This document shows, in pieces, positions 1-64,000 of a DNA stretch of 64,000 nucleotides (position 1 is the stretch's first letter; every line of letters starts with the position of its first letter). The notes under the pieces are model-generated. The model saw only the letters and a list, made by a program, of their open reading frames with translations, did not search any database and had not been told where the DNA came from. The stretch is from contig NZ_AUJB01000012.1 of the NCBI RefSeq assembly GCF_000424005.1, positions 62,001-126,000 of the forward strand. The letters are read 5' to 3'. The position numbers were made by a program, and so were the translations under genes. The DNA comes from Pseudobutyrivibrio ruminis CF1b (lineage in GTDB: Bacteria > Bacillota > Clostridia > Lachnospirales > Lachnospiraceae).

Positions 1-708
1 AATATTTTCATTGGCTGTGGCTGTAGATACTGTACTTAAAACCTGATCCACATTCTCCTTTGAAACAAGGTATTTTGATACATACTGGTCAAAGGCTAAT
101 TTATCCTTCGCACATCTTGCGGCGTACAAAAGACAATGAAGGCTTTGCTTTTTCTGATTGCGCTTGTAGGCCTCGTCGAAACACTGCATTGCTTCTGTAA
201 AAAAGAATAATCGTGAAAAGGCGCAACCTAAATTGTGATAAACATCTCCCTCCACTATCTTAGGCATGGTCTTTGCCACATCATCTGCAAGGAGCGTCTC
301 ATACTCATAGATAGCATCAACCAGTTTATCCTTAGCCATAAGTCTGTCAGCTCTCAGCTTCTTTCGCTCTGCCTCAGATTTATTTTCGAAGGTGGCTATG
401 ATAGCTAAAATATCTTTTATCTCTTTGTTAGAGGCATAACCATTAGAACCAAGAATATGTCCAACAAAGATGTGAAGAGGTGCATTGTTCTGAACTAATC
501 CCTGAAGCTCGGCAGCAAGCTTTGGCTCTTTAAGTTCTCTTCCAACCCAGTTGCAAAGCTCCGGACTCATCAGTTTCGAAGAAAGCAAATAAACGTTGTT
601 AAGAATATAATAACTTAGCTCCTCCAAAGAATAAACATTAAGAGCAGCCTCTTCGATATAATATGGCGTTGCTGATAACGCATTTTTGCAATAGATTAAT
701 GTGCTCAT
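1..708 (-). CDS. TPR-like conserved hypothetical protein (3' end outside window)
   Basis: An open frame runs from an ATG at 708 to the window edge without a stop, giving 236 residues; the C-terminus is missing. The translation starts MSTLIYCKNALSATPYYIEE. It is alpha-helical in character, with a stretch (GDVYHNLGCAFSRLFFF then AMQCFDEAYKR) that looks like a tetratricopeptide repeat. A GTAGGAAT ribosome site precedes the ATG, and the upstream gene stops only 6 bases earlier, so it is the third gene of an operon with the actin/Hsp70-like and giant proteins. TPR proteins usually mediate protein contacts, which fits a partner of the ATPase-like protein. The function is unknown; the operon assignment is strong, the TPR call moderate. 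Confidence 0.75.
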   Translation of the reverse strand, partial: MSTLIYCKNALSATPYYIEEAALNVYSLEELSYYILNNVYLLSSKLMSPELCNWVGRELKEPKLAAELQGLVQNNAPLHIFVGHILGSNGYASNKEIKDILAIIATFENKSEAERKKLRADRLMAKDKLVDAIYEYETLLADDVAKTMPKIVEGDVYHNLGCAFSRLFFFTEAMQCFDEAYKRNQKKQSLHCLLYAARCAKDKLAFDQYVSKYLVSKENVDQVLSTVSTATANENI

Positions 709-714
709 ATATTC

Positions 715-1950
715 CTACTCTGTGGTAATAGTGTGTTCCCAGCTCTTGCCAGATGCTGGTGATATTTCTCCAAATCCCAAATCTGTAATGGTGATTGAGA
801 CAGCCACATCAGAAACCGGCCTTGCCTCGATACGAAGACGGGTGGTTCTGTTTTCACGTTTTGGCATGTCTGTAAGCTCCAAAACCTCCGAATGTGCTTC
901 CCTTGATTCTGGTCGCTGGATAAAGAATTCTATTTCAGGCTCTCCGTCCAGGATTACCTCGCATTCGCCTTTAACGTCATACCAGCTTTCACCGGCATCG
1001 ATTAAGGTGAAAAACTTCATAACATTGTTTTCTAATATTTTAATTGAAAGATTAAGCTTTAGGTCGTTGTCTCCAATGTAGATAAACGGCCAGTCTCTCT
1101 TTCCATCCTTTATAAAGCCGCCGTAGCAGGCGCCTTTTGAATAAAGATTCTTGCCAAGGAATACCTTTCTTCCCTTGCAAAGATGGGAAAGACTCACCTT
1201 CATCCATTCTCCATCAAAGCCATCTCCCACCAGATAAACTGATGAGTAAAGGTTGCTTCCAAATGTGTCTGAGATAACCTCATCAAAAAGCTCATCCCTG
1301 TTATCGGTGATTTCACCGTGATTGGTAACATTAAGATTAATCAACTGAGGGCGTGTAGTCTGATTACGGTGAAGTGTGCAGGACACCATATTGGTACCGC
1401 TGTAATCAAACAATGCCACGTTGTAAAGAAACAGCTCAGGCTTCTGTGACAGTGCATAGTAATAGAAGCATTCACTTCTGTCTATAAGCATCACATGGTT
1501 TTGATCAATACCAAGCTTTGAAGCCACATGATTCATCAGCTCCATCACCTCAAGATTAATCTGCTCCACGCAGATAACAAGCTTTTCCACCTCGCTAAGG
1601 GCAGCCATTGGCCCTGGAATGGAAAACAGTTTCTTGAAGAAAATGGTAAGCAAATCTCTGGCGCCATAAGTGTCAGAATCGATTACTATCTGACCGTCGC
1701 GAAGGGCCAGGTTAAAAAGCTCCTCAACAAGAACGGCTTCCTTAAGCCTGCTCATCTTGATAGCTTCCTCACCGAAGAACCACTGGCCCATACCTATTCT
1801 CTTGGCCAGCACAGTAGGGATGGAATAATTTTCCTCACCCAAGATTGTGCTTATAGTAGCAGGCTCATCCATATTCGAATTGTAAATGCTAAGAACTGTA
1901 TTCCTTGAACTAATATCAATTCCTACATATGTGCCCTCTGTAGTTCCCAT
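715..1950 (-). CDS. Actin/Hsp70-fold ATPase-like protein (DUF5716-type)
   Basis: This 411-residue protein begins with YVGIDISSRNTVLSIYN (about residues 8-24), which matches the phosphate-1 loop layout of the actin/Hsp70/sugar-kinase superfamily (VGIDLGTTNS in DnaK). A later VYLVGDGFDGEWM resembles the adenosine-motif region of that fold. I recall the family as DUF5716, found mainly in Lachnospiraceae; that name is from memory, not a search. The start has a good AAGGAG site 4 bases ahead of the ATG. It lies between the giant protein (8-base gap) and the TPR-like protein, so the three are probably co-transcribed and act together. It lacks the long substrate-binding C-terminus of DnaK, so it is not a classical chaperone. 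Substrate and role are unknown. Confidence 0.8.
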   Translation of the reverse strand: MGTTEGTYVGIDISSRNTVLSIYNSNMDEPATISTILGEENYSIPTVLAKRIGMGQWFFGEEAIKMSRLKEAVLVEELFNLALRDGQIVIDSDTYGARDLLTIFFKKLFSIPGPMAALSEVEKLVICVEQINLEVMELMNHVASKLGIDQNHVMLIDRSECFYYYALSQKPELFLYNVALFDYSGTNMVSCTLHRNQTTRPQLINLNVTNHGEITDNRDELFDEVISDTFGSNLYSSVYLVGDGFDGEWMKVSLSHLCKGRKVFLGKNLYSKGACYGGFIKDGKRDWPFIYIGDNDLKLNLSIKILENNVMKFFTLIDAGESWYDVKGECEVILDGEPEIEFFIQRPESREAHSEVLELTDMPKRENRTTRLRIEARPVSDVAVSITITDLGFGEISPASGKSWEHTITTE

Positions 1951-1958
1951 AAAACTCC

Positions 1959-4900
1959 TTAAATAATTGAAAATAAATCTCTGGTCACAGCATCAAGTCC
2001 CTGATAAATCTTCACATCCTCAGCCAGGTCATAAACTTCGTTGTAAAGGCTGTGTCTTGCGATACGATTCATCAGTGCGTATCTGCCCTGAGTCTGTTCA
2101 AGCTCATCACTAAGTACAAATGTCTCAGATTTAAGTGGCTCGTCTGAAACATCATCTCTGTAAATTTCGTATTTCAGCTCGTCACCGTAGAACAGGATAA
2201 ACTGTTTTACATAAAGACCGTCGTACATTTCAATCATATCTTCTTTGACAGCTGGTGAGCCGTTTACAGAGTAGATAATATCAACTGCTTTGCGCTTGTC
2301 TGTATTAAATTCGATGAAATGCTTGTCATAAAGGTGATATTTAATCTTAAGCTTCTCATCGCACTTTGCAAAAAATCCAAAGTACTGATTGCGAAGGATG
2401 GCATCTGCAAGAAGAATATCAAGCATCGTGTAATCATCCTCGTCTAAATCTGTACCAGTACACAGGTATTTCAAAAGAGCAATTCTCATACTCTCAGAAA
2501 CATTGAGCCCCTTCTTAAATCTGTTGTAAATATATGCAAAAATCTTCTCAGGAATCTCTGCCTGATTAGCAAGATAATCGTGAGCCTCGTAATTAAGGAA
2601 TGCCTCCACCACCATCTTGTTGTTCTTGCGGGACACGTATGTCTCAAAGACATCCATAATCTTTGGACAAAGGAAATCCCTGTATAGAGCCTGGGTGATA
2701 ATTCTCTCCCCAAACTCCACAACATCCTCGCCCTTTTCAAAGGCACTTTCGTAGATTGAAAGCATCAAATCTGTAGGACCTACGAAGAATTGTACAAGGT
2801 AGCGAATCATGTCTGAATGGATGTATCCCTGTGAAATAAGTCCTGCTGTAAACAGAATCAGGAAATCATCTGATTTCTCTGGCTCCTTGTTAATCATAAA
2901 CTGGCAAAGCTTTGTTGCTGGAGCAGGCTTTAGCAATGAGGAATTAGTGTGCTTTAACATGTAGTAAGCTTCCTCATATTTGCTCCTGACAATAAACACT
3001 TCAAGCACTGCTGCTATAACCTCAGCATTAAGAGACTTTAAATCTGCCTCCTGCATAAAATGTTTTTCCAAAACAGCTTCCCTGTTATTGAATCTAAGGA
3101 TTTCAATGAGCTGAGGATAAATCTTGTCCAGATAGTCTGTAGATATCTGTTTTGATTCCATGATAAGCTCTGCTGCCTCAGCATCTGCAGATGAATAATC
3201 CTTAGTGTTTGAGCTATGAGCAAATCTCATAAGTGCGTAAGGCAGATTAAGAGTAGAAAGCTCTTTTAACTTTTCAGTGTAGCCCTCTGTGTTGATAATG
3301 TCCTCTGTAAAGTAGGCTTCATCATCCACAAAAAGATAGCCATTGTTATCCTCGAAGAGAACAACTCCTGTACTGCCAATGTAATTAATGTATGCTTTGT
3401 GATCAGAAATATTGGCAATGGTAGGCGCCTTAAATTCCTCCTGATACAAAAATACTCTTCTGATATCTGGATTGATAACCGCAAGCTTTTTCTTGAAGGA
3501 AAGCTCTGATATAAGACGAGCCACCTCTTTATCAAAAATACCAAGCTCCATCAGGCGCTGGTAACAAACTGCAAGATTGTCATCTAGACGACCTAGCTTT
3601 AACTGCTCCAAAGCAAATGATTCTATAGCACTCTCGTAATGCTCATAAGTGTCATAGTCCTCATCCTTGTGAAGGATAATGTTTGCGTAAAGCAATGCCT
3701 TTTTATCATAAGACAGATTGCTGTTGTATTTGAAGAACATGGTAAGAAGCTGTGGCAGCTTATCTACCGAGTAAGCTGGAAGCGCCTCCATATATGCCTC
3801 GAAGATACCTGACACATGAAGATTGTGCTCAATGGCCATTCCAAACCATTTCAAGAATTCTGGCTCAATGTAAGGAGCTCTTAAAAGGTAAGTGACTATA
3901 GCCAAGAGAAGCTTCATGTCTGGATATACTTCGTAACACTCCTCCAAAATAGGCAATACCTTTGGATTGTAATTGCGCTCTGTCTCCAGAAGATGAATCA
4001 TCTGGATGGCCATATCTTTATTGATAGCCTTTTTCTTCTTAGCCCAGTTTAATACCTTGATAGTGAGCTCATCAAAGCTTGAAATGAGGTATGGATCCTG
4101 AAGGAAAATGTAGTAGGCCTCGATGTATAAAAGAGGTGTATCCCATCCATCATCTACCCATTTTCCAATCTCTCTCAGCTTTGCTGTAGGATTCTTGATG
4201 TATTCCTTTCGAAGGAACAAAAGGAACCAGAAAATATGAACATCTCCGCGATGCTCTCTAAAGATGCCTTCGATGTTTTCTGTAAGGCGATCCACGTAAT
4301 CTTCTTCACGCTCGATAAGTGTACAAATGTAGAGAAGGAATGCCCACTCTCTGCTGCCCTTATCCTCGATGCTGCGCTTTAAATCCTGGATAATCCAGAG
4401 TGCTTCCTGCTTTTGATTGTTAGTCACATATAAAAATGCCTTTACAAGAAGTATGAAATTGCTGCTGCCAACTTCGTCAGAAAGACTGTTTATAATCTCA
4501 AGAGACTCGGCGCACCACTGGCTGGTGGTAACACGGCGAAGTCTGTAATCTTCGTATAAACGAAATGCCTTTAAAATCTTTTTGTTGTGAGAGAACTCCT
4601 CTGACTCTAATGACACGCCCTCTTTATCTGCTGTTGCAAGGACTGTAATCTCCTTGTGGATGTCTCTATAGTCGAAAGAAATCTTTGCAAAATTGATTCC
4701 GGCGTGCATCTTATCCTTGTGGATGTAGTAGCTCATATTGAAAATGGAGCCAAGGAAGAAATCTCCAGTAATGTGCTCCTTTTCAACTGAGATGAAATCT
4801 GCATCGCAAGTGACAGTGATATCGATGAAGCCCCATGTAGAACGGCTGATTTCTATCTCGCCTTTAACATTTCCTTCTACCTCGTAGTATGAATCCTGTC

Positions 4901-5492
4901 GCTCCTCTAAGTTGAAAGTCATCTTTGCTTTCAGTCCGCAGGATACTAAGAACTCATCTACATTTACAGCTGCGATAGGTGCAGCTTTAAAGCCTCTGTA
5001 AAGAAGCTTGGTGCGTTTGTCCTGATCTGAAATAAACTCTGCGAATCTGTCTGAATAAAACAAAGAAACAGCTTCCACAAAATGATTCTGCGCAAACTCT
5101 GCATATTCCTGAAGTGTGCGAATCTGACCTATGCTGCATGTCAGTGGACGTTTTACATAGGTAATAGAAAATGGCAGCTTCTTTTCCATGCCTACAGTGA
5201 CAATGATGAAATTGCCCTTGAGACATTCTGAAGCTTTGTAATTGTAATCATCAACAAGATAATCGATACGAACACTAACACCATCAAACCACGGATTAGT
5301 GATACGAACATAAGGATTATCGCAGTAAACCACACCTCTTGCCTTAACATCATTTGTACTCTTAAAATATATGCTGCCCGAAAAGGCATCATTAATAAAG
5401 CAGGTTTCTTCTATCTGCTCTGATTCAAACTCAATATTTGGTTTTAAGTCGTCGAATTTATCTTCGGAAATACGATAGATTCTTTTTCTCAA
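1959..5492 (-). CDS. Giant conserved protein with beta-sandwich N-terminus and helical-repeat body (DUF5717-type)
   Basis: The frame can be read from an ATG at 5513 (1184 residues), but that ATG has no ribosome site. A GAGGAG lies just inside it, 5 bases ahead of an in-frame TTG at 5492, so I prefer the TTG start (MRKRIYRISEDKFDDL, about 1177 residues). The first 300 residues look like two related beta-sandwich modules (FSGSIYFKSTNDV and EVEGNVKGEIEISRSTWG regions). The rest, to about 1000, is helix-rich and solenoid-like, followed by a beta-rich C-terminus. No signal peptide or membrane segment is visible, so it is likely cytosolic. It is the first gene of the operon with the actin/Hsp70-like protein. 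I recall the family as DUF5717. The function is unknown; scaffold or client-binding partner is inference. Confidence 0.8.
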   Translation of the reverse strand: MRKRIYRISEDKFDDLKPNIEFESEQIEETCFINDAFSGSIYFKSTNDVKARGVVYCDNPYVRITNPWFDGVSVRIDYLVDDYNYKASECLKGNFIIVTVGMEKKLPFSITYVKRPLTCSIGQIRTLQEYAEFAQNHFVEAVSLFYSDRFAEFISDQDKRTKLLYRGFKAAPIAAVNVDEFLVSCGLKAKMTFNLEERQDSYYEVEGNVKGEIEISRSTWGFIDITVTCDADFISVEKEHITGDFFLGSIFNMSYYIHKDKMHAGINFAKISFDYRDIHKEITVLATADKEGVSLESEEFSHNKKILKAFRLYEDYRLRRVTTSQWCAESLEIINSLSDEVGSSNFILLVKAFLYVTNNQKQEALWIIQDLKRSIEDKGSREWAFLLYICTLIEREEDYVDRLTENIEGIFREHRGDVHIFWFLLFLRKEYIKNPTAKLREIGKWVDDGWDTPLLYIEAYYIFLQDPYLISSFDELTIKVLNWAKKKKAINKDMAIQMIHLLETERNYNPKVLPILEECYEVYPDMKLLLAIVTYLLRAPYIEPEFLKWFGMAIEHNLHVSGIFEAYMEALPAYSVDKLPQLLTMFFKYNSNLSYDKKALLYANIILHKDEDYDTYEHYESAIESFALEQLKLGRLDDNLAVCYQRLMELGIFDKEVARLISELSFKKKLAVINPDIRRVFLYQEEFKAPTIANISDHKAYINYIGSTGVVLFEDNNGYLFVDDEAYFTEDIINTEGYTEKLKELSTLNLPYALMRFAHSSNTKDYSSADAEAAELIMESKQISTDYLDKIYPQLIEILRFNNREAVLEKHFMQEADLKSLNAEVIAAVLEVFIVRSKYEEAYYMLKHTNSSLLKPAPATKLCQFMINKEPEKSDDFLILFTAGLISQGYIHSDMIRYLVQFFVGPTDLMLSIYESAFEKGEDVVEFGERIITQALYRDFLCPKIMDVFETYVSRKNNKMVVEAFLNYEAHDYLANQAEIPEKIFAYIYNRFKKGLNVSESMRIALLKYLCTGTDLDEDDYTMLDILLADAILRNQYFGFFAKCDEKLKIKYHLYDKHFIEFNTDKRKAVDIIYSVNGSPAVKEDMIEMYDGLYVKQFILFYGDELKYEIYRDDVSDEPLKSETFVLSDELEQTQGRYALMNRIARHSLYNEVYDLAEDVKIYQGLDAVTRDLFSII

Positions 5493-5546
5493 AACATTCT
5501 CCTCTTTTATCATGTGGGTAATACTAACCCAAGCATATTATTTATT

Positions 5547-5574
5547 AGTATAGCACAACATATAGTGTTTTCAA
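5547..5574 (-). promoter_or_regulatory. Promoter of the actin/Hsp70-like operon
   Basis: On the minus strand a TTGAAA (-35, 5574-5569) is followed after 16 bases by TATACT (-10, 5552-5547), which is preceded by TG to make an extended -10. It lies 34 bases before the upstream candidate start of the giant protein. This is a good match to a housekeeping sigma-A promoter, read by eye only. Confidence 0.5.
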
Positions 5575-5595
5575 ACGTATTGGGTGACAAAAATA

Positions 5596-5624
5596 TGGAT
5601 AAAATACAGACTCAGTGCTATTAT
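5596..5624 (+). promoter_or_regulatory. Candidate promoter of the aminotransferase gene
   Basis: TGGATA (5596-5601) and TATTAT (5619-5624) are 17 bases apart, and a TG one base before the -10 makes an extended -10. It sits 38 bases ahead of the ATG at 5663. The -35 is weak (4 of 6). Confidence 0.4.
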
Positions 5625-5662
5625 ATAAGGCAAGAAAATTTTAACCTTTAAGGAGGCTTTCA

Positions 5663-6751
5663 ATGATAAAGCACAAGGATCATTTTCATGGAAGTGATTT
5701 AGAAAAAATAGAGCAGATTTACGGCATAAAAAAAGAGGACATCATTAGCTTTTCTGCAAATGTTAATCCCCTGGGAATATCTCCTAAGCTTAAGGATGGA
5801 ATTGCCGCAAATATTGACTGCATCACATCTTATCCAGACAGAGATTATGTAGAGCTCAGAAAATGCATCGCAGAATACTGCAACACTGAAACAGAAAACA
5901 TCATCGTAGGAAATGGTTCTACAGAGCTTATCTCACTTTTCATTCAGATTGAAAAGCCTTCAAAAGCTTTAATACTTGGACCTACATATTCAGAGTACGA
6001 AAGAGAAATCGCTTTAGGCGGCGGAAAGAGCATCTACTATCCTCTTCGCGAAGATAATGATTTTGTTTTAGATGTTGACCATTTCATCAGCAAGCTTACA
6101 GAAGATATTGACATGCTTGTTATCTGCAATCCTAACAATCCTACAGGAACAGCAATCAACAATCACGATATGAGAAAGATTCTTGATGCCTGCAAGGAAT
6201 GCGATATCTTTGTTATGGTTGATGAGACTTATGTGGAGTTTGCAGAAAACATCAATGAGGTTTCTTCTGTAACTCTTACACGCACTTATTCAAACATTGC
6301 AATCCTTCGAGGCACTTCAAAGTTCTTTGCTGCCCCTGGTCTTCGTCTTGGTTATGCAATCTGTTCCAACACAGATTTGATGCAGACTATCAACCAGCGC
6401 AAAGATCCTTGGACAATTAATTCAATTGCAGTTGTTGCCGGAAAGTTAATGTTTTCAGATAAAGAATATATCGAAAAGACTCGTAATCTTATTGCGACTG
6501 AAAGAAATCGTTTATACGATATTTTTGATAAGAGCACACGTTTTAAGCCTTACTGGCCACATGGAAACTTCATGCTTCTTCGCATCTTAGAAGACGGCCT
6601 TACCAGCCAGGAGCTCTTCGACCGATGCATCAAAGAAGGTCTCATGATTCGCGATTGTTCTACTTTCCCATATCTGGGCGAGAATTACATTCGCTTCTGC
6701 TTCATGAATCCAGAGGATAATGATAGACTTGCTGCTCTTCTTTTGAAGTAG
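5663..6751 (+). CDS. PLP-dependent aminotransferase, HisC/CobD-like
   Basis: This 362-residue fold-type I PLP enzyme has the features of the histidinol-phosphate aminotransferase / threonine-phosphate decarboxylase group: an N-terminal FSANVNPLGISPKLK, the NPNNPTG substrate/cofactor motif, VDETYVEF with the pyridine-binding Asp, and TSKFFAAPGLRLGYA carrying the Schiff-base Lys. The start has AAGGAGG 6 bases upstream. It stands alone, with neither histidine nor cobalamin genes next to it, and a terminator follows directly. The first segment is more like CobD than HisC, but CobD belongs to cobalamin synthesis and nothing here supports that pathway. Substrate left open; class confident. Confidence 0.8.
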   Translation: MIKHKDHFHGSDLEKIEQIYGIKKEDIISFSANVNPLGISPKLKDGIAANIDCITSYPDRDYVELRKCIAEYCNTETENIIVGNGSTELISLFIQIEKPSKALILGPTYSEYEREIALGGGKSIYYPLREDNDFVLDVDHFISKLTEDIDMLVICNPNNPTGTAINNHDMRKILDACKECDIFVMVDETYVEFAENINEVSSVTLTRTYSNIAILRGTSKFFAAPGLRLGYAICSNTDLMQTINQRKDPWTINSIAVVAGKLMFSDKEYIEKTRNLIATERNRLYDIFDKSTRFKPYWPHGNFMLLRILEDGLTSQELFDRCIKEGLMIRDCSTFPYLGENYIRFCFMNPEDNDRLAALLLK

Positions 6752-6760
6752 ATAATATTT

Positions 6761-6787
6761 GAGCCTGCGGTTCCGCAGGCTCTTTTT
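6761..6787 (+). terminator. Rho-independent terminator after the aminotransferase
   Basis: A perfect 10-bp GC-rich inverted repeat (GAGCCTGCGG / CCGCAGGCTC, 6761-6782) is followed by a run of five T, 9 bases after the stop codon. Confidence 0.9.
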
Positions 6788-6937
6788 AATCATATGTAAT
6801 CACTTTTGCCATGTCTAACTCTCTCCTTTTACAATATATAAATACATTTTGCTCCATAGATTCGCTTAACGCTTTGTTCTCCTGTCGAGTCTGTTAATCG
6901 GTCCAATGTTTGTGTCCTCTGTACTTGTATAAGGGTA

Positions 6938-7573
6938 TTATACTAAATCGATAATTTCCTTAAAGCTATTTATTTTATATTCTGCCTTGTCATAACTGCT
7001 AGCACTACCTATTCCTATGCTGTGAAATCCACCAGCTACTGCTGCGTCAATTCCAGCTTCGGCATCTTCAACAACAAAACAATTTTCATTCCTTAATTGA
7101 AGAATACCGGCAGCCTTAATGAAAACCTCTGGATTAGGCTTTGACTGAGAAATTATTGTTCCATCAGATATCCCATCAAAGAAATCCAAAAGACCAATGC
7201 GGCTTAAAATCAGCTTAGTGTTTTGGGATGATGAACCAATAGCAAGCTTTAAACCTTTTGCTCGAAGTGCATTTAAAGTATCTGATACCTCTGACGATAC
7301 ATCCCTTTCTGTCATTGATGACAAAAACTCTTTATATAAATCATTTTTCTTTGTCATCATCTCAAGCTTTTCTTCATCTGAATACTGCCTGTCAGCTTTC
7401 TCCAGAATTATCTCCAGGCTGGCAGCTCTGGAAACACCACGAAGTCTTTCATTTATTTTTCTATCAAAATAAATCCCCTCATGGTCAGCCATTTTCTTCC
7501 AGGCCTGATAATGATATTCATCAGTGCTGCAAATAACACCATCTAAATCAAATATAATTCCCTTGATTTCCAT
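6938..7573 (-). CDS. pgmB: Beta-phosphoglucomutase (HAD superfamily)
   Basis: Beta-phosphoglucomutase interconverts beta-glucose 1-phosphate and glucose 6-phosphate. The sequence starts MEIKGIIFDLDGVICSTDEYHYQAW, with the HAD nucleophile/acid pair in DLDG and the TxEYHxxAW cap-entry segment typical of PgmB. GSSSQNTKLIL is motif II, SKPNPEVF holds the motif III Lys, and VVEDAEAGIDAAVAGG is motif IV. The start at 7573 was chosen over 7594 because the N-terminus then fits the family and an AAAGGA lies 11 bases upstream; it begins just after the GH3 gene stops. It is the last gene of the sugar operon. PgmB normally follows a disaccharide phosphorylase, and none is present in this operon. A related sugar-phosphate phosphatase is the alternative. 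Confidence 0.8.
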   Translation of the reverse strand: MEIKGIIFDLDGVICSTDEYHYQAWKKMADHEGIYFDRKINERLRGVSRAASLEIILEKADRQYSDEEKLEMMTKKNDLYKEFLSSMTERDVSSEVSDTLNALRAKGLKLAIGSSSQNTKLILSRIGLLDFFDGISDGTIISQSKPNPEVFIKAAGILQLRNENCFVVEDAEAGIDAAVAGGFHSIGIGSASSYDKAEYKINSFKEIIDLV

Positions 7574-7574
7574 T

Positions 7575-9332
7575 TTATATATAGTCCTTTCCACATAGTG
7601 GGTCTACCGGGCTGATTCCCTTGAAGCTTGAGCGGCCCATAAGTTTATCAATACAAGCAGTAACAAATTCCTCATTGCCACTATAAGTATTGATATATGT
7701 TTTCATCATTGGTGCATCAAACAGATGATATGGGTATGCTGTAGAAACCATAAGCATAGGAATTTCGCTGGCATGCCATGGAGCGTCATCTCCCAGTCCA
7801 AACAATACGTTCCAGTTTAGTCTGAGTGTTGTATTATTTGATGCATTCTCCATGTTGCATACATACAGATATAAATCATAATCAGCCTTCATATCTGCAA
7901 CGCTTCTGTACATTTCATTCATAAGAGCCTGCTTTTCTGGAGTCATTCTGCTTGGATCTGCAAAATCCATTACAGAAATTCGAGTACGTCTGTCTCTAAC
8001 CTTGACTTCAAAGCCTTCTTCTTCTAGTTTTTCCTTCCACATCTTTACAAAATCGCTATTTGGATCATCATTTCTATCGATAACATTCAAATAAATGCGC
8101 TTATATTTTTTTGCAGAAAGTGGAAGTAAACTTTCCTCATCTCTTACGAGTGTGATAGCCTTATCTGCAACTTCCTTAGCCATCTTTCTATGCTCTTCAC
8201 AACCTACTACAGCCAAAGCATCTTTGCCTGGCACAAGAGTTCCTTCTGCCTGCTTTTTGTGAAGACCTAAAGAAGCCTTTGTAGCAAGTATTCTAAGAAC
8301 TGCTTCGTCTAATCTTTCTTCCTTAAGGATTCCATTTTTCACACCATTCATAAGGAATCCATAATCCTCTTCTAAGCTCTTATTGAAAAGAATCATGTCA
8401 CATCCATTTTGGATAGCAGTAGGAATTGCAAGTTCCCTCTTCATAGCAGCTGTAAATCCAACCATAGGTGTAGCATCTGTAGAAATCAAGCCATTAAATC
8501 CCAGCTGCTGTCTAAGCAATTTGGTAAGTAATTCATAAGACAATGATGCAGGAAGTAACTGTTTTTCTCTTGAAGCACCATTATCGTATTTACGAACATA
8601 GGCAGGGCAAGCTATATGGCCAACCATAACTGTCTTAGCCCCCTTATCAATGAGTGACTTATATACATATCCAAAGGTCTCATCCCATTCCTCTACAGAA
8701 AGGCTATTTATGCTTGTAAGAATATGTTGATCTCGCTCATCGATACCATCTCCTGGGAAATGTTTGATAGCAACTGCCACATTATTCTCATCAGCACCAT
8801 CCATGTACCTAGAAGCAAAGTCAACCACCATCTGTGGATTGTCTCCAAATGTTCTTACATTTGTAATTGGATTGTGAAACTCCTTGTTAATATCAACGAT
8901 TGGTGCAAAAGACCAATTCATACCAAGAGCTGCACCTTCTTTGCAGGCCACATATCCCATTTTGTAGCCATATTCGCTATCTGCTGTTGCAGCTACTGCC
9001 ATAGGCTTTCCAAAGGATGTTCCCTCAAAAGCCAAACCATCTCCTCCTGCCTCAGTATTGGCAGCAAGAAGAAGTGGAACCTTGGCGATTGATTGAATTT
9101 TTCTGTGAGTGTTCTGTATCTCCTCGGCTCTGCCACTTCGATACATCATACCCCCTACCTTTATATCTCCTACAATGTGGTTGAGGACTCCATCATCACT
9201 GCTGAATCCCATTGGACAGAATACCTGTCCACACTTATCCTCGAGTGACATCTCGCTAAAAGTAGATTCAATCCACTCTACAGCCTCATCATCTAAATAA
9301 AAGGGATTTCCCTTAAAATCTATCTTTGACAT
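7575..9332 (-). CDS. Glycoside hydrolase family 3, two-domain NagZ-like
   Basis: This 585-residue GH3 enzyme lacks a signal peptide and is probably cytoplasmic. The TIM-barrel domain carries KHFPGDGIDERDQH (residues 180-193), which keeps the Asp-x-His dyad used as general acid/base in NagZ-type beta-N-acetylhexosaminidases, although the usual His after PG is Asp. The nucleophile is probably Asp286 in LISTDATPM. Residues from about 370 form the C-terminal alpha/beta domain found in Bacillus-type two-domain members. A GAGG site precedes the ATG. It sits between the GH78-like hydrolase and beta-phosphoglucomutase, so it should cleave an imported oligosaccharide. Whether it acts on hexosaminides or glucosides is undecided. 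Confidence 0.8.
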   Translation of the reverse strand: MSKIDFKGNPFYLDDEAVEWIESTFSEMSLEDKCGQVFCPMGFSSDDGVLNHIVGDIKVGGMMYRSGRAEEIQNTHRKIQSIAKVPLLLAANTEAGGDGLAFEGTSFGKPMAVAATADSEYGYKMGYVACKEGAALGMNWSFAPIVDINKEFHNPITNVRTFGDNPQMVVDFASRYMDGADENNVAVAIKHFPGDGIDERDQHILTSINSLSVEEWDETFGYVYKSLIDKGAKTVMVGHIACPAYVRKYDNGASREKQLLPASLSYELLTKLLRQQLGFNGLISTDATPMVGFTAAMKRELAIPTAIQNGCDMILFNKSLEEDYGFLMNGVKNGILKEERLDEAVLRILATKASLGLHKKQAEGTLVPGKDALAVVGCEEHRKMAKEVADKAITLVRDEESLLPLSAKKYKRIYLNVIDRNDDPNSDFVKMWKEKLEEEGFEVKVRDRRTRISVMDFADPSRMTPEKQALMNEMYRSVADMKADYDLYLYVCNMENASNNTTLRLNWNVLFGLGDDAPWHASEIPMLMVSTAYPYHLFDAPMMKTYINTYSGNEEFVTACIDKLMGRSSFKGISPVDPLCGKDYI

Positions 9333-9343
9333 TTATAACCTCG

Positions 9344-10819
9344 TTAATTACAAAAATATTTTCTTAAGAAATATGTAGGGCCACAGCTCCATGCGTGACA
9401 ATAGCTGTTAACTATTGTTCCGCCATAAGGAGACTCATTTGGATTCTTAGGATTGTATAATTCCCAGAATGTATCTGCCCCTTCCTTAAGCATTCCACCC
9501 CAGTATTCTTCCATTTCCTTTAAAGCCTGATCCTTTTCACCAATCATAATCAAAGCTTCTATAAAGTTATGGAACATGTATGGTGTAACCATTGTTAGAG
9601 CACTTTCTTCCTGGCGCAAACGCTCAATAAGCTTAACAGCGCCATTTCCTTCTACAGCTCCACCAAGAATCATCCATACCTGAGATGCATAGGATACCTG
9701 TCGGTCTGTACCAGAAACATATAGCTTCTTTTCCTCATCAAATAAAAAGCTATTAGCTGCTGATTTTAATTTAAGATAGTCCTGGGCATACTCTTCTTCT
9801 GCCATTACATCTCCTGTAATCTGAGCAAGCTCAATTGCTGCCTCCAAAGCATAAAGGAATATTCCCTGGGCACTAGCCTGCTTGTTAAGCATAAGGTTCC
9901 AATCTACAAAACACCAACCTAGCTTATCGGAATCCCTTACAACATAGTTTTCATCAAGATTTTCTTTTGCCAGCTCAATTTGTCTTTTACATACATGCCA
10001 CAAATCATTTACAGCCGAATCATCTCCTGTTTGTCTGTAATAATCTAATAATGTATTGATAAAAAACAAGGAGTAATCAAACATGAAAGTGTCATCCACC
10101 TCTGGCTCTGGTTCAAGGAATATGCATGCTCCCACTCTATCCTCATCGTTTGTAAGAGCCCCAAAAAGATACAGGCACTCCTTTACTAAATCGTAATTAC
10201 GATATGTCTCATAATTAGCCAATGCTTGCATTCTTAAATCGCCAATCCAAAGACGTCTATCTCTCTTTGGACCATCTTCAAAAACCAGCTGCATACAATC
10301 ATGAAGAGTTTTGATAGCAACTCTATCAAGATCCTTGTGTAACTGATTATCAGAATTAAGTGGAACAAGCTTAGAATCGTCAGCTGAAGATTCGCTAGTG
10401 CACACCACATTGTCCAAATAAAGCTTGAATTTATCACTTATATCTAAAACTTCAATTTTTACATATCTAAATGAATATCTTCTTTCTAGTGACACTCTTG
10501 ATGGAATAACATCTACGTGAATCTGCTCTTCCTCAATCCATGATGCACTTATCCATCCTTTATATTCAGCAGGATTCTCGTATAACTCGATTTCTCTTTC
10601 TGCAAAATGAATCTTGAGGAAAGCAGGCGCATCAGCATGAGAACCGACTGATTTCAAATCGAAAGCTAATCTTCCCACCTGGTGGTCACCAAAATCTATT
10701 ATTATGCTATCTCCCTTTGAAAGATACTGGGTCTCTGTCATATTTATAGGACTTACATCCGTATAAATCAGCTTTGGCATGTGGTCAAGCGCTGTCTTTA
10801 ATAATTTTTCATTTCTCAT
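9344..10819 (-). CDS. GH78-like (alpha-L-rhamnosidase-type) intracellular glycosidase
   Basis: This 491-residue protein has an N-terminal beta-sandwich (to about residue 150) and an alpha/alpha six-hairpin domain. The signature EDGPKRDRRLWIGDLR corresponds to the DCPQRDERLGWTGD motif of family 78, and a second conserved stretch near the C-terminus, ADTFWELYNP, matches the catalytic-face loop. It is only about half the length of ordinary GH78 enzymes, so it may be a related family such as a small glycosidase acting on short oligosaccharides. There is no signal peptide. The start overlaps the permease stop by 4 bases (ATGA), showing translational coupling. Specificity for rhamnose is family-level inference. 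Confidence 0.7.
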   Translation of the reverse strand: MRNEKLLKTALDHMPKLIYTDVSPINMTETQYLSKGDSIIIDFGDHQVGRLAFDLKSVGSHADAPAFLKIHFAEREIELYENPAEYKGWISASWIEEEQIHVDVIPSRVSLERRYSFRYVKIEVLDISDKFKLYLDNVVCTSESSADDSKLVPLNSDNQLHKDLDRVAIKTLHDCMQLVFEDGPKRDRRLWIGDLRMQALANYETYRNYDLVKECLYLFGALTNDEDRVGACIFLEPEPEVDDTFMFDYSLFFINTLLDYYRQTGDDSAVNDLWHVCKRQIELAKENLDENYVVRDSDKLGWCFVDWNLMLNKQASAQGIFLYALEAAIELAQITGDVMAEEEYAQDYLKLKSAANSFLFDEEKKLYVSGTDRQVSYASQVWMILGGAVEGNGAVKLIERLRQEESALTMVTPYMFHNFIEALIMIGEKDQALKEMEEYWGGMLKEGADTFWELYNPKNPNESPYGGTIVNSYCHAWSCGPTYFLRKYFCN

Positions 10820-11796
10820 CTTTTAAATAATCTCTTTATCACGTTAATATTGTTTAAATAAATCAAAAATACCACTAGAAGTACGGCATTTATAATTGAT
10901 TGCATGGAAGCTGTTACTTGATTTGAAAAAACAGCAAATGTGGAATTCAAAAGTGACATGCAAACTGCCGCAAGCAAAAATCCCATTTTTTCATTACAGT
11001 ACTGGCTGATATATCCACCAATAAACATTGGAAGAAATGCTGTGAACATGATTGCGATACTTCCGAAGTTTAGCTGTCCACCATTGATTGTTGTGTTTCT
11101 TGCAGCATTTAAAAATCCTACAAGTCCCATTAATGCTCCGCATATTCCATAGCAGATCAGCGCATTTTTCACTTCGTTAATACCAGTGTTTATTGAAACC
11201 TTCTGTCCACTTTTCAGAGCTGCGTAATCATATCCGAATGTTGTCTTTTCAAATACAACAACCATAAATATGAGCACCACAAGAATGATAATAAATGCAT
11301 AAACCCATGTATTAGCAAAAGCAGACATAGATGAATTCTGCACCTCTTTCATAAGGTATTTTCCACTTGTGATTGTATACATGATTCCCTCATAAATAAG
11401 AGTCACACCAAGTGAAGTGATAATAGGTGGTAAACGCAGTGCAACGTAGATAGCTCCCGAGATTAATCCCAATAAGCATCCCACAGCTACTGTTACAATA
11501 AGCATCATCGCTGCTGAGCCTTTTCCACCAGCAAGAGCTGAATATGTTATTTCAGCTCCAATTACTGATGAAAGCGCTGCCATTGAACCAAGTGAAAAAT
11601 CAAATCGTCCACTATTTAGATTTATAGAAAGAGCCATTGTTGTAATCATGACAATTGCTGTGTAAACAACAAAATTATCAAAACTCTTTGCATTTGTAAT
11701 AATATTTTGTCCCTGTGTAAGGCAAAGTCCCTCAAGTATTGCTGCTACTAAAACGGGTATTGCCAATGAATGTATTATCTTCTTAAGGGTGCTCAT
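10816..11796 (-). CDS. Sugar ABC transporter permease (RbsC-type) 2
   Basis: This is a hydrophobic protein of about 326 residues with eight to ten membrane segments, of the RbsC/MglC/BPD_transp_2 family. The conserved block TMALSINLNSGRFDFSLGSMAALSSVIGAEI matches the family hallmark (NISGGIDLSVGS in RbsC). The ATG at 11796 is preferred to the TTG at 11808, which overlaps the GGAGG ribosome site. It is the second permease of this importer, placed after the binding protein and just before the GH78-like gene. The two permeases presumably form a heterodimer served by the double ATPase. Confidence 0.85.
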   Translation of the reverse strand: MSTLKKIIHSLAIPVLVAAILEGLCLTQGQNIITNAKSFDNFVVYTAIVMITTMALSINLNSGRFDFSLGSMAALSSVIGAEITYSALAGGKGSAAMMLIVTVAVGCLLGLISGAIYVALRLPPIITSLGVTLIYEGIMYTITSGKYLMKEVQNSSMSAFANTWVYAFIIILVVLIFMVVVFEKTTFGYDYAALKSGQKVSINTGINEVKNALICYGICGALMGLVGFLNAARNTTINGGQLNFGSIAIMFTAFLPMFIGGYISQYCNEKMGFLLAAVCMSLLNSTFAVFSNQVTASMQSIINAVLLVVFLIYLNNINVIKRLFKR

Positions 11797-11812
11797 AATT
11801 GCCTCCAAAAAA

Positions 11813-12967
11813 CTATTTTGACTCTACAAGAGCCTTTACATCATCATAAGTAACTGCATCACCTATGATTGTATCAAGTGATTCCTTATCAAAAATTGGT
11901 GTATCTCCGTTGTCTGTTACATAATATTCGTTGAACGAATCAACATCTGTTGCTACAAGGTATCCCTGGCTTAATGAAACTGCATTTCCATCATTGTCAC
12001 GGATTACATTTCCATTTACTGCATTCATAACAAGTGCAAATACAGGTCCAATTGATGAAGAATACTTACCAGCCAGATATGTAAGTGTTCCATTTGTCAT
12101 AGAATCCAAATTCATTTCTGTAAATGAATCAATATCAGCAAACTGAATATCATTCTGAGCTAATGTCTGAGCAAAGAATGTTGTAGCCATACCAACTGAT
12201 AAGAAAGCTTCTGGAGCCTTCTGGATTGCCGCATTAAGCTCATCTGTAGTTGTATCACCATAGCCCTGAAGGTAAGCAACTACCTCTACATCACCTTCAA
12301 TCTTTGATGGGTCAACAGCCTGATCTCCAAAAATCTGACCGATCATGCCGTTCATATCATCTGTTCCACCGTATGTATCACCAAGTCCTGCAATGATTCC
12401 TGCAGCACGATATACATGCATTGGATTTGGAATAAATGCACCGTAAATTGCAACTGTGCTAATTCCCTGCTCTTTGTAGTACTCCCCCATAGCCTTTCCA
12501 GCTTCAAACTCTGTTTCGTTTGATGGTCCAATCTGGCCTACAAAATGCTCATAACCCTTGTACTGTTCGTACTGCTCATCATCAAGAACACCAGATGCAA
12601 TTGCATAGTAAACACCATATTCTTCACATGTCTCAATCTGCTGTGCTCTATCTGAGCTTGAAAGAGAAATGATTGCGTCATATCCCTTAGATGCAAACTT
12701 CTCAATTGCAGCTTTCTCATCTTCTGCACTTTCAAGAGCATCTGTATATTCGAAAGTTACGTCATAGTTGTTCTGAATATACTCTTCATAATAGTTTCTG
12801 AAACCAAGAGCTTCCTCGCCACTTACATCAGCTACTAGGACACCAATTTTAACCCCGTCCTTTGATGCAGATGCTGTGTCATTAGAATTTCCGCATCCTG
12901 CCAAAACACTAGCGCTCATCACACCAACAAGTGCTAAGCTAATAAGTTTTGCAAATCTTTTTTTCAT
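11813..12967 (-). CDS. Sugar ABC transporter substrate-binding lipoprotein
   Basis: With the ATG at 12967 (GGAGGG 8 bases upstream; an in-frame TTG lies 6 bases earlier) the protein starts MKKRFAKLISLALVGVMSAS and has a lipobox LAGC, Cys25 being the acylated residue. The mature part has the two-lobe periplasmic-binding fold of the BMP/Peripla_BP type (VKIGVLVADVSGEEALGFRN; later YGDTTTDELNAAIQKAPEAFLSVGMATT). It should capture the sugar outside the membrane for the flanking permeases. The ligand is not evident from sequence. Confidence 0.85.
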   Translation of the reverse strand: MKKRFAKLISLALVGVMSASVLAGCGNSNDTASASKDGVKIGVLVADVSGEEALGFRNYYEEYIQNNYDVTFEYTDALESAEDEKAAIEKFASKGYDAIISLSSSDRAQQIETCEEYGVYYAIASGVLDDEQYEQYKGYEHFVGQIGPSNETEFEAGKAMGEYYKEQGISTVAIYGAFIPNPMHVYRAAGIIAGLGDTYGGTDDMNGMIGQIFGDQAVDPSKIEGDVEVVAYLQGYGDTTTDELNAAIQKAPEAFLSVGMATTFFAQTLAQNDIQFADIDSFTEMNLDSMTNGTLTYLAGKYSSSIGPVFALVMNAVNGNVIRDNDGNAVSLSQGYLVATDVDSFNEYYVTDNGDTPIFDKESLDTIIGDAVTYDDVKALVESK

Positions 12968-12999
12968 CTTCAAATCCCTCCATAATTAACCATTATTTT

Positions 13000-13017
13000 T
13001 AACTGCCAAAGCAGTTA
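13000..13017 (-). promoter_or_regulatory. Intercistronic stem-loop ahead of the binding-protein gene
   Basis: A 7-bp stem (TAACTGC / GCAGTTA) with a 4-base loop lies in the 56-base gap between the permease and binding-protein genes. No strong T-run follows, so it looks more like an RNA-stability or processing hairpin than a full terminator. Such hairpins often raise binding-protein levels over membrane subunits; here that is inference. Confidence 0.4.
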
Positions 13018-13023
13018 GTACCT

Positions 13024-14004
13024 TTATCTTGGCAATGCCTGAGTACGGTAGTTCATACTTGTTATGTATACAACTGCCATAAAGAATAAAGCAGATATCA
13101 CCTGAGTAATTCCATATGCCGCGCTACTATCAATAACAATTTCCAAAATGTCGTTCAGTAGCATGTAGGAAAATCCACCAATCAAGGCTGCATAGATTTT
13201 TGAACGAGGGCCACCTGAAATAGGCATTCCTCCAAATACAATTGCAATAAAAATATTCATTCCAATGCTTGATGCTGTTTGTGTTGTAACTGATGGTGTA
13301 TAGGTAAGAGTAAGAAATGCCCCGAGACCTACACCAATTCCTGCCATCGTAAATGCGATAATTGTATACTTGTTTGCTTTAATTCCTGTAAGTGAAGCAC
13401 ATAGTGGATTACCACCTATAAACTTCATTCTTCTACCAGTTTTTGTTAACTGGAAAACATAGAAACAAACTGCAAAATATATAATTAAGAGCATTGCTTT
13501 AAATCCGGTTCCTGAATAAGGCTTTACAACGCTTGACGGAATACTGATTCCACCGAGAGCACCACCATCTGTTGTAATAATCTGAGATGCTATTGCAGAC
13601 AAAACTGACATCATAGCAACAGTTGTTACGAATGCAGGTATGTTAAATACTGATGCCAAAACTGAATTAAACAATGAGCATGCAATACCTGTTGCAAACA
13701 AAACAAGAATCATAAGCGCAAGGCTTTCTGTCTTGTTGTAAACAGTAACACCAAGGGTCGCTGCAAAAAGAGTAGATGCACCAAGGCTGATATCAAATGT
13801 TCCTAAGGTATAAATAAAAATTGCTCCTGTTGCTACAACCGCAAGAACTACCGCCTCGTTGAAAACGATTTGTAAATACATATCAAGCCTATAGCCGTAT
13901 GTTTGAATAACTCCGCAAAAGATAAAAAACAAAGCAATAAGCGCTACCAATGGCAATGTAGCTATAAGCATTTGAGTATTTTTGAATTTCTTAAGTTTAC
14001 TCAC
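13024..14004 (-). CDS. Sugar ABC transporter permease (RbsC-type) 1
   Basis: This 326-residue membrane protein belongs to the RbsC/MglC permease family, with the hallmark FIYTLGTFDISLGASTLFAATLGV in its third to fourth segment and a conserved GGMPISGGPRSKI loop. It begins with GTG (AGGAGG 6 bases upstream), 10 bases after the ATPase stop. It pairs with the second permease of the operon. Both differ clearly from each other, as expected for a heterodimeric channel. Confidence 0.85.
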   Translation of the reverse strand: MSKLKKFKNTQMLIATLPLVALIALFFIFCGVIQTYGYRLDMYLQIVFNEAVVLAVVATGAIFIYTLGTFDISLGASTLFAATLGVTVYNKTESLALMILVLFATGIACSLFNSVLASVFNIPAFVTTVAMMSVLSAIASQIITTDGGALGGISIPSSVVKPYSGTGFKAMLLIIYFAVCFYVFQLTKTGRRMKFIGGNPLCASLTGIKANKYTIIAFTMAGIGVGLGAFLTLTYTPSVTTQTASSIGMNIFIAIVFGGMPISGGPRSKIYAALIGGFSYMLLNDILEIVIDSSAAYGITQVISALFFMAVVYITSMNYRTQALPR

Positions 14005-14014
14005 AGCGTACCTC

Positions 14015-15517
14015 CTATATCATGTAGCCAATAACGTCTGCTTCAGACAAATCTTTGCTACGATTGAATTCTTTTGTTATTTCTCCGTCCTTCATAATCA
14101 GGACTCTATCGCTCATTCCCAACAATTCTGGAAGCTCTTCACTTATCATAAGAATTGCTTTTCCTTGTTTTTTAAGCTTTATCATCAGCTGATACATAGC
14201 CTGTTTTACGCCGATGTCAACGCCACGTGTTGGACAATCTAGAATGAGAATTTCACTCTCGCATCCAATCCATTTTCCAAAAACAACCTTTTGCTTGTTT
14301 CCACCAGATAACTGGCTCACCTGCTGATTCATGTCGCTACACTTTATGGAAAGATCATTAACCTGTTTCTGCACATAATCCTTCTCATTCTTTTCTGTAA
14401 TAATGCCAGCGTTATTTTTGAAAATATTCATTCCTGCAATAGCGATGTTGTCTTTAATGCTGGCTTCCAAACAAAGGGACTTTGTATCTCTGTCCTTTGA
14501 TACATATCCAATCTTTTGAGATACAGCATTATGACAGCATTTGATTTCCTTGCCAGATTCTGTAATCACCTGTCCACCATCAAGTTCCAATGCTCCGAAA
14601 AGAGCTTCCCCTAAATAGTGCATTCCACATGTTGAAAGGCCCCCGATTCCAACTATCTCGCCTTTGTGGAGACTGATGTTAACATTCTTTAATTTGTCGC
14701 CGTAATTGATATTCTTACCTTCTAATGCAACCTCTTCCTGAGAAGTAGCTTCGAAGTCAGTTCTGTAATAATCCCCCTGAAGCTCACGTCCGATCATGCT
14801 TGTTCGGATTAAATCGTCATCGAATTCTTCTTTTTCAAATGTTCTAATCAACTTACCATCACGAAGCACTGTCAATGTATCGCAAACAGTAGTGATTTCT
14901 TCTAAATCGTGGGAAATAAAAATAACTGATTTATTCTCTCTTTTAAGTCTTTTGATAAGTCCATACATCAATGTTCTTCCATCATGTGACAATGCTGTAC
15001 TAGTCTCATCTATTACTAAAATGTCAGGCTTTTTCATCATGACTTTCGCAATTTCAACAAGCTTTCTTTCCTGGAAATCAAGACTTCCCATTAAGTCACT
15101 AGCCTTTACATTTTTGATTCCAATTTCCTGTAAAACTTTACCAGCTTCTTCATAAAGCTTTTTCTTATCAACAAGTCCAAACTTATTTTTAAAAAGCTTT
15201 AACTCTGCTAAGAAAATGTTTTCCGCTACAGTTATTCCAGCAATAGTACCGCTTTCCTGAACAACCATACCTATTCCACCCGTTAAGGCATCTATCATGC
15301 TCTCTGGATTCCACTCTTTGTTCTTGAAAATCATTTGTCCCTCATTTGCCTTCTGCATACCAGCAGCTATAGAGGATATAGTTGATTTTCCCGAACCGTT
15401 TTCTCCAATAAGACCTCTTACCTCACCTGGATAAACTGTAAGTGAAACATCATCAAGGGCTATAACGCTACCAAACCTTTTTGAAATATTTTTCATTTCA
15501 AGTATTGGTTCACTCAT
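14015..15517 (-). CDS. Sugar ABC transporter double ATP-binding protein (RbsA/MglA type)
   Basis: About 500 residues with two ABC domains. Domain 1 has Walker A GENGSGKST, signature LDFQERKLVEIA (degenerate) and Walker B ILVIDETSTAL. Domain 2 has the degenerate Walker A typical of RbsA (GIGGLSTCGMHYLG), signature LSGGNKQKVVFGKW and Walker B ILILDCPTRGVD. This asymmetric layout is normal for the monosaccharide ABC class. Three starts are possible (GTG 15529, ATG 15523, ATG 15517); the last gives the family-like MSEPILEMKNISKRFG. It is the first gene of the sugar operon and faces an AraC regulator. Confidence 0.9.
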   Translation of the reverse strand: MSEPILEMKNISKRFGSVIALDDVSLTVYPGEVRGLIGENGSGKSTISSIAAGMQKANEGQMIFKNKEWNPESMIDALTGGIGMVVQESGTIAGITVAENIFLAELKLFKNKFGLVDKKKLYEEAGKVLQEIGIKNVKASDLMGSLDFQERKLVEIAKVMMKKPDILVIDETSTALSHDGRTLMYGLIKRLKRENKSVIFISHDLEEITTVCDTLTVLRDGKLIRTFEKEEFDDDLIRTSMIGRELQGDYYRTDFEATSQEEVALEGKNINYGDKLKNVNISLHKGEIVGIGGLSTCGMHYLGEALFGALELDGGQVITESGKEIKCCHNAVSQKIGYVSKDRDTKSLCLEASIKDNIAIAGMNIFKNNAGIITEKNEKDYVQKQVNDLSIKCSDMNQQVSQLSGGNKQKVVFGKWIGCESEILILDCPTRGVDIGVKQAMYQLMIKLKKQGKAILMISEELPELLGMSDRVLIMKDGEITKEFNRSKDLSEADVIGYMI

Positions 15518-15543
15518 AATCATCAACACCTTTCTCCTTACTT

Positions 15544-15599
15544 AACTTGCAAGTTGATTATAGAATCATTTTTGCCCTTTAATAATTAACAATATTGTT
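15544..15599 (-). promoter_or_regulatory. Promoter/operator region of the GH3/GH78-like sugar operon
   Basis: On the minus strand a perfect -10 TATAAT (15562-15557) has no clear -35, as expected for an activator-dependent promoter. Two perfect 12-bp palindromes flank it: AACTTGCAAGTT (15544-15555) next to the start site and AACAATATTGTT (15588-15599) upstream at about -45. The upstream one is the better candidate for AraC-regulator contact. Read by eye; function inferred. Confidence 0.45.
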
Positions 15600-15658
15600 C
15601 AACTATATTGACCTATTTTGATGTATATGAATTATATGAAATATATTTTTGATTTTTT

Positions 15659-15687
15659 TTGACATAGAACCCTTTTTGAGCTATCAT
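15659..15687 (+). promoter_or_regulatory. Consensus promoter for a leaderless AraC-family mRNA
   Basis: TTGACA (15659-15664) and TATCAT (15682-15687) are exactly 17 bases apart, a near-consensus sigma-A promoter. The ATG of the regulator starts only 7 bases after the -10 (15695), so transcription would begin at or one base before the start codon. No ribosome site precedes the ATG. Confidence 0.65.
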
Positions 15688-15694
15688 CATCTTC

Positions 15695-16750
15695 ATGGAC
15701 GCAAAAGCATTAAGACAGCATATCTACGATATGACGGAAACAGAAAAATTCTATAAAGAATATTACTTAGCAAGAAGCAATCAGAAAGAACTTAACAAGT
15801 TTCTTGCTAATCTGAATATGGACGAGGTTTTCAAAAAGCATTTGTTGATTTTGGAAATAGAGGAAACCATTCCCGAAGTTTTCGAGGATTCATTTTTCTT
15901 TGACTTGTCAAATAACGACAGTATTGTTGTGCAGAAGCACGAAAGATATAGTCCTGCCATTGAACATAGTCATACTTTCTTTGAAATCACTTATATTTTT
16001 GATGGACAATGCACCCAGGAAATATCAGGAAGCACTATCAATATGCGAACAGGAGATTTTTGTATTATTCCTCCAGGTATTAAGCATTCTATTTCCATTT
16101 TTGACGACACAATTGCCATCAATATTATGCTTAGAAAAGATACTTTACACTCCATGTTTTATGGCTTTTTGAATACACCAAATATTCTTTCATCATTCTT
16201 TCTAAACAATATCTACGCTAAAAAAGCAAATGATTATATTATGTTTAGAACCGGAAGTGACGAGTCCTTAAATATATCTTTTATATGGATGTTGGCGGAA
16301 AGCACAAACAAACAAGAATACTACTATCAAGCAATAACCAATACTCTGCTATTAGATTTTTACATGATTATCAGAAACTACTCTGAATCAGTACAAATGC
16401 CCTTGTTCGACAGTAGAGTTGATGTTCAAAGATACGCTCTTATTCAATACATTCAGGAGAATTATAAAGAGATTACTCTTTCAGATTTGGCTAAGAAGTT
16501 CCATTACTCAAATGAATATACCTCGCGTTTGATAAAGGAATTGACTGGCATGAATTACACTGAGATTCTTAGAACTGTAAGAATAGAACACTCACAGGAT
16601 TTGCTTGCAAACTCCACTATGTCTGTAGCAACAATAGCAGAGGCAATTGGATATGATACTGCCGAACACTATATTCGACAGTTTAAGAAACATACAGGCA
16701 TGACGCCATCAGCATTCAGAAAACAATCTGCATCAACCAGAAATAGATAA
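15695..16750 (+). CDS. AraC-family transcriptional regulator (cupin N-terminus)
   Basis: This 351-residue regulator has a cupin-type ligand domain in the first half (HSHTFFEITYIFDG, then MRTGDFCIIPPGIKHSI) and the two-helix-turn-helix AraC DNA-binding domain at about residues 250-345 (ITLSDLAKKFHYSNEYTSRLIKE and VATIAEAIGYDTAEHYIRQFKK). It is divergent from the ABC-importer/glycosidase operon and is its likely activator, responding to the imported sugar. Its own promoter suggests leaderless translation. The family call is confident; the target and effector are inference. Confidence 0.9.
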   Translation: MDAKALRQHIYDMTETEKFYKEYYLARSNQKELNKFLANLNMDEVFKKHLLILEIEETIPEVFEDSFFFDLSNNDSIVVQKHERYSPAIEHSHTFFEITYIFDGQCTQEISGSTINMRTGDFCIIPPGIKHSISIFDDTIAINIMLRKDTLHSMFYGFLNTPNILSSFFLNNIYAKKANDYIMFRTGSDESLNISFIWMLAESTNKQEYYYQAITNTLLLDFYMIIRNYSESVQMPLFDSRVDVQRYALIQYIQENYKEITLSDLAKKFHYSNEYTSRLIKELTGMNYTEILRTVRIEHSQDLLANSTMSVATIAEAIGYDTAEHYIRQFKKHTGMTPSAFRKQSASTRNR

Positions 16751-16779
16751 TTCGACTTAACAAGTTCTGGCTCAATTAG

Positions 16780-16795
16780 GTTGAACGATAGTCAC
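16780..16795. repeat. 16-bp partial copy of the 22-kb repeat
   Basis: GTTGAACGATAGTCAC here is identical to the first 16 bases (after one A) of the 37-bp repeat at 22488 and 22883. An exact 16-mer shared by chance in 64 kb is very unlikely. It lies in the 261-base gap after the AraC gene; the rest of that gap holds only the iron-operon control region. Confidence 0.5.
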
Positions 16796-16961
16796 TATTC
16801 TTCCAAGAACTTCTTTCAATTTCATTATTTTCTGATTACTGCCCTACTCTTTTCAAAAATCTTTTGTTTGAGATATGTTTCCTACTGAATCGGGTGCAGA
16901 AATTCTTAAATCAGTCGTGATGTTTGACATGACTAACTTCCTATGGTAAATTTCTTTCACA

Positions 16962-16991
16962 TTGTTAGTTGATTCTAACTTTAGATAGATA
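16962..16991 (+). promoter_or_regulatory. Candidate DtxR/IdeR-like operator over a promoter, iron-transport operon
   Basis: TTAGTTGATTCTAACTTTA (16965-16983) agrees at 13 of 19 positions with the DtxR/IdeR iron-box consensus and contains the inverted half-sites GTTAG/CTAAC. It overlaps a possible promoter, TTGTTA (16962-16967) and TAGATA (16986-16991) with 18-base spacing. The gene start at 17012 has GGAGG 9 bases ahead. Iron-dependent repression is the natural expectation for this operon; the site is a by-eye match only. Confidence 0.35.
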
Positions 16992-17011
16992 AGATATGGA
17001 GGATTAATTTA

Positions 17012-18052
17012 ATGAAAAAACCATTACTAGCTTTATTGTTATCTACTTCGATTTTTGCATCATTTATTGGTTGCGGTTCTACATCACAGAAAGCAGAAGC
17101 AGCTACTTCTGAGACAACAGCAGAAGCTGATACTCAGTTTCCACTTACTATTAAACACGCTTTTGGTGAGACAGTTATTGAAAGTAAGCCTGAACGAATT
17201 GTAAACCTTGGATGGGCTAATCAAGATACAACACTTGCACTTGGTGTAGTTCCAGTTGGTGTGTCTGCAGCAAATTATGGTCTTATGACTGAAAATAAAC
17301 TTCATCCTTGGACTGATGATGCTTTCAAAAATTTAGGTGAAACTTCTCCAAATGTTTTCAATGATGAAACTGGTTGGGATTACGAAGCCATTGCTGCCTG
17401 TGAACCAGATGTTATCATTGCTTCTTACTCTGGATTCACCGAAGAGGAATATAATCTTCTTTCTGAAATCGCTCCAGTTGTTCCTTTCTTGGAAGTTGCA
17501 TGGAAGACAAACTGGCGTGAACAAACTATTACAAACGCTACTGCAATGGGACTTAAAGAAGATGGTGAAAAGCTTGTAGAACAGACTGATGCATTGATTG
17601 CAGAAAAGCTTGCTGACTACCCTGACCTTGAAGGAAAAACTGCTGGTTACTTCTGGATATCACAAGATGATATGAGTACATTTTATGCATATCTTCCAAA
17701 TGACCCACGAGCTTCTTATCTTAATGATTTAGGCTTGGCTACTCCAGAAAGCATTCTTTCTTTGGCAGAGACTTCTGATGATTTCTCGGTAACTATTTCA
17801 CGAGAAAAAACAGATATGTTAAATGACGTAGATATTATGGTTGTGTATGGTGATAAAGGACTTTTGGAAGCACTTCAGGCCGACCCACTTATGAGCCAGA
17901 TTCCTGCTGTAAAAAATGGTGCAGTTGTATTAATTGATTCAACAACAGCCTTGGCAGCAGCAACAACTCCATCAATTCTCTCTATACCATATGCAGTTGA
18001 TGATTATCTTAAAGTATTAAATGAGGCAGCACAAAAAATTGAAGCAAAATAA
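17012..18052 (+). CDS. Iron-siderophore ABC transporter substrate-binding lipoprotein
   Basis: This 346-residue protein has a lipoprotein signal with lipobox FIGC (Cys21) and the FecB/FhuD class fold: TIKHAFGETVIESKPERIVNLGW is the classic start of this family, followed by EAIAACEPDVIIAS and VVYGDKGLLEALQADPLMSQIPAVKNGAVVLID. It captures a ferric siderophore, heme or similar chelate outside the membrane. It is the first gene of a four-gene plus-strand importer, overlapping the next gene by 32 bases. The exact chelate cannot be read from sequence. Confidence 0.9.
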   Translation: MKKPLLALLLSTSIFASFIGCGSTSQKAEAATSETTAEADTQFPLTIKHAFGETVIESKPERIVNLGWANQDTTLALGVVPVGVSAANYGLMTENKLHPWTDDAFKNLGETSPNVFNDETGWDYEAIAACEPDVIIASYSGFTEEEYNLLSEIAPVVPFLEVAWKTNWREQTITNATAMGLKEDGEKLVEQTDALIAEKLADYPDLEGKTAGYFWISQDDMSTFYAYLPNDPRASYLNDLGLATPESILSLAETSDDFSVTISREKTDMLNDVDIMVVYGDKGLLEALQADPLMSQIPAVKNGAVVLIDSTTALAAATTPSILSIPYAVDDYLKVLNEAAQKIEAK

Positions 18053-19040
18053 TAAGATTAAAACAATAACTTTAATAGGAATATTATTACTGTTTATATC
18101 AGTTATCTTGTCAATAACCTACGGAGCAAAATCCGTAGGTTTATCTGATGTTATAGATGCATTACTTGGCAGAAATCTTGAAGACTACAATGTGAATGTA
18201 GTTCAGGCACGACTACCTCGCACACTCTTTGGAATTATAGCTGGTGCGTCTCTTAGCATTTCTGGTGTATTGATGCAGTCTATTACCAGAAACCCAATAG
18301 CTGATCCAAGTATACTCGGGGTTAACACTGGTGCCTCCCTTTTTATAGTATTTGGAATATCATTTTTTAATATTCAATCCAAGCTATCATATATTGGACT
18401 TGCCTTTGTAGGGGCGCTCCTCACTTCCATATTTGTTTATCGTCTGGCAAGTCTTGGTTATAGTGGGGCCACGCCAATTAAGCTTGCTATTTCTGGGGCA
18501 GCTATTAGCACCGCTCTATCCAGTCTTATAAGCATAATTGTTATGCCAGATTCCAGTGTAATGACATCCTTCAGATTTTGGCAGATAGGCAGTATTGGCG
18601 GCACATCTACTGATGACATCTTATTGCTTCTCCCATTCACTGTTTTGGCTATCGTGGTGAGTTTTCTTCTATCAGACAATCTGGACACAATGCTTCTTTC
18701 AGAAGAAACTGCAATAGCTCTAGGACTAAACATTGGTCGTACTAGAATTTTGGCAGCTCTTTGTGGCGTATTATTATGTGCTTGCACCACAGCACTAGCA
18801 GGACCAATTAGCTTTATCGGTCTTATGATTCCTCATCTTATCCGCTCTTCTATTGGATCCAGCCACAAACCACTTATTATTCTAAGTGGAATATATGGTG
18901 GTGCTATTCTTATTATCTCAGATGTGCTTGGACGAATCCTTGGCGCTCCAGGTGAATTGGAGTCTGGAATAATGACAGCACTTATTGGAGCTCCAGTATT
19001 TATTTACATTATTAGAAAGGCGAAGCTTCAGAGCTTATGA
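18021..19040 (+). CDS. FecCD-family iron ABC transporter permease 1
   Basis: This 339-residue membrane protein is of the BtuC/FecCD family: VVQARLPRTLFGIIAGASLSISGVLMQSITRNPIADPSILGVNTGA is the family block (RLPR and NPLAxPxxLGxxxGA). GPISFIGLMIPHLIRSSIGSSHK is the conserved cytoplasmic loop region contacting the ATPase. Its ATG lies inside the end of the binding-protein gene, with no good ribosome site of its own, so translation is probably coupled. Confidence 0.9.
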   Translation: MRQHKKLKQNNKIKTITLIGILLLFISVILSITYGAKSVGLSDVIDALLGRNLEDYNVNVVQARLPRTLFGIIAGASLSISGVLMQSITRNPIADPSILGVNTGASLFIVFGISFFNIQSKLSYIGLAFVGALLTSIFVYRLASLGYSGATPIKLAISGAAISTALSSLISIIVMPDSSVMTSFRFWQIGSIGGTSTDDILLLLPFTVLAIVVSFLLSDNLDTMLLSEETAIALGLNIGRTRILAALCGVLLCACTTALAGPISFIGLMIPHLIRSSIGSSHKPLIILSGIYGGAILIISDVLGRILGAPGELESGIMTALIGAPVFIYIIRKAKLQSL

Positions 19041-20053
19041 TAAAAAACGAAATCATTTTTCACGGAATAAAAAAAAGACAGAAACACTACCATATTGCAA
19101 TCTTTATAATGTTTGTTATCCTTGCAATACTTGTTTGTCTCAATGTTACAATTGGCGAGAAAAACTATACTCTTGCCGAAGTAGTAAGCATCATTTTAAA
19201 TGGTGAAAACAACTATATCATAATGAAGCTTAGGTTACCTCGAACTATAGCAGGTATTTTTTGCGGAATTGCCTTTGCCATTGCAGGAAACACATTTCAG
19301 ACCCTTCTTGGCAATCCACTGGCAAGCCCTGATATTATCGGAGTTTCCTCTGGATCAACAGTAGCTGCAGTTTTCTGTATTTTATTTTTGAATCTAAACA
19401 GAGGGATTGTCTCTATCATCTCCGTTGTTGCCGGATTACTTGCAGCGTTTACAATTTACAAGCTATCCTGTAAAAATGGATTTTCTAACAGCAGGCTTAT
19501 TCTCACAGGTATTGGGGCCCAGGCATTCTTTACAGCCCTTATAAACTGGATGGTAATGCGAGCTGCAGAATATGATGTTCCAACAGCCATGAGATGGATG
19601 GCAGGCAATCTCAACGGAATCACAACAGATACACTACCTCTCCTTGTGATTGTGGTAATCCTTGCTTTTGCGATAATGATTTATTGTAATCAAAGTATCC
19701 GGTCTCTGGAATTAGGCGAACGATATGCCACAATCCTAGGAGTAAATGTTAGTGTAGTTAGAACACTCCTCATGTTTTGCTCTGTTGTGTTGATTGCATT
19801 TGCTACCTCAATCTCTGGTCCAATTGCTTCAATTGCTTTTTTATCTGGACCAATTGCGACCCGTATATGTTCAAACAACCAAACCAACTACACGTCCTCA
19901 GCATTAATTGGAGCAATTCTTGTAATAGCAGGAGACTTTATTGGACAAAATCTTCTTCCAACTAGATATCCAGTTGGAATTGTTACTGGACTTCTAGGAG
20001 CTCCATACCTTGTATATCTTCTAATCAGACAAAATAAAGGAGGCGTAATTTAG
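19037..20053 (+). CDS. FecCD-family iron ABC transporter permease 2
   Basis: This 338-residue membrane protein is of the same family as its neighbour, with MKLRLPRTIAGIFCGIAFAIAGNTFQTLLGNPLASPDIIGVSSGS and a GPIASIAFLSGPIATRICSNNQ loop. It overlaps the first permease by 4 bases (ATGA). The two form the heterodimeric channel. It differs from its partner enough to be a separate subunit rather than a recent duplicate. Confidence 0.9.
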   Translation: MIKNEIIFHGIKKRQKHYHIAIFIMFVILAILVCLNVTIGEKNYTLAEVVSIILNGENNYIIMKLRLPRTIAGIFCGIAFAIAGNTFQTLLGNPLASPDIIGVSSGSTVAAVFCILFLNLNRGIVSIISVVAGLLAAFTIYKLSCKNGFSNSRLILTGIGAQAFFTALINWMVMRAAEYDVPTAMRWMAGNLNGITTDTLPLLVIVVILAFAIMIYCNQSIRSLELGERYATILGVNVSVVRTLLMFCSVVLIAFATSISGPIASIAFLSGPIATRICSNNQTNYTSSALIGAILVIAGDFIGQNLLPTRYPVGIVTGLLGAPYLVYLLIRQNKGGVI

Positions 20054-20862
20054 TGAAAGCCCATTCTCTTAAAGCTGAAAATTTAGTTGCCGGATATGGC
20101 GACGATATCATATTAAACTCTGTGAATATGAAAATTCCAGAAAATAAAATCAGTGTCATTCTCGGTTCAAATGGAAGTGGCAAGTCTACTATGCTTAAAA
20201 CCTTCTGCAGACTTTTGGCTCCAAAATCCGGCTCGATTCTCCTAGACGACAAGTCTATCAATTGCATTAGAAGCAAGGACATTGCCAAGTCCATAGGATT
20301 ACTTCCACAGGATTCTATAGCACCAGCTGGAATCTCTGTAGCTGAGCTTGTTGCCAGAGGACGCTTCCCTTACAGGAAATTTATGGCACCTCTTACAAAA
20401 GAAGATTACATCGCAATTGAGGAAGCTATGGAAGCAATGAATATATGTATGCTTGCAGACAAAAGTGTAGATGAATTATCAGGCGGGCAACGTCAACGTG
20501 TCTTTATTGCCCTAGCACTTGCCCAACAGACAGATATCCTGTTTTTAGACGAACCTACAACTTACCTAGACATTGCTTACCAAATAGAAATACTTGATCT
20601 TTTAAAGGATTTAAACAAAAAGAAAAAGACCACCATTGTGATGGTCTTGCATGATATAAATCTTTCCAGCAAATATGCTGATTATATTTTCGCCATGAAA
20701 AATGGTCATCTTATCAAAGAAGGCGAACCAGCTGATATTATTACCCCTGAAACTATCAGGGAAATCTATGGACTTGAAAGTGTTGTTGTGACAGACCCTG
20801 TCTCCAACAGTCCTATGATTATCCCTATAAGCTCTCACGATGAGATTTCTGGAGTTTCTTAA
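20053..20862 (+). CDS. Iron-siderophore ABC transporter ATP-binding protein
   Basis: A 269-residue single-domain ABC ATPase of the FepC/FhuC type. Walker A is GSNGSGKST (residues 38-46), the Q-loop lies in LLPQDS, the signature is LSGGQRQRVFIALALAQ and Walker B is ILFLDEPTTYLD. It begins with GTG directly on the preceding stop (one-base overlap), with AGGAGG 9 bases upstream. Its 3' end overlaps the convergent AraC gene by 38 bases. Confidence 0.9.
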   Translation: MKAHSLKAENLVAGYGDDIILNSVNMKIPENKISVILGSNGSGKSTMLKTFCRLLAPKSGSILLDDKSINCIRSKDIAKSIGLLPQDSIAPAGISVAELVARGRFPYRKFMAPLTKEDYIAIEEAMEAMNICMLADKSVDELSGGQRQRVFIALALAQQTDILFLDEPTTYLDIAYQIEILDLLKDLNKKKKTTIVMVLHDINLSSKYADYIFAMKNGHLIKEGEPADIITPETIREIYGLESVVVTDPVSNSPMIIPISSHDEISGVS

Positions 20863-21847
20863 AGGCTCCTGGGGATAAACCACACCATTTTTTAAATGCA
20901 TTATAGAAAGCAGTTTGGCTATGATAGCCGACTGCTTTTGATATTTCTTCAAAGGTATCCGAATCGTTTAAAATGAGCCATGCCGCTCTACTCATCCTAA
21001 TATTATTTTGAAAATCCCAAATAGTCTGTTTGTAATAATCTAAAAAACCATACTTCAGCTTTTGCTCACTTATACCCACTTCCTGCGCCAACATGGGAAT
21101 AGTTTTAAATTCATATGCCGAAGACATAATTATCTCATGAACCTGATTTATCTTGCGCAAATCTTCTGAATTAATCTTTATGTCTCTGGCCCCAGCTTTG
21201 ATAGTGCGCAGGCTTTTATCCCCTTCTGCGCTGAAAAGCTTTCGTGATGGTGGACTAAGAAGTAGTTCTACAAGCTCCACAGCCGCTGCCTGGGCTATAT
21301 GCTCTGTCATAATCCTATTTTGCATATACCCTTCCAGTTTGGACAAAACGGCAGTAATCTCTGGTATCAAGATTGTATATCTGGTATTAATTCTAAAAAA
21401 ATTAAACTCGGAAATGCTCCTGCCAATAGAAGGTAAAAGACTATTCACCAAATAATCGTAGTTAATAGAAAATTCTATTCCTTTAAAATGTTGCTTTGCC
21501 CTCCATGCACCTATTCCTCTATCCATTTTTTCTAAGGACATAAATGACGATGGAATTGATTGAGCTATTATATCCCCATCTTTAACAGAATACGTCACTC
21601 CTGCATAAATAATTCCAAAATGCAAAAACTGAGTGTCATACTGATATTCAATAGAAAAATCATCCTCTATTAAATAGTCACCAATCCCGCATTGGATTGT
21701 ATCAGGATTTCCATAGCTTACTATCGTTCCCAATGAATCGTTTTTATAGATTGTAAAGCCATCTTCCTCGTTCACATATTTAATCCTTGCGAGCTTATGA
21801 AACAACTTCTGATATTCAGTTGATGAATGTGCGATTTCACTTTTCAT
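20825..21847 (-). CDS. AraC-family regulator next to iron importer
   Basis: This 340-residue protein has a C-terminal AraC DNA-binding domain (about 245-335: IPMLAQEVGISEQKLKYGFLDYYKQTI and FEEISKAVGYHSQTAFYNAFKKWCGLSPGAFKK). The N-terminal 200 residues have no recognisable domain. It is convergent with the iron importer and overlaps its last gene. Regulators of the YbtA/Btr type, which sense siderophores, often sit this way, so it may activate the importer; that is inference. No ribosome site is visible ahead of the ATG. Confidence 0.8.
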   Translation of the reverse strand: MKSEIAHSSTEYQKLFHKLARIKYVNEEDGFTIYKNDSLGTIVSYGNPDTIQCGIGDYLIEDDFSIEYQYDTQFLHFGIIYAGVTYSVKDGDIIAQSIPSSFMSLEKMDRGIGAWRAKQHFKGIEFSINYDYLVNSLLPSIGRSISEFNFFRINTRYTILIPEITAVLSKLEGYMQNRIMTEHIAQAAAVELVELLLSPPSRKLFSAEGDKSLRTIKAGARDIKINSEDLRKINQVHEIIMSSAYEFKTIPMLAQEVGISEQKLKYGFLDYYKQTIWDFQNNIRMSRAAWLILNDSDTFEEISKAVGYHSQTAFYNAFKKWCGLSPGAFKKLQKSHRESL

Positions 21848-21951
21848 GTAAATAATTTTACATCAAAACAAATGAACTTAAAATAATTGAATAAATATCT
21901 ATTTTGCAATAATTGTCAACTTGTTTTCATAATGATGTAATAATATACACT

Positions 21952-22281
21952 TACTGGCAGGTATTTGATCCAGATGATATGAGCCAGGTATCTTCTAACA
22001 GACAGTACATTGATATGAGTGGTGGCTATATGAAGGTGGTAATCAGCCTTCCAATCAAGCCATCTGCTAACAATGCTACATCTGTATCAGATGATGGCAA
22101 GACACTCACATGGGATTTGCTTTCGGAGTCAAACATCCACTAAGAGTTTAGTCTTATCAACATTGGCATGATTATCGGCTTATGTGTTCTCGCATTAGCA
22201 ATTGTAGCTGCTGTTGTAGTTATAATCATAATCAAAAAAGGTAAAAAGAATACCGTTGAAGTAAGTACACCAATTCAGTAA
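21952..22281 (+). pseudogene. 5'-truncated remnant of a membrane-anchored surface protein
   Basis: In one frame the sequence reads QVFDPDDMSQVSSNRQY, then VVISLPIKPSANNATSVSDD and GKTLTWDLLSESNIH, a TAA at 22141-22143, then (same frame) EFSLINIGMIIGLCV and a hydrophobic segment ending IIIIKKGKK. This is the C-terminus of a lipoprotein/LppM-like (DUF3153-type) protein with a final membrane anchor. The N-terminal part is missing and one internal stop breaks it. The stop lies in a 38-bp repeat whose other copy has TTA in place of TAA, so a single-base change made the stop. Confidence 0.6.
22114..22151. repeat. Repeat R2, copy 1 (38 bp)
   Basis: Shared with 22949-22986 with two mismatches. It contains TTCGGAGTCAAACATCCAC and ends in GAGTTTAG. 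In this copy it lies inside the surface-protein remnant and supplies the internal stop codon. Confidence 0.75.
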
Positions 22282-22285
22282 TGTA

Positions 22286-22319
22286 AAAAAAGCCTCTATC
22301 TCTTATATAGAGATAGAGG
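22286..22319 (-). terminator. Rho-independent terminator (minus strand)
   Basis: A 10-bp stem (CCTCTATCTC / GAGATAGAGG, 22293-22319) with a 7-base loop is followed on the minus strand by a run of T (the A-run 22285-22291). It closes the minus-strand WG-repeat fragment. Confidence 0.75.
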
Positions 22320-22334
22320 TGTATCAAATAATTC

Positions 22335-22487
22335 TTATTTCTTTATTCTTTGACCTTTTGTGAGCTTTACTGTTGCATAACCACTGTTAAAATAAGATGC
22401 ATCTTCAAACTGCGGCTCAAGAAACCAAGAACCGTCGCTTTTTATATACCCCCATTTTTCGTTTATCTCCACCAATGCATAGCCCTC
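22335..22487 (-). pseudogene. C-terminal fragment of a WG-repeat protein
   Basis: On the minus strand, directly after repeat R1, the frame reads EGYALVEINEKWGYIKSDG then SWFLEPQFEDASYFNSGYA and ends KKGQRIKK-like (KLTKGQRIKK) before a stop. The KWGYIxxDG / PQFEDAxxFxxGYA pattern is a WG beta-propeller-like repeat, seen in surface and secreted proteins. Only one repeat remains and no start codon is available, so it is a gene fragment joined to R1. Confidence 0.6.
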
Positions 22488-22524
22488 AGTTGAACGATAG
22501 TCACATTTGTGACCCCTGTATTTG
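22488..22524. repeat. Repeat R1, copy 1 (37 bp)
   Basis: Identical over 37 bases to 22883-22919 (same orientation). It includes the perfect inverted repeat GTCACA-TT-TGTGAC. On the minus strand each copy is followed directly by a different gene fragment. Confidence 0.85.
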
Positions 22525-22882
22525 CGATATAAACTCTTGTTCTGTTTTGCTTTCTTTCAGCATGGTATACATCTGAGCTGATTTTTCCTCTTTTTGTTGG
22601 TCTGTCATATCTTTCATTTTCTCCGAAATCAGCAGTCGTGTATTCTGTGAATACCCCTGATCCAACATTGTTTGAAATAATTTGGTGCGCCACTTGAATG
22701 GATTGCCCATCTTTTTCTCCTTCTATTAATTCATTCAAAATGTAATCTATAGTTGTTTCATCTTGAACTATAGTAGTATCTACAGCAATTATTTTACTTA
22801 TACCAAACTCATCTTTTTCGTGGTCCGTAAATACTAGTTTACTACCAACTTTATAAATATAATCTCCGTTTTTTGCCCTAAA
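22501..22882 (-). other. Repeat-bounded segment with overlapping small coding frames
   Basis: Two frames compete on the minus strand. One runs without a start from 22882 (RAKNGDYIYKVGSKLVF, then TDHEKDEFGISKIIAVDTT) to 22463 and looks like a gene interior. The other, 22710-22501, begins with an ATG that has AAGGAG 6 bases upstream and encodes 69 residues (MGNPFKWRTKLFQTMLDQ, then a charged helical tail EEKSAQMYTMLKESKTEQEF) ending inside R1. Neither is recognised. The ATG with a good ribosome site makes the 69-residue protein plausible, but both ends touch repeats, so truncation is as likely. Confidence 0.4.
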
Positions 22883-22986
22883 AGTTGAACGATAGTCACA
22901 TTTGTGACCCCTGTATTTGTATTACATCTTGTGCCAGAGGTGTCTTTCGATTTGCGTTCGGAGTCAAACATCCACTTAGAGTTTAG
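22883..22986. repeat. Composite repeat element: R1 copy 2, linker, R2 copy 2
   Basis: R1 (22883-22919) and R2 (22949-22986) occur here together, separated by 29 bases, while elsewhere in the window each occurs alone. The roughly 104-bp unit could be one complete small element, with 22114 and 22488 as half copies. The R2 end contains the palindrome GAGTTTAGACTC. No transposase is near. Confidence 0.6.
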
Positions 22987-23004
22987 ACTCTCTATAAATG
23001 GCAC

Positions 23005-23457
23005 TTAATCGGATACTATTACTATTCCAGCTTCCTGCATCTTAGGAAGCTCTTTTATATAGAAATTGTCATTAGTGGCAGCAACAGCATCTAAATAGAG
23101 CCTTACCTCATATCCCTTATTCTTTGCATCCAAGACGCTTCGAGCGACACAGCATCTACCATCAACACCAACCATATTGATAACATCTACCTGCATCCGT
23201 TCTATAAACTGCACAAACTCTTCCGAGGAAAAAGCACTTGGCCATCTTTTGGCAAATACATACTTCGATACTACATCAAGCCCTTCCGCCAACACATACT
23301 TATCCTCATTCTCAATCTTGCCTACATTTCTCACATAGACTACAGGAATGTCCGCAGCCACAGCTTCTTGAATACGCATATTAACACGTTCAAGTAGATC
23401 TGACTCATAGTTATCCATATACTTTTGCTGCATATCAATCACTAATAATATTTCCAT
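23005..23457 (-). CDS. Isochorismatase-fold cysteine hydrolase
   Basis: A 150-residue member of the isochorismatase/nicotinamidase-like family. From the start at 23457 (MEILLVIDMQ) the triad is Asp8, Lys70 in KRWPSAF and Cys103 (or Cys102) in GVDGRCCVARSVLDA. The longer reading from 23499 is rejected because TAATG joins the upstream stop and this ATG and AAAAGG lies ahead of it. Translationally coupled to the glutaredoxin-like gene. Substrate unknown; nicotinamide or a small amide/ester are typical for the fold. Confidence 0.8.
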   Translation of the reverse strand: MEILLVIDMQQKYMDNYESDLLERVNMRIQEAVAADIPVVYVRNVGKIENEDKYVLAEGLDVVSKYVFAKRWPSAFSSEEFVQFIERMQVDVINMVGVDGRCCVARSVLDAKNKGYEVRLYLDAVAATNDNFYIKELPKMQEAGIVIVSD

Positions 23458-23768
23458 TAGCAACCTTTTCTTCCACTCTTGTGATCTTCTATTGAACAAG
23501 CATTAGCAGTGCCATATTCAATCAAGCCTGCATCGGCAGGATCAATTGAAACTCTACCATCCTCGAATACAAAAGCAGGGATACCTACATCGCCTATTTC
23601 TTTACAGTGATCAAAAACAGAATTGGTATCACGTAGTCTAGTGAACGCTCCCATATTTCTGATGTTCTCACCAATATTGATATATTCAAATTCTGACTCT
23701 CTACCCTTAATCTGCTCATGAATGTAATCGCAATATGGACAAGTTGGCATTCCGTATATCTTAATCAT
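23457..23768 (-). CDS. Glutaredoxin-like protein
   Basis: A 103-residue thioredoxin-fold protein with the redox motif CPYC at residues 10-13 (MIKIYGMPTCPYCDY), a cis-Pro-type segment VGIPAFVFEDG and a C-terminal tail with extra Cys residues. It probably reduces disulfides or delivers electrons in the cytoplasm. GAGGGG precedes the ATG, and it overlaps the next gene by one base, suggesting that the two work on the same compound or stress response. Confidence 0.8.
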   Translation of the reverse strand: MIKIYGMPTCPYCDYIHEQIKGRESEFEYINIGENIRNMGAFTRLRDTNSVFDHCKEIGDVGIPAFVFEDGRVSIDPADAGLIEYGTANACSIEDHKSGRKGC

Positions 23769-23812
23769 AGGCTTTCCCCTCCATTTCCTATAATCTTCTT
23801 ACCATAACCCGA

Positions 23813-23998
23813 TTAAAATAACCTCTCCTCTAGAAATTCTTTTTCAAATTGATTTCTGTAGGTATGATTGGCCAAAGTATTATATCCATAGAAAGAATTG
23901 ATGTCCTTTGGACCATGTTTCCACAAAAGCCATCCAAACAAAATCATAATACCTGGTATAAGCAATCCATTGATTAGCATAAACCACCAGAAAAACAT
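23813..23998 (-). pseudogene. Truncated SdpI-like membrane protein
   Basis: A 61-residue frame starts with AGGAG ahead of the ATG and has one hydrophobic segment, then WKHGPKDINSFYGYNT, which matches the KKINxxYGYRT segment of the SdpI/YhfL family. The family usually continues with a SMKN...W motif and further membrane segments; here the reading departs after YGYNT and stops. It is therefore a truncated or frameshifted copy, unless a single-helix variant is functional. Confidence 0.45.
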
Positions 23999-24023
23999 AA
24001 CAGCTCCTCCAAAGCAAATGCTT

Positions 24024-24131
24024 TTATTTGTCCCCCTTCAACTGCTCTTCTATCTGTTAATTCTCATCTTCCATTGCAAGGAACCAAGGACTAACCAGTA
24101 GGCAGAACTCTATGAAATAAATTACAACCAT
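24024..24131 (-). pseudogene. Possible decayed small membrane protein
   Basis: In the 381-base gap 23999-24379 the minus strand holds an ATG at 24131 followed by a hydrophobic stretch (VVIYFIEFCLLVSPWFLA), then MEDEN, an in-frame TAA at 24059-24057, and QIEEQLKGDK before a second stop. The charged tail continues sensibly across the first stop, suggesting a nonsense-broken small protein just ahead of the SdpI-like fragment. The ribosome site is weak. Nothing else was recognised in the gap apart from the terminator at 24333. Confidence 0.25.
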
Positions 24132-24332
24132 TTTAATCTTTCTAATCTTAAAATGCCACAATAATTAAAATTTCGTCCAATAAATTCATTCCTAGTTCCT
24201 GAGGAAAGGGGATACGGGGGAAGGAAAGACTGAAAGGTTCAAGAAAACAAAAAGTAAATCCCTCCACAGACCTGCGAAGCTGCTAGACAATGGTAAAATA
24301 ATACACCCCTATTCCAGGGCTAATCTATATTC

Positions 24333-24361
24333 TAAAAAAGGACTCCCAAACAGGGAGTCCT
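24333..24361 (-). terminator. Terminator of the rhamnosidase operon
   Basis: A 9-bp stem (AGGACTCCC / GGGAGTCCT, 24339-24361) with a 5-base loop is followed on the minus strand by six T. It lies 19 bases after the rhamnosidase stop. Confidence 0.85.
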
Positions 24362-24379
24362 CTGATAATTCATATTTTG

Positions 24380-27043
24380 TCAGCACATATAGTTATACTC
24401 ACCGGCTAAAACCCGTTGCTGCGTTCCATTTGGAAGGATTAATTTTGCTTCAAGTCCTACAGGAATAAATAGATGAATATGAACTTTTTCGTTAATATAA
24501 TCCCATCCCATTTCTATTTTTCCTGCTGGTGAATCATACGTTGCTTTTGCAGAAGTAAGTCCATTTGCATCATCACCTATATATATTTCAGGTTGTATTA
24601 CCAGCTCACCATCACAATAGTGTATTCCACATACACCATCCATAATCCAGCCTACAACAGCTCCATAAGAATAGTGATTAAGAGATGCTTTTGGTTCCTT
24701 TCCCGGCTGAATTCCATCCCAGTTTTCCCAAAGGGTTGTGGCACCTTGATTTACCTCATATAACCATCCTGGCATTTGTGGATTCAATAGCAATTGATAT
24801 GCCTCTTTTATATATCCTCTTTTCGCCAGCTGCCTGCATATTTCAGGTGTGGTTAGAAATCCTGTATTTAGCTTTCCATTTTCTTTTTTTACCATCACAG
24901 CTAACTGTTTTGCCGCAAGCTTGTCGGCCTCTTCGTGTAAAAGCCCAAAAGCCAGTGGTCGTACTAATTGACATTGGCGTTCTGTAGTAATCAATCCATT
25001 TTCTGTATAAACTTCAATATAGCCTTGTCTGGCTTTCTCAGACACACGAATTAACTCATTGACTTCAGCTTCAGGTCTATCTAAAATTTTGGCAATCTTT
25101 GACATAAGCATTCCGGAATATGCAAAATAGGCATTAGCAACATCATAGTTACCATCCTTCATGCTTTCAGCCGCGCTTCGGCCTGGCTCACACCACTCGC
25201 CATAATTCATCCCCTTTTCGATTACATAATTTCTATTCTTTTTCGAATGAGACTTGTTAAAAAGCTTTTTCTTACGCGCCTCTTTCTTCAAGAATGAATA
25301 CCAGTTGCACATCATGCTATAGTTTTCACTGAGAACACGCTTATCCCCGGTCAATTGATATATTTCCCAAGGCACAATTATAATAGCGTCTCCCCACGCA
25401 ACGGATCCAGCCAATAGCTTGGCAAAAAATCCAGGTTTATTGTTAGGAGGTGCAATGTTCATTACTCTTCCATCAGAAAGCTGTGTATACCTACACTGTC
25501 TTAACCATTTTTTAAATACAGGAACTGATTCCATCAAACGCAGTCCTGTATATGCAAATATACCAGCATCGCCAGTCCAACCAGCACGTTCTCTTGTTGG
25601 GCAGTCTGTTGGAATATCACAAAAGTTTCCTTTCTGACTCCACATTGCATTTTTTACCAACTGATTTAGCGCTGTATTTGATGTAGTCAATGAAAGAGTA
25701 TCCATCATCTGAGAATACACCGCATGGGCATAGAATACTGCTTTTGATAAATCAGCATTTGTCTCTACTTTTACATAACGAAATCCCATGATGGTAAAGT
25801 TTGCATGATAATGGTTATACCCAGCTTTCATTGTATAATCAATAGTCTGGTAGGTTCCACCTTCTTTATGACGTTTTCTATCTTGAAAGTTTTCCTGTGT
25901 GAACTCTCCATTTTGGTCTAATGTCTCACCATGAATCAGGCGTATTTTTTCTCCTGCCGCTCCATTTGGAATTATAAGCTCAATCTGTCCCGCAAGGTTT
26001 TGACCAAAATCAAGAACTGTATCTCCTTTTGGAGTTTTAAGGATTGTTGCATCAAACCTTTCCATTCTTAGTATAGGCACAGTATCCATTGCTTTCAAAA
26101 GCTCATACCCAATAGGTACTTCCTTCACTTCATGCCAAGCCATCTCATCATCTGACAAGTTCTCCATTCTGGCATCATATACCTCGCCATGTTGCATATC
26201 ATTCTGTCTAAGAGGGCCATTTTGTGATGCTTGCCATGTGTTATCAGTTGACACAATGGCTTTCCCGTTAATCTCTAGCTGGCATATTACAGCCGTTTTT
26301 TCGCCAAATAAATTTCTGTCACCATCTACACCTGATGTACTACGATACCAACCATCACCTAAGATAATATGTATTTCATTTTCTCCAGTCTTAACATAAT
26401 TTGAAACGTCATATGTTTGATATGGTATTTCGAATTTATAATTGGCTGTTCCTGGTGTAAGCACATAATCAGTTATTTTTTGTCCATTTATGTATATTTC
26501 ATAGAGTCCACAAGCGCTGGCATATACTCTTGCAGTCTCTATTTTCTCCATTGAATCCAGACAGAATTTCTTTCTAAGAACTGATGCTGGCTTATGAGGA
26601 ATAAACACTTCATTTTTTTTATGGTTTTTCTCGTTCCATGCTTTTAAAGCCGTAGAGTTCATATAATCTGGAGTACCTATATCAAATTGATACCCAATTT
26701 CCTCACTTGGCTCAATCCATTTAGCATACCAGTCATCACTGTTAAGCAGCCCATATTCAAAGTTGCCTCCATCTGCCCATTCACCTGAGCAATCGTCCTG
26801 ATCCCATAAACGGATAGTCCATGACATGTTATCTCTTGACCTATGCTCTGGTGCAATAATAGCATGCATTTTGTTTGATTCTACCTTGCCAGTATCAAGT
26901 ATTATCTCACTACCCTTTTTTACAACTATTTGGTATGCGCTCTGCATAATACCTTCCTGACACTGCCATGAAACATATAAATCCTGTGCATCTATTCCTA
27001 TAGGGTTATTCCGGTACTCGGTTTTACAATTTATTGCTTTCAT
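24380..27043 (-). CDS. Alpha-L-rhamnosidase, GH78
   Basis: 887 residues, the usual GH78 size. The N-terminal part has the beta-sandwich signature GDGWYRSTSGVDGDRNLFGEKTA (about 230-255), followed by the concanavalin-like domain (LDFGQNLAGQIEL) and the six-hairpin catalytic domain with DCPTRERAGWTGDAGIF, holding the catalytic-acid region. The end has the C-terminal beta domain (TYDSPAGKIEMGW). No signal peptide, so it acts on imported rhamnosides inside the cell. Last gene of an operon with an isomerase-like protein, a GPH symporter and a GH1 enzyme, which suggests removal of the terminal rhamnose before glucose release. Confidence 0.9.
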   Translation of the reverse strand: MKAINCKTEYRNNPIGIDAQDLYVSWQCQEGIMQSAYQIVVKKGSEIILDTGKVESNKMHAIIAPEHRSRDNMSWTIRLWDQDDCSGEWADGGNFEYGLLNSDDWYAKWIEPSEEIGYQFDIGTPDYMNSTALKAWNEKNHKKNEVFIPHKPASVLRKKFCLDSMEKIETARVYASACGLYEIYINGQKITDYVLTPGTANYKFEIPYQTYDVSNYVKTGENEIHIILGDGWYRSTSGVDGDRNLFGEKTAVICQLEINGKAIVSTDNTWQASQNGPLRQNDMQHGEVYDARMENLSDDEMAWHEVKEVPIGYELLKAMDTVPILRMERFDATILKTPKGDTVLDFGQNLAGQIELIIPNGAAGEKIRLIHGETLDQNGEFTQENFQDRKRHKEGGTYQTIDYTMKAGYNHYHANFTIMGFRYVKVETNADLSKAVFYAHAVYSQMMDTLSLTTSNTALNQLVKNAMWSQKGNFCDIPTDCPTRERAGWTGDAGIFAYTGLRLMESVPVFKKWLRQCRYTQLSDGRVMNIAPPNNKPGFFAKLLAGSVAWGDAIIIVPWEIYQLTGDKRVLSENYSMMCNWYSFLKKEARKKKLFNKSHSKKNRNYVIEKGMNYGEWCEPGRSAAESMKDGNYDVANAYFAYSGMLMSKIAKILDRPEAEVNELIRVSEKARQGYIEVYTENGLITTERQCQLVRPLAFGLLHEEADKLAAKQLAVMVKKENGKLNTGFLTTPEICRQLAKRGYIKEAYQLLLNPQMPGWLYEVNQGATTLWENWDGIQPGKEPKASLNHYSYGAVVGWIMDGVCGIHYCDGELVIQPEIYIGDDANGLTSAKATYDSPAGKIEMGWDYINEKVHIHLFIPVGLEAKLILPNGTQQRVLAGEYNYMC

Positions 27044-27075
27044 CTATTCCTGTTACCTCTCGCTCATTGGGTGTT

Positions 27076-27921
27076 TTAATTCACATACTCTTTTAGAAAC
27101 TGAGAACTAATTTCAGCAGAAATTATTGGTGACTTCTGTTCCCAATTTCTATGACTTTCAAGAACAACCGCTTCTACTTCATTCTCTTTTGCAATTTCAA
27201 GCATTCCTTGTAAATCCATACTTCCTTTTCCAAGCTCACAACTATCGGTTTTTAAGATTGATGAAAGTGGTCCCGTCTGTTTTGAGCCTCTATCATTGAT
27301 ATGCCAAAGTTTCATTCGCTGCCCAAGTTTACCCATCCAGTATTCAGGATTCACTCCAATATCAGCAGCCCAATATGAATCAAATTCAAAATTCACATAT
27401 TCCGGATTGGTCTCTTCAATCAAAACTTCATAGGCCATCTTTCCACTTTTTAATCTTCTGAACTCGCAATTGTGGTTGTGATATAAAAGACTTAGTCCTT
27501 CGTTCTTTAGCAATTTTCCTGCTTCATTCAAATTATTTGCCAGGTCATAAACTGCCTTCTCATCGGTATAATCAAAGTGATGCATGCCTGTAATAACCAC
27601 ATATTTTGTTCCGTAAAGATGAGCCTCTTTTGCCACTTCCTCTGTTCTTTTCAATACGCTACCCAAGTCAGAGTGTAAACTAATAACTTTAAGGCCGGAC
27701 TCATCTATCAATTTTTTCCAGTTCAGCTTGCCACTTTTTCCCATAGGCATCCCTGCCAGACGAGTCAAGGCTCTTATGATAAATGGCATGGGGTGAATCA
27801 TGTATGAACATAATTCAATCCCCTGATAGCCAGACGCTCTCAATCTACCCAATGTGTCTTGTGCCTTTTTTTGATTGCCAATCACGGTTCGAAGCTGAAA
27901 CTGTTGTATTCCTCGAATCAC
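27076..27921 (-). CDS. Sugar phosphate isomerase/epimerase-like TIM-barrel protein
   Basis: A 281-residue AP-endonuclease-2-type TIM barrel. Metal-site residues are spread as in the family: LSLLYHNHNCEF, YVNFEFDSYWAADIGVNP, MKLWHINDRG and EAVVLESHRNW. It begins with GTG. Such proteins in glycoside operons often oxidise or epimerise sugars (for example 3-keto-glycoside handling) or isomerise free sugars. Here rhamnose or glucose is the expected substrate. The reaction cannot be fixed from sequence. Confidence 0.75.
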   Translation of the reverse strand: MIRGIQQFQLRTVIGNQKKAQDTLGRLRASGYQGIELCSYMIHPMPFIIRALTRLAGMPMGKSGKLNWKKLIDESGLKVISLHSDLGSVLKRTEEVAKEAHLYGTKYVVITGMHHFDYTDEKAVYDLANNLNEAGKLLKNEGLSLLYHNHNCEFRRLKSGKMAYEVLIEETNPEYVNFEFDSYWAADIGVNPEYWMGKLGQRMKLWHINDRGSKQTGPLSSILKTDSCELGKGSMDLQGMLEIAKENEVEAVVLESHRNWEQKSPIISAEISSQFLKEYVN

Positions 27922-27942
27922 CCTCTACTACCTCACTTTCTA

Positions 27943-29364
27943 TTATTTCTTCTGGCCTTTTGCCTGAATCTCAGCCATCTTTTCCTTTGAAAGAGGGCTT
28001 ATTTTCATGCATATAATTGAGATAATCCATCCTATTATTGGAAATCCATAAAGCAATAACACTGTCAGATACTTAATACCATTAGTCATAGGATCATTTG
28101 GCTGTGGCATAGTTGTCTCATAACCAATAAGAGCAACACAGCCCATGGTAATCACTGTTGCTAACGACGATACAAGTCGGTCAATCATAGAATAGGTAGC
28201 TGTAACAACAGCAGGAATAAACTTTCCAGAACGGTCTTTCTCATAATCGACTACATCCGCACTCATTGATGTTGTAGCTGCTGTGACACCCATTTTTGTT
28301 CCATTAACAGCAAGAGTTAAAACGAAATATACAATAGTTGGAAGTACTGCAACTGTAATCGTTCTCGTATTAATTGTCAGTAAAAATACAGTCATAAGTA
28401 CTGTTGCAATGAGACTTACAAATGACCAGAATGAAATAGCTTTTCTACTTCCATGCTTACCTGCATACTTTCCTCCAATAATGGCGAACACGATTGAAGG
28501 AAGCATCGCAATTACACTGATTAATGTGGAAAGCTGCATATTTCCAATCAGTATTCCAAACATCATTGTTGATACAATAGATTGACTACCAACCTGATTT
28601 GCAAGTTTTACAGCAGAGGCTGAAATCACATAGGTTTGCATTGCTTTATTCTTGCCTAGAAGCGAAACCATATCTTTAAAAGAAACCTTTTCATTATTGG
28701 TTGCAGCCACATCTTCAAAATTTTCTGGACAGTCAGTCTCAGATACACCTATGCAAGCCAGAATAATGAACACAAGAGAGATTGCCACTGTTACAATGCA
28801 CGAAGTGCTAAGCATTTCAACAGAATATGTATTTTGATACTTTGGAAGAATTACCATTGTGATTAAAATTGTCATAATCATTGGCGCAAAGTAACTATAA
28901 ACTGTTGCCCATACCCCTACCATTGGTCTTTGCTCAGGATCATTTGTCATTACCGGTCCCATTATTTGACCTGCAACATTATTCATGGCGTATCCAAATA
29001 AATAAATGACATACATTACTACGAAAAGTATAATTCCATGTCCTTTACCACTTCCCCAAATAAATAACAATAAAACCGCTGCAGACTGAATCAGCCATCC
29101 GCCAAAAAGGAATATACGAATCTTTCCAAATCTGGTGTTAAATTTATCCACGAATACTGCAATTACAGGATTTAGAACACCCTCAAGTATTCTACTGAAT
29201 GTAAGAATAGTGCCCATTATCGCAGTTGCAATACCATACCCAGCATTTCCAACATAACTGACGTAAGTCATTAAGATATAAAAACACATTGCGTTTGCAG
29301 AATTCATTTGTGATAAGGCAATTTGCCAGTTCTTTGCTTTTCTGTAATTAATCTGATTTTCCAT
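27943..29364 (-). CDS. GPH-family glycoside/cation symporter (MFS)
   Basis: A 473-residue membrane protein with about 12 segments. The first loop has GTILTFSRILEGVLNPVIAVFVDKFNTRFGKIRIFLFGGW, matching the D-x(3)-D-x(4-6)-T-x-G-x-x-R/KP block of the GPH (MelB-like) family. It should import the glycoside with Na+ or H+. AAGGAGC precedes the ATG. It lies between GH1 and the isomerase-like gene, so it feeds intact glycosides to cytoplasmic GH1 and GH78 enzymes. Confidence 0.85.
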   Translation of the reverse strand: MENQINYRKAKNWQIALSQMNSANAMCFYILMTYVSYVGNAGYGIATAIMGTILTFSRILEGVLNPVIAVFVDKFNTRFGKIRIFLFGGWLIQSAAVLLLFIWGSGKGHGIILFVVMYVIYLFGYAMNNVAGQIMGPVMTNDPEQRPMVGVWATVYSYFAPMIMTILITMVILPKYQNTYSVEMLSTSCIVTVAISLVFIILACIGVSETDCPENFEDVAATNNEKVSFKDMVSLLGKNKAMQTYVISASAVKLANQVGSQSIVSTMMFGILIGNMQLSTLISVIAMLPSIVFAIIGGKYAGKHGSRKAISFWSFVSLIATVLMTVFLLTINTRTITVAVLPTIVYFVLTLAVNGTKMGVTAATTSMSADVVDYEKDRSGKFIPAVVTATYSMIDRLVSSLATVITMGCVALIGYETTMPQPNDPMTNGIKYLTVLLLYGFPIIGWIISIICMKISPLSKEKMAEIQAKGQKK

Positions 29365-29393
29365 TTTTGCTCCTTTTTACTATCATTTTGTAT

Positions 29394-30698
29394 CTAGCGT
29401 AGACTTCCAAGAAATCTCAGGCTTTCCTTTGGATGTCGGCTCATATCATTTCGATCAACGCCAATAAGTCCAAAGGTCATCTTGAATCCCTTTTGCCATT
29501 CGAAATTGTCTAGTAATGACCAATAAAAATACCCTTTAACTGGTAATCCATCATCTATACATGATTTAATCTCATCAGTAGCAGTTTTTATGTACTCTAC
29601 TCTCTCGTTATCTTCTGATGTTGCAATTCCATTTTCCGTAACAATTAAATCTCCTTTGAAGGACTTTGCCACCTTTCGAACTACATTTCCAATTGCTTTA
29701 GGATAGTTTTCATATCCCATCTGGGTTGTTTTAACTCCATCAGGTAAACGTTCCTCCCCCTGCTCATCGAAACATTTTCTCGTATAACATTGAACTCCAA
29801 GGAAATCATCACCTTCAATAGCTGGAAGATAATGAAGTAATTCTTCATCCCATACTCTTTCAATTGCTTTAGTTGATTCTGCACTATTTGATTCTTCAAG
29901 TGATTGTAAGTCATGCAATGATAATGTAATTCCAACCTTTAAATCAGGCCTAGCTTCTCGAATTGCTTTTACCGCAGCCATGTGTGCTTTCATTACAATT
30001 CGGTCTCCTTCATCTGAGCACTGTGATACAAATACAGCAACATCTCTTGGGTCTTTAAATCCAAATGCCTGTGCACTTTCCATTGCAGCTTGAATCATAC
30101 GATTCTGATCCAAATTGATACCAACCTGAACCTTCGAATCTTCTTCTGCCTGTTTTTCTTCTAGAGAACGACTTGCACTCATGCGAGCCATCATGCTTTT
30201 CATCAGTCCAGCCAATTGATAACGCATATTGGCTTCATTGATGGTGCAAACATAATGAATTCCTTCTCCCAATTCTGAAACAATTCGTCCGCAGTATGCA
30301 GAAAAATCATCAATGACCTCAGGATTCTCCCATCCGCCTTTACGAATTAACCACTTAGGAGATGTAAAGTGCATTAGAGTGATAACCGGTTCCACTCCAT
30401 TTTCTACACAGCACTTAATGACATCCTTGTAATGCTCTACTTCTGCAGAATCCCATTTGCCCTCCTCTGGCTGTATTCTTGCCCACTCAACTGAAAATCG
30501 ATATGCATTCAGTCCAGCATCCTTTAATAGCTTTATATCCTCTTCAAAATGATGATAATGATCTACTGCCAAACCAGAAGGTTCATCAAACATACTGTGC
30601 TCCAAATTCTCTTGAACCCAATAATCACTGTAAATATTGTTTCCTTCTACCTGATGTGCGGCTGTGGCAGCCCCCAATAAAAAACTCTTCTCAAACAT
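29394..30698 (-). CDS. Glycoside hydrolase family 1 (beta-glucosidase-like)
   Basis: A 434-residue GH1 TIM barrel. The N-terminus LLGAATAAHQVEGN is the family signature. The acid/base Glu155 lies in CTINEAN (usually TxNEP) and the nucleophile Glu355 in VTENGIA. No phospho-sugar-binding S-x(6)-K-x-Y motif was recognised in the C-terminal loop, and the partner is a symporter rather than a PTS, so it probably cleaves unphosphorylated beta-glucosides. First gene of the operon, with GAAGGAAG upstream and a TATAAT promoter, facing an AraC regulator. Confidence 0.85.
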   Translation of the reverse strand: MFEKSFLLGAATAAHQVEGNNIYSDYWVQENLEHSMFDEPSGLAVDHYHHFEEDIKLLKDAGLNAYRFSVEWARIQPEEGKWDSAEVEHYKDVIKCCVENGVEPVITLMHFTSPKWLIRKGGWENPEVIDDFSAYCGRIVSELGEGIHYVCTINEANMRYQLAGLMKSMMARMSASRSLEEKQAEEDSKVQVGINLDQNRMIQAAMESAQAFGFKDPRDVAVFVSQCSDEGDRIVMKAHMAAVKAIREARPDLKVGITLSLHDLQSLEESNSAESTKAIERVWDEELLHYLPAIEGDDFLGVQCYTRKCFDEQGEERLPDGVKTTQMGYENYPKAIGNVVRKVAKSFKGDLIVTENGIATSEDNERVEYIKTATDEIKSCIDDGLPVKGYFYWSLLDNFEWQKGFKMTFGLIGVDRNDMSRHPKESLRFLGSLR

Positions 30699-30739
30699 AT
30701 TCTTTCTTCCTTCCTAGTTAAATGTTAAGTTGTGAACAC

Positions 30740-30745
30740 ATTATA
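30740..30745 (-). promoter_or_regulatory. -10 element of the GH1/GPH/GH78 operon
   Basis: Minus-strand TATAAT 42 bases ahead of the GH1 start, without a recognisable -35, as expected if the divergent AraC protein activates it. The 183-base intergenic region is very AT-rich and also holds an imperfect inverted pair TTTGCAC / GCGCAAA near 30825-30845 that could be an operator. Confidence 0.4.
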
Positions 30746-30881
30746 TTGGGATAAACAGATATTGTATTTTATTAAAATGATGTATATTATAGTTTTATGA
30801 TATTTGCTATATTTTTCACTTTTTGCACAATTTACTACTGCGCAAATTTATGAAAAAGTTACAATGGGAGGCTGATATGAA

Positions 30882-32078
30882 ATGCTATTTTCACAATTAG
30901 AATTGATTTATCAAATATATGGAGTTCCAATCTCAGTATTTGATTTAGATGGGACATGTAAGAAACTTATCCCTGATAAGAATTTTAATGGCGCTTTTAA
31001 ACTATCTGATATTCCTGAATGGACACACTTTAGTTCTTTTACAAATCAAGTTTGTTGTCTTGTCACAGATTCCCTGCTTCTATTGGGATTTATCCCGGAT
31101 TTTTCAAATAAGCAGATAATCGTCTTGGGGCCTGCCACTACTGTCGAGATGAATTCTGTTTCCCTGAAACATTTTACGGATCAGGTAAGCTCCAGCTATT
31201 CAAAAGAGATTGCTTTAGCAATATCGAGTACACTTGCTTCGATGAAATTGACTGACCTACATCAATTTAAAGCTACCTTATCTCTAATAGAATCCCTATT
31301 GGGTGTGGAAATACACGATATTAAAACAATTAGCGAATACTCAACGAACTTAACTCAGATAAATGCGCTAGAGAAAGTTACTAATGCAATTACAACAGAG
31401 ATTACTTTTGACGATCATGACTACACTGACACAGATATTCAGGACAGAATTCTATTTTATATTTCTCATGGTATGGTTGAAAATCTTGAGAACCTTGTTA
31501 TTCCAGAGCAATTTATGGAATCAATGAATAGATTAAGTCTACGATATGTTAAAAATTCACTCATTGTTTTGAACTCTCTCAGCCAACGTGCAGCTCTATC
31601 TGCAGGCGTGCCATTACGTTCTACTGACTCTTTAGGAAGGGCTTTTAGTGACCAGATAGAGTCCTCGCCTGATGTTGAGTCCCTAATTCAATTATCAGCA
31701 AGAATGTTCATTCCCGCTGCCTATGCAAGGTTGGTCAGAGATGTTAATATACCAGGCAACACAAGTCGTGATATTCGAACTGTAATAATATATGTTCAAA
31801 ATCATTTTAGAGAACAGATAACTGTCAAGAAACTTGCTGAATTAGTGAATTTATCAGAAGAACATTTATCCAGAAAATTTAAATCCGAAACAGGCATGAC
31901 ACTAAAGAGTTTTATTGTTAAAGAAAAAATACACGAGGCAGAGGCTCTACTTCGCTTCACAGATCTATCACTATCATCAATTTCAGAAATATTATCATTT
32001 TCATCACAAAGCTGGTTTCAAACTGCTTTCAAAAAACAGACTGGAAAGACACCTATGGAATATCGAAAGGAAGCCTAG
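30882..32078 (+). CDS. AraC-family regulator of the rhamnoside locus
   Basis: 398 residues. The C-terminal 100 residues are the AraC double helix-turn-helix (ITVKKLAELVNLSEEHLSRKFKSETGMTLK, then LSSISEILSFSSQSWFQTAFKKQTGKTPMEYRKE). The first 300 residues look like a regulatory domain with no signal peptide or membrane segment; they resemble other Firmicute AraC proteins with a PocR/GAF-like sensor, though this is uncertain. GGGAGG lies 10 bases ahead of the ATG. Divergent from the GH1/GPH/GH78 operon, its probable target. Confidence 0.85.
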   Translation: MLFSQLELIYQIYGVPISVFDLDGTCKKLIPDKNFNGAFKLSDIPEWTHFSSFTNQVCCLVTDSLLLLGFIPDFSNKQIIVLGPATTVEMNSVSLKHFTDQVSSSYSKEIALAISSTLASMKLTDLHQFKATLSLIESLLGVEIHDIKTISEYSTNLTQINALEKVTNAITTEITFDDHDYTDTDIQDRILFYISHGMVENLENLVIPEQFMESMNRLSLRYVKNSLIVLNSLSQRAALSAGVPLRSTDSLGRAFSDQIESSPDVESLIQLSARMFIPAAYARLVRDVNIPGNTSRDIRTVIIYVQNHFREQITVKKLAELVNLSEEHLSRKFKSETGMTLKSFIVKEKIHEAEALLRFTDLSLSSISEILSFSSQSWFQTAFKKQTGKTPMEYRKEA

Positions 32079-32118
32079 TGATAGGCAATTTGCCATGTTT
32101 TTAAACAATCGAGTAGTA

Positions 32119-32145
32119 GGAGGGAGATTAATTAAATCTCCCTCC
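32119..32145. terminator. Perfect hairpin between convergent genes
   Basis: An 11-bp perfect inverted repeat (GGAGGGAGATT / AATCTCCCTCC) with a 5-base loop lies between the AraC gene (plus) and the HD hydrolase (minus). Neither side has a strong T-run, so it may stop or stabilise transcripts from both directions. Confidence 0.5.
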
Positions 32146-32201
32146 ATAACTACAATATTCATATCATGCTTTGGAAGTATAAGGATTGATTTCATAGGCC
32201 T

Positions 32202-32795
32202 TTACCCCGCTAACATTTCCTCGTTAATTGTATCCTCACTAGCTGCCATCGCTTGCAATGTTTTATCTAACAAGTCATTGAGCTCCCAGCCAAGCTGATT
32301 TGCACCACGTTCTATTACCTCTCGTGAACATCCTGCGGCAAATCCTTTGCTTTTATATTTCTTCTTAAGAGATTTTAGTTCCATATCTTTAGTACTCTTG
32401 GATGGTCGCATTAGAGCTGCCGCCCAAATAAGTCCTGTCAACTCATCAGCTGCAAAGAGTACTTTTTCCATCTCTCTTATTGGCTCTACATCTATAGTTT
32501 CTCCGCAACCAACAGTAATACCGTATCCGTGTGAACATACTGCATGAATAATATCATCACTCACACCGCCCTCTTTTAATAATTCTGGAGCTTTTAAACA
32601 ATGTTCATCTGGATACAATTCAAAATCTATATCATGTAAAAGTCCAACAATTCCCCAATATTCCTTTTCATCTGCATAACCAAGTTCATTTGCATACCAT
32701 TTCATAACAGCTTCAACGGTTAATGCGTGTTGAATATGAAAAGAATCCTTGTTGTATTTTTTCAGTAATTCAAAAGCCTCATCTCTTGAAATCAT
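32202..32795 (-). CDS. HD-domain hydrolase
   Basis: About 197 residues. The HD metal site is visible as the His in FHIQHAL, VGLLHDIDFELYPDEH (HD pair) and the later VCSHGYG; the final Asp is probably in LFAADELTGLIWAA. HDIG-type proteins are metal-dependent phosphohydrolases, often acting on nucleotides. The start at 32795 (MISRDEAFELL) is preferred to 32831 because AAGGGGG lies 9 bases upstream. A single gene between two convergent or unrelated units; substrate unknown. Confidence 0.8.
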   Translation of the reverse strand: MISRDEAFELLKKYNKDSFHIQHALTVEAVMKWYANELGYADEKEYWGIVGLLHDIDFELYPDEHCLKAPELLKEGGVSDDIIHAVCSHGYGITVGCGETIDVEPIREMEKVLFAADELTGLIWAAALMRPSKSTKDMELKSLKKKYKSKGFAAGCSREVIERGANQLGWELNDLLDKTLQAMAASEDTINEEMLAG

Positions 32796-32934
32796 TGTTA
32801 CTATCCCCCTTCTCTTATTTTCTAAAAGCATACTCTTTTAGTAGGCAAATAGCAATCTCTATATTACATAGGACGAATGGTTATAAATTTTCTCAATTAA
32901 GTTTACTGTAAATAAATTTTATAATTTGTTCGGG

Positions 32935-33115
32935 TTTACAAAAAATCATCGACGAGTTCTACTCATTAGTAAATCCAGAGACTCACTTTGACTATTTTAA
33001 TGTTAAGCTTACAGGAATTAACGAAGAAAAAGTTGCTAATGCTCCAACCTTTCCAGAACTATGGGAACAAATTGAACCTGTTCCTTTAAGAAAAAATAGG
33101 CTCGTCTTACAGTGA
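32935..33115 (+). pseudogene. Internal fragment of a DnaQ-like 3'-5' exonuclease
   Basis: A start-less plus-strand frame reads LQKIIDEFYSLVNPETHFDYF, then NVKLTGINEEKVANAPTFPELWEQI and stops. This matches the segment after the first DxE motif in DnaQ/RNase T-type exonucleases (EFYTLVNPxxxFDxFNVxxTGI...). The N-terminal DxE and the rest of the domain are missing, so it is a deletion remnant. It fills the 275-base gap ahead of the DUF3592-like gene and overlaps that gene's 3' end by 9 bases. Confidence 0.55.
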
Positions 33116-33493
33116 ACTACTAGTTTTAATAAGAATCAATCCAACTAGAACAGAAAATACTCCAAGTATCAAAATATCTAAAAACCCTAGTCTTTCACTA
33201 GTCCTGAGATGATGAGGCTTTTTCGGATCTATGTAAACTGATATTTCCTCACCACTTTTATATCTAATTGCTTTTAAGGATGATATCACATTCATTTGGT
33301 GTACATTATATTCGCGCCCAGCATAAATATATGAAAATCTTATCAAATTATAAAATTTAGTAGATTCTACTTTTTCAACTTTTGCTGTAATCTTTTCTGT
33401 ACACTTATGAAGAGAATACAAAAGCCATGGTCCTATAAAGGTAACGGTTACTCCAATTATCAATATAAAAAAATTACCTACTCTCATTTCCAA
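33107..33493 (-). CDS. DUF3592-like small membrane protein
   Basis: 128 residues with an N-terminal and a C-terminal membrane segment and between them a beta-rich domain: KVESTKFYNLIRFSYIYAGREYNV, then YKSGEEISVYIDPKKPHHL. The pattern (modified input tensor, then GxxVxVYxDPxxP) is that of DUF3592. A TTG start at 33493 with GGGGGC 8 bases upstream is used; an ATG six bases later is the alternative. The function of the family is unknown. Confidence 0.65.
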   Translation of the reverse strand: MEMRVGNFFILIIGVTVTFIGPWLLYSLHKCTEKITAKVEKVESTKFYNLIRFSYIYAGREYNVHQMNVISSLKAIRYKSGEEISVYIDPKKPHHLRTSERLGFLDILILGVFSVLVGLILIKTSSSL

Positions 33494-33539
33494 GTAGAAT
33501 GCCCCCTTAATAGTTTTAATTTGTTCATCGGCTATTGCT

Positions 33540-33845
33540 TTACATTAAAGCTTCTGACACAATCTTTGAAGCTTCTTTGTATACTTCTAAGTTCTTGTAT
33601 CCTTTAGTAAGAGCAACATCTAACCCCAATGCAGCTGACTTTAATTGATATTTTGTGCGCTCTCGCTCTTCTATTCTTGCTATTTCTTTCTCGCCTAAAA
33701 AAATACTGCATGGTGTAATAGGTCCAAATCCATAATCACAAATGCAGCTTACATATTCCTTGCACTTGGGACAAAGATATATAACATTTCCAGCGATAGC
33801 ACCAGAAAATTCGCATCCACAATTTTTACAATGCAATTGTTCCAT
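33540..33845 (-). CDS. Small zinc-ribbon protein, unknown function
   Basis: 101 residues with two CxxC knuckles (HCKNCG and LCPKCK) forming a zinc ribbon, a third CxC (SCICDYG), then a charged helix (GEKEIARIEERERTKYQL) and a helical tail. No family was recognised. GAGGAGG precedes the ATG. Lies in a small accessory stretch with no clear operon partner. Confidence 0.6.
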   Translation of the reverse strand: MEQLHCKNCGCEFSGAIAGNVIYLCPKCKEYVSCICDYGFGPITPCSIFLGEKEIARIEERERTKYQLKSAALGLDVALTKGYKNLEVYKEASKIVSEALM

Positions 33846-33933
33846 ATCCTCCTCAATTAAACTATCTAAATTATAGTGAATCTAAGTTTACAAAAAAAGA
33901 TGTAATTGCCTCTGACAGCTCTTCTAGTTCAAT

Positions 33934-33961
33934 AAAAAGACCTGCATCACAGATGCAAGTC
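33934..33961 (-). terminator. Terminator of the GH25 gene
   Basis: A 10-bp stem (GACTTGCATC / GATGCAGGTC on the minus strand, one G-U pair) with a 3-base loop is followed by five T, 17 bases after the lysozyme stop. Confidence 0.85.
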
Positions 33962-33978
33962 CTTCTAGTTCTATCATA

Positions 33979-34986
33979 TTACTGCAACCAAAGATCCAAA
34001 TCTACTTTACCTTTGATTCCCTTAACTGTGCCGCTTTCTGAATACTGCCAAAGCTGATATTCATATGGCCAATAGAATTCTTTATTATATCCCGCAAACC
34101 ACTTTGGATATTCTGTAAGCTGTGTCAAATCGATAAGCATAGCGCCCATCTCTGTGTTGTGATAAATCATTCCATCATATCCAGCATTCTTGATTGAATT
34201 AAGGAATCCGATGGTAAGATTTGTTCTGTCTTCAACAGAAAGTGTATTTGTGCGGGCCTCGCTGTCGCTTACCTTTTCCACATCAAATACGATTGGAAGC
34301 TGAAGCTCATATCCTTTTAGCAGATCTATTACTGTAGAAGCTTCTTCTAAAACCTCATCCTTTGAAATAGCCTGTGAGAATACGTAAACACCTACATCGA
34401 TACCAGCTGCCTGTGCACCTTCGATGTTCTCGATGCACTTCTCATCAACAACAAGCTTTCCTGTACCGTATCCACGATATACAGCACGAATAAATGCAAA
34501 CTCTACACCGTCTGCCTTAACAGCCTCCCAGTCGATGTCTCCCTGATGTGAAGAAACATCTATACCAAATCTGGAAGTAACTTTGCCGTCTTCTATGTAG
34601 CTGTAACGACCTGTGGTCTCGTCCTCCACAAGGTTATCAATGTTGAATGCACTCTTTGTAAGCTCTTCGTTGATTGGAACAAAGTTGTACTTCTGATTAG
34701 CAGCAACAACAATGTACTCAGGATAGAAAGACTTCAAAACTGAAATTATCGTATTTCCATTTTCAAGAGATTCACGAAGGGAATCAAGAACTGAAACCCT
34801 TCCCTCTTCCTTAGCTTCATCAACAAGTGCCTCTACCTCGGCAGAAGAATAAGTCTGTCCCTCTTCTACCTTGTCCACCTGAATGCGGCCCTTAGTATCA
34901 ATCACTATGTAAATAACACCCACCGCTATTAGTGTCACTATTATCGAAATAATAGATATTAAAAAATATCTGATTGCTTTTCTCAT
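33979..34986 (-). CDS. Membrane-anchored GH25 lysozyme (muramidase)
   Basis: 335 residues: an N-terminal membrane anchor (about residues 7-30, FLISIISIIVTLIAVGVIYIV), a linker domain to about 145, then the GH25 barrel starting RFGIDVSSHQGDIDWEAVKADG. Catalytic and barrel landmarks are DVSSHQG, FAFIRAVYRG, PIVFDVEK and the final YQLWQYSESG...VDLDLWLQ. It should cut the glycan backbone of peptidoglycan outside the cell. Two bases separate it from the GNAT gene, so the two are probably co-transcribed. Confidence 0.9.
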   Translation of the reverse strand: MRKAIRYFLISIISIIVTLIAVGVIYIVIDTKGRIQVDKVEEGQTYSSAEVEALVDEAKEEGRVSVLDSLRESLENGNTIISVLKSFYPEYIVVAANQKYNFVPINEELTKSAFNIDNLVEDETTGRYSYIEDGKVTSRFGIDVSSHQGDIDWEAVKADGVEFAFIRAVYRGYGTGKLVVDEKCIENIEGAQAAGIDVGVYVFSQAISKDEVLEEASTVIDLLKGYELQLPIVFDVEKVSDSEARTNTLSVEDRTNLTIGFLNSIKNAGYDGMIYHNTEMGAMLIDLTQLTEYPKWFAGYNKEFYWPYEYQLWQYSESGTVKGIKGKVDLDLWLQ

Positions 34987-34987
34987 C

Positions 34988-35515
34988 TTATATTCTAAGT
35001 GTCATATCATCAAGCGAACCAATCTGCTTGCGATACCACACTATTCCCTTCCATTTTCCAAATTTGTAACCGATATCTTTGAAATGCCCAACCTCTTCAA
35101 AGCCAAGTGCTTTGTGTAAGGCTATGCTAGGTTCATTATCGTCAGTAATAACACCGTACATGAATTTGTAGCCCATTGCGGAGAGTCTTTCCTCAAGAGC
35201 TGTATATAATTTGCTGCCGATTCCCTGACGCTTTGGCGCATCATTAGAAACGTAGATAGTAGTCTCTACAGAGAACTTATAAGCATCATGATGTCTAACC
35301 TGGCCGCCATATGCCATTCCCAGGATCTTTCCGGTCTCATCACAAGCCACAATATAAGGATACGCCTTCTTTGTGTCAATAATACTCTGTCTGTATACCT
35401 CTATAGAAGGATTCTTCTCTGTAAAAGTAACCGATGTATTCTCAGCATAATAGCCATAAATATCATGAATGGCGCTGGCATCACTTTCCACAGCGTCACG
35501 AATTTCTATATCCAT
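34988..35515 (-). CDS. GNAT N-acetyltransferase (phosphinothricin acetyltransferase-like)
   Basis: About 175 residues. The sequence MDIEIRDAVESDASAIHDIYGYYAENTSVTFTEK matches the start of the Pat/MddA group, and the acetyl-CoA motif A is KRQGIGSKLYTALEERL. Members acetylate amino groups of small molecules such as methionine sulfoximine. The ATG at 35515 has AGGAGA 6 bases upstream; the TTG at 35530 overlaps that site and is rejected. Confidence 0.8.
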   Translation of the reverse strand: MDIEIRDAVESDASAIHDIYGYYAENTSVTFTEKNPSIEVYRQSIIDTKKAYPYIVACDETGKILGMAYGGQVRHHDAYKFSVETTIYVSNDAPKRQGIGSKLYTALEERLSAMGYKFMYGVITDDNEPSIALHKALGFEEVGHFKDIGYKFGKWKGIVWYRKQIGSLDDMTLRI

Positions 35516-35681
35516 AGTCAATCTCCTCAAAGCTAGTATAGATAAAATGATAACAAAGCCCTATATTTATTTCAAATAAAATAGACATATTTTAGATTGT
35601 TTTATATTTAACTTTACAAATCCCGTTATTTCATCTATAACAATGATTTAGATTTTTATTTTGGACACAGGAGATTTATTC

Positions 35682-36326
35682 ATGAAATACGAAGCAATAC
35701 TTTTCGACTTAGATGGAACACTTTTATACACTCTTGAAGATTTAACCGACAGCATCAACTACATGCTGGATAAATACGGTTTTCCAACTCATTCAATAGA
35801 TGACGTTCGCAGATTTGTAGGCAATGGACTTCGAAAGCTTGTTGAGCGAGCTCTCCCTGAGGGACCTGATTACAAACATTTCGAAGAATTTTTAAAGGAG
35901 TTCATCGAATACTACAACTGTCACAATCTAATCAAAACAAAACCATATGATGGTGTTATTGAGACCACTGAAAAGCTTGCTGCCCTTGGTATGAAAATGG
36001 CTATCGTAACCAATAAAGGTCAGACAGCCAGTGATTCTCTTATTGATGATTTCTTCGCACCACACATCACTATCGTAGTAGGTGATGATGGTATTCACAA
36101 AAGAAAGCCTGATCCAGAGCCAATCGAAATCGCGTTAAACAAGCTCGGCATCACAGATAAATCCAAGGTGCTATATGTAGGCGATTCCGAAGTAGATGCC
36201 ACTACAGCAGAAAACGCAGGCCTTGATTATGTACTCTGCACTTACGGCTTCCGTGATATGGATGTTCTTCAGCAGTTCCATCCAATAGCGTACGTAGATA
36301 GCTTTTCAAAACTCCTGGATATTTAA
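35682..36326 (+). CDS. HAD-family phosphatase, phosphoglycolate phosphatase-like
   Basis: 214 residues. LFDLDGTLLYTLEDL is HAD motif I with a cap entry typical of Gph/PpaX, IVTNKGQTASDSLI is motif II, RKPDPEPIEIALNKLG holds the Lys and YVGDSEVDATTAENAG is motif IV. It probably dephosphorylates 2-phosphoglycolate or a similar small phosphate. The ATG at 35682 has AGGAG 8 bases upstream. Confidence 0.8.
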   Translation: MKYEAILFDLDGTLLYTLEDLTDSINYMLDKYGFPTHSIDDVRRFVGNGLRKLVERALPEGPDYKHFEEFLKEFIEYYNCHNLIKTKPYDGVIETTEKLAALGMKMAIVTNKGQTASDSLIDDFFAPHITIVVGDDGIHKRKPDPEPIEIALNKLGITDKSKVLYVGDSEVDATTAENAGLDYVLCTYGFRDMDVLQQFHPIAYVDSFSKLLDI

Positions 36327-36329
36327 TAA

Positions 36330-36416
36330 GCCAGTAAGTAACAAGCTATTAGATTTCTTAAACGAAGCTTTCTTCAGCTGAGTGTAGAAATACTAATGCT
36401 TGTTACTGTAACTGGC
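36330..36416. other. Long interrupted inverted repeat between convergent genes
   Basis: GCCAGT (36330) pairs with ACTGGC (ends 36416), and GTAACAAGC (36338-36346) with GCTTGTTAC (36398-36406), leaving a 51-base apical region. It fills the whole gap between the HAD phosphatase and the carboxypeptidase. It may be a two-way terminator or a structured RNA; there is no T-run beyond TTTTA. Confidence 0.45.
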
Positions 36417-36421
36417 GAATT

Positions 36422-37561
36422 TTATTTAGCGTAAGATTTATAAATATCTACATGATCATAGATACATCTCCATGAGGAGCTTGAATGAGCGGTGCAGCAA
36501 ATATATTCTGTGCCGCTTTCTGATATCATGGAGCTGACAGCACAGCTTCCAGATTCATCTACATATCCAGTTTTGGCGCCTTCAATCTCGCCCCCAAATT
36601 CCTTATCCTCTATTCTGCGTAAGAACCAGTTGGAAATAGTGATTCCCTCTGGATTTACGTTTGTAGCTGTAGAATTGTAAACCTTTGTGGTAATTACTTC
36701 CTTGCAAAGCTCATTATCAAGAGCTGCCATCATAATAACAGCGATATCATATGGTGTACTGTAGTGCTCTTTGCTGTGGAAACCAACAGGGTTTGTAAAA
36801 TGTGTTGTGCCATTTATTCCAAGAGATGCACACTCTTCATTCATCATCTTAACAAAGCTGTCGATATCACCTGCTACATAGATAGCAAGCTGAGCAGCTG
36901 CATCTCCACCAGAAGGAAGGATTGTTCCGTAGAACAAATCCTTTACAGTAACCTCTTCATCCTCAACAAAACCAGATGTGGAACCGCCACCAGCATATGA
37001 ATAATCAATAGCCTCATGACTCATAACCACCTTGTCGTTAAGCTTGTCAGCTGGAATATGATTTGCTGCTACAAGAACAGTCATAACCTTTGTCATGGAT
37101 GCAGGAACAATCTTTTCAGTAGCATTTCTTGTAGCTACTATTGTCTTTGTTTTATTGTTAATCAACACTGCAGATTCACTGACAACATCTCCGCCAATCT
37201 GAACTGTTTCCTCAGATTCCTTTGCAGAATAATTGCCAGCCTTTGGTGCCTCTTCCTCTTCTATTTCCTTTGTTTCTTCCTCTTTTGGCTCCTCAGCAGC
37301 TTTTGCAGATACTTTTAGACCTGTAGCCTTTTCCTCCTGAGCTTCAGCCTCAGCCACAACCTGTTCCTCGGCTGCCACCTTTAATGAATTATCATCTTTA
37401 CCTTTTATATGGGAAATAATCAGACAGGCTGTAACTATCAATCCGATAATTATCAAAGCCATTTCAGAATAAACCTGAATCCTGCGAATCATCTTCTTGC
37501 GTCTGCGATACTCTCTGCGTTCCTCGCTAGACATATTTCTATTTTTAAAATTATTACTCAT
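36422..37561 (-). CDS. D-alanyl-D-alanine carboxypeptidase (peptidase S11)
   Basis: About 379 residues. A basic cytoplasmic tail and one membrane segment (about 33-53) are followed by a long Ala/Glu/Lys-rich spacer (to about 120) and the S11 domain. Its motifs are PASMTK (SxxK nucleophile), PSGGDAA in place of the usual SxN, and EGAKTGYV (KTG). It trims peptidoglycan stem peptides at the outer membrane face. The ATG at 37561 with GGAG 9 bases upstream is chosen over 37576. The SGG variant is noted under findings. Confidence 0.85.
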   Translation of the reverse strand: MSNNFKNRNMSSEERREYRRRKKMIRRIQVYSEMALIIIGLIVTACLIISHIKGKDDNSLKVAAEEQVVAEAEAQEEKATGLKVSAKAAEEPKEEETKEIEEEEAPKAGNYSAKESEETVQIGGDVVSESAVLINNKTKTIVATRNATEKIVPASMTKVMTVLVAANHIPADKLNDKVVMSHEAIDYSYAGGGSTSGFVEDEEVTVKDLFYGTILPSGGDAAAQLAIYVAGDIDSFVKMMNEECASLGINGTTHFTNPVGFHSKEHYSTPYDIAVIMMAALDNELCKEVITTKVYNSTATNVNPEGITISNWFLRRIEDKEFGGEIEGAKTGYVDESGSCAVSSMISESGTEYICCTAHSSSSWRCIYDHVDIYKSYAK

Positions 37562-37658
37562 AACAAAATACTCCATCTCCCCAATACCGATACAAAAAGT
37601 TTATCATTGATAACTGTTATAGACAATTCAGAACAAACATTTCGTAACTATTGTCCAA

Positions 37659-37698
37659 ATAAAAAATCCAACTGAAGCAAATCGCTCCAATTGGATTT
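37659..37698 (-). terminator. Terminator of the tmRNA gene
   Basis: On the minus strand an 11-bp stem (AAATCCAATTG / CAGTTGGATTT, one G-U pair) is followed by a run of T, just after the tmRNA 3' end. Confidence 0.75.
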
Positions 37699-37702
37699 GA
37701 AT

Positions 37703-38044
37703 TAGTGGACTAGACGGGAGTCGAACCCGTGTCCAAAAGCCAATTCCCGGCCCTTCTACGAGTGTAGTTTGTATTTTTACATTCCCTCCACATAACACCC
37801 ACAAACAGGTTTTATGCTTTAGTAGCTTCATGATACGCCCGCCATCTCAAAGCTTTGATAACGTCGTTTCCTACAAAGTCGAAGTCTGAGTCCTAAAGTG
37901 TAGGTGCTCTAGGTCAGACTGCCGCAACTAGGCAGCGTATGCTAAATTATCGTTAGCGTTTAATTTTAAGTTTGGCCATTTAACCCATCGCCGTGGGACT
38001 CGCTTCTTCCGCTGCATGACCCCTGTCGAAACCATGACTAGCCC
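37703..38044 (-). ncRNA. ssrA: Transfer-messenger RNA (tmRNA)
   Basis: The 5' end GGGCTAGTCATGGTTTCGAC (from 38044) and the 3' end GGGTTCGACTCCCGTCTAGTCC are the tRNA-like halves; 5' GGGCUAG pairs with 3' CUAGUCC. The mRNA part (37957-37928) reads GCT AAC GAT AAT TTA GCA TAC GCT GCC TAG, a tag ANDNLAYAA typical of tmRNAs. The flanking sequence has the expected pseudoknot-rich length (about 342 bases). After the discriminator A the genome has CTA, not CCA, so CCA must be added or repaired. It frees stalled ribosomes together with SmpB, encoded 0.65 kb upstream. Confidence 0.95.
38024..38044. repeat. tmRNA 5' segment, copy inside ssrA
   Basis: 21 bases at the tmRNA 5' end, identical to 38118-38138 in the same orientation. 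Confidence 0.85.
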
Positions 38045-38079
38045 AAAAACTAAATAAATGACTATACAGGTTTCTGATA

Positions 38080-38109
38080 TTAAAAGCATTCATTTCATTC
38101 TGCTTTTAA
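38080..38109 (-). terminator. Inverted repeat after maf, probable terminator
   Basis: TTAAAAGCA (38080-38088) pairs with TGCTTTTAA (38101-38109) around a 12-base loop, between the maf stop and the tmRNA. The stem ends in T-rich sequence, giving a weak terminator for the secG-rnr-smpB-maf transcripts. Confidence 0.4.
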
Positions 38110-38117
38110 CATCACTA

Positions 38118-38138
38118 TGTCGAAACCATGACTAGCCC
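38118..38138. repeat. Duplicated fragment of the tmRNA 5' end
   Basis: The first 21 bases of ssrA occur again 94 bases upstream of the gene, directly after maf. The match begins exactly at the tmRNA 5' G and ends where the tmRNA continues with GGGG. Confidence 0.85.
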
Positions 38139-38147
38139 TAATCAGCA

Positions 38148-38699
38148 CTACAAATTATATAGTACTCTATATACTTTCGCAAGCGGTAATCCTACAACAT
38201 TATTGTAGTCGCCTTCGATGCCTTTAATCAGCACTGCACCTAAGCCCTGGATGCCGTAGGCTCCAGCTTTATCCATTGGCTCCTTTGATGCAATGTAGTC
38301 CCTGATAGCCTCAGGTGAATTCTCATACATTGTAACTTCTGTGCACTCTGAGAATGTCTTAACATCCCCATTCGCATTTACGATAGTAACACCAGTATAA
38401 ACCTGGTGTGCTCTTCCTGAAAGCTCTGTAAGCATTCTGAAAGCATCCTCTTCATCCTTTGGTTTGCCAAGGATTTTATCATCAAATGCAACAACTGTAT
38501 CTGCAGCAAGAACTGTCTCGCCCTTGTGCTTTTCTGCTACTGCAAGTGCCTTCTGTCTGCTGAGATCCTCAACAACCTTTGCTGGAAGTGTCTCAGCGGT
38601 AACCTCATCAATATCAGCTGGATCAACAACAAACTCGATTCCAGCCTGTGCTAATAATTCTTTTCTACGTGGTGATCCCGATGCAAGTACAATTTTCAT
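38148..38699 (-). CDS. maf: Maf-family nucleotide pyrophosphatase
   Basis: 183 residues with the Maf hallmark ASGSPRRKELL at the N-terminus, LAADTVVAFDDKILGKPKD in the middle and GAYGIQGLGAVLIKGIEGDY...VGLPLAKVY at the end. Maf proteins hydrolyse non-canonical or modified nucleoside triphosphates (dTTP/UTP type) in the cytoplasm. The start codon shares one base with the smpB stop (TAATG), so translation is coupled. Confidence 0.92.
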   Translation of the reverse strand: MKIVLASGSPRRKELLAQAGIEFVVDPADIDEVTAETLPAKVVEDLSRQKALAVAEKHKGETVLAADTVVAFDDKILGKPKDEEDAFRMLTELSGRAHQVYTGVTIVNANGDVKTFSECTEVTMYENSPEAIRDYIASKEPMDKAGAYGIQGLGAVLIKGIEGDYNNVVGLPLAKVYRVLYNL

Positions 38700-39166
38700 T
38701 ATCCTAAATTCCTTATCTTAAAGTCTCTCTCTGCTTCTCTCTTCATATCTTTCTTCTGGATATCAGCTCTCTTATCGTAAAGCTTCTTACCTTTTGCCAA
38801 TGCAATCTTGACCTTTACAAGGCCATTATTAAGGTAAACCTCCAAAGGAACGATGGTGTAACCACTTTCCTTAATCTTGCTTAAGAGTCTGTTAATCTCA
38901 GACTTGTGAAGAAGTAGCTTTCTAGGGCGAAGTGGATCTCTGTTGAAGATGTTTCCCTTCTCATAAGGATTAACGTGCATCTGGTAGATGAACATCTCAC
39001 CATTATCAATTCTTACAAAAGCTTCCTTGATAGAGCACTGGCCCATTCTCATGGACTTTACCTCAGTGCCGTGAAGCTCGATTCCTGCCTCATATTCCTC
39101 TTCCATGAAATATTCATGGTAAGCCTTTTTGTTGTTAGCTATTAATTTACGTCCTTCTTTATTCAT
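38699..39166 (-). CDS. smpB: SsrA-binding protein SmpB
   Basis: 155 residues, full length. Landmarks are [31 protein letters not shown] and [17 protein letters not shown], and the C-terminal tail [23 protein letters not shown] that enters the mRNA channel. It binds tmRNA for ribosome rescue. GAGGAATT lies ahead of the ATG. It lies downstream of rnr and upstream of maf and ssrA. Confidence 0.95.
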
Positions 39167-39178
39167 AACAATTCCTCA

Positions 39179-41434
39179 TTAAAATCTCTGAAATTCCGTA
39201 AGTACGAAGTCAATCGTACGGGCCTGCTCATCAACGCTGTCTAAAACAACTGTCACCGGCTGGCCAAGCTTAAAGGTACGGCCTGTGCGCTCACCTACAA
39301 GAGTAAGATTCTCCTCGATGAACTCATAATGATCATCGTACAATGTGGATACGTGAACAAGACCTTCCACTGTATTTTCAAGCTCCACATACATTCCCCA
39401 ACCTGTAATTGAAGAAATGCTTCCTTCGAATTCCTGTCCGATAAATTCCTTCATGTACTGAACCATCTTAAGCTTATCAACCTCGCGCTCACAATCCTCC
39501 GCACGACGCTCAAGCTTGCTTGTCTCAAGAGCCACCTGTGGAAGAATAGACTCGTAATGAGAAAGCTTACGCTCGTTCATACGTCCACGTAAGTGATCCT
39601 TGATTATTCGGTGAATCTGTAAATCAGGATATCTTCGTATAGGCGAAGTGAAATGACAATAATACTGAGCCGCAAGACCAAAGTGTCCCTTGCACTCTGT
39701 ATCGTATTTAGCCTGTTGCATACATCGAAGAGTCATCTTGGTAATGACTGCCTCATCCTCGTGTCCCTTAAGAGAATCCAGCATCTTCTGAATCTCCTTT
39801 GGATGGATACTGTCCTTATTGCCCTTAAGTGAGTAACCACAGGCTCCAAGGAACTTGCCTAAAGTCTGCATCTTCTCTGGATCTGGCGCTCCGTGAACAC
39901 GATATACAAATGGTGATTCCATAAGATTGAAATGCTCTGCAACTGTCTCATTGGCTGCAAGCATGAAATCCTCTATAAGCTTGTGAGCGTCATTGCGCTC
40001 ATATGGAGCAAGACCAACAACCTTACCATTTTCATCGATAAGAATATGTGTCTCAGGGAAATCAAAATCGATAGAGCCTCTCTTCTTACGCTTAGCGCGA
40101 AGAATCTTTGAAAGCTCATACATTTTATCAATCATCTCTGCCACGTCAGCGTACTTCTCACGCTCCTGCGCATCACCAGTCATTATGGCATAAATGCTTG
40201 TGTATGTCATGCGGTGATTGCTGTGGATGACAGATTCGCAAATCTCGTGATCCACAAGATTGCCCTTTTTATCAAATGTCATGATGCAAGAAAGGGCAAG
40301 GCGGTCCTCTCCCTCATTAAGAGAACACATACCATTTGACAATGTGTGAGGAAGCATAGGTATAACTCTGTCTGCAAGATATACAGATGTGCCTCGCTTC
40401 AGTGCCTCCACATCAAGAGCAGATGATTCCTGAACATAGTTAGTAACGTCTGCAATATGAACACCAAGGACATAATTGTCCCCGTCCATCACAAGTGAAA
40501 CGCCGTCATCGATATCCTTTGTGTCCTCGCCGTCGATTGTGACAACGCATAAGTCTCTGATATCATTTCTGCCAGCCATATCAGCCTCAGAAACTGGCTT
40601 TGCAACAGTGGACGCCTGCTTAATAACCTTGTCAGGGAACTCTGTAGTAATGCCAAATGCCTTAACGATAGAAAGTATATCTACACCTGGATCATTCTTA
40701 TGACCAAGAATCTCTGTAATGTGTCCCTCTGGCTTGTGATCGTCATCGCCGTAATCATCGATGTGACAAACAACCTTGTGACCAGAAACAGCGCCCATGC
40801 TCTTTCCTGATGGGATGAAAATATCTCTCAACATCTTCTGGCTGTCAGCTACAACAAAACCAAAAGTACCGCTATCTTCATAAGTACCAACCACATCAGA
40901 AAAACCGTGAGTGATGATTCTTATTACACGTGCCTCCTGACGCTTGCCTGGTGCACCGAAAGTAAGAACTGCAGCAACAATATCGTCCTGCATGGCAAAA
41001 CCTGTATTGTCTCTGCCGACGAAGTAATCTTCTTCCTGGCCCTCTACCTCGATAAAACCGAAGCCATCCTTATGGGAAATAAATCTTCCGATGATATCTG
41101 GCTCGATGTTGTCATCTGATGGTCTGTTGGCACGCTTTGCCACCTGATTAAGTGACTGCTTTTTAGCGGCAGTCTCGGCCTTTGTACCCTTTTTAGACCT
41201 GTGGTCCTTGGTCTTAATAAACTTAGGACGATTCTCAGGAATCTGGTATTTACCACGCTTGGTAATCTCCACCTGACCATCATCAACAAGGTCCTGTAAA
41301 ACCTCTGCGAATTCGGCTCTTTTATCCTTTTCTACATCCAAAAGAATCTCAAGATCCTTCTTCTTCATGGGTATATATGCTGGACTTTTGAAAACGTCCA
41401 TTAAAAAGTGTCTCTGCTTATCGAAATCTTTCAT
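39179..41434 (-). CDS. rnr: Ribonuclease R
   Basis: About 751 residues from the ATG at 41434 (AGGAGG just upstream; the reading from 41488 starts inside the secG terminator and is rejected). Order: N-terminal winged helix (KKKDLEILLDVEKDKRAEF), cold-shock OB domains (GRFISHKDGFGFIEVEG), the RNB catalytic domain with DLCVVTIDGEDTKDIDDGVS (metal-binding Asp cluster), and a C-terminal S1 domain (GQEFEGSISSITGWGMYVELE). A processive 3'-5' exoribonuclease; it also degrades tmRNA-released messages, which fits the neighbours. Confidence 0.95.
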   Translation of the reverse strand: MKDFDKQRHFLMDVFKSPAYIPMKKKDLEILLDVEKDKRAEFAEVLQDLVDDGQVEITKRGKYQIPENRPKFIKTKDHRSKKGTKAETAAKKQSLNQVAKRANRPSDDNIEPDIIGRFISHKDGFGFIEVEGQEEDYFVGRDNTGFAMQDDIVAAVLTFGAPGKRQEARVIRIITHGFSDVVGTYEDSGTFGFVVADSQKMLRDIFIPSGKSMGAVSGHKVVCHIDDYGDDDHKPEGHITEILGHKNDPGVDILSIVKAFGITTEFPDKVIKQASTVAKPVSEADMAGRNDIRDLCVVTIDGEDTKDIDDGVSLVMDGDNYVLGVHIADVTNYVQESSALDVEALKRGTSVYLADRVIPMLPHTLSNGMCSLNEGEDRLALSCIMTFDKKGNLVDHEICESVIHSNHRMTYTSIYAIMTGDAQEREKYADVAEMIDKMYELSKILRAKRKKRGSIDFDFPETHILIDENGKVVGLAPYERNDAHKLIEDFMLAANETVAEHFNLMESPFVYRVHGAPDPEKMQTLGKFLGACGYSLKGNKDSIHPKEIQKMLDSLKGHEDEAVITKMTLRCMQQAKYDTECKGHFGLAAQYYCHFTSPIRRYPDLQIHRIIKDHLRGRMNERKLSHYESILPQVALETSKLERRAEDCEREVDKLKMVQYMKEFIGQEFEGSISSITGWGMYVELENTVEGLVHVSTLYDDHYEFIEENLTLVGERTGRTFKLGQPVTVVLDSVDEQARTIDFVLTEFQRF

Positions 41435-41468
41435 ATTCCTCCTAATAAAACTCTTATAAATACGAAAA

Positions 41469-41486
41469 GCCACCCATACGGGTGGC
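41469..41486 (-). terminator. Hairpin between secG and rnr
   Basis: GCCACCC and GGGTGGC pair around a 4-base loop, with TTTT following on the minus strand. It would end or attenuate secG transcription before rnr. Confidence 0.75.
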
Positions 41487-41502
41487 AATTAAAATCTTAA
41501 TC

Positions 41503-41745
41503 CTAGAAGCTACCAATATTAAGAACAGCAGAAAGCACGAAGAAAAGGATTACACATACGCTTGTAAGCTTAACTAATAAGCCCTCGCGTGAACGACCCT
41601 TGTTACGGCTCCAGTATGAATCGAACTGCTGGCCTGATAAAGAACCAAGTCCGTTCTGCTTGCCCTCCTGGAAAAGAATGATAACTGTAAGTGCCACACA
41701 AATGACGATTAATAATATAATAAGAACATACTTTAATGCTTGCAT
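41503..41745 (-). CDS. secG: Preprotein translocase subunit SecG
   Basis: 80 residues with two membrane segments (about 4-24 and 57-77) and the SecG loop VIILFQEGKQNGLGSLSG. It assists SecYE in protein export. AGGAGG precedes the ATG. It leads the secG-rnr-smpB gene order common in Firmicutes. Confidence 0.92.
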   Translation of the reverse strand: MQALKYVLIILLIVICVALTVIILFQEGKQNGLGSLSGQQFDSYWSRNKGRSREGLLVKLTSVCVILFFVLSAVLNIGSF

Positions 41746-41856
41746 AATTTCCTCCTAATAGAAAAAGTGTTACGCTTCACGCAACAAATGAAGTATATCA
41801 CAGGAGCCCCTAATTTTTCAATAGTTAATACACACTTTTGTAAAAAAAGACTCCCA

Positions 41857-42378
41857 TTAAACTTCTGCGTCAAAGTTCATTCCTGCAAGCATTCCGCCAT
41901 CTGCATTTTTCCTATTTTTTTGATATGGATTATCCTCATTTGGATATTTAATTTGAGTATGTGTTGTTCCTCCTGAGACGTATGTCCTGCCACACTCTGG
42001 ACACACTGCAGTATGGATGGATACTGTTGCATTAAGCACCTTTCCACCCTTCTGTTCTGCCTTGTCATAGGCGTTTGCCACGTGCTCAGCCTCATGGCCT
42101 CTTACTCTGGCCGCTGCCGCCTGTGGAGAAATATGCTGGGCAGACTTAAAAGAAACCTGCTCGTCACTGCCATCCTGATATTTACGGCTGGCACAGGTCT
42201 CGCATTCAATAACCCCGGCTCTTTTAGCTGCACGCTCAGAAGCATAGTTCTTCGCTAAATCAGTACTCTTACCTTCGGCCTTTAGTTCGTCTGCAACCTT
42301 GGAGGAACCATAATTAGATAAATCCATAGATGGGCTGTTCACATATGGATTCTGCCCAATAGAATTAATACCTAACAT
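41857..42378 (-). CDS. HEXXH-motif zinc protein, SprA-like
   Basis: About 173 residues. A disordered, Asn/Ser-rich N-terminus is followed by CETC (59-62), a HEAEH zinc-protease-like motif (His95-Glu96-His99 in RVRGHEAEHVANAY), and CPEC (126-129). The SPQAAAARVRGHEAEHV pattern resembles the SprA-related family. There is no signal peptide. It could be a metallopeptidase or a zinc-stabilised structural protein; the role is unknown. The ATG at 42378 has a GGTGG 5 bases upstream. Confidence 0.6.
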   Translation of the reverse strand: MLGINSIGQNPYVNSPSMDLSNYGSSKVADELKAEGKSTDLAKNYASERAAKRAGVIECETCASRKYQDGSDEQVSFKSAQHISPQAAAARVRGHEAEHVANAYDKAEQKGGKVLNATVSIHTAVCPECGRTYVSGGTTHTQIKYPNEDNPYQKNRKNADGGMLAGMNFDAEV

Positions 42379-42517
42379 AAAAACCACCACCCATAAAACT
42401 ACATACCTATAGGTAATTATATTTTAGCATTAAAATCGTAAATAACTATGAACAATCCCCATTAAACTTTAATTTTCTACTCACTTAATTTATACTTAAA
42501 TCCGGAGGGACAGAATA

Positions 42518-43375
42518 ATGATTATCTGCAGATATTTTTTATATTTCATCATATATAGTTTCCTGGGCTGGATATACGAGACATTCTACTGTACCATTCA
42601 CGAAAAAGCCTGGGAGAATCGAGGTTTTCTTTACGGTCCATGCATTCCCCTTTATGGTGTAGGTGCTACACTGGCACAAATTTTATTTATGGATTTACCA
42701 ATCAAAGGATTAGATGATCCTTCTTTAACCACTATATTTATAGGCTGTGCCGTTGGTTCTTTCTTTTTGGAATATGGCACATCTTATGTTCTAGAGAAAA
42801 GATTCCATGCCCGTTGGTGGGATTACTCAGATTTACCACTTAATATAAACGGACGTGTCTGTCTCATATTCACTCTGTGTTTTGGCTTTGCAGGAATCCT
42901 TGTGACACAGATTATCATTCCACCAATAGTAGAAATAATATCCTACTTCCCTGCAGTTTTAATAGAGCTTCTTGCTCTCATATTTATGTTTATCTTTGGA
43001 ATGGATATGGCTCTGACAATATCAGCCCTTACTACTTTTGCTAAAGAGTTTGAGCGTATTAACGAGGAGATTAATAATCAGATGGCTGAAAGAATCGCAG
43101 CTCTCCAGACTAACCTTGAGGATGCAAAGGTAGCCAGAATCGAAAAAGCTACTGTACGAAAAGAAGCTGCTTTTGTTAAAAAGGAATTGAATGCGGATAA
43201 GCTAGCAGAAATTAAAGAACAGATATCTACTGAGGCTGTTAAGCAGTGGATACTCAATGCAACAGAAACACAACGTGGCCAGTTCCGCCACATTGCAAAA
43301 TTCACCCACCCCGTAGCGTCGACCAAAGCGCTCTTTGAGAAGGCTTCCGAGGTACTTCGAGGTAAGAAAAAATAA
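42518..43375 (+). CDS. Putative ABC-transporter type IV (CmpB-like) membrane protein
   Basis: 285 residues with about five membrane segments and a cytoplasmic helical C-terminus (from about 185, EFERINEEINNQMAERIAALQTNLEDAKVARIEKATVRKEA-like coiled coil). The N-terminus (YFLYFIIYSFLGWIYETFYC, then RGFLYGPCIPLYGVGA) is the hallmark of the ABC_trans_CmpB family, common in Lachnospiraceae and of unknown function. Not linked to an ATPase here, so a transport role is doubtful. GGAGGG lies 8 bases ahead of the ATG. Confidence 0.75.
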   Translation: MIICRYFLYFIIYSFLGWIYETFYCTIHEKAWENRGFLYGPCIPLYGVGATLAQILFMDLPIKGLDDPSLTTIFIGCAVGSFFLEYGTSYVLEKRFHARWWDYSDLPLNINGRVCLIFTLCFGFAGILVTQIIIPPIVEIISYFPAVLIELLALIFMFIFGMDMALTISALTTFAKEFERINEEINNQMAERIAALQTNLEDAKVARIEKATVRKEAAFVKKELNADKLAEIKEQISTEAVKQWILNATETQRGQFRHIAKFTHPVASTKALFEKASEVLRGKKK

Positions 43376-43480
43376 AAGACTTCTTGTAGCTATCAAGCTC
43401 TTAAAAATACTTTAGCGAGACATGTTAGTCGAGCGGAGTATTTTAAGGCTTGAGAGTGTAACAAGAAGTCTTCCTTTTTA
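43376..43480 (+). terminator. Long composite hairpin, terminator or structured RNA
   Basis: AAGACTTCTTGT (43376-43387) pairs with ACAAGAAGTCTT (43461-43472), CAAGC with GCTTG, and an inner TTAAAAATACT with AGTATTTTAA, around a GC-richer apex (TTAGCGAGACATGTTAGTCG). TTTTTA follows on the plus strand. It fills the gap between the convergent CmpB-like and yajC genes. Confidence 0.6.
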
Positions 43481-43493
43481 GTCTTCAATTATT

Positions 43494-43793
43494 CTATTTC
43501 TCTGTAGACTTTACAGCATCCTCAGGCTTCTCAACCTGTGCGATAGCGTTCTTAGTCATTGGAATACGGCAGTTCTTGTTGCTTCCGAACTCTACGATAA
43601 CTGTAGCATCATCAGGAATTGCAATGATTACTCCGTAAAAACCGCTTGTTGTAAGAATTGTATCACCTACTGCAAGAGAAGACATCATAGCTGTCTTTTC
43701 CTTCTGCTCCTTCTGCTGTGGGCGAATCATGAAGAAATACATGAATACAAAAAGTACTACAACCCAAATAATTAAGCTAATTGAACTATTCAT
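43494..43793 (-). CDS. yajC: Preprotein translocase subunit YajC
   Basis: 99 residues: one N-terminal membrane segment (about 5-23), then RPQQKEQKEKTAMMSSLAVGDTILTTSGFYGVI, the family core, and a charged tail. It associates with SecDF during export. GGAGG precedes the ATG. It follows tgt, a gene order conserved in many bacteria. Confidence 0.92.
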   Translation of the reverse strand: MNSSISLIIWVVVLFVFMYFFMIRPQQKEQKEKTAMMSSLAVGDTILTTSGFYGVIIAIPDDATVIVEFGSNKNCRIPMTKNAIAQVEKPEDAVKSTEK

Positions 43794-43900
43794 TAAGTTA
43801 TCCTCCTACTACGTGGCCGAGCCACAAATCACTGAAATTAATTTTATCGAAATTTACCTTCTTAGGCAAGAAAAAAAGTCTAATTAATAAATTTTTAAGA

Positions 43901-45037
43901 TTAATCCTGGCCCTGAGCCATTGAATCAAGCTTGCGCTTCTTGTATGCTGCAAACTCGCCAGCATCTAAAGCATCTCTAATCTCTTCCATCATTGTGTTG
44001 TAGAAATAAAGATTATGTAAAACGCAAAGTCTCATTCCAAGCATTTCCTTAGCCTTGAGCAAATGACGCACATAAGCTCTAGAGTAAGAACGACATGTAG
44101 GACATCCACAGCCCTCCTCAATTGGGCGCATATCCTTCTCAAACTTCTGGTTGAAAAGATTGAGCTTGCCGTGGTTTGTATATACGTGACCATGACGACC
44201 ATTACGGCTAGGGTAAACGCAGTCGAAGAAATCCACGCCTCTGTCTACAGCCTCTAAAATGTTTGCTGGTGTACCAACACCCATAAGGTATGTAGGCTTG
44301 TTCTGTGGAAGATATGGAACGACGTGATCTAAAACATCGTACATCTGCTCATGGCTTTCACCAACAGCAAGACCACCTACTGCGTATCCTGGCAAATCAA
44401 GCTCAGAAATAATCTTCGCATGCTCAATTCTAATATCATTGAAAACAGCACCCTGGTTGATACCGAAAAGAAGCTGCTCCTTATTGATAGTATTTTCAAG
44501 GCTATTTAGACGAGCCATCTCTTCCTTGCAACGATAGAGCCATCTTGTAGTACGTGCTACAGAATCCTCTACGTATTTACGTTCTGCAAGGGCTGGTGGG
44601 CACTCATCAAATGCCATGGCGATTGTAGAACCAAGATTTGACTGAATCTGCATAGATTCCTCAGGTCCCATGAAAATCTTGCGGCCGTCGATATGTGAAT
44701 TGAAAGTAACGCCCTCTTCCTTAATCTTTCTGATACCAGCTAACGAGAATACCTGGAATCCGCCTGAATCTGTAAGGATTGGTCTGTCCCAATTCATAAA
44801 TTTATGAAGACCGCCAAGCTCCTTAATAAGCTTATCACCTGTTCTAACATGAAGATGATAAGTATTAGAAAGCTCAACCTGACATTTAATCTCACGTAAA
44901 TCATCAGTAGAAACAGCCCCCTTAATGGCAGCAACTGTTCCAACATTCATAAATACAGGTGTCTCAATCACACCGTGTACTGTGTGAAAACGTCCCCTTT
45001 TTGCTCTTCCCTCTGTCTTTAATAACTCGTATTTCAA
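43901..45037 (-). CDS. tgt: tRNA-guanine transglycosylase
   Basis: 378 residues. The active-site Asp lies in ILTDSGGFQVFSL, the nucleophile Asp in VDFFDCVYPSRNGRHG, and the zinc site in CGCPTCRSYSRAYVRHLL. It swaps guanine 34 of Asp, Asn, His and Tyr tRNAs for preQ1 or queuine. The start is TTG, overlapping the aroC stop by 4 bases, with AAGGAG 11 bases upstream. No queuosine synthesis genes are in the window, so the base may be salvaged or made elsewhere. Confidence 0.95.
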   Translation of the reverse strand: MKYELLKTEGRAKRGRFHTVHGVIETPVFMNVGTVAAIKGAVSTDDLREIKCQVELSNTYHLHVRTGDKLIKELGGLHKFMNWDRPILTDSGGFQVFSLAGIRKIKEEGVTFNSHIDGRKIFMGPEESMQIQSNLGSTIAMAFDECPPALAERKYVEDSVARTTRWLYRCKEEMARLNSLENTINKEQLLFGINQGAVFNDIRIEHAKIISELDLPGYAVGGLAVGESHEQMYDVLDHVVPYLPQNKPTYLMGVGTPANILEAVDRGVDFFDCVYPSRNGRHGHVYTNHGKLNLFNQKFEKDMRPIEEGCGCPTCRSYSRAYVRHLLKAKEMLGMRLCVLHNLYFYNTMMEEIRDALDAGEFAAYKKRKLDSMAQGQD

Positions 45038-46131
45038 TTCTTATAAAACTCCTTAATATACTCAACTCTGTCAGTCATATGACCAAGCAAAGCATCACAA
45101 ACTGTAATCGCACACATAGCCTCCACAACAACTACTGCTCTAGGAACAATTATAGGATCGTGACGACCATGTATTTCTATATCAACCTCTTCGCCAGCCT
45201 CGTTAACTGTGTGCTGCATCTTTGAAATGGATGGAGTAGGCTTTATTGCAGCTCTGAGAATAATGTCATCACCATCAGAAATACCACCAAGTATTCCTCC
45301 ACTGTGATTGCTGGTCTTAACGACTGCATTATCATCGTTTAGTACAAACTCATCATTATTCAAGCTTCCTACATTTTTGGAAGCCTTAAAACCATCGCCG
45401 ATTTCTACACCCTTAACTGCTCCGATAGAAACAACCGCCTGGGCAAGCTTTGCATCCAGCTTATCAAATACAGGATCACCTATTCCAGCAGGAACACCTG
45501 TAATTACACATTCAATAACACCACCTGCACTGTCGTTATTAAGCATACATGCAGCTAAATATTCAGCAGCCTCATCTGCAGCCTTTGAATCTGGCATAGC
45601 AAGAGGATTCTGATCTCTGTAGCCTAATTCGAAATCAGATATAGTGATATCACCAATTGATTTCGTATATGCGAACACTTCAATGCCAAGTTCTCTTAAA
45701 AGCTTTGCACAAATTGCGCCAGCGGCTACACGTCCGATAGTCTCTCTACCTGAAGAGCGGCCACCTCCTCGGTAATCTCTAAATCCAAATTTCTCATGGA
45801 AGCCAAAATCAGCATGACCAGGTCTATAGGTAGTAGCTATATCGCCATAATCCTTTGAGTGCTGATCCTTATTTCTAACCATAAGAGAAATTGGATTGCC
45901 TGTAGTACGTCCTTCGAATACTCCCGAAAGAATCTCAACCTCATCGCCCTCTGCTCGGGCTGTAGTAAATTTTGACTGTCCTGGCTTTCTTCTGTCCAAA
46001 TACATCTGAATATCTGCAGCACAAAGCTTAAGACCAGCTGGAAAACCATCTATAACAACCCCAAGAGCTGCCCCGTGGGATTCTCCCCAAGTAGTGATTG
46101 AAATTCTATTACCAAATGTTGAACCTGCCAT
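45034..46131 (-). CDS. aroC: Chorismate synthase
   Basis: 365 residues with the FMN-enzyme signatures SITTWGESHGAALGVVIDG, RRKPGQSKFTTAR, YRGGGRSSGRETIGRVAAGA and ISDGDDIILRAAIKPTPSI. It makes chorismate from EPSP, the last common step to aromatic amino acids. AGGAGG precedes the ATG. A terminator from the upstream lactonase gene separates the two transcripts. Confidence 0.96.
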   Translation of the reverse strand: MAGSTFGNRISITTWGESHGAALGVVIDGFPAGLKLCAADIQMYLDRRKPGQSKFTTARAEGDEVEILSGVFEGRTTGNPISLMVRNKDQHSKDYGDIATTYRPGHADFGFHEKFGFRDYRGGGRSSGRETIGRVAAGAICAKLLRELGIEVFAYTKSIGDITISDFELGYRDQNPLAMPDSKAADEAAEYLAACMLNNDSAGGVIECVITGVPAGIGDPVFDKLDAKLAQAVVSIGAVKGVEIGDGFKASKNVGSLNNDEFVLNDDNAVVKTSNHSGGILGGISDGDDIILRAAIKPTPSISKMQHTVNEAGEEVDIEIHGRHDPIIVPRAVVVVEAMCAITVCDALLGHMTDRVEYIKEFYKN

Positions 46132-46172
46132 AATGATGCCCTCCTAAAAAAGAAACCCTATATAGTAAAGAA

Positions 46173-46195
46173 AGGGGCTGACATTAACAGCCCCT
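46173..46195 (-). terminator. Terminator of the lactonase gene
   Basis: An 8-bp stem (AGGGGCTG / CAGCCCCT) with a 7-base loop, then TTTCTTT on the minus strand, 10 bases after the lactonase stop. Confidence 0.8.
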
Positions 46196-46204
46196 GAACC
46201 ACTC

Positions 46205-47257
46205 CTATTTAATCTTTACAACTACAATACTGTTTGGCTTAGCAATTTTGATTGGTGGATTCTGCATAAGAGAATGACCAGTCTTCTTATCAATTGTAAA
46301 GCTTCGGATTTCATTTGTATCATGGTTAAGTGATACAAAATACTTATCCTTTGGAAGAACTGCAAAGCTCTTTGGATAATCGCCGCTGATAAAATTGTGT
46401 GAGAAGTATTCAATCTTTCCAGATCTAACATTTCTCTCATACATACAAACAGCATTAAGGCCATCTACACTTGCGTATAAATATTTATCATCATCACCAA
46501 ACTTAATATTAGTTCCTGTAGAGATTTCCTCATCAACACCTACAAGTAATGAAACTGTCTGGATGTTCTCGAAATCAGGACGATCTCCAATGATATGATA
46601 ATCATAAACGAGAATCTCGTTTGACATCTCTGTAATAACATATGCATACTGTCCGTCGTGAGAGAACTTCATCTTAAGTGGGGCTGAACCCATTGGACAT
46701 CTGATGATGTCTGCAAGGTGAAGCTTTCCAGCCTCGTAATCTACCTCGTAGATTTTAATCTGATGAAGACCATTCTCTACAACACAAAGATACTTCTCCT
46801 CTGGAGTAAGCTCAACGCATGTACAATGTGGATATAAAGGTCTGTCAGCAACTGACTTTCCAATACCCTGGTGGAAGATACCGTCAGCGATACCATTAAT
46901 ACTTCCATCTTCATTAAGCTTCATCATAGTAACTCGGCCATCGTGATAGCCAGCTACGAATAAATATCTATTCTGAGAATCAACGCAGAGATTGCAACCA
47001 CGCATGCCTCCAACCCACTCCTGATTCATCTTCTCAAGATCACCGTTTTCAAGAATCTTGAAAGCTGCAACACCTTCATCAGCAATTGAATAAAGGAATT
47101 TGTTATCGTGAGAATTAATAATATCCGAAGGATTATTAATTGGAGCAACGCTCTGCTCAGTAAGTAGTCCTGTGTCAGGATTAACATCATAAACATAGAT
47201 ACCAACGCTTGTCTCGTGTGTATAGGTACCCACATAAGCAACATATTTTTCTGCCAT
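46205..47257 (-). CDS. Lactonase-family beta-propeller protein (6-phosphogluconolactonase-like)
   Basis: 350 residues forming a seven-bladed propeller, with VAYVGTYTHETSVGIYVYDVN at the start, LYPHCTCVELTPEEKYLCVVENG in the centre and SFAVLPKDKYFVSLNHDTNEI near the end. This is the Pgl/YbhE lactonase family, which hydrolyses 6-phosphogluconolactone, but some members act on other lactones or none. AAGGAG precedes the ATG. A single gene with its own terminator. Confidence 0.75.
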   Translation of the reverse strand: MAEKYVAYVGTYTHETSVGIYVYDVNPDTGLLTEQSVAPINNPSDIINSHDNKFLYSIADEGVAAFKILENGDLEKMNQEWVGGMRGCNLCVDSQNRYLFVAGYHDGRVTMMKLNEDGSINGIADGIFHQGIGKSVADRPLYPHCTCVELTPEEKYLCVVENGLHQIKIYEVDYEAGKLHLADIIRCPMGSAPLKMKFSHDGQYAYVITEMSNEILVYDYHIIGDRPDFENIQTVSLLVGVDEEISTGTNIKFGDDDKYLYASVDGLNAVCMYERNVRSGKIEYFSHNFISGDYPKSFAVLPKDKYFVSLNHDTNEIRSFTIDKKTGHSLMQNPPIKIAKPNSIVVVKIK

Positions 47258-47277
47258 TGTATTCTCCTTGTTTTAAC

Positions 47278-48510
47278 TTATGCTTCTTCTTCTTTTCTTC
47301 TAAGAATGTCGAACTCTTCTGGTGTAGTGCTAAGCTTAATGAAAAGCTTCTGCTTTGGATGTGGACAACTCTCCATATCCTCACCATCTTCATTCTTTAT
47401 TCCTAATACTTCTACTTCTACATTATCTCCGTTTGGCTTCATAATTTCAATAGTTTCGCCTACTGAAAATTTATTTCTCTGTTCTATCTCCACAAAGCCC
47501 TCGCTATTAGGAGCCCCGCAGATGCCAAGGTATGTATAGCCAATATTGTATGTATTATTGTCATAAATCTGAGATTCCTCAGATGGCTTTCCATAATAGA
47601 AGCCAGTTGTAAACTGACGATATGTACATGCAGAAATCTGCTCCTTGTACCAATCAAGGTTTGCCTCGTATTTCTCAGGCGACTCTTTGTAATCATCAAT
47701 TGCCTTACGATATGTACGGGCAACTGTTGCTACATAAAGAGCAGTCTTCATGCGGCCTTCAATCTTAAAGCTGTCGATACCAGCGTCAATTAAGTCAGGA
47801 ATATGTTCAATCATACATAAGTCCTTAGAATTGAAGATGTATGTCCCTCTCTCGTTCTCATATACAGGGAAATACTCTCCTGGACGCTGCTCTTCAACAA
47901 CAGCATACTTCCATCTGCATGGATGTGTGCAAGCACCCTGATTCGCATCTCTACCTGTAAAATAATTTGAAAGAAGACATCTTCCTGAATAAGAAATGCA
48001 CATTGCACCATGAATGAATGACTCTATCTCTAAATCGTCAGGGATGTTCGCTCTAATCTCTTTGATTTCCGCCAATGAAAGCTCTCTTGCAGAAACAACT
48101 CTTGAAGCGCCTAAATCATACCAGAACTTATATGTACCATAGTTTGTATTATTTGCCTGAGTACTTACATGACGCTCGATTTCAGGACAAATCTCTTTAG
48201 CCATCATAAAGATTGCAGGATCTGCAATAATAAGAGCATCCGGACCAATTTCCTTCAGTTCCTTTAAATACTCTCTAACGCCCTCGAGGTCGTTATTATG
48301 AGCTAAAATATTAACAGTAACGTGAACCTTTACACCGTGATCATGGGCAAACTTTACACCCTCAATCATATCTTCTTTAGAAAAATTCTTTGCCTTAGCT
48401 CTAAGACCAAAAACTTCTCCACCAATAAAAACTGCATCTGCTCCATAAATAACAGCAACCTTAAGTACCTCAAGACTGCTTGCAGGAACTAATAATTCTG
48501 TATTTCTCAT
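47278..48510 (-). CDS. U32-family tRNA hydroxylation protein (TrhP-like)
   Basis: 410 residues of the peptidase U32 family. The Cys-rich core ESFIHGAMCISYSGRC then LLSNYFTGRDANQGACTHPCRWKY holds the Cys residues thought to bind an iron-sulfur cluster. In Bacillus the U32 proteins TrhP1/TrhP2 (YrrN/YrrO) make 5-hydroxyuridine at tRNA position 34 and lie beside the methyltransferase TrmR, as here. Only one U32 gene is present in this window. It overlaps the methyltransferase gene by 4 bases. The tRNA role is by family and context. Confidence 0.85.
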   Translation of the reverse strand: MRNTELLVPASSLEVLKVAVIYGADAVFIGGEVFGLRAKAKNFSKEDMIEGVKFAHDHGVKVHVTVNILAHNNDLEGVREYLKELKEIGPDALIIADPAIFMMAKEICPEIERHVSTQANNTNYGTYKFWYDLGASRVVSARELSLAEIKEIRANIPDDLEIESFIHGAMCISYSGRCLLSNYFTGRDANQGACTHPCRWKYAVVEEQRPGEYFPVYENERGTYIFNSKDLCMIEHIPDLIDAGIDSFKIEGRMKTALYVATVARTYRKAIDDYKESPEKYEANLDWYKEQISACTYRQFTTGFYYGKPSEESQIYDNNTYNIGYTYLGICGAPNSEGFVEIEQRNKFSVGETIEIMKPNGDNVEVEVLGIKNEDGEDMESCPHPKQKLFIKLSTTPEEFDILRRKEEEA

Positions 48511-49154
48511 TTCTTTCCTTTCACGCTGATACTAACGCCATCTCCCAGAGGAAGAATCGTAGTAGTAAAACCTTCATCGTGAGTCAGCTCGTAGAGATAA
48601 TCTCTCATTCGCTTGTGAATAGTACGATTACGTCTTGTAATAGCGTACCTGGACTCAATTATATCCCCATCCTGTAATACATTATCAGTAACAATTAAAC
48701 CATCATCAGCAATAAGCCTTTTTATTTCAGGCCAGAAATTAATGTACTGACCTTTTGCCGCATCCATGAAAATGAAATCGTAGGGACCTTCAAGAGTAGG
48801 TAAGATTTCCATGGCATCTCCCTCTAAAAGAGTGATTTGCTTATCTCTGCCTGTTCTCTTGAAATTCGCATTTGCGATAGGAATGCGAGGCTCATAATTT
48901 TCGATGGTGGTAATAGTAACATCATCTCCTGCCGCTTCCGCAATTACATTTGCAGAAAAACCAACGGCAGCTCCAACTTCCAAGATTCGTTTTGGTCTGT
49001 TCATCTTGACAAGAAGCTGAAGTAAATTAACTGTCTCCGGTCTTATTATTGGAACGAAGGATTCTATTGCTTCTTTTTGAATCTCCTTTAACACAGGGCT
49101 AAGCTCTGGATAAAGGCTATTCAAATAAGTGGTATATCTCTCATCAACTATCAT
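48507..49154 (-). CDS. trmR: O-methyltransferase, tRNA 5-hydroxyuridine methyltransferase-like
   Basis: 215 residues of the class I SAM O-methyltransferase family, with ILEVGAAVGFSANVIAEAAG (SAM motif I), TTIENYEPRIPIANANFK and DFIFMDAAKGQYINFWPEI (metal Asp), and VTDNVLQDGDI. Coupled to the U32 gene, it matches the TrmR (YrrM)-TrhP pairing that makes 5-methoxyuridine at the tRNA wobble position. Its own start has GGAAG upstream, just after the RNase J stop. Confidence 0.85.
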   Translation of the reverse strand: MIVDERYTTYLNSLYPELSPVLKEIQKEAIESFVPIIRPETVNLLQLLVKMNRPKRILEVGAAVGFSANVIAEAAGDDVTITTIENYEPRIPIANANFKRTGRDKQITLLEGDAMEILPTLEGPYDFIFMDAAKGQYINFWPEIKRLIADDGLIVTDNVLQDGDIIESRYAITRRNRTIHKRMRDYLYELTHDEGFTTTILPLGDGVSISVKGKK

Positions 49155-49155
49155 T

Positions 49156-50832
49156 TTATACTTCCATGATGATTGGAATAATCATTGGACGTCTCTGAGT
49201 CTCATGCCATACGAAATCAGAAAGGTTGTCTCTGATGTCTGACTTAATCTTGTTCCAATCTGTAATATTCTTTTCCTCAAGAACCTCCATTGTCTCAGAA
49301 AGAACTGCACGAGCGCTTTCCATAAGGTCCTCAGAATCTCTAACATAAACGAAACCGCGGGATACAATATCAGGACCAGCAAGAACTGTACCTGATGCGC
49401 TGTCTAATGTAAGCACAACGATGATGATTCCATCCTCAGCAAGCTTCTGTCTGTCGCGAAGTACGATGTTTCCAACATCACCTACGCCGATACCATCAAC
49501 CATGATAGCTCCAGTGTGAACATGACCTGTAACCTTAGAGTAATTATCTCCAAGCTCAAGCACATCACCTGAACGGATAATCTTAATATGGTCGTGATCC
49601 CAGCCAAGTGACTCAGCGATACGAGCCTGAGCTGTAAGATGCTTGAACTCGCCATGAACTGGAATAGAAAACTGTGGACGTACAAGAGAATAAATAAGCT
49701 TAATCTCTTCTGCGCAGGCATGTCCTGAAACATGAACATCCTGCATAACAATCTGAGCGCCACGCATTGTTAAGTCGTTGATAACATTTGATACTGCCTT
49801 CTCATTTCCAGGAATTGGATGAGATGAGAATACAATCATATCACCTGGCTTAATCTGTACTTTCTTATGAGTACCGTTAGCCATTCTTGAAAGAGCTGCC
49901 ATGGACTCACCTTGAGAACCTGTAGTAACAAGAACAAGCTTCTCATCTGGATATGCCTTTAACTGCTCGATATCAACCAAAGTATTATCTGGAATGTGAA
50001 GATAGCCAAGTTTTGAAGCTGTGTCGATGGTATTTACCATTGAACGGCCTTCCACACAAACCTTACGTCCATATTTATCAGCTGAATTGATAATCTGCTG
50101 AACACGGTCAACATTTGACGCAAATGTAGCGATGATAATTCTGCTGGTAGTATTATCAGCAAAGATAGAATCGATAGTCTTACCTACTGTCTTTTCTGAC
50201 GCAGTAAAGCCAGGGCGCTCTGCATTTGTAGAATCACACATAAGAGCAAGTACGCCCTTCTTACCGATCTCGCCAAGACGCTGTAAGTCGATTGGATCAC
50301 CGTAAACTGGTGTGTAATCAACCTTGAAATCGCCTGTATGTACAACGATACCTGCTGGCGAATAAATAGCAAGTGCAGCCGCATCCTGAATACTGTGATT
50401 TGTACGGATAAACTCTACTCTAAATTCACCTGCATTAATATGTGTGCCATACTTAACAACCTTACGCTTAACCTTAGTGAGCATCTTGTGCTCCTCAAGC
50501 TTATGCTCAATAAGACCATTAGTAAGCTTTGTAGAGTAAATAGGGCATACGTTAAGCTCCTTAAAGACATAAGGAATCGCCCCAATGTGGTCCTCGTGAC
50601 CATGGGTAATAAAGAATCCCTTTAACTTATCCTGATTGTCTTTCAGATATGATATATCTGGAATAACCAGATCCACGCCCAACATATCATCCTCAGGAAA
50701 TGAAAGTCCGCAATCCACAACAATAATACTGTCTCCATACTCGAAAGCAGTAATATTCATGCCGATTTGCTCAAGACCGCCAAGTGGAATAATCTTCAGC
50801 CTTTCAGCCTTCTGTTCAGTTTTCTTCTTCAA
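49156..50832 (-). CDS. rnj: Ribonuclease J
   Basis: 558 residues: a metallo-beta-lactamase domain with THGHEDHIG (His77, His79, Asp81, His82), the beta-CASP part (VCVEGRSMVN and SGHACAEE), and the RNase J C-terminal domain. It acts as a 5'-3' exo- and endonuclease in RNA decay and maturation. The start is TTG with GGAGG 8 bases upstream. Whether it is the J1 or J2 paralogue cannot be told here. Confidence 0.93.
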   Translation of the reverse strand: MKKKTEQKAERLKIIPLGGLEQIGMNITAFEYGDSIIVVDCGLSFPEDDMLGVDLVIPDISYLKDNQDKLKGFFITHGHEDHIGAIPYVFKELNVCPIYSTKLTNGLIEHKLEEHKMLTKVKRKVVKYGTHINAGEFRVEFIRTNHSIQDAAALAIYSPAGIVVHTGDFKVDYTPVYGDPIDLQRLGEIGKKGVLALMCDSTNAERPGFTASEKTVGKTIDSIFADNTTSRIIIATFASNVDRVQQIINSADKYGRKVCVEGRSMVNTIDTASKLGYLHIPDNTLVDIEQLKAYPDEKLVLVTTGSQGESMAALSRMANGTHKKVQIKPGDMIVFSSHPIPGNEKAVSNVINDLTMRGAQIVMQDVHVSGHACAEEIKLIYSLVRPQFSIPVHGEFKHLTAQARIAESLGWDHDHIKIIRSGDVLELGDNYSKVTGHVHTGAIMVDGIGVGDVGNIVLRDRQKLAEDGIIIVVLTLDSASGTVLAGPDIVSRGFVYVRDSEDLMESARAVLSETMEVLEEKNITDWNKIKSDIRDNLSDFVWHETQRRPMIIPIIMEV

Positions 50833-50871
50833 AAAAATAACCTCCTATTTCAATTCAAAAATAATCTTTTA

Positions 50872-51135
50872 TTACATTTCAATGTCAGCTTCGTCGCCAA
50901 CTAATTCATCAAAAAGCTTAGCTACAGCATCAAACTCAACGTCGTCCTCGACAAACTCATAGACTACGTCATCGCCTTCTACTGAAACCTCTTTTAAAAT
51001 TGTTGCGTCAGCATCTTCATTTTCATCTTCACTGTCACATACAAGAAGATATTTATTTCCAGATACCAATGTTTCCTCTAATACAAAAAACTCGATATCT
51101 TCTCCATCATCACCAGATAAAATGATTTTTTCCAT
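50872..51135 (-). CDS. DUF1292 protein
   Basis: 87 residues, very acidic. The layout ILSGDDGEDIEFFVLEETLVSGNKYLLV then DGDDVVYEFVEDDVEFDAVAKLFDEL-like segments matches DUF1292, which is conserved in Firmicutes next to ruvX and ireB. The function is unknown. GGAGT precedes the ATG, 2 bases after ruvX. Confidence 0.85.
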   Translation of the reverse strand: MEKIILSGDDGEDIEFFVLEETLVSGNKYLLVCDSEDENEDADATILKEVSVEGDDVVYEFVEDDVEFDAVAKLFDELVGDEADIEM

Positions 51136-51137
51136 TT

Positions 51138-51563
51138 TTAACTCCTATAATTATCCAAATAATCCTGTAATATTATAGCCGCAGCAATCTGATCGATAAC
51201 CTTCTTTCGATCCTTCTTCGCTACGCCTGATTCCTCTAAAATCTCATCCGCATATACGGTAGTAAGTCGCTCATCAACAAGCTCAATTGGTATAGTAACT
51301 CTTTTTTCTAATAACTTTTTAAATTCAAGTGTGTCTTCACAACGAAAGCCCTCGCTATCGTCCATGTTGCGAGGATATCCTAAAACAATCTTTTCAATCT
51401 GGTACTCTTCGCAGATTTCCTTGATTCTAACTAAGGTGTGTCGAAGCGCACTGGCCCTCTCTCGGGTGATTGTCTCAAATTCCTGCGCAGTCAAAAGTAA
51501 AGGGTCACTAATAGCGACCCCAACTGTTTTCGTCCCATAATCAAGACCAAGAATCCTGCTCAT
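51138..51563 (-). CDS. ruvX: Holliday junction resolvase-like protein RuvX (YqgF)
   Basis: 141 residues with the RNase H-like fold: RILGLDYGTKTVGVAISD at the start, KIVLGYPRNMDDSEG and LVDERLTTVYADEIL. Members resolve branched DNA or process pre-16S rRNA. Overlaps the ireB stop by one base (TAATG). Confidence 0.92.
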   Translation of the reverse strand: MSRILGLDYGTKTVGVAISDPLLLTAQEFETITRERASALRHTLVRIKEICEEYQIEKIVLGYPRNMDDSEGFRCEDTLEFKKLLEKRVTIPIELVDERLTTVYADEILEESGVAKKDRKKVIDQIAAAIILQDYLDNYRS

Positions 51564-51829
51564 TATTTACTCCAGCTTTCACTAGCTATATATTCCTTAA
51601 GAAGCTCCTCTACGAGCTCATCACGTTCTACTTTCATAATAAGGCTACGTGCATTATTGTGACTGGTAATATATGTAGGGTCCCCGGACATAATGTATCC
51701 TACTATCTGATTCACAGGATTATAACCCTTTTCCGAAAGGGCGCTATAAACCTGTTCGAGGACCTCTTTTACCCCTACAGGATTTTCCTTTTGAACCTTA
51801 AAGTATTGTGTGTTACTTAACTCTGCCAT
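51563..51829 (-). CDS. ireB: IreB-family regulatory phosphoprotein
   Basis: 88 residues with the IreB (DUF965) core [42 protein letters not shown]. In enterococci IreB is phosphorylated on N-terminal Thr residues by the IreK Ser/Thr kinase and affects cephalosporin tolerance; Thr7 is a candidate here. Operon with ruvX and DUF1292. Confidence 0.92.
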
Positions 51830-51897
51830 ATCTACCTCGTCTCTTAAAACCGTACCACAATAAAAATTAAATCAAGATAATTGTAATATACAAACCT

Positions 51898-53223
51898 TTA
51901 AATTTCAACAATCAAGTATTGCTTATCCTTTGATAAAACAGTACCCTTTGCCACTAAAATCTGATTTGTATAATCCTTAGAATCCTCTGCTAAAATGGCA
52001 CATTTAATGTACTCGCGAGAGAATCCAATAAAGTATTCCTTACCGTCAATTACAGCCTTCTCTTCGAAAAGGATATCCAAATCCTTGCCGATAAATGACG
52101 TTCTGTAAGCCTCAGTTGTCTCGTTTCCAATAGAGATAAGTTTTGCACTTCTCTCCTTCTTAACAGCGTTTGTCAACTGACCTGACATTGTAGCAGCCTT
52201 TGTGCCCTTACGCTTTGAATAGGCAAATACGTGAAGCTCATAAAAAGCTATTTCTTTCACATAATTAGCTGTAATATCAAATTCTTCTTCTGTTTCACCT
52301 GGGAAACCTACGATTATGTCAGTTGTAATGGCTGGATTATTGAAATACTTCCTAAGAATTTCCACTCCTCTAGTATACTCTTCAATTGTGTATTTTCTGT
52401 TCATTCGAACTAAAACAGTATCGCACCCTGACTGAAGGGAAAGATGGAAATGAGGACACATCTTTGAGAGAGCCGAAACTCTCTTTGCAAAATCCTCTGT
52501 AACAATCTGTGGTTCCAAAGAACCAAGGCGAATACGCTCTACTCCATCAATCTTCTGGATAGCCTCAAGCAAGTCAGCAAGATTGTAATCTGTGCCGCTA
52601 CCGTATGAGCTAAGGTGGATACCAGTGATAACCACTTCTTTGTAGCCATTTGCCGCAAGACCTGTAACCTCTTCTACAACATCGTCGATATCACGGCTTC
52701 TGATACGACCTCTTGCAAATGGAATAATGCAGTAACTGCAGAACTGGTTACAGCCATCCTGAACCTTAACAAAAGCTCTGGTGTGTTCAGAATCCTTTTC
52801 GATGTGCATGTTCTCGTAAGAAACATTGCCATCATTTATATCAATCCAGTCCATGATAGGACCGTCGACAGTATCCAACTTTTCAAAGTACTCGTGTACT
52901 CTCTCAACCAACTCATTCTTTTTGTTGTTTCCAAGAATGATATCAGCCCCAAGCTCCTCTGCTACTTCGTTGCCGAAATTCTGGACATAGCAGCCAGCAG
53001 CAACAACGCATGCATCCGGGTTGAGCTTTTTACATTTATGAATCATCTGACGTGATTTTCTGTCAGCTATATTAGTAACTGAACATGTGTTGATAACATA
53101 CACGTCAGCAATTTCATCGAATCCTACTATCGTAAATCCGTCTTTTTTGAGAAGCTCTTCCATGGCTTCTGTTTCATATGCATTTACCTTACATCCAAGG
53201 TTGTGTAAAGCAGCCTTTTTCAT
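51898..53223 (-). CDS. mtaB: tRNA t6A37 methylthiotransferase MtaB
   Basis: 441 residues. The N-terminal UPF0004 domain starts AALHNLGCKVNAYETEAM with its three Cys (also VINTCSVTN and AAGCYVQNFG); the radical SAM cluster is CNQFCSYCIIPFARGRIRSR, followed by a TRAM domain. NLGCKVN rather than TxGCQMN marks MtaB over MiaB. It thiomethylates t6A at position 37 of tRNA-Lys. AAAGG lies upstream of the ATG. Confidence 0.93.
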   Translation of the reverse strand: MKKAALHNLGCKVNAYETEAMEELLKKDGFTIVGFDEIADVYVINTCSVTNIADRKSRQMIHKCKKLNPDACVVAAGCYVQNFGNEVAEELGADIILGNNKKNELVERVHEYFEKLDTVDGPIMDWIDINDGNVSYENMHIEKDSEHTRAFVKVQDGCNQFCSYCIIPFARGRIRSRDIDDVVEEVTGLAANGYKEVVITGIHLSSYGSGTDYNLADLLEAIQKIDGVERIRLGSLEPQIVTEDFAKRVSALSKMCPHFHLSLQSGCDTVLVRMNRKYTIEEYTRGVEILRKYFNNPAITTDIIVGFPGETEEEFDITANYVKEIAFYELHVFAYSKRKGTKAATMSGQLTNAVKKERSAKLISIGNETTEAYRTSFIGKDLDILFEEKAVIDGKEYFIGFSREYIKCAILAEDSKDYTNQILVAKGTVLSKDKQYLIVEI

Positions 53224-53268
53224 TGTATTAAAAACCTTTCTGAATCTTGTAAAATACTAAGTGTTTTG

Positions 53269-53297
53269 TTGACTTTTAGGTACCATTGCTTTAGTAT
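53269..53297 (+). promoter_or_regulatory. Promoter of the HPr-like gene
   Basis: TTGACT (53269-53274) and TAGTAT (53292-53297), 17 bases apart, a good sigma-A promoter 43 bases ahead of the ATG at 53341. Confidence 0.6.
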
Positions 53298-53340
53298 AAA
53301 AACTGTATTTAAACTAATTTCACGGAGGAGGCACATAAAG

Positions 53341-53571
53341 ATGAAAACAGTTCAGATTTCTCTTAACTCAATCGACAAGGTAAAGTCATTTGTTAACACA
53401 ATTAGCCAGTTCGATTATGACTTTGATCTTGTTAGTGGACGTTATGTGATTGATGCTAAGTCTATCATGGGAATTTTCTCTCTTGATCTTTCTAAGCCAA
53501 TCGATCTTACTGTTCACGCTGATGGCGATGCAGAAGATGTAATGTCTACATTAAAGGATTATATCGTTTAA
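53341..53571 (+). CDS. HPr-like protein lacking the phospho-histidine
   Basis: 76 residues. The fold pattern MKTVQISLNSIDKVKSFVN, YVIDAKSIMGIFSLDLSKPI then HADGDAEDVMSTLKDY matches HPr, including the region around regulatory Ser46 (here Ser41 in KSIMGIFSLD). The catalytic His15 segment (GxHARPA) is absent, replaced by NSIDKV. It therefore cannot relay phosphate in the PTS in the usual way, but might still be a Ser-phosphorylated regulator. GGAGG lies 9 bases ahead; own promoter and terminator. Confidence 0.75.
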   Translation: MKTVQISLNSIDKVKSFVNTISQFDYDFDLVSGRYVIDAKSIMGIFSLDLSKPIDLTVHADGDAEDVMSTLKDYIV

Positions 53572-53601
53572 TCCTTTTTTTACCTTAAAAAAGTAATTCT
53601 A

Positions 53602-53632
53602 AAGACCAGACTTATTCGTCTGGTCTTTTTTA
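53602..53632 (+). terminator. Terminator of the HPr-like gene
   Basis: A 10-bp stem (AAGACCAGAC / GTCTGGTCTT) with a 6-base loop followed by six T, 30 bases after the stop. Could also act weakly on thiI from the other side. Confidence 0.9.
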
Positions 53633-53637
53633 TTGCT

Positions 53638-54819
53638 TTATTTTACTTTGATAATCTCTACTGACTCAATTGCCTGCTTCATAAGCTCGTCAATCTTCTC
53701 ATCCAATAAATGCTCGTGCTTCTCAATAGCCTCAAGCTTTGGCTTTGTAACAGGATGCTTTGCAACGAAAATTGTACAGCAATCCTCATAAGGTAAAATT
53801 GAAGTCTCATATGTATCAATCTTCTCTGAAATATCTACGATATCCTGCTTATCAAATGCGATAAGTGGACGGTAAACTGGAAGTGAGCAAACAGCGTTTG
53901 TACAGTTAAGTGACTGCATTGTCTGTGATGCTACCTGACCGATAGACTCTCCAGTAACAAGACCGAGGCAGTCGTTCTCCTTTGCAAAATGCTCTGCTAT
54001 TCTCATCATGTAACGACGCATGATAATGGTAAGCTCATCATGTGCGCACTGCTGATAAATATAAAGCTGAATATCTGTAAAGTTTACAATATGTAAATCT
54101 ATAGGACCTGAATACTTTGCTACAAGCTTTGCAAGGTCAACTACCTTCTGCTTTGCCTGCTCTGATGTGTAAGGTGGCGCATGGAAATATGTAGCTGAAA
54201 GTGTAACACCACGCTTAGAAATCATGTAACCTGCAACTGGTGAATCAATACCACCTGAAAGAAGAAGCATTGCCTTTCCAGCTGTACCTACTGGCATTCC
54301 GCAAGGGCCAGGGATCTCTGTAGAATAGATAGCGATATTCTCACGAACCTCTACATAGATAATCTTATCTGGCTTGTGAACATCCACGCTCATCTCTGGG
54401 TATGCATCAAGAAGACGTGCACCAACCTCAGCAGCTACTTCCATAGAAGTCATTGGATACTGCTTGTTTGCACGACGACCCATAACCTTGAAGCTGAAGT
54501 TCTTATCTTCGAACTCTTCGCCTACGTACTTAACAACTGCATCTGCAAGAGCATCAAAGCCCTCATCAGGTACAACTACTGTTGGGCAGATGGCACTGAT
54601 ACCGAATACGTGCTGAAGTGCCTTTACAGCCTCATCATAATCATAATCGCCTTCAACAGAGATGAAGATACGACCGCTCTGCTTCTTAACGATAAATTTA
54701 CCATCAACCTCATAAAGAGATCTCTTAATCTGGCGAACAAGGGCATCCTCGAAGATATAACGATTCTTTCCCTTCACACCTATTTCTGAATACTTAATTA
54801 AAAATGCCTGGTAAGTCAT
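53638..54819 (-). CDS. thiI: tRNA 4-thiouridine synthase ThiI
   Basis: 393 residues: NFLD/THUMP domains in the N-terminal half (IKYSEIGVKGKNRYIFEDAL; FVKKQSGRIFI region) and an adenylating PP-loop LLLSGGIDSPVAGYM. The C-terminal rhodanese domain of the enterobacterial enzyme is missing, as is usual in Firmicutes; an adjacent desulfurase hands over the sulfur. Forms s4U8 in tRNA. AAAGGA precedes the ATG. Confidence 0.93.
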   Translation of the reverse strand: MTYQAFLIKYSEIGVKGKNRYIFEDALVRQIKRSLYEVDGKFIVKKQSGRIFISVEGDYDYDEAVKALQHVFGISAICPTVVVPDEGFDALADAVVKYVGEEFEDKNFSFKVMGRRANKQYPMTSMEVAAEVGARLLDAYPEMSVDVHKPDKIIYVEVRENIAIYSTEIPGPCGMPVGTAGKAMLLLSGGIDSPVAGYMISKRGVTLSATYFHAPPYTSEQAKQKVVDLAKLVAKYSGPIDLHIVNFTDIQLYIYQQCAHDELTIIMRRYMMRIAEHFAKENDCLGLVTGESIGQVASQTMQSLNCTNAVCSLPVYRPLIAFDKQDIVDISEKIDTYETSILPYEDCCTIFVAKHPVTKPKLEAIEKHEHLLDEKIDELMKQAIESVEIIKVK

Positions 54820-54843
54820 AATGTCCTTTCTATATAAACAAAA

Positions 54844-56001
54844 CTATAACTGCATCATTGGAACTAACTCTGTAAGAGCCTTAATTGCAGTCTCCACTTC
54901 TTCCATTGTGTTCTCTGGGCAGAAGCTGAAACGAATTGTACGCTCTAATAAATCCTTTTCAAGTCCGATTGATTTTAATGTCTCACTGATAGCTGGTTTG
55001 TTTGATGAGCAAGCTGAACCTGCCGATACGTAAATACCATAATTATCCTGGAGCGCATTTAAAATAACCTGGGCTCTTGTACGGTTTCCTTTGATAGAAA
55101 CACTGACAATCTGAGGCGCACTGTTGTTATCCAAGTGTCCGTTAACGCTGACACCTTCGATAGCAGAAACACCTTCGATTAAACGATGTCTCATAGCATA
55201 CAAGTGATTTTGATTCTCGTCAAGGTTTTCATAGGCTTTTTTAGCCGCCACACCAAGAGCTGCAATAGCAGGAACATTCTCTGTACCTGAACGCATTCCT
55301 CTCTCATGTCCTCCGCCGAGAATCTGAGGCACCATAATATTGTAGATAGCCTCATTGATATATATAAATCCAGAACCCTTAGGTCCGTGAATCTTATGTC
55401 CGCTGACTGTAAGAAGGTCGATTCCCATCTTCTTTGGCTGAATTGCAAGCTTTCCAAAAGCCTGAATAGCATCTACGTGGAAAAGAATCTCCTTATTGAA
55501 GCTCTTGATAATCTTTGAAGCTTCTTCGATTGGCTGCAACGCACCGATTTCGTTGTTAACCATCATAATAGAAACAAAGATAGTATCCTCGCGAAGGGCT
55601 GCCTTTAATTCATCAAGGCTGATAACACCGTACTCATCAGTGCCAAGGTATGTAACCTCAAAGCCTTCCTTCTTTTCAAGATACTTAATAGGATTAAGTA
55701 CTGAAGCGTGCTCAATCTTTGTAGTGATGATGTGATTACCGCGACGTTTCTTGGCAGCAACACCGCCCTTTATAGCCAAGTTATTGCTCTCTGTACCGCC
55801 TGAAGTAAAATAAATTTCCTTTGGCTGCGCCTTTAAAATACCAGCGATTATCTCTCTGGATTCCTTTAAATAATCCTTGCCCTTTGCTCCCATTCCATGA
55901 AGTGATGATGGGTTTCCAAAATCCTCCAAAAGGCATTTATTCATTAAAGCAACTGCGTCTTCATCGCATTTAGTAGTAGCTGAGTTGTCAAAATATATCA
56001 T
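54844..56001 (-). CDS. Cysteine desulfurase (NifS/NifZ type, ThiI partner)
   Basis: About 385 residues, a fold-type I PLP enzyme. The N-terminus IYFDNSATTKCDEDAV is typical, LTVSGHKIHGPKGSGFIY holds the PLP Lys, and SAGSACSSNKPAISETLK the persulfide Cys. Direct neighbour of thiI (24-base gap), the arrangement known for the Bacillus NifZ-ThiI pair. The ATG at 56001 follows the rsmE stop by 2 bases, with AGGA 9 bases upstream. Confidence 0.92.
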   Translation of the reverse strand: MIYFDNSATTKCDEDAVALMNKCLLEDFGNPSSLHGMGAKGKDYLKESREIIAGILKAQPKEIYFTSGGTESNNLAIKGGVAAKKRRGNHIITTKIEHASVLNPIKYLEKKEGFEVTYLGTDEYGVISLDELKAALREDTIFVSIMMVNNEIGALQPIEEASKIIKSFNKEILFHVDAIQAFGKLAIQPKKMGIDLLTVSGHKIHGPKGSGFIYINEAIYNIMVPQILGGGHERGMRSGTENVPAIAALGVAAKKAYENLDENQNHLYAMRHRLIEGVSAIEGVSVNGHLDNNSAPQIVSVSIKGNRTRAQVILNALQDNYGIYVSAGSACSSNKPAISETLKSIGLEKDLLERTIRFSFCPENTMEEVETAIKALTELVPMMQL

Positions 56002-56003
56002 TT

Positions 56004-56735
56004 CTAAAATTCCTCGCATTTAAGCATCAACATACTAAGTGAGCATATTGCTGCTGTGTCAGTTCTAAGTATTCGGTGGCCCAGTGAAATAAGCTTCACA
56101 CTGCCTTCTACCATTTCTATTTCATTTGGAGCGAATCCACCTTCAGGTCCAATAAACACGCCGATACTCTGGCCTGCTTTAAGCTCTGAAAGGCAATCAT
56201 ACGTATCCTTCATTCCATTCTTGCTTTCAAACGGAAGTAAAAGAACATCAAGCTCCTTTGCATATTCAAAGGCTTCCTTGAAAGTCATTACTGAATGAAT
56301 ATTAGGGATAATGGAACGCTTGGACTGCTCTGCCGCCGATTTGGCGATGGCCTGATAACGCTCTACCTTGGATTTCTTTTTCTTGTCATCCAGCTTCACA
56401 ATACAGTTTTTCATTTCCACTGGGATGATTTCGTACGCTCCAAGCTCCACGCATTTTTCAATGATAGTCTCCATTCTATCACCCTTTGGAAGAGCCTGGA
56501 ACAGATAAATCTTATTTGGAAGCTCTGTGGATGGAACCTCCTCCACCACTGTGGCCTCCAAATCCTTATCTACATAGTCCGACACCTCACAAATAAAATT
56601 GGTGCCGTCGGCTACTGAAACACGGATGCGCTCTCCCGGACGAAGCCTCACTACCTTTGTAAGATGATGTGCGTCCTGCCCCGTAATATTAAATTTGCCA
56701 TCAACTGGCCCAGCATTTACAAATACCTGTTGCAT
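56004..56735 (-). CDS. rsmE: 16S rRNA m3U1498 methyltransferase
   Basis: 243 residues of the SPOUT class: an N-terminal PUA-like part (HHLTKVVRLRPGERIRVSVADG), then KGDRMETIIEKCVELGAYEIIPV and the knot with VFIGPEGGFAPNEIEM and LGHRILRTDTAAICSLSML. Methylates U1498 of 16S rRNA. Next to prmA, a conserved Firmicute order. Confidence 0.94.
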   Translation of the reverse strand: MQQVFVNAGPVDGKFNITGQDAHHLTKVVRLRPGERIRVSVADGTNFICEVSDYVDKDLEATVVEEVPSTELPNKIYLFQALPKGDRMETIIEKCVELGAYEIIPVEMKNCIVKLDDKKKKSKVERYQAIAKSAAEQSKRSIIPNIHSVMTFKEAFEYAKELDVLLLPFESKNGMKDTYDCLSELKAGQSIGVFIGPEGGFAPNEIEMVEGSVKLISLGHRILRTDTAAICSLSMLMLKCEEF

Positions 56736-56747
56736 ATAAGTTCTCTT

Positions 56748-57707
56748 TTAATTCTTCTTAGCTGTGATATTTACCCATTCACCCTGATGATTGATTTCTA
56801 CAATCTCAAGGCCAACTGCCTCAAGAGCGTTCTTTACTTCATCTTCTTTGAAATTAATAATTCCTGAAGAAATGAAATATGCTCCCGACTTCATAGTAGG
56901 TGGAATGGCTGGTGCCATGGCAATGATAATGTCTGCCAAAATATTAGCTACAACAACATCATACTTCTCATAACCAACCTTATCCTGTAAATCCTTATCA
57001 TCGATAAGATTTCCTACATAAAAATCTCCTGCATCCTTTGAAATATGGTTTACTTCGAAATTCTCATATGTAGAAGCGATGCAGTCATCATCTATATCTG
57101 TACCAACAAGGTGACATTTTCCATCTAAAAGCTTGTTAGCTATGATTGAAAGAATACCAGAGCCACAACCAATATCAAGGATTTCATCCCCAGTCTTAAG
57201 ATATTTCTTAAGCTGACGGATACAAAGCTGAGTAGTCTCGTGCTTTCCTGTACCGAAAGACACTCCTGGATCGATTTCAACAAAAATCTTTCCCTTATCC
57301 TCAGGAGCAATCTCCTCCCATGTAGGCTTAATAAGGATGTCATCTATATAGAAGGATTTGAAAAATTGCTTCCAGTTGTTAATCCAGTCTTCCTGCTTTG
57401 TAACAGAAGTGTCGATTGTGCCCTCGCCGATATCCATAGTCTCTCTAAGCTCTTCAAGAGCTGCCTTTACCTGAAGGAGAAGTGATTCGTGGTCCTCTTC
57501 CTCTCCAAGATAGAAGCTCACCTTTGATAAGCCCATATCCTCTGGAAGATCTGGCTGAAGCTCCTCGTACTCGCCGCCCTGCTTCTCGCCTGAAACTGGT
57601 ACATTGTTCTCGATCTCGATAGAAACAATGCCAAGCTCCATAAGGGCTGCGCCAACAATATCCTCTGCCTCTGTAGTTGTGTTAATGGAATATTTAATCC
57701 AATTCAT
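56748..57707 (-). CDS. prmA: Ribosomal protein L11 methyltransferase
   Basis: 319 residues with the substrate-binding N-terminal domain (IVSIEIENNVP) and a SAM domain: DPGVSFGTGKHETTQLCIRQL, ILDIGCGSGILSIIANKLL and VVANILADIIIAMAP. Methylates Lys and the N-terminus of L11. AGAGG precedes the ATG. Confidence 0.94.
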   Translation of the reverse strand: MNWIKYSINTTTEAEDIVGAALMELGIVSIEIENNVPVSGEKQGGEYEELQPDLPEDMGLSKVSFYLGEEEDHESLLLQVKAALEELRETMDIGEGTIDTSVTKQEDWINNWKQFFKSFYIDDILIKPTWEEIAPEDKGKIFVEIDPGVSFGTGKHETTQLCIRQLKKYLKTGDEILDIGCGSGILSIIANKLLDGKCHLVGTDIDDDCIASTYENFEVNHISKDAGDFYVGNLIDDKDLQDKVGYEKYDVVVANILADIIIAMAPAIPPTMKSGAYFISSGIINFKEDEVKNALEAVGLEIVEINHQGEWVNITAKKN

Positions 57708-57729
57708 AGTCTACCTCTATACATTTTAA

Positions 57730-57756
57730 GACCACATATCGAAATGATATGTGGTC
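57730..57756 (-). terminator. Hairpin between the DUF2225 gene and prmA
   Basis: A perfect 11-bp stem (GACCACATATC / GATATGTGGTC) with a 5-base loop, followed on the minus strand by TTAAAAT. The T-run is short, so it may attenuate rather than stop transcription. Confidence 0.6.
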
Positions 57757-57768
57757 CATAAGTCTTTA

Positions 57769-58650
57769 TTATTCTTGATTTGCTGCTGCCGCTTTGGCCG
57801 CTGCAACCTTTTCAGTGATTTCATCCTTCAGATCGACACATTTGTCTTTGAGCTTTCGGGATGTGCTTGGCGATTGAATAAGTCTCGCAACAAGCTTCAT
57901 GGCTGCATCATATTTCTTGTAGTGCATAGACATATTAGCAAGCATGAAATCTACTGCTTCGGAAGCCATTCCGCAATATGGTGGTGTCTCTGAAGAAATG
58001 GCCTTCATGAAACCTTCATAGGCCTGGCTGTAGAAGCCTTCGTATTCCTTCTTAACCAACTCAATAACCTTTGGATCTGCTTCCTTATCCTGTTCAAGTT
58101 CTTTCAGCTGTGCACGTCTGAGCCATGCAATCTTCAGACAAACATATGCCTTCTCAGACATCTTTGCCTTTTTCTTCATGGTGCAGATAAGTGCAAGCTT
58201 GAACTTTTCCACTGAATAGTCATATGAATAAGTCTCTGGAAGAGTCTCATTTGGCTGTGGCTTAAAGCTTGGACAAAATTCTGCTCTGATAAGCTTTACA
58301 CGAGCTGTATCAATCTTGGAGAATGTGGTATCCAATGCAGAGAATCCACAGTTAGGACATGACAAAAAGTCATATTTAATCTTGTCAATGTGCTCATAAT
58401 TAGGTCTCAAGTCGAAATCCGGCTCAAGTCTTTTGAGCTTTGTAGCAAGAACAGCCTTAATAGGGAATTCTTTGTCACACACAGGGCAGCGAACCTTCTT
58501 ATCGATAACGAAGTCCGTCTCCTGTTTAACAACAGGTGCTGCGGTCTTAGCTCCAGCAGCGTCGCCTTTCTTTGGCTTTTCATCCGCCAAAATATCCAGT
58601 TCCCCATCCATAGAGAAACCGAACTTTTCCATTCCAGAAAGTAAATTCAT
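57769..58650 (-). CDS. DUF2225 zinc-ribbon protein
   Basis: 293 residues. Two Cys pairs form a zinc ribbon (VRCPVCDKEFPIKAV and LSCPNCGFSALDTTF). The rest is helical, with TPR-like segments (EKFKLALICTMKKKAKMSEKAYVCLKIAWL), and the end is an Ala-rich basic helix. This is the DUF2225 family, soluble and of unknown function in Firmicutes. AGAGGAC precedes the ATG. Confidence 0.75.
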   Translation of the reverse strand: MNLLSGMEKFGFSMDGELDILADEKPKKGDAAGAKTAAPVVKQETDFVIDKKVRCPVCDKEFPIKAVLATKLKRLEPDFDLRPNYEHIDKIKYDFLSCPNCGFSALDTTFSKIDTARVKLIRAEFCPSFKPQPNETLPETYSYDYSVEKFKLALICTMKKKAKMSEKAYVCLKIAWLRRAQLKELEQDKEADPKVIELVKKEYEGFYSQAYEGFMKAISSETPPYCGMASEAVDFMLANMSMHYKKYDAAMKLVARLIQSPSTSRKLKDKCVDLKDEITEKVAAAKAAAANQE

Positions 58651-58678
58651 AACCCGTCCTCTTCTCGTGAGTAAACAA

Positions 58679-60349
58679 TTAGTTATTTGTAGGTAACTTA
58701 AATGAACTCTTCAAAGAAACTATTCTGTTAAATACTAATGCGTCTTCCTTAGAATCCTTAGCATCTACACAGAAAAATCCCTGTCTAACAAATTGGAAAC
58801 TGTCGTAAGCCTTTGCATCCTTTAAAGATGGCTCCACAAGACAGTTTTTAAGAACTGTAAGTGAGTTTGGATTGAGATTCAAACTACCATCTTCATTATA
58901 CACTCCTTTTTCCTCGTCTACAATATTTTCGTAGAGACGAACCTCTGCATTAAGAGCTGTCTTAGCAGCAACCCAATGAATTGTTCCCTTAACCTTACGG
59001 CCATCTGGAGCATCTCCACCCTTTGTAGCTGGGTCGTATGTACAGTGAATGCAAGTAACATTGCCATTTTCATCTGTCTCATATGAAGTACATGTAACGA
59101 AATAAGCGTTCATGAGACGTACTTCATTTCCTGGATAAAGTCTGAAGTATTTCTTAGGAGGCTCAATCATGAAATCCTCTCTATCGATGTAAAGCTCCTT
59201 ACCAAATGGAACCTTACGGCTGCCAAGCTCCTCGTTCTCAAGGTTATTTGGAGCCTCAAGCCACTCTACTTCATCACTCTCATAGTTATCAATAACAAGC
59301 TTAACTGGATCAAGAACTGCCATTACACGGCTACGGCTTGTCTTAAGGTCCTCACGGATACAGTACTCAAGCATAGCGTAGTCTGATGATGAATTAGCCT
59401 TAGAAACACCAGAAAGTTCAACGAACTTCTGAATTGATGTAGGTGTGAAACCACGACGACGAAGTGCTGCGATAGAAACAAGACGTGGATCGTCCCATCC
59501 GTCAACAATTCCGTCCTCTACAAGCTTCTTAATGTATCTCTTACCTGTAACAACGTTTGTAAGGTACATCTTAGCGAACTCAATCTGACGTGGTGGATTA
59601 GCAAAGCCTGCTGACTTAACTACCCAGTCATAAAGAGGTCTGTGATCCTCAAACTCTAGTGTACAGATAGAATGTGTAATATTTTCGAAGGCATCCTCAA
59701 GTGGATGTGCGAAATCGTACATTGGATAGATGCACCACTTGTCACCTGTATTGTGATGTGTCATGTGTGCAACTCTGTAAAGGATTGGATCACGCATGTT
59801 GATGTTAGGCGATGCCATGTCGATCTTTGCACGAAGTGTGTGGCTACCATCCTCATATTTGCCGTTCTTCATATCCTCGAACATCTGAAGGTTCTCTTCG
59901 ATAGAACGGTTTCTGTTTGGATCTTCCTTACCTGGGTGCTCGAAATCACCACGGTACTCTCTCATTTCCTCTGCTGTAAGGTCTGAAACGTATGCAAGAC
60001 CCTTCTTGATAAGGTCAACAGCAACCTCATACATTTTATCGAAATAATTTGATGCAAAATAAAGGTGCTCGCCCCAATCTGCACCAAGCCACTGAATATC
60101 AGCCTTGATAGAATCAACGAACTCTACCTTTTCCTTTGTAGGGTTTGTGTCATCGAATCTCATGTGGAACTCGCCGTTGTACTTCTTAGCGAGACCATAG
60201 TTTAAGATGATAGATTTTGCATGTCCTATATGTAAATATCCATTAGGCTCTGGAGGGAAACGTGTACAAACGTGGTCGTAAACCCCTTCCTTCAAATCCT
60301 TATCGATCTCAAGCTCGATAAAATTTTTGCTTACTACTTCTTCACTCAT
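58679..60349 (-). CDS. glnS: Glutaminyl-tRNA synthetase
   Basis: 556 residues. [18 protein letters not shown] has the HIGH motif (His40-His43), MRFDDTNP is the class Ic signature distinguishing GlnRS from GluRS, and the C-terminal anticodon-binding beta barrels follow (from about 340). The KMSKS loop, usually VMSKR in GlnRS, reads VTGKR (267-271). It charges tRNA-Gln directly; most Firmicutes instead use the GatCAB route, so this gene was probably gained by transfer at some point in the lineage. Confidence 0.92.
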
Positions 60350-60381
60350 TATTTAATATAGTCCCTTCTATAAATTACTTT

Positions 60382-61248
60382 CTAATTATTTTTTATGTGC
60401 TGATGAGTAAATAAATGCTCAGAGCAATACTCATAATTTCCATTGCACTTGCTGCAGAATCTGAATTCCAACTCTGGATTTGAAATCTCAGTACGTCCGC
60501 AAACTGCGCACTTGTGACGTGCTATAGGTGTGCCATCTCTGTACTGTGTACGAGGTGGTGTGGCCTGTCTCCTAAACTCAGCTCTACGATGAATATCCTT
60601 AGGATTGTAGCGCTGGAGATTTCTGGTCATCATAAAGAAAATGAACCAGTTTAAAAGCGATGCAATAATAGGCATGGCCGCAAATAAATAGCCTGCCATA
60701 AGGTAGTTGGCGACTGAATATCCTATGATAAGAAGATAAAAAATCGACATCCATTTCATCTTAATTGGAATGATGAAATATAAAAGTACCTGCATATCTG
60801 GAAAACAAGTAGAAAATGCAAGGAATATTGATAAGTTAATGTAATAAGTGCTGATAAACTGTCCAATTGGAACTGTTGGGCCGTAGATGGCATAAGTAAT
60901 AAAAGCACCGATTATTGTGAAAAACATTCCTCCAAAGATATATACATTAAAACGGAATGCTCCCCATGTACGCTCTAATGATGTTCCAAGCTGGTAATAT
61001 AACAGGAACATAATAGCAGCAAAGAGGATACTAGTATTACTTGGTGGGATAAGAACCCAGGACACAAGTCTCCATACCTCTCCCCTGAGAATAAAGTGTG
61101 GCTCCAGTGTCAAATAATCGAGATATGGAACCCCTGTATATTTCTGACCGAACTGAAGCATATATCCAATCACATAGCCAATAAGCAAATAAACTATGAG
61201 ATTTGGGATTGCGTATTTACCTATTTTTTTCTCTAATTTATCTAGCAA
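60382..61248 (-). CDS. Rhomboid-like membrane protein with C-terminal zinc ribbon
   Basis: About 288 residues with six membrane segments to about 205. The layout (EPHFILRGEVWRLVSWVLIPP, then LLYYQLGTSLERTWGAFRFNVYIFGG) matches rhomboid-family proteins, the second being the family's E-x(2)-WG-x(2)-R/KF block. The catalytic GxSG and the paired His are not seen (STYYINLSIFLAFSTCFP instead). The tail has CAVCGRTE and CSKCNGNYEYCSEH, a zinc ribbon. TTG at 61248 with GGAGG 6 bases ahead is the best start. Probably a pseudo-protease. Confidence 0.7.
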   Translation of the reverse strand: MLDKLEKKIGKYAIPNLIVYLLIGYVIGYMLQFGQKYTGVPYLDYLTLEPHFILRGEVWRLVSWVLIPPSNTSILFAAIMFLLYYQLGTSLERTWGAFRFNVYIFGGMFFTIIGAFITYAIYGPTVPIGQFISTYYINLSIFLAFSTCFPDMQVLLYFIIPIKMKWMSIFYLLIIGYSVANYLMAGYLFAAMPIIASLLNWFIFFMMTRNLQRYNPKDIHRRAEFRRQATPPRTQYRDGTPIARHKCAVCGRTEISNPELEFRFCSKCNGNYEYCSEHLFTHQHIKNN

Positions 61249-61341
61249 TGTAAACCTCCGCAATTAAATTTAGACATAAATATAGACTTTAAAGATTATA
61301 AACCTTTAAAGCCTATTATAGCAACCATTTATGAAAAAATA

Positions 61342-62400
61342 TCAAGGAAATGCAACTGCTTCAGAATCCTCAATAAAATCGGAATAATTCTTTCTGTCTA
61401 TCAGCTTGTATGGGACGTAAAAGTACTTTCCCTTTGCCAGGAAAATATCCTCTGGCGGCTGACCTGTTGTGGCAAGGCTTAAGGCCATCTTTGCGATAAT
61501 TCTTCCCTTTTCGTTGGCATCGTTTAAAACTGTGCCAAGCATTACACCCTCTCCCACAAGCTCCACAGCCTCCTCCTGGCCATTGACTCCCACTATAAGG
61601 GGCATGGTCTGGACGCCAAAGCTTTTCAGGGCATCCACTGCTCCAAGAGCCATATTATCATCATTTGCAATAATCAGCTCTATCTGTCTTGGGTATCCCT
61701 GTAAAAGTGAGGTGATTTTGGTCTGTGCCTGCTGGCGATCCCAGTTTGCTATTTCATCTCCAAGGCGCTCAAGGCGGATTCCGCCCACCTGAATAGTCTC
61801 CACTGATACTCGGCTGCGAATGATGGAATCCTGATGTCCAGCTTCTCCCTCCAGCATAACATACTGAATCACACCGTCACCGCTGATATCCACTTCCTCG
61901 AATCTGCTTTTAAGGGCATCTCTCACCAAAAGCCCCTGTAGCTTTCCGCTTTCCTCTGGCTTTGCCCCGATGTAATAGAGCTTATCGAAACGATTAAGAT
62001 CATCCTCTACAGGCTCACGGTTAAAAAATATCACCGGAACATCTGCAGATTTGGCTGTTTCTATAATAACAGACGCGTCTGTTCTGTCCACCAGATTTAC
62101 GCAGATTACATCGTAACCCTTATCAATGAAATCCTCCACCTGATCGTTTTGAACCAGCTGATTTGAACCGGCGTAAACCACATTGCAGTCCACATCCAGC
62201 TGCAGTTCCTTGGCATCTTCAGAAAGATAATCCAGAATATTTTGCCTGATTTTCTCTGTGAAAGGGTCGAACTCATTGTACATGGTGACCCCGATTTTAA
62301 TTGTGTCCTTATCTGCTTTGTCTATTGAAGATTCCCGGATACACAAAATCCCTATCAACAAAAGCAAAACAGCCGCCCCAATGGCAGAATACTTTTTCAT
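61342..62400 (-). CDS. Membrane-anchored galactose-type sugar-binding protein
   Basis: 352 residues. An N-terminal hydrophobic anchor (about 7-22) without a proper lipobox is followed by a Peripla_BP_4 domain like MglB: IKIGVTMYNEFDPFTEKIRQNI, VPVIFFNREP, LIIANDDNMALGAVDALKSFG and VNGQEEAVELVGEGVMLGTVLND. No permease or ATPase is adjacent; instead it follows a sensor kinase. It could present the sugar to the sensor or serve an importer encoded further out. AGGAG precedes the ATG. Confidence 0.85.
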   Translation of the reverse strand: MKKYSAIGAAVLLLLIGILCIRESSIDKADKDTIKIGVTMYNEFDPFTEKIRQNILDYLSEDAKELQLDVDCNVVYAGSNQLVQNDQVEDFIDKGYDVICVNLVDRTDASVIIETAKSADVPVIFFNREPVEDDLNRFDKLYYIGAKPEESGKLQGLLVRDALKSRFEEVDISGDGVIQYVMLEGEAGHQDSIIRSRVSVETIQVGGIRLERLGDEIANWDRQQAQTKITSLLQGYPRQIELIIANDDNMALGAVDALKSFGVQTMPLIVGVNGQEEAVELVGEGVMLGTVLNDANEKGRIIAKMALSLATTGQPPEDIFLAKGKYFYVPYKLIDRKNYSDFIEDSEAVAFP

Positions 62401-62407
62401 ACAACTC

Positions 62408-63247
62408 CTATTTTACAAATGGAAACAATACCTTCTCAAGCTCAGCCGAGTACATACTCTCTCTGTCTGCTATGTAATAGAAGGTTCTGTTCTCAGAAAC
62501 TTTTTTTATTTCCCTGTCCTTCAAAAGCTGGCGCACTGCAATATAACCAAGGGAATATTCATCCTCGTAAGCCAAAGCTTCCAGGCCCCCGTTATCCAGA
62601 TAATATACAGCCTCGCTGCTGTTATCCATTCCGTAGATTACCACGAACCTGTTGGCTCTGTTATTGGCCTCGCAGGCTGCCTCTATGGATTCCTTATCAA
62701 GTGCGATAAAACAGTCAAACAGCCCAGACTGTTCCAAATTGTACATGCTCTGCTTCAGCTTCTTTTCATCTGTTGAGAGAGGTCTATATTCCACATATCT
62801 GCCTGCTTCATCAAAACCCGCTTTAAATAAATCTATAATCTTCTGATATTTATCTGTTTCACCTGACGATACAAGAAGAATCCTGTCGCAGTTTTCACTG
62901 GCAATCACCCTTTCAGCCAGCTCAGAAACCATAGCCTCTTTGTCTACCGTAAGCGTTCCCTTTGAATAATACAAACTGTTATTTTCCACGGTAACCACTT
63001 CATCGGAATCCACTTTGTCCTCTCTTGATGAACTGACAAAATCGATAATGCAGTTGTTATCCATAGCAGCATTTGTGGCTCCAGCCTTCATGTTTTCATA
63101 ATCCTGAAGCTCCTCTGAATCCACCACAAAAGTTATGGTAAAAGGCCCTTTTTCCTTATTGCTGTAGCTCATGTAAATGATGGCCTCTGCCAAAAGCAAA
63201 ATGCCTACCGCAGCAAAGAACAACATTATCCATCTTCTATTTTTCAT
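62408..63247 (-). CDS. Membrane-anchored periplasmic-binding-like protein
   Basis: About 279 residues: a hydrophobic anchor (about 5-25), then a diverged two-lobe binding domain (FTITFVVDSEELQDYENMKAG; CDRILLVSSGETDKYQKIID; EYSLGYIAVRQLLKDREI). It is shorter and more diverged than the neighbouring galactose-type protein. ATG at 63247 with GGAGG 8 bases ahead; the GTG at 63256 is rejected. It overlaps the kinase gene by 11 bases, so it is probably part of the sensor. Confidence 0.75.
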   Translation of the reverse strand: MKNRRWIMLFFAAVGILLLAEAIIYMSYSNKEKGPFTITFVVDSEELQDYENMKAGATNAAMDNNCIIDFVSSSREDKVDSDEVVTVENNSLYYSKGTLTVDKEAMVSELAERVIASENCDRILLVSSGETDKYQKIIDLFKAGFDEAGRYVEYRPLSTDEKKLKQSMYNLEQSGLFDCFIALDKESIEAACEANNRANRFVVIYGMDNSSEAVYYLDNGGLEALAYEDEYSLGYIAVRQLLKDREIKKVSENRTFYYIADRESMYSAELEKVLFPFVK

Positions 63248-64000
63248 TGCCTTCACCTCCCATGTATTCTTCCATGGTCATCTTAGGCATGCGGATAGTA
63301 GCTACTGTGCCCTCATCCAATTCACTGGTAATGCTAAGGCCATAATCATTTTTGAAATAGAGATTGATTCTCTGATTAATGTTCCAAAGACCTATTCCAC
63401 TGCCTTTACCCTTGGACTTGGTCTTTTCTGTAAGAAGTCCCTCAAGAACATCCGGTGGGATTCCCATGCCATTGTCCCTGACTTCGATGTAGACATCTCC
63501 ATCCTTCTCGTAGCCCTTGATATCGATAACACCTTCATCATCCAAATCTCCTACCGCATGATAAATGGCATTTTCAATCAGCGGCTGGATAATCAGCTTT
63601 ATAGTAACGCAGTCCTCGATAGCAGGATCCACATCTATATTGGCTTCAAATTTATTCTTATATCTAACTTTTTGGATGGCCAGATAATTTTTCGCGTGGG
63701 TAATCTCATCCCTGATGGTGATGATGTTATTTCCCTTACTAAGACTGATTCTGAAAAGTGAAGCAAGGCTGGTAATCATGGAAATAGCCTCAGGATATTT
63801 TTCCGCTTCAATCATCCATACAACTGAGTCCAGGGTGTTGTAAAGGAAATGAGGATTAATCTGAGCCTGCAGTGCGTTCAATTCGGATTTACGTTTTTCC
63901 TTTTGTTCCTTTACTCTTTCATCCATCAAATCTCTCATCTGCACAACCAGTGACCTGATAGTTCTTCCCAGATGCCTGATTTCATGGGAACCTCCAATGT
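63237..64000 (-). CDS. YesM-type sensor histidine kinase (5' end outside window)
   Basis: The frame is open to the window edge, so at least 253 residues are seen and the N-terminal sensor is missing. The visible order is the end of a HAMP domain (HEIRHLGRTIRSL), a coiled linker, the phospho-acceptor block ALQAQINPHFLYNTLDSVVW of the His_kinase family, and the ATPase domain with LIIQPLIENAIYHAVG, VRDNGMGIPPDVL and GSGIGLWNINQRI. It would phosphorylate an AraC-type response regulator, as is usual for YesM kinases, encoded outside the window. It is co-transcribed with two binding-type proteins. Confidence 0.9.
   Translation of the reverse strand, partial: IGGSHEIRHLGRTIRSLVVQMRDLMDERVKEQKEKRKSELNALQAQINPHFLYNTLDSVVWMIEAEKYPEAISMITSLASLFRISLSKGNNIITIRDEITHAKNYLAIQKVRYKNKFEANIDVDPAIEDCVTIKLIIQPLIENAIYHAVGDLDDEGVIDIKGYEKDGDVYIEVRDNGMGIPPDVLEGLLTEKTKSKGKGSGIGLWNINQRINLYFKNDYGLSITSELDEGTVATIRMPKMTMEEYMGGEGNEK

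Follow-up and report, generated by a model that had tools for sequence, protein, structure and literature searches.

The gene cluster at the left edge of the window (the whole 64,000-nucleotide stretch of Pseudobutyrivibrio ruminis CF1b DNA analysed here) appears to be the Lachnospiraceae form of an order-specific multi-Hsp70 machine, reduced to a constitutive scaffold that contains an ATPase-dead, Ssz1-like Hsp70 and would be tethered to the membrane in flagellated species; we give this reading a probability of about 0.6. Its proteins are members of the DUF5716_C and DUF5717 families of Pfam (PF18980, PF18983, PF18984), entries described as a "family of unknown function", to which we add the Hsp70 identity, the multi-Hsp70 operon of relatives and a fourth gene.

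Operon layout and the predicted partner proteins

The features are as follows, in window coordinates except where locus L004 is named.

5513-1959, minus strand: DUF5717 gene, 1184 aa (open reading frame with Pfam PF18984 and PF18983)
1950-715, minus strand: DUF5716 gene, 411 aa (open reading frame with Pfam PF18980)
1..708, minus strand, left part beyond the window edge: TPR-like gene (TPR_2 match), 277 aa at full length, L004:13875-14708
L004:12642-13847, minus strand, outside the window: CC gene, 401 aa, the fourth gene, 27 bases after the TPR gene
5574-5547, minus strand: sigma-70-like promoter site upstream of DUF5717 (pattern scan, 10/12 consensus matches)

The initial annotation described a system of three packed minus-strand genes, with gaps of 6 and 8 bases, behind one strong promoter. 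The coordinates and gaps are correct, with 8 bases between DUF5717 and DUF5716 and 6 between DUF5716 and the TPR gene, but the operon continues past the TPR gene into CC. The promoter site reads TTGAAA-16-TATACT with an extended -10, lies 33 bases from the first DUF5717 ATG and is the best of four on both strands of 5300-5800, where 1.9 are expected by chance. It is a plausible DUF5717 promoter, a consensus match being no proof of function. Flanking genes were considered as a constant functional partner and rejected, all being inconstant across the 79 named loci (purC in 25, purF in 34, purB in 36, a divergent aminotransferase in 24, a peptidoglycan-binding protein in 28). These counts, like those for CC as the gene next after TPR, are lower bounds from an ORF caller that, where frames overlapped, retained the longest and sometimes kept an antisense ORF (L124, where a DUF5716 match is present, L125 and L084), and they are low where loci are cut by contig ends. 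Further downstream in L004 an open reading frame reads as a CheV-like gene, which also occurs at related loci.

DUF5717 matches PF18984 and PF18983 over nearly its whole length (E 6e-211 and 2.7e-72; 703.1 and 244 bits against gathering cut-offs of 25 and 25). Its AF2 model (pLDDT 86.3, pTM 0.59) contains these parts:

residues 27-120: beta-sandwich 1
residues 134-191: helical part
residues 206-293: beta-sandwich 2
residues 305-671: alpha-solenoid 1
residues 674-738: beta domain
residues 746-1060: alpha-solenoid 2
residues 1064-1133: C-terminal beta domain

A protein of about 1180 residues with two beta-sandwiches and a long helical body had been proposed from the sequence, and the model bears this out, with strands at 27-120 and 206-293 and a solenoid from 305; what that list had omitted are the beta domains at 674-738 and 1064-1133. 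A Foldseek search with the model places ciliary central apparatus chains first (E 1.7e-7) and matches solenoid proteins of Ski, NatA and IFT-A more weakly, all with query TM-scores of at most 0.16, and a PDB sequence search gave no match.

The third gene is TPR-like as first described, weakly for the window protein (TPR_2, E 4e-4, under the Pfam cut-off) and firmly for its homologue at L065:2612-3775 (TPR_19, E 2.7e-20). CC has two predicted transmembrane helices between coiled-coil-like arms; by hydropathy, two helices are predicted in 69 of 72 CC proteins and three in the other three, and a PDB sequence search returned only weak matches (best E 0.005), coiled-coil proteins among them. Because the next gene of the operon thus encodes a predicted membrane protein, the earlier description of the machine as cytosolic is incomplete.

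A lidless Hsp70 fold without its catalytic residues

The middle protein had been assigned to the actin/Hsp70 fold, and its predicted structure (AF2; pLDDT 89.2, pTM 0.77) is an Hsp70 fold, with DnaK as the top Foldseek match (E 7.7e-19). Of the best 50 PDB fold matches, 48 carry titles that name an Hsp70-family protein or a complex with one, the other two being chains listed only under the ciliary C1 central apparatus; the alignments, counted with their gaps, are 503-553 columns long, against chains of 493-649 residues. An actin, MreB or ParM identity was rejected, as no MreB or ParM title occurs among these best 50. PF18980 covers residues 123-409 (E 1.5e-102; 343 bits against a cut-off of 34.7), and a PDB sequence search found no match. 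An SBD-beta-like domain stands at about 289-409 in the model, and the 411-residue chain ends after its last strand (403-409). The claim that the protein has no chaperone tail is therefore right for the helical SBD-alpha lid, which is missing, and wrong for the SBD-beta part, which is present. On the model, the assignment as a lidless NBD plus SBD-beta holds.

The catalytic machinery has fared differently. At the four catalytic positions K70, E171, T199 and D201 (E. coli numbering), 154 rows were compared, 134 of DUF5716 from the family and 20 of its counterpart B from other families of the order. None of the four residues is found in 126 of the 134 and in 19 of the 20, and the remaining nine rows have one of four. 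The phosphate-1 loop, once called clear, is degenerate (GIDISSRNT, against GIDLGTTNS in the DnaK of the same genome), and phosphate-2 reads DYSGTNMV where DnaK has DLGGGTFD. The stretch from the phosphate-2 to the adenosine motif has a median of 62 residues in the family's DUF5716 proteins, against 131 in B and 134 in DnaK, so that the NBD segment of subdomain IIB, located as in DnaK, is shortened by about half in Lachnospiraceae. Judged by its residues, DUF5716 thus looks like an ATPase-dead pseudo-Hsp70 and not an active one, a point on which we depart from the initial reading.

An active single-Hsp70 chaperone or an actin-like motor, in which DUF5716 hydrolyses ATP and cycles on clients bound to DUF5717, is accordingly very unlikely: although the Hsp70 fold is there and D8 and G341 are mostly retained (110/134 and 133/134 family rows), not one of the 154 rows has more than one catalytic residue, the IIB segment is halved, and the family loci examined hold no relative of the GrpE protein described below. 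Since D8 and G341 are mostly kept, nucleotide binding may persist, and an ATP-binding or slow switch is possible. The Lachnospiraceae remnant can hardly run an Hsp70 ATPase cycle.

A precedent for such an anatomy is Ssz1 of the yeast ribosome-associated complex (RAC). Among the Foldseek matches of DUF5716 is the RAC-core entry 6sr6 (E 2.7e-15), whose matched chain is presumably Ssz1. Ssz1 is described in PMC7083937 as lacking the SBD-alpha lid, keeping SBD-beta and binding ATP that it cannot hydrolyse. DUF5716 is likewise lidless, with SBD-beta and with its catalytic residues lost, and would by its sequence be unable to hydrolyse ATP. Ssz1, however, is eukaryotic and has the J-protein partner Zuo1, whereas no J protein was recognised in the operon; the likeness is one of anatomy and does not imply a common origin of the pseudo-Hsp70 state.

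A larger operon in relatives and its reduction

In other families of the order, the full operon comprises the Hsp70s A and C, a VWA-fused Hsp70, the pseudo-Hsp70 B (DUF5716 family), a GrpE-domain protein, DUF5717 and TPR, and CC is present at some of these loci. A, the GrpE protein, B, C and VWA-Hsp70 occur together in 14 of the 16 loci read. DUF5717 is often in two parts there and is a single chain in Lachnospiraceae. All four catalytic residues are found in A (14/14), C (16/16), VWA-Hsp70 (14/15, the single miss being a split ORF) and the window genome's own DnaK. The GrpE domain lies at the protein end and scores above the Pfam cut-off in all 11 proteins tested, and a VWA domain was found in all seven VWA-Hsp70s tested. 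One operon here brings together four Hsp70-type proteins without a lid, including one that is by sequence a pseudoenzyme, with a GrpE-domain protein and a VWA fusion, a combination apparently without precedent in print. A chaperone function had been proposed for the window's genes, and the homologous operon of relatives, with three catalytically intact Hsp70s and a GrpE-domain protein, lends it support.

This larger machine shares with DnaK-DnaJ-GrpE its fold, SBD-beta and a GrpE module, but in those A, C and VWA-Hsp70 proteins that were scanned the Pfam matches end before the lid region, one Hsp70 is by sequence a pseudoenzyme, and the operon has in addition a giant scaffold and a VWA domain. 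Pfam scans covering eight L065 operon proteins, the window genome's own CC and the three window proteins gave no J-domain match; with no J-domain protein recognised in the operon, this is not a textbook Hsp70 system.

Searches of open-licence papers did not turn up the multi-Hsp70 operon, the nearest match among them being GTPase-linked HSP70 systems (Kaur et al. 2020, PMC7159879). These GAP1-N2 GTPase-centric systems form operons with Hsp70, GrpE and FNIII proteins joined to DnaJ or TPR, also in firmicutes, and some contain a second Hsp70 that lacks a peptide-binding domain. Hsp70, GrpE, a second, reduced Hsp70 and a beta-sandwich or TPR-type protein are common to both, which invites a reading of our operon as a biological-conflict, immunity-like system. 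GTPase and GAP1 stand at the centre of those systems, whereas neither has a Pfam match in the eight L065 operon proteins or the three window proteins, and a defence system would be patchy, while DUF5717 is present in 215 of 220 family genomes. We regard a conflict role as highly improbable.

The near-universality in Lachnospiraceae, to which we take the surveyed family genomes to belong, holds for the three-gene core by DUF5717 count, and the operon is order-specific. Of 146 genomes surveyed in the order, 70 have both DUF5717 and DUF5716, 6 have one alone and 70 have neither, so the independent scattering that would have spoken against dedicated partners is absent. Five DUF5717-positive genomes have no DUF5716 match, although in one or more of them (G131, locus L079) a diverged B gene sits at the expected position. 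A wider spread was rejected: DUF5717 was found in 5 of 299 genomes drawn from the phylum (four of the own family and one below the cut-off) and in 5 of 148 drawn from the class, all of the own family. With VWA-Hsp70 as query, matches in the class draw (E 1e-60 or better) stop at or before position 501 of 691, ahead of the VWA part. As far as tested, the outset claims thus hold that the protein has dedicated partners, that the system is restricted to a lineage and that no function has been described for it.

How the two forms are related was read from a DUF5716 tree of 47 rows (4 of 14 A, 6 of 16 C, 4 of 15 VWA, 14 of the 53 rows of alignment A3, 18 of 20 B, and the own DnaK), with the window's duplicate row and the short L079 B protein excluded. 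Alignment A3 comprises the window plus 52 of 70 candidates, alignment A4 the window plus 45 of 59. With A, C, VWA and DnaK as outgroup, 17 family DUF5716s form one clade (100/100) that is nested inside B, its sister being the pseudo-Hsp70 of the full-operon genome L066 (100/99); the B branches are long, which makes this tree uncertain. As the tree places the Lachnospiraceae form inside the full-operon group, the line to Lachnospiraceae has probably lost the GrpE protein and all three catalytic Hsp70s. No relatives of A, C, VWA-Hsp70 or the GrpE protein were found in 80 named family loci and 140 further family regions (140 of the 150 DUF5717 places; positive genomes total 215). One family ORF of DUF5716 length in this set scored best with C. 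The loss was checked near the operon across the family and genome-wide in the own genome, where a PF00012 profile search returned DnaK and two short matches (50.2 and 34.3 bits); other family genomes have up to eight PF00012 rows, short and split matches included.

CC, motility and the proposed role of the assembly

Of the operon genes examined, only CC tracks FliG in the family, being present in 97 of 118 FliG-positive and 2 of 102 FliG-negative genomes. Among the 71 family loci where FliG scores high, TPR is directly followed by CC in 68. On a tree built from the DUF5717 proteins of 135 genomes (135 of 139 proteins, at least 770 aa), CC changed six times. Six independent pairs differ in CC; on average, high-scoring FliG differs in the same direction in 5.8 of them and in the opposite direction in 0 (median p 0.031, range 0.031-0.125). 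The division into high and low FliG scores was chosen after the scores were seen, with two fragmentary rows counted as high scorers. Conversely, eight pairs differ in high-scoring FliG, and CC goes along in six of these and shows no difference in two (p 0.031), and with any FliG the pairs number 3.5 the same, 0 opposite and 11.5 without difference (median p 0.25). The coupling thus has modest tree-corrected support from few events.

Could the whole operon be a dedicated device for assembling or placing flagella, serving motility? Order-wide, FliG is found in 69 of 76 genomes with the operon and 38 of 70 without (p 6e-7, kinship ignored), and the CC coupling and the CheV-like gene point the same way. 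Yet DUF5717 is in 215 of 220 family genomes and FliG in 118; 99 genomes with DUF5717 and without FliG argue against this as the sole role of the three-gene core, and CC alone follows FliG. A flagellar role for the whole operon was rejected on these counts, and we consider such a device unlikely. A link to sporulation was likewise rejected (Spo0A is present in 57 of the 76 operon-bearing genomes and in 51 of the 70 others; p 0.85).

A stress-response or nascent-chain (RAC-like) platform at ribosomes or envelope proteins, unrelated to flagella, with CC lost for a different cause that coincides with motility, deserves more weight and is a possible, if less favoured, reading. It would suit the Ssz1-like anatomy and the near-universality of the core whatever the FliG state, and an Hsp90 (HtpG-like) gene lies within 10 kb of the operon in at least 21 of 79 named loci; this neighbour is inconstant, and no J-domain partner or ribosome-binding element was recognised.

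We favor instead a model where the ancestral-type machine would have joined the scaffold DUF5717, the catalytic Hsp70s A, C and VWA-fused, the pseudo-Hsp70 B, the GrpE protein, TPR and sometimes CC. In the line to Lachnospiraceae, the catalytic Hsp70s and GrpE would have been lost, leaving the scaffold as one fused chain and a pseudo-Hsp70 without most of the IIB segment. DUF5716 may then act as a constitutive Ssz1-like module in a physical complex, its SBD-beta holding a peptide of a partner or client, with DUF5717 and the TPR protein providing the surfaces that arrange it. CC would tie the assembly to the membrane in flagellated species, and a role in building flagella or another envelope structure may follow. 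It is tempting to speculate further, and we do so tentatively, that the order evolved a dedicated machine, linked to the membrane and equipped with a GrpE of its own and four lidless Hsp70 paralogues, which in Lachnospiraceae was stripped of every ATPase, leaving a constitutive pseudo-Hsp70 scaffold whose membrane subunit docks to flagella if the cell is motile: a chaperone turned structural assembly platform.

Hsp70 is one of the best-studied protein machines, and Lachnospiraceae are a dominant gut family. The full and stripped operons are a natural experiment on what a pseudo-Hsp70 does without the ATPase cycle, and the coupling of CC to FliG offers a direct, testable entry point to function. 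As the stripped form is near-universal in Lachnospiraceae, it is there a core gene set without an assigned function.

The core operon and its neighbours

The initial annotation described three tightly packed minus-strand genes with 6- and 8-base gaps, and the assembly bears this out: 8 bases separate DUF5717 from DUF5716 and 6 separate DUF5716 from the TPR-like gene. That observation is real and more interesting than first stated, with some details misread.

5513-1959, minus strand: DUF5717, 1184 aa (Pfam PF18984/PF18983)
1950-715, minus strand: DUF5716, 411 aa (Pfam PF18980)
Running past the window edge, minus strand: TPR-like gene, 277 aa in the assembly
Outside the window, 27 bases beyond the TPR-like gene: CC, a predicted membrane coiled-coil protein, 401 aa in the assembly

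Pfam lists PF18984/PF18983 and PF18980 as families of unknown function, and NCBIfam has no match for DUF5717, DUF5716 or the TPR-like protein. The nearest named relative, Pseudobutyrivibrio xylanivorans DSM 14809, has a DUF5716 of 98% identity. Beyond CC, the genes read as a transporter and regulatory genes.

By "the family" we mean genome group f1, taken to be Lachnospiraceae from its named relatives. A DUF5716 ORF was called in 79 of 80 named loci, alongside DUF5717 and TPR in at least 77 each and CC in at least 76; these loci were chosen by closeness to the window, so CC carriers are over-represented. Close relatives share a core of four genes, CC included. An even draw of 220 family genomes held DUF5717 in 215 (177 of 180 among the high-quality ones) and CC in 99. 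Co-occurrence of DUF5717 and DUF5716 was checked across the order: among 146 genomes, DUF5717 was found in 75 and DUF5716 in 71, while 70 have both and 70 lack both (Fisher p 2e-34, uncorrected for ancestry). Genome draws from the phylum (299) and the class (148), which include a few genomes of the own order, gave just one match outside the order, and that was sub-threshold.

Neighbours beyond the four-gene core are inconstant in the named loci. An Hsp90-type gene (for example L163:121-2262, PF00183, E 3e-61) is found upstream of the operon, no more than 10 kb away, in 21 of 79. A divergent class I/II aminotransferase (window 5663-6751) has a promoter region in common with the operon; genes related to it occur close to the operon in 24 of 79 and, outside the family, next to larger operons (L068, L071, L073, L074, L079). 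Downstream, a gene adjoining a CheV-like gene encodes an acidic, lysine-rich protein of 649 aa with one predicted transmembrane helix (L004:4591-6540, in the window's own genome), and is also seen in related Pseudobutyrivibrio loci. In the draft of Butyrivibrio fibrisolvens 16/4 (L087, FP929036.1), DUF5717, TPR and other downstream genes each seem to be two ORFs, perhaps through sequencing errors.

A probable pseudo-Hsp70 and the larger operons of other families

The actin/Hsp70-type fold first suggested for the middle protein was recovered in an AF2 model of DUF5716 built from 53 sequences (pLDDT 89.2, pTM 0.77). Its best 50 PDB matches are, by title, Hsp70-family proteins or complexes containing one, among them lid-truncated DnaK, the RAC core with Ssz1, and Hsp110; the two exceptions are ciliary C1 apparatus chains, listed without protein identity. 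The best match has E 7.7e-19 and query TM-scores reach at most 0.62. The model places a nucleotide-binding domain before a sandwich resembling SBD-beta, with strands between 289 and 409, and the helical lid is missing. As modelled, DUF5716 is an Hsp70.

DUF5717 (pLDDT 86.3, pTM 0.59) is predicted to form two beta-sandwiches, a long alpha-solenoid that a beta domain interrupts, and a further beta domain at the C-terminus. Its Foldseek matches are partial (query TM-score at most 0.16), the best being ciliary central apparatus chains (E 1.7e-7) and others being Ski, NatA and IFT-A solenoid proteins and Ig-like proteins. These predicted likenesses suit a scaffold role but do not establish common origin.

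Elsewhere in the order, outside the family, the DUF5716 profile matches longer ORFs, often in adjacent pairs of roughly 470-580 aa. Operon make-up was read in 20 loci, 16 of them outside the family.

Recurrent operon of other families, in gene order
Small DUF5717 N-part, about 400 aa
DUF5717 main part, about 900 aa
Hsp70-A, about 558 aa
GrpE-domain protein, about 560-645 aa (279 aa in one locus)
Hsp70-B, equivalent to DUF5716
Hsp70-C, about 545 aa
VWA-Hsp70, with a C-terminal extra domain, about 692 aa
TPR, about 387 aa

The set from A to VWA-Hsp70 is complete in 14 of the 16 loci; L077 and L080 lack some members, which may reflect contig ends or the ORF caller. A few loci have a longer, apparently fused scaffold, and CC adjoins the operon in 4 of 16. 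The GrpE domain, at the end of the 560-645 aa protein, scored above the Pfam cut-off in all 11 tested, and the VWA domain was found in 7 of 7. In those A, C and VWA-Hsp70 proteins that were scanned, alignment to the Hsp70 profile stops at 477-514 of 599, short of the lid.

For catalysis we compared residues K70, E171, T199 and D201 (E. coli numbering). All four are kept in A (14/14), C (16/16) and VWA-Hsp70 (14/15, the exception being a split ORF). None of the 20 B sequences or the 134 DUF5716 sequences of the family has more than one of them. By sequence, DUF5716 appears to be a pseudo-Hsp70 derived from the larger machine.

Rooting a tree of DUF5716 and B with A, C, VWA-Hsp70 and DnaK puts all 17 family DUF5716s in the sample into a single clade (support 100/100). 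Its sister (100/99) is a B protein from another family, that of L066; the remaining B proteins fall outside. The sister's genome, G003, carries the full operon. Relatives of A, C, VWA-Hsp70 and the GrpE protein were absent from the 80 named family loci and 140 further family regions, where one ORF of DUF5716 length scored best with C. A PF00012 search of the own genome returned DnaK and two short, low-scoring matches; other family genomes gave 3-8 rows each, not assigned to particular Hsp70s. The simplest reading is that the active Hsp70s and the GrpE protein were lost in the family line, with the caution that B branches are long and this is a gene tree only.

In DnaK, subdomain IIB sits in the NBD segment that separates the phosphate-2 motif from the adenosine motif. 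This segment has a median of 62 residues in family sequences; in B the figure is 131, and in DnaK 134. Subdomain IIB is where GrpE docks in DnaK, so exchange factor and docking lobe have seemingly been lost together.

CC and the flagellar link

Order-wide, FliG occurs in 69 of 76 genomes with the operon versus 38 of 70 without; Spo0A shows no association (57/76 and 51/70). Operon and FliG come apart inside the family, where 118 of 220 genomes have FliG and 99 have DUF5717 with FliG absent. It is CC, with two transmembrane helices predicted by hydropathy in 69 of 72 proteins, that follows FliG: 97 of 118 FliG-positive versus 2 of 102 FliG-negative genomes carry it (p 2e-38, ancestry not corrected). 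Two family genomes without FliG, G102 (L067) and G110 (L082), keep DUF5717-DUF5716-TPR with no CC after TPR; the DUF5717 ORF of G102 is only 853 aa.

Family FliG scores form two classes, one at about 1e-42 or better and one at about 1e-37 to 1e-40; these may represent two flagellar lineages. The 21 FliG carriers without CC have mostly low-scoring FliG. With the split made post hoc, on data already seen, CC is present in 96 of 99 genomes with high-scoring FliG and 1 of 19 with low-scoring FliG. Across 140 family regions, CC directly follows TPR in 68 of 71 genomes with high-scoring FliG, 0 of 14 with low-scoring FliG and 2 of 55 with none. A DUF5717 tree covering 135 genomes shows six changes in CC; where independent pairs differ in CC, high-scoring FliG agrees with it in an average of 5.8 out of 6 pairs and is opposed to it in none (median p 0.031, range 0.031-0.125). 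Counting any FliG, the pairs test fell short of significance (median p 0.25), with FliG agreeing in 3.5 pairs, opposed in 0 and not differing in 11.5. As a pattern the link is strong; as independent evidence it is modest.

A possible assembly and its meaning

According to PMC7083937, Ssz1 lacks a lid and can bind ATP without being able to hydrolyse it. DUF5716 is likewise lidless in its model, and its catalytic residues, judged from sequence, are gone. Like Ssz1, DUF5716 could keep a partner's or client's peptide bound in a fixed state; DUF5717 and the TPR protein would position it, and CC would tether the assembly to the membrane in flagellated species. That these parts associate physically, and with what client and purpose, is inferred.

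Of the open-licence papers searched, none names DUF5717 and one names DUF5716, in a setting that its title and abstract show to be unrelated. In print, the architecture nearest to the larger operon is found in the GAP1-N2 GTPase systems with their HSP70-GrpE theme (PMC7159879). These systems are built on a GTPase and GAP1, neither of which has a Pfam match in the window proteins or the scanned larger-operon proteins. A term search of a DnaK duplication survey (PMC11019930) returned no occurrence of "Lachnospir-". The pseudo-Hsp70 is probably the remnant of a multi-Hsp70 operon that is itself apparently undescribed, a remnant near-universal in the family and with a fourth gene that tracks FliG.
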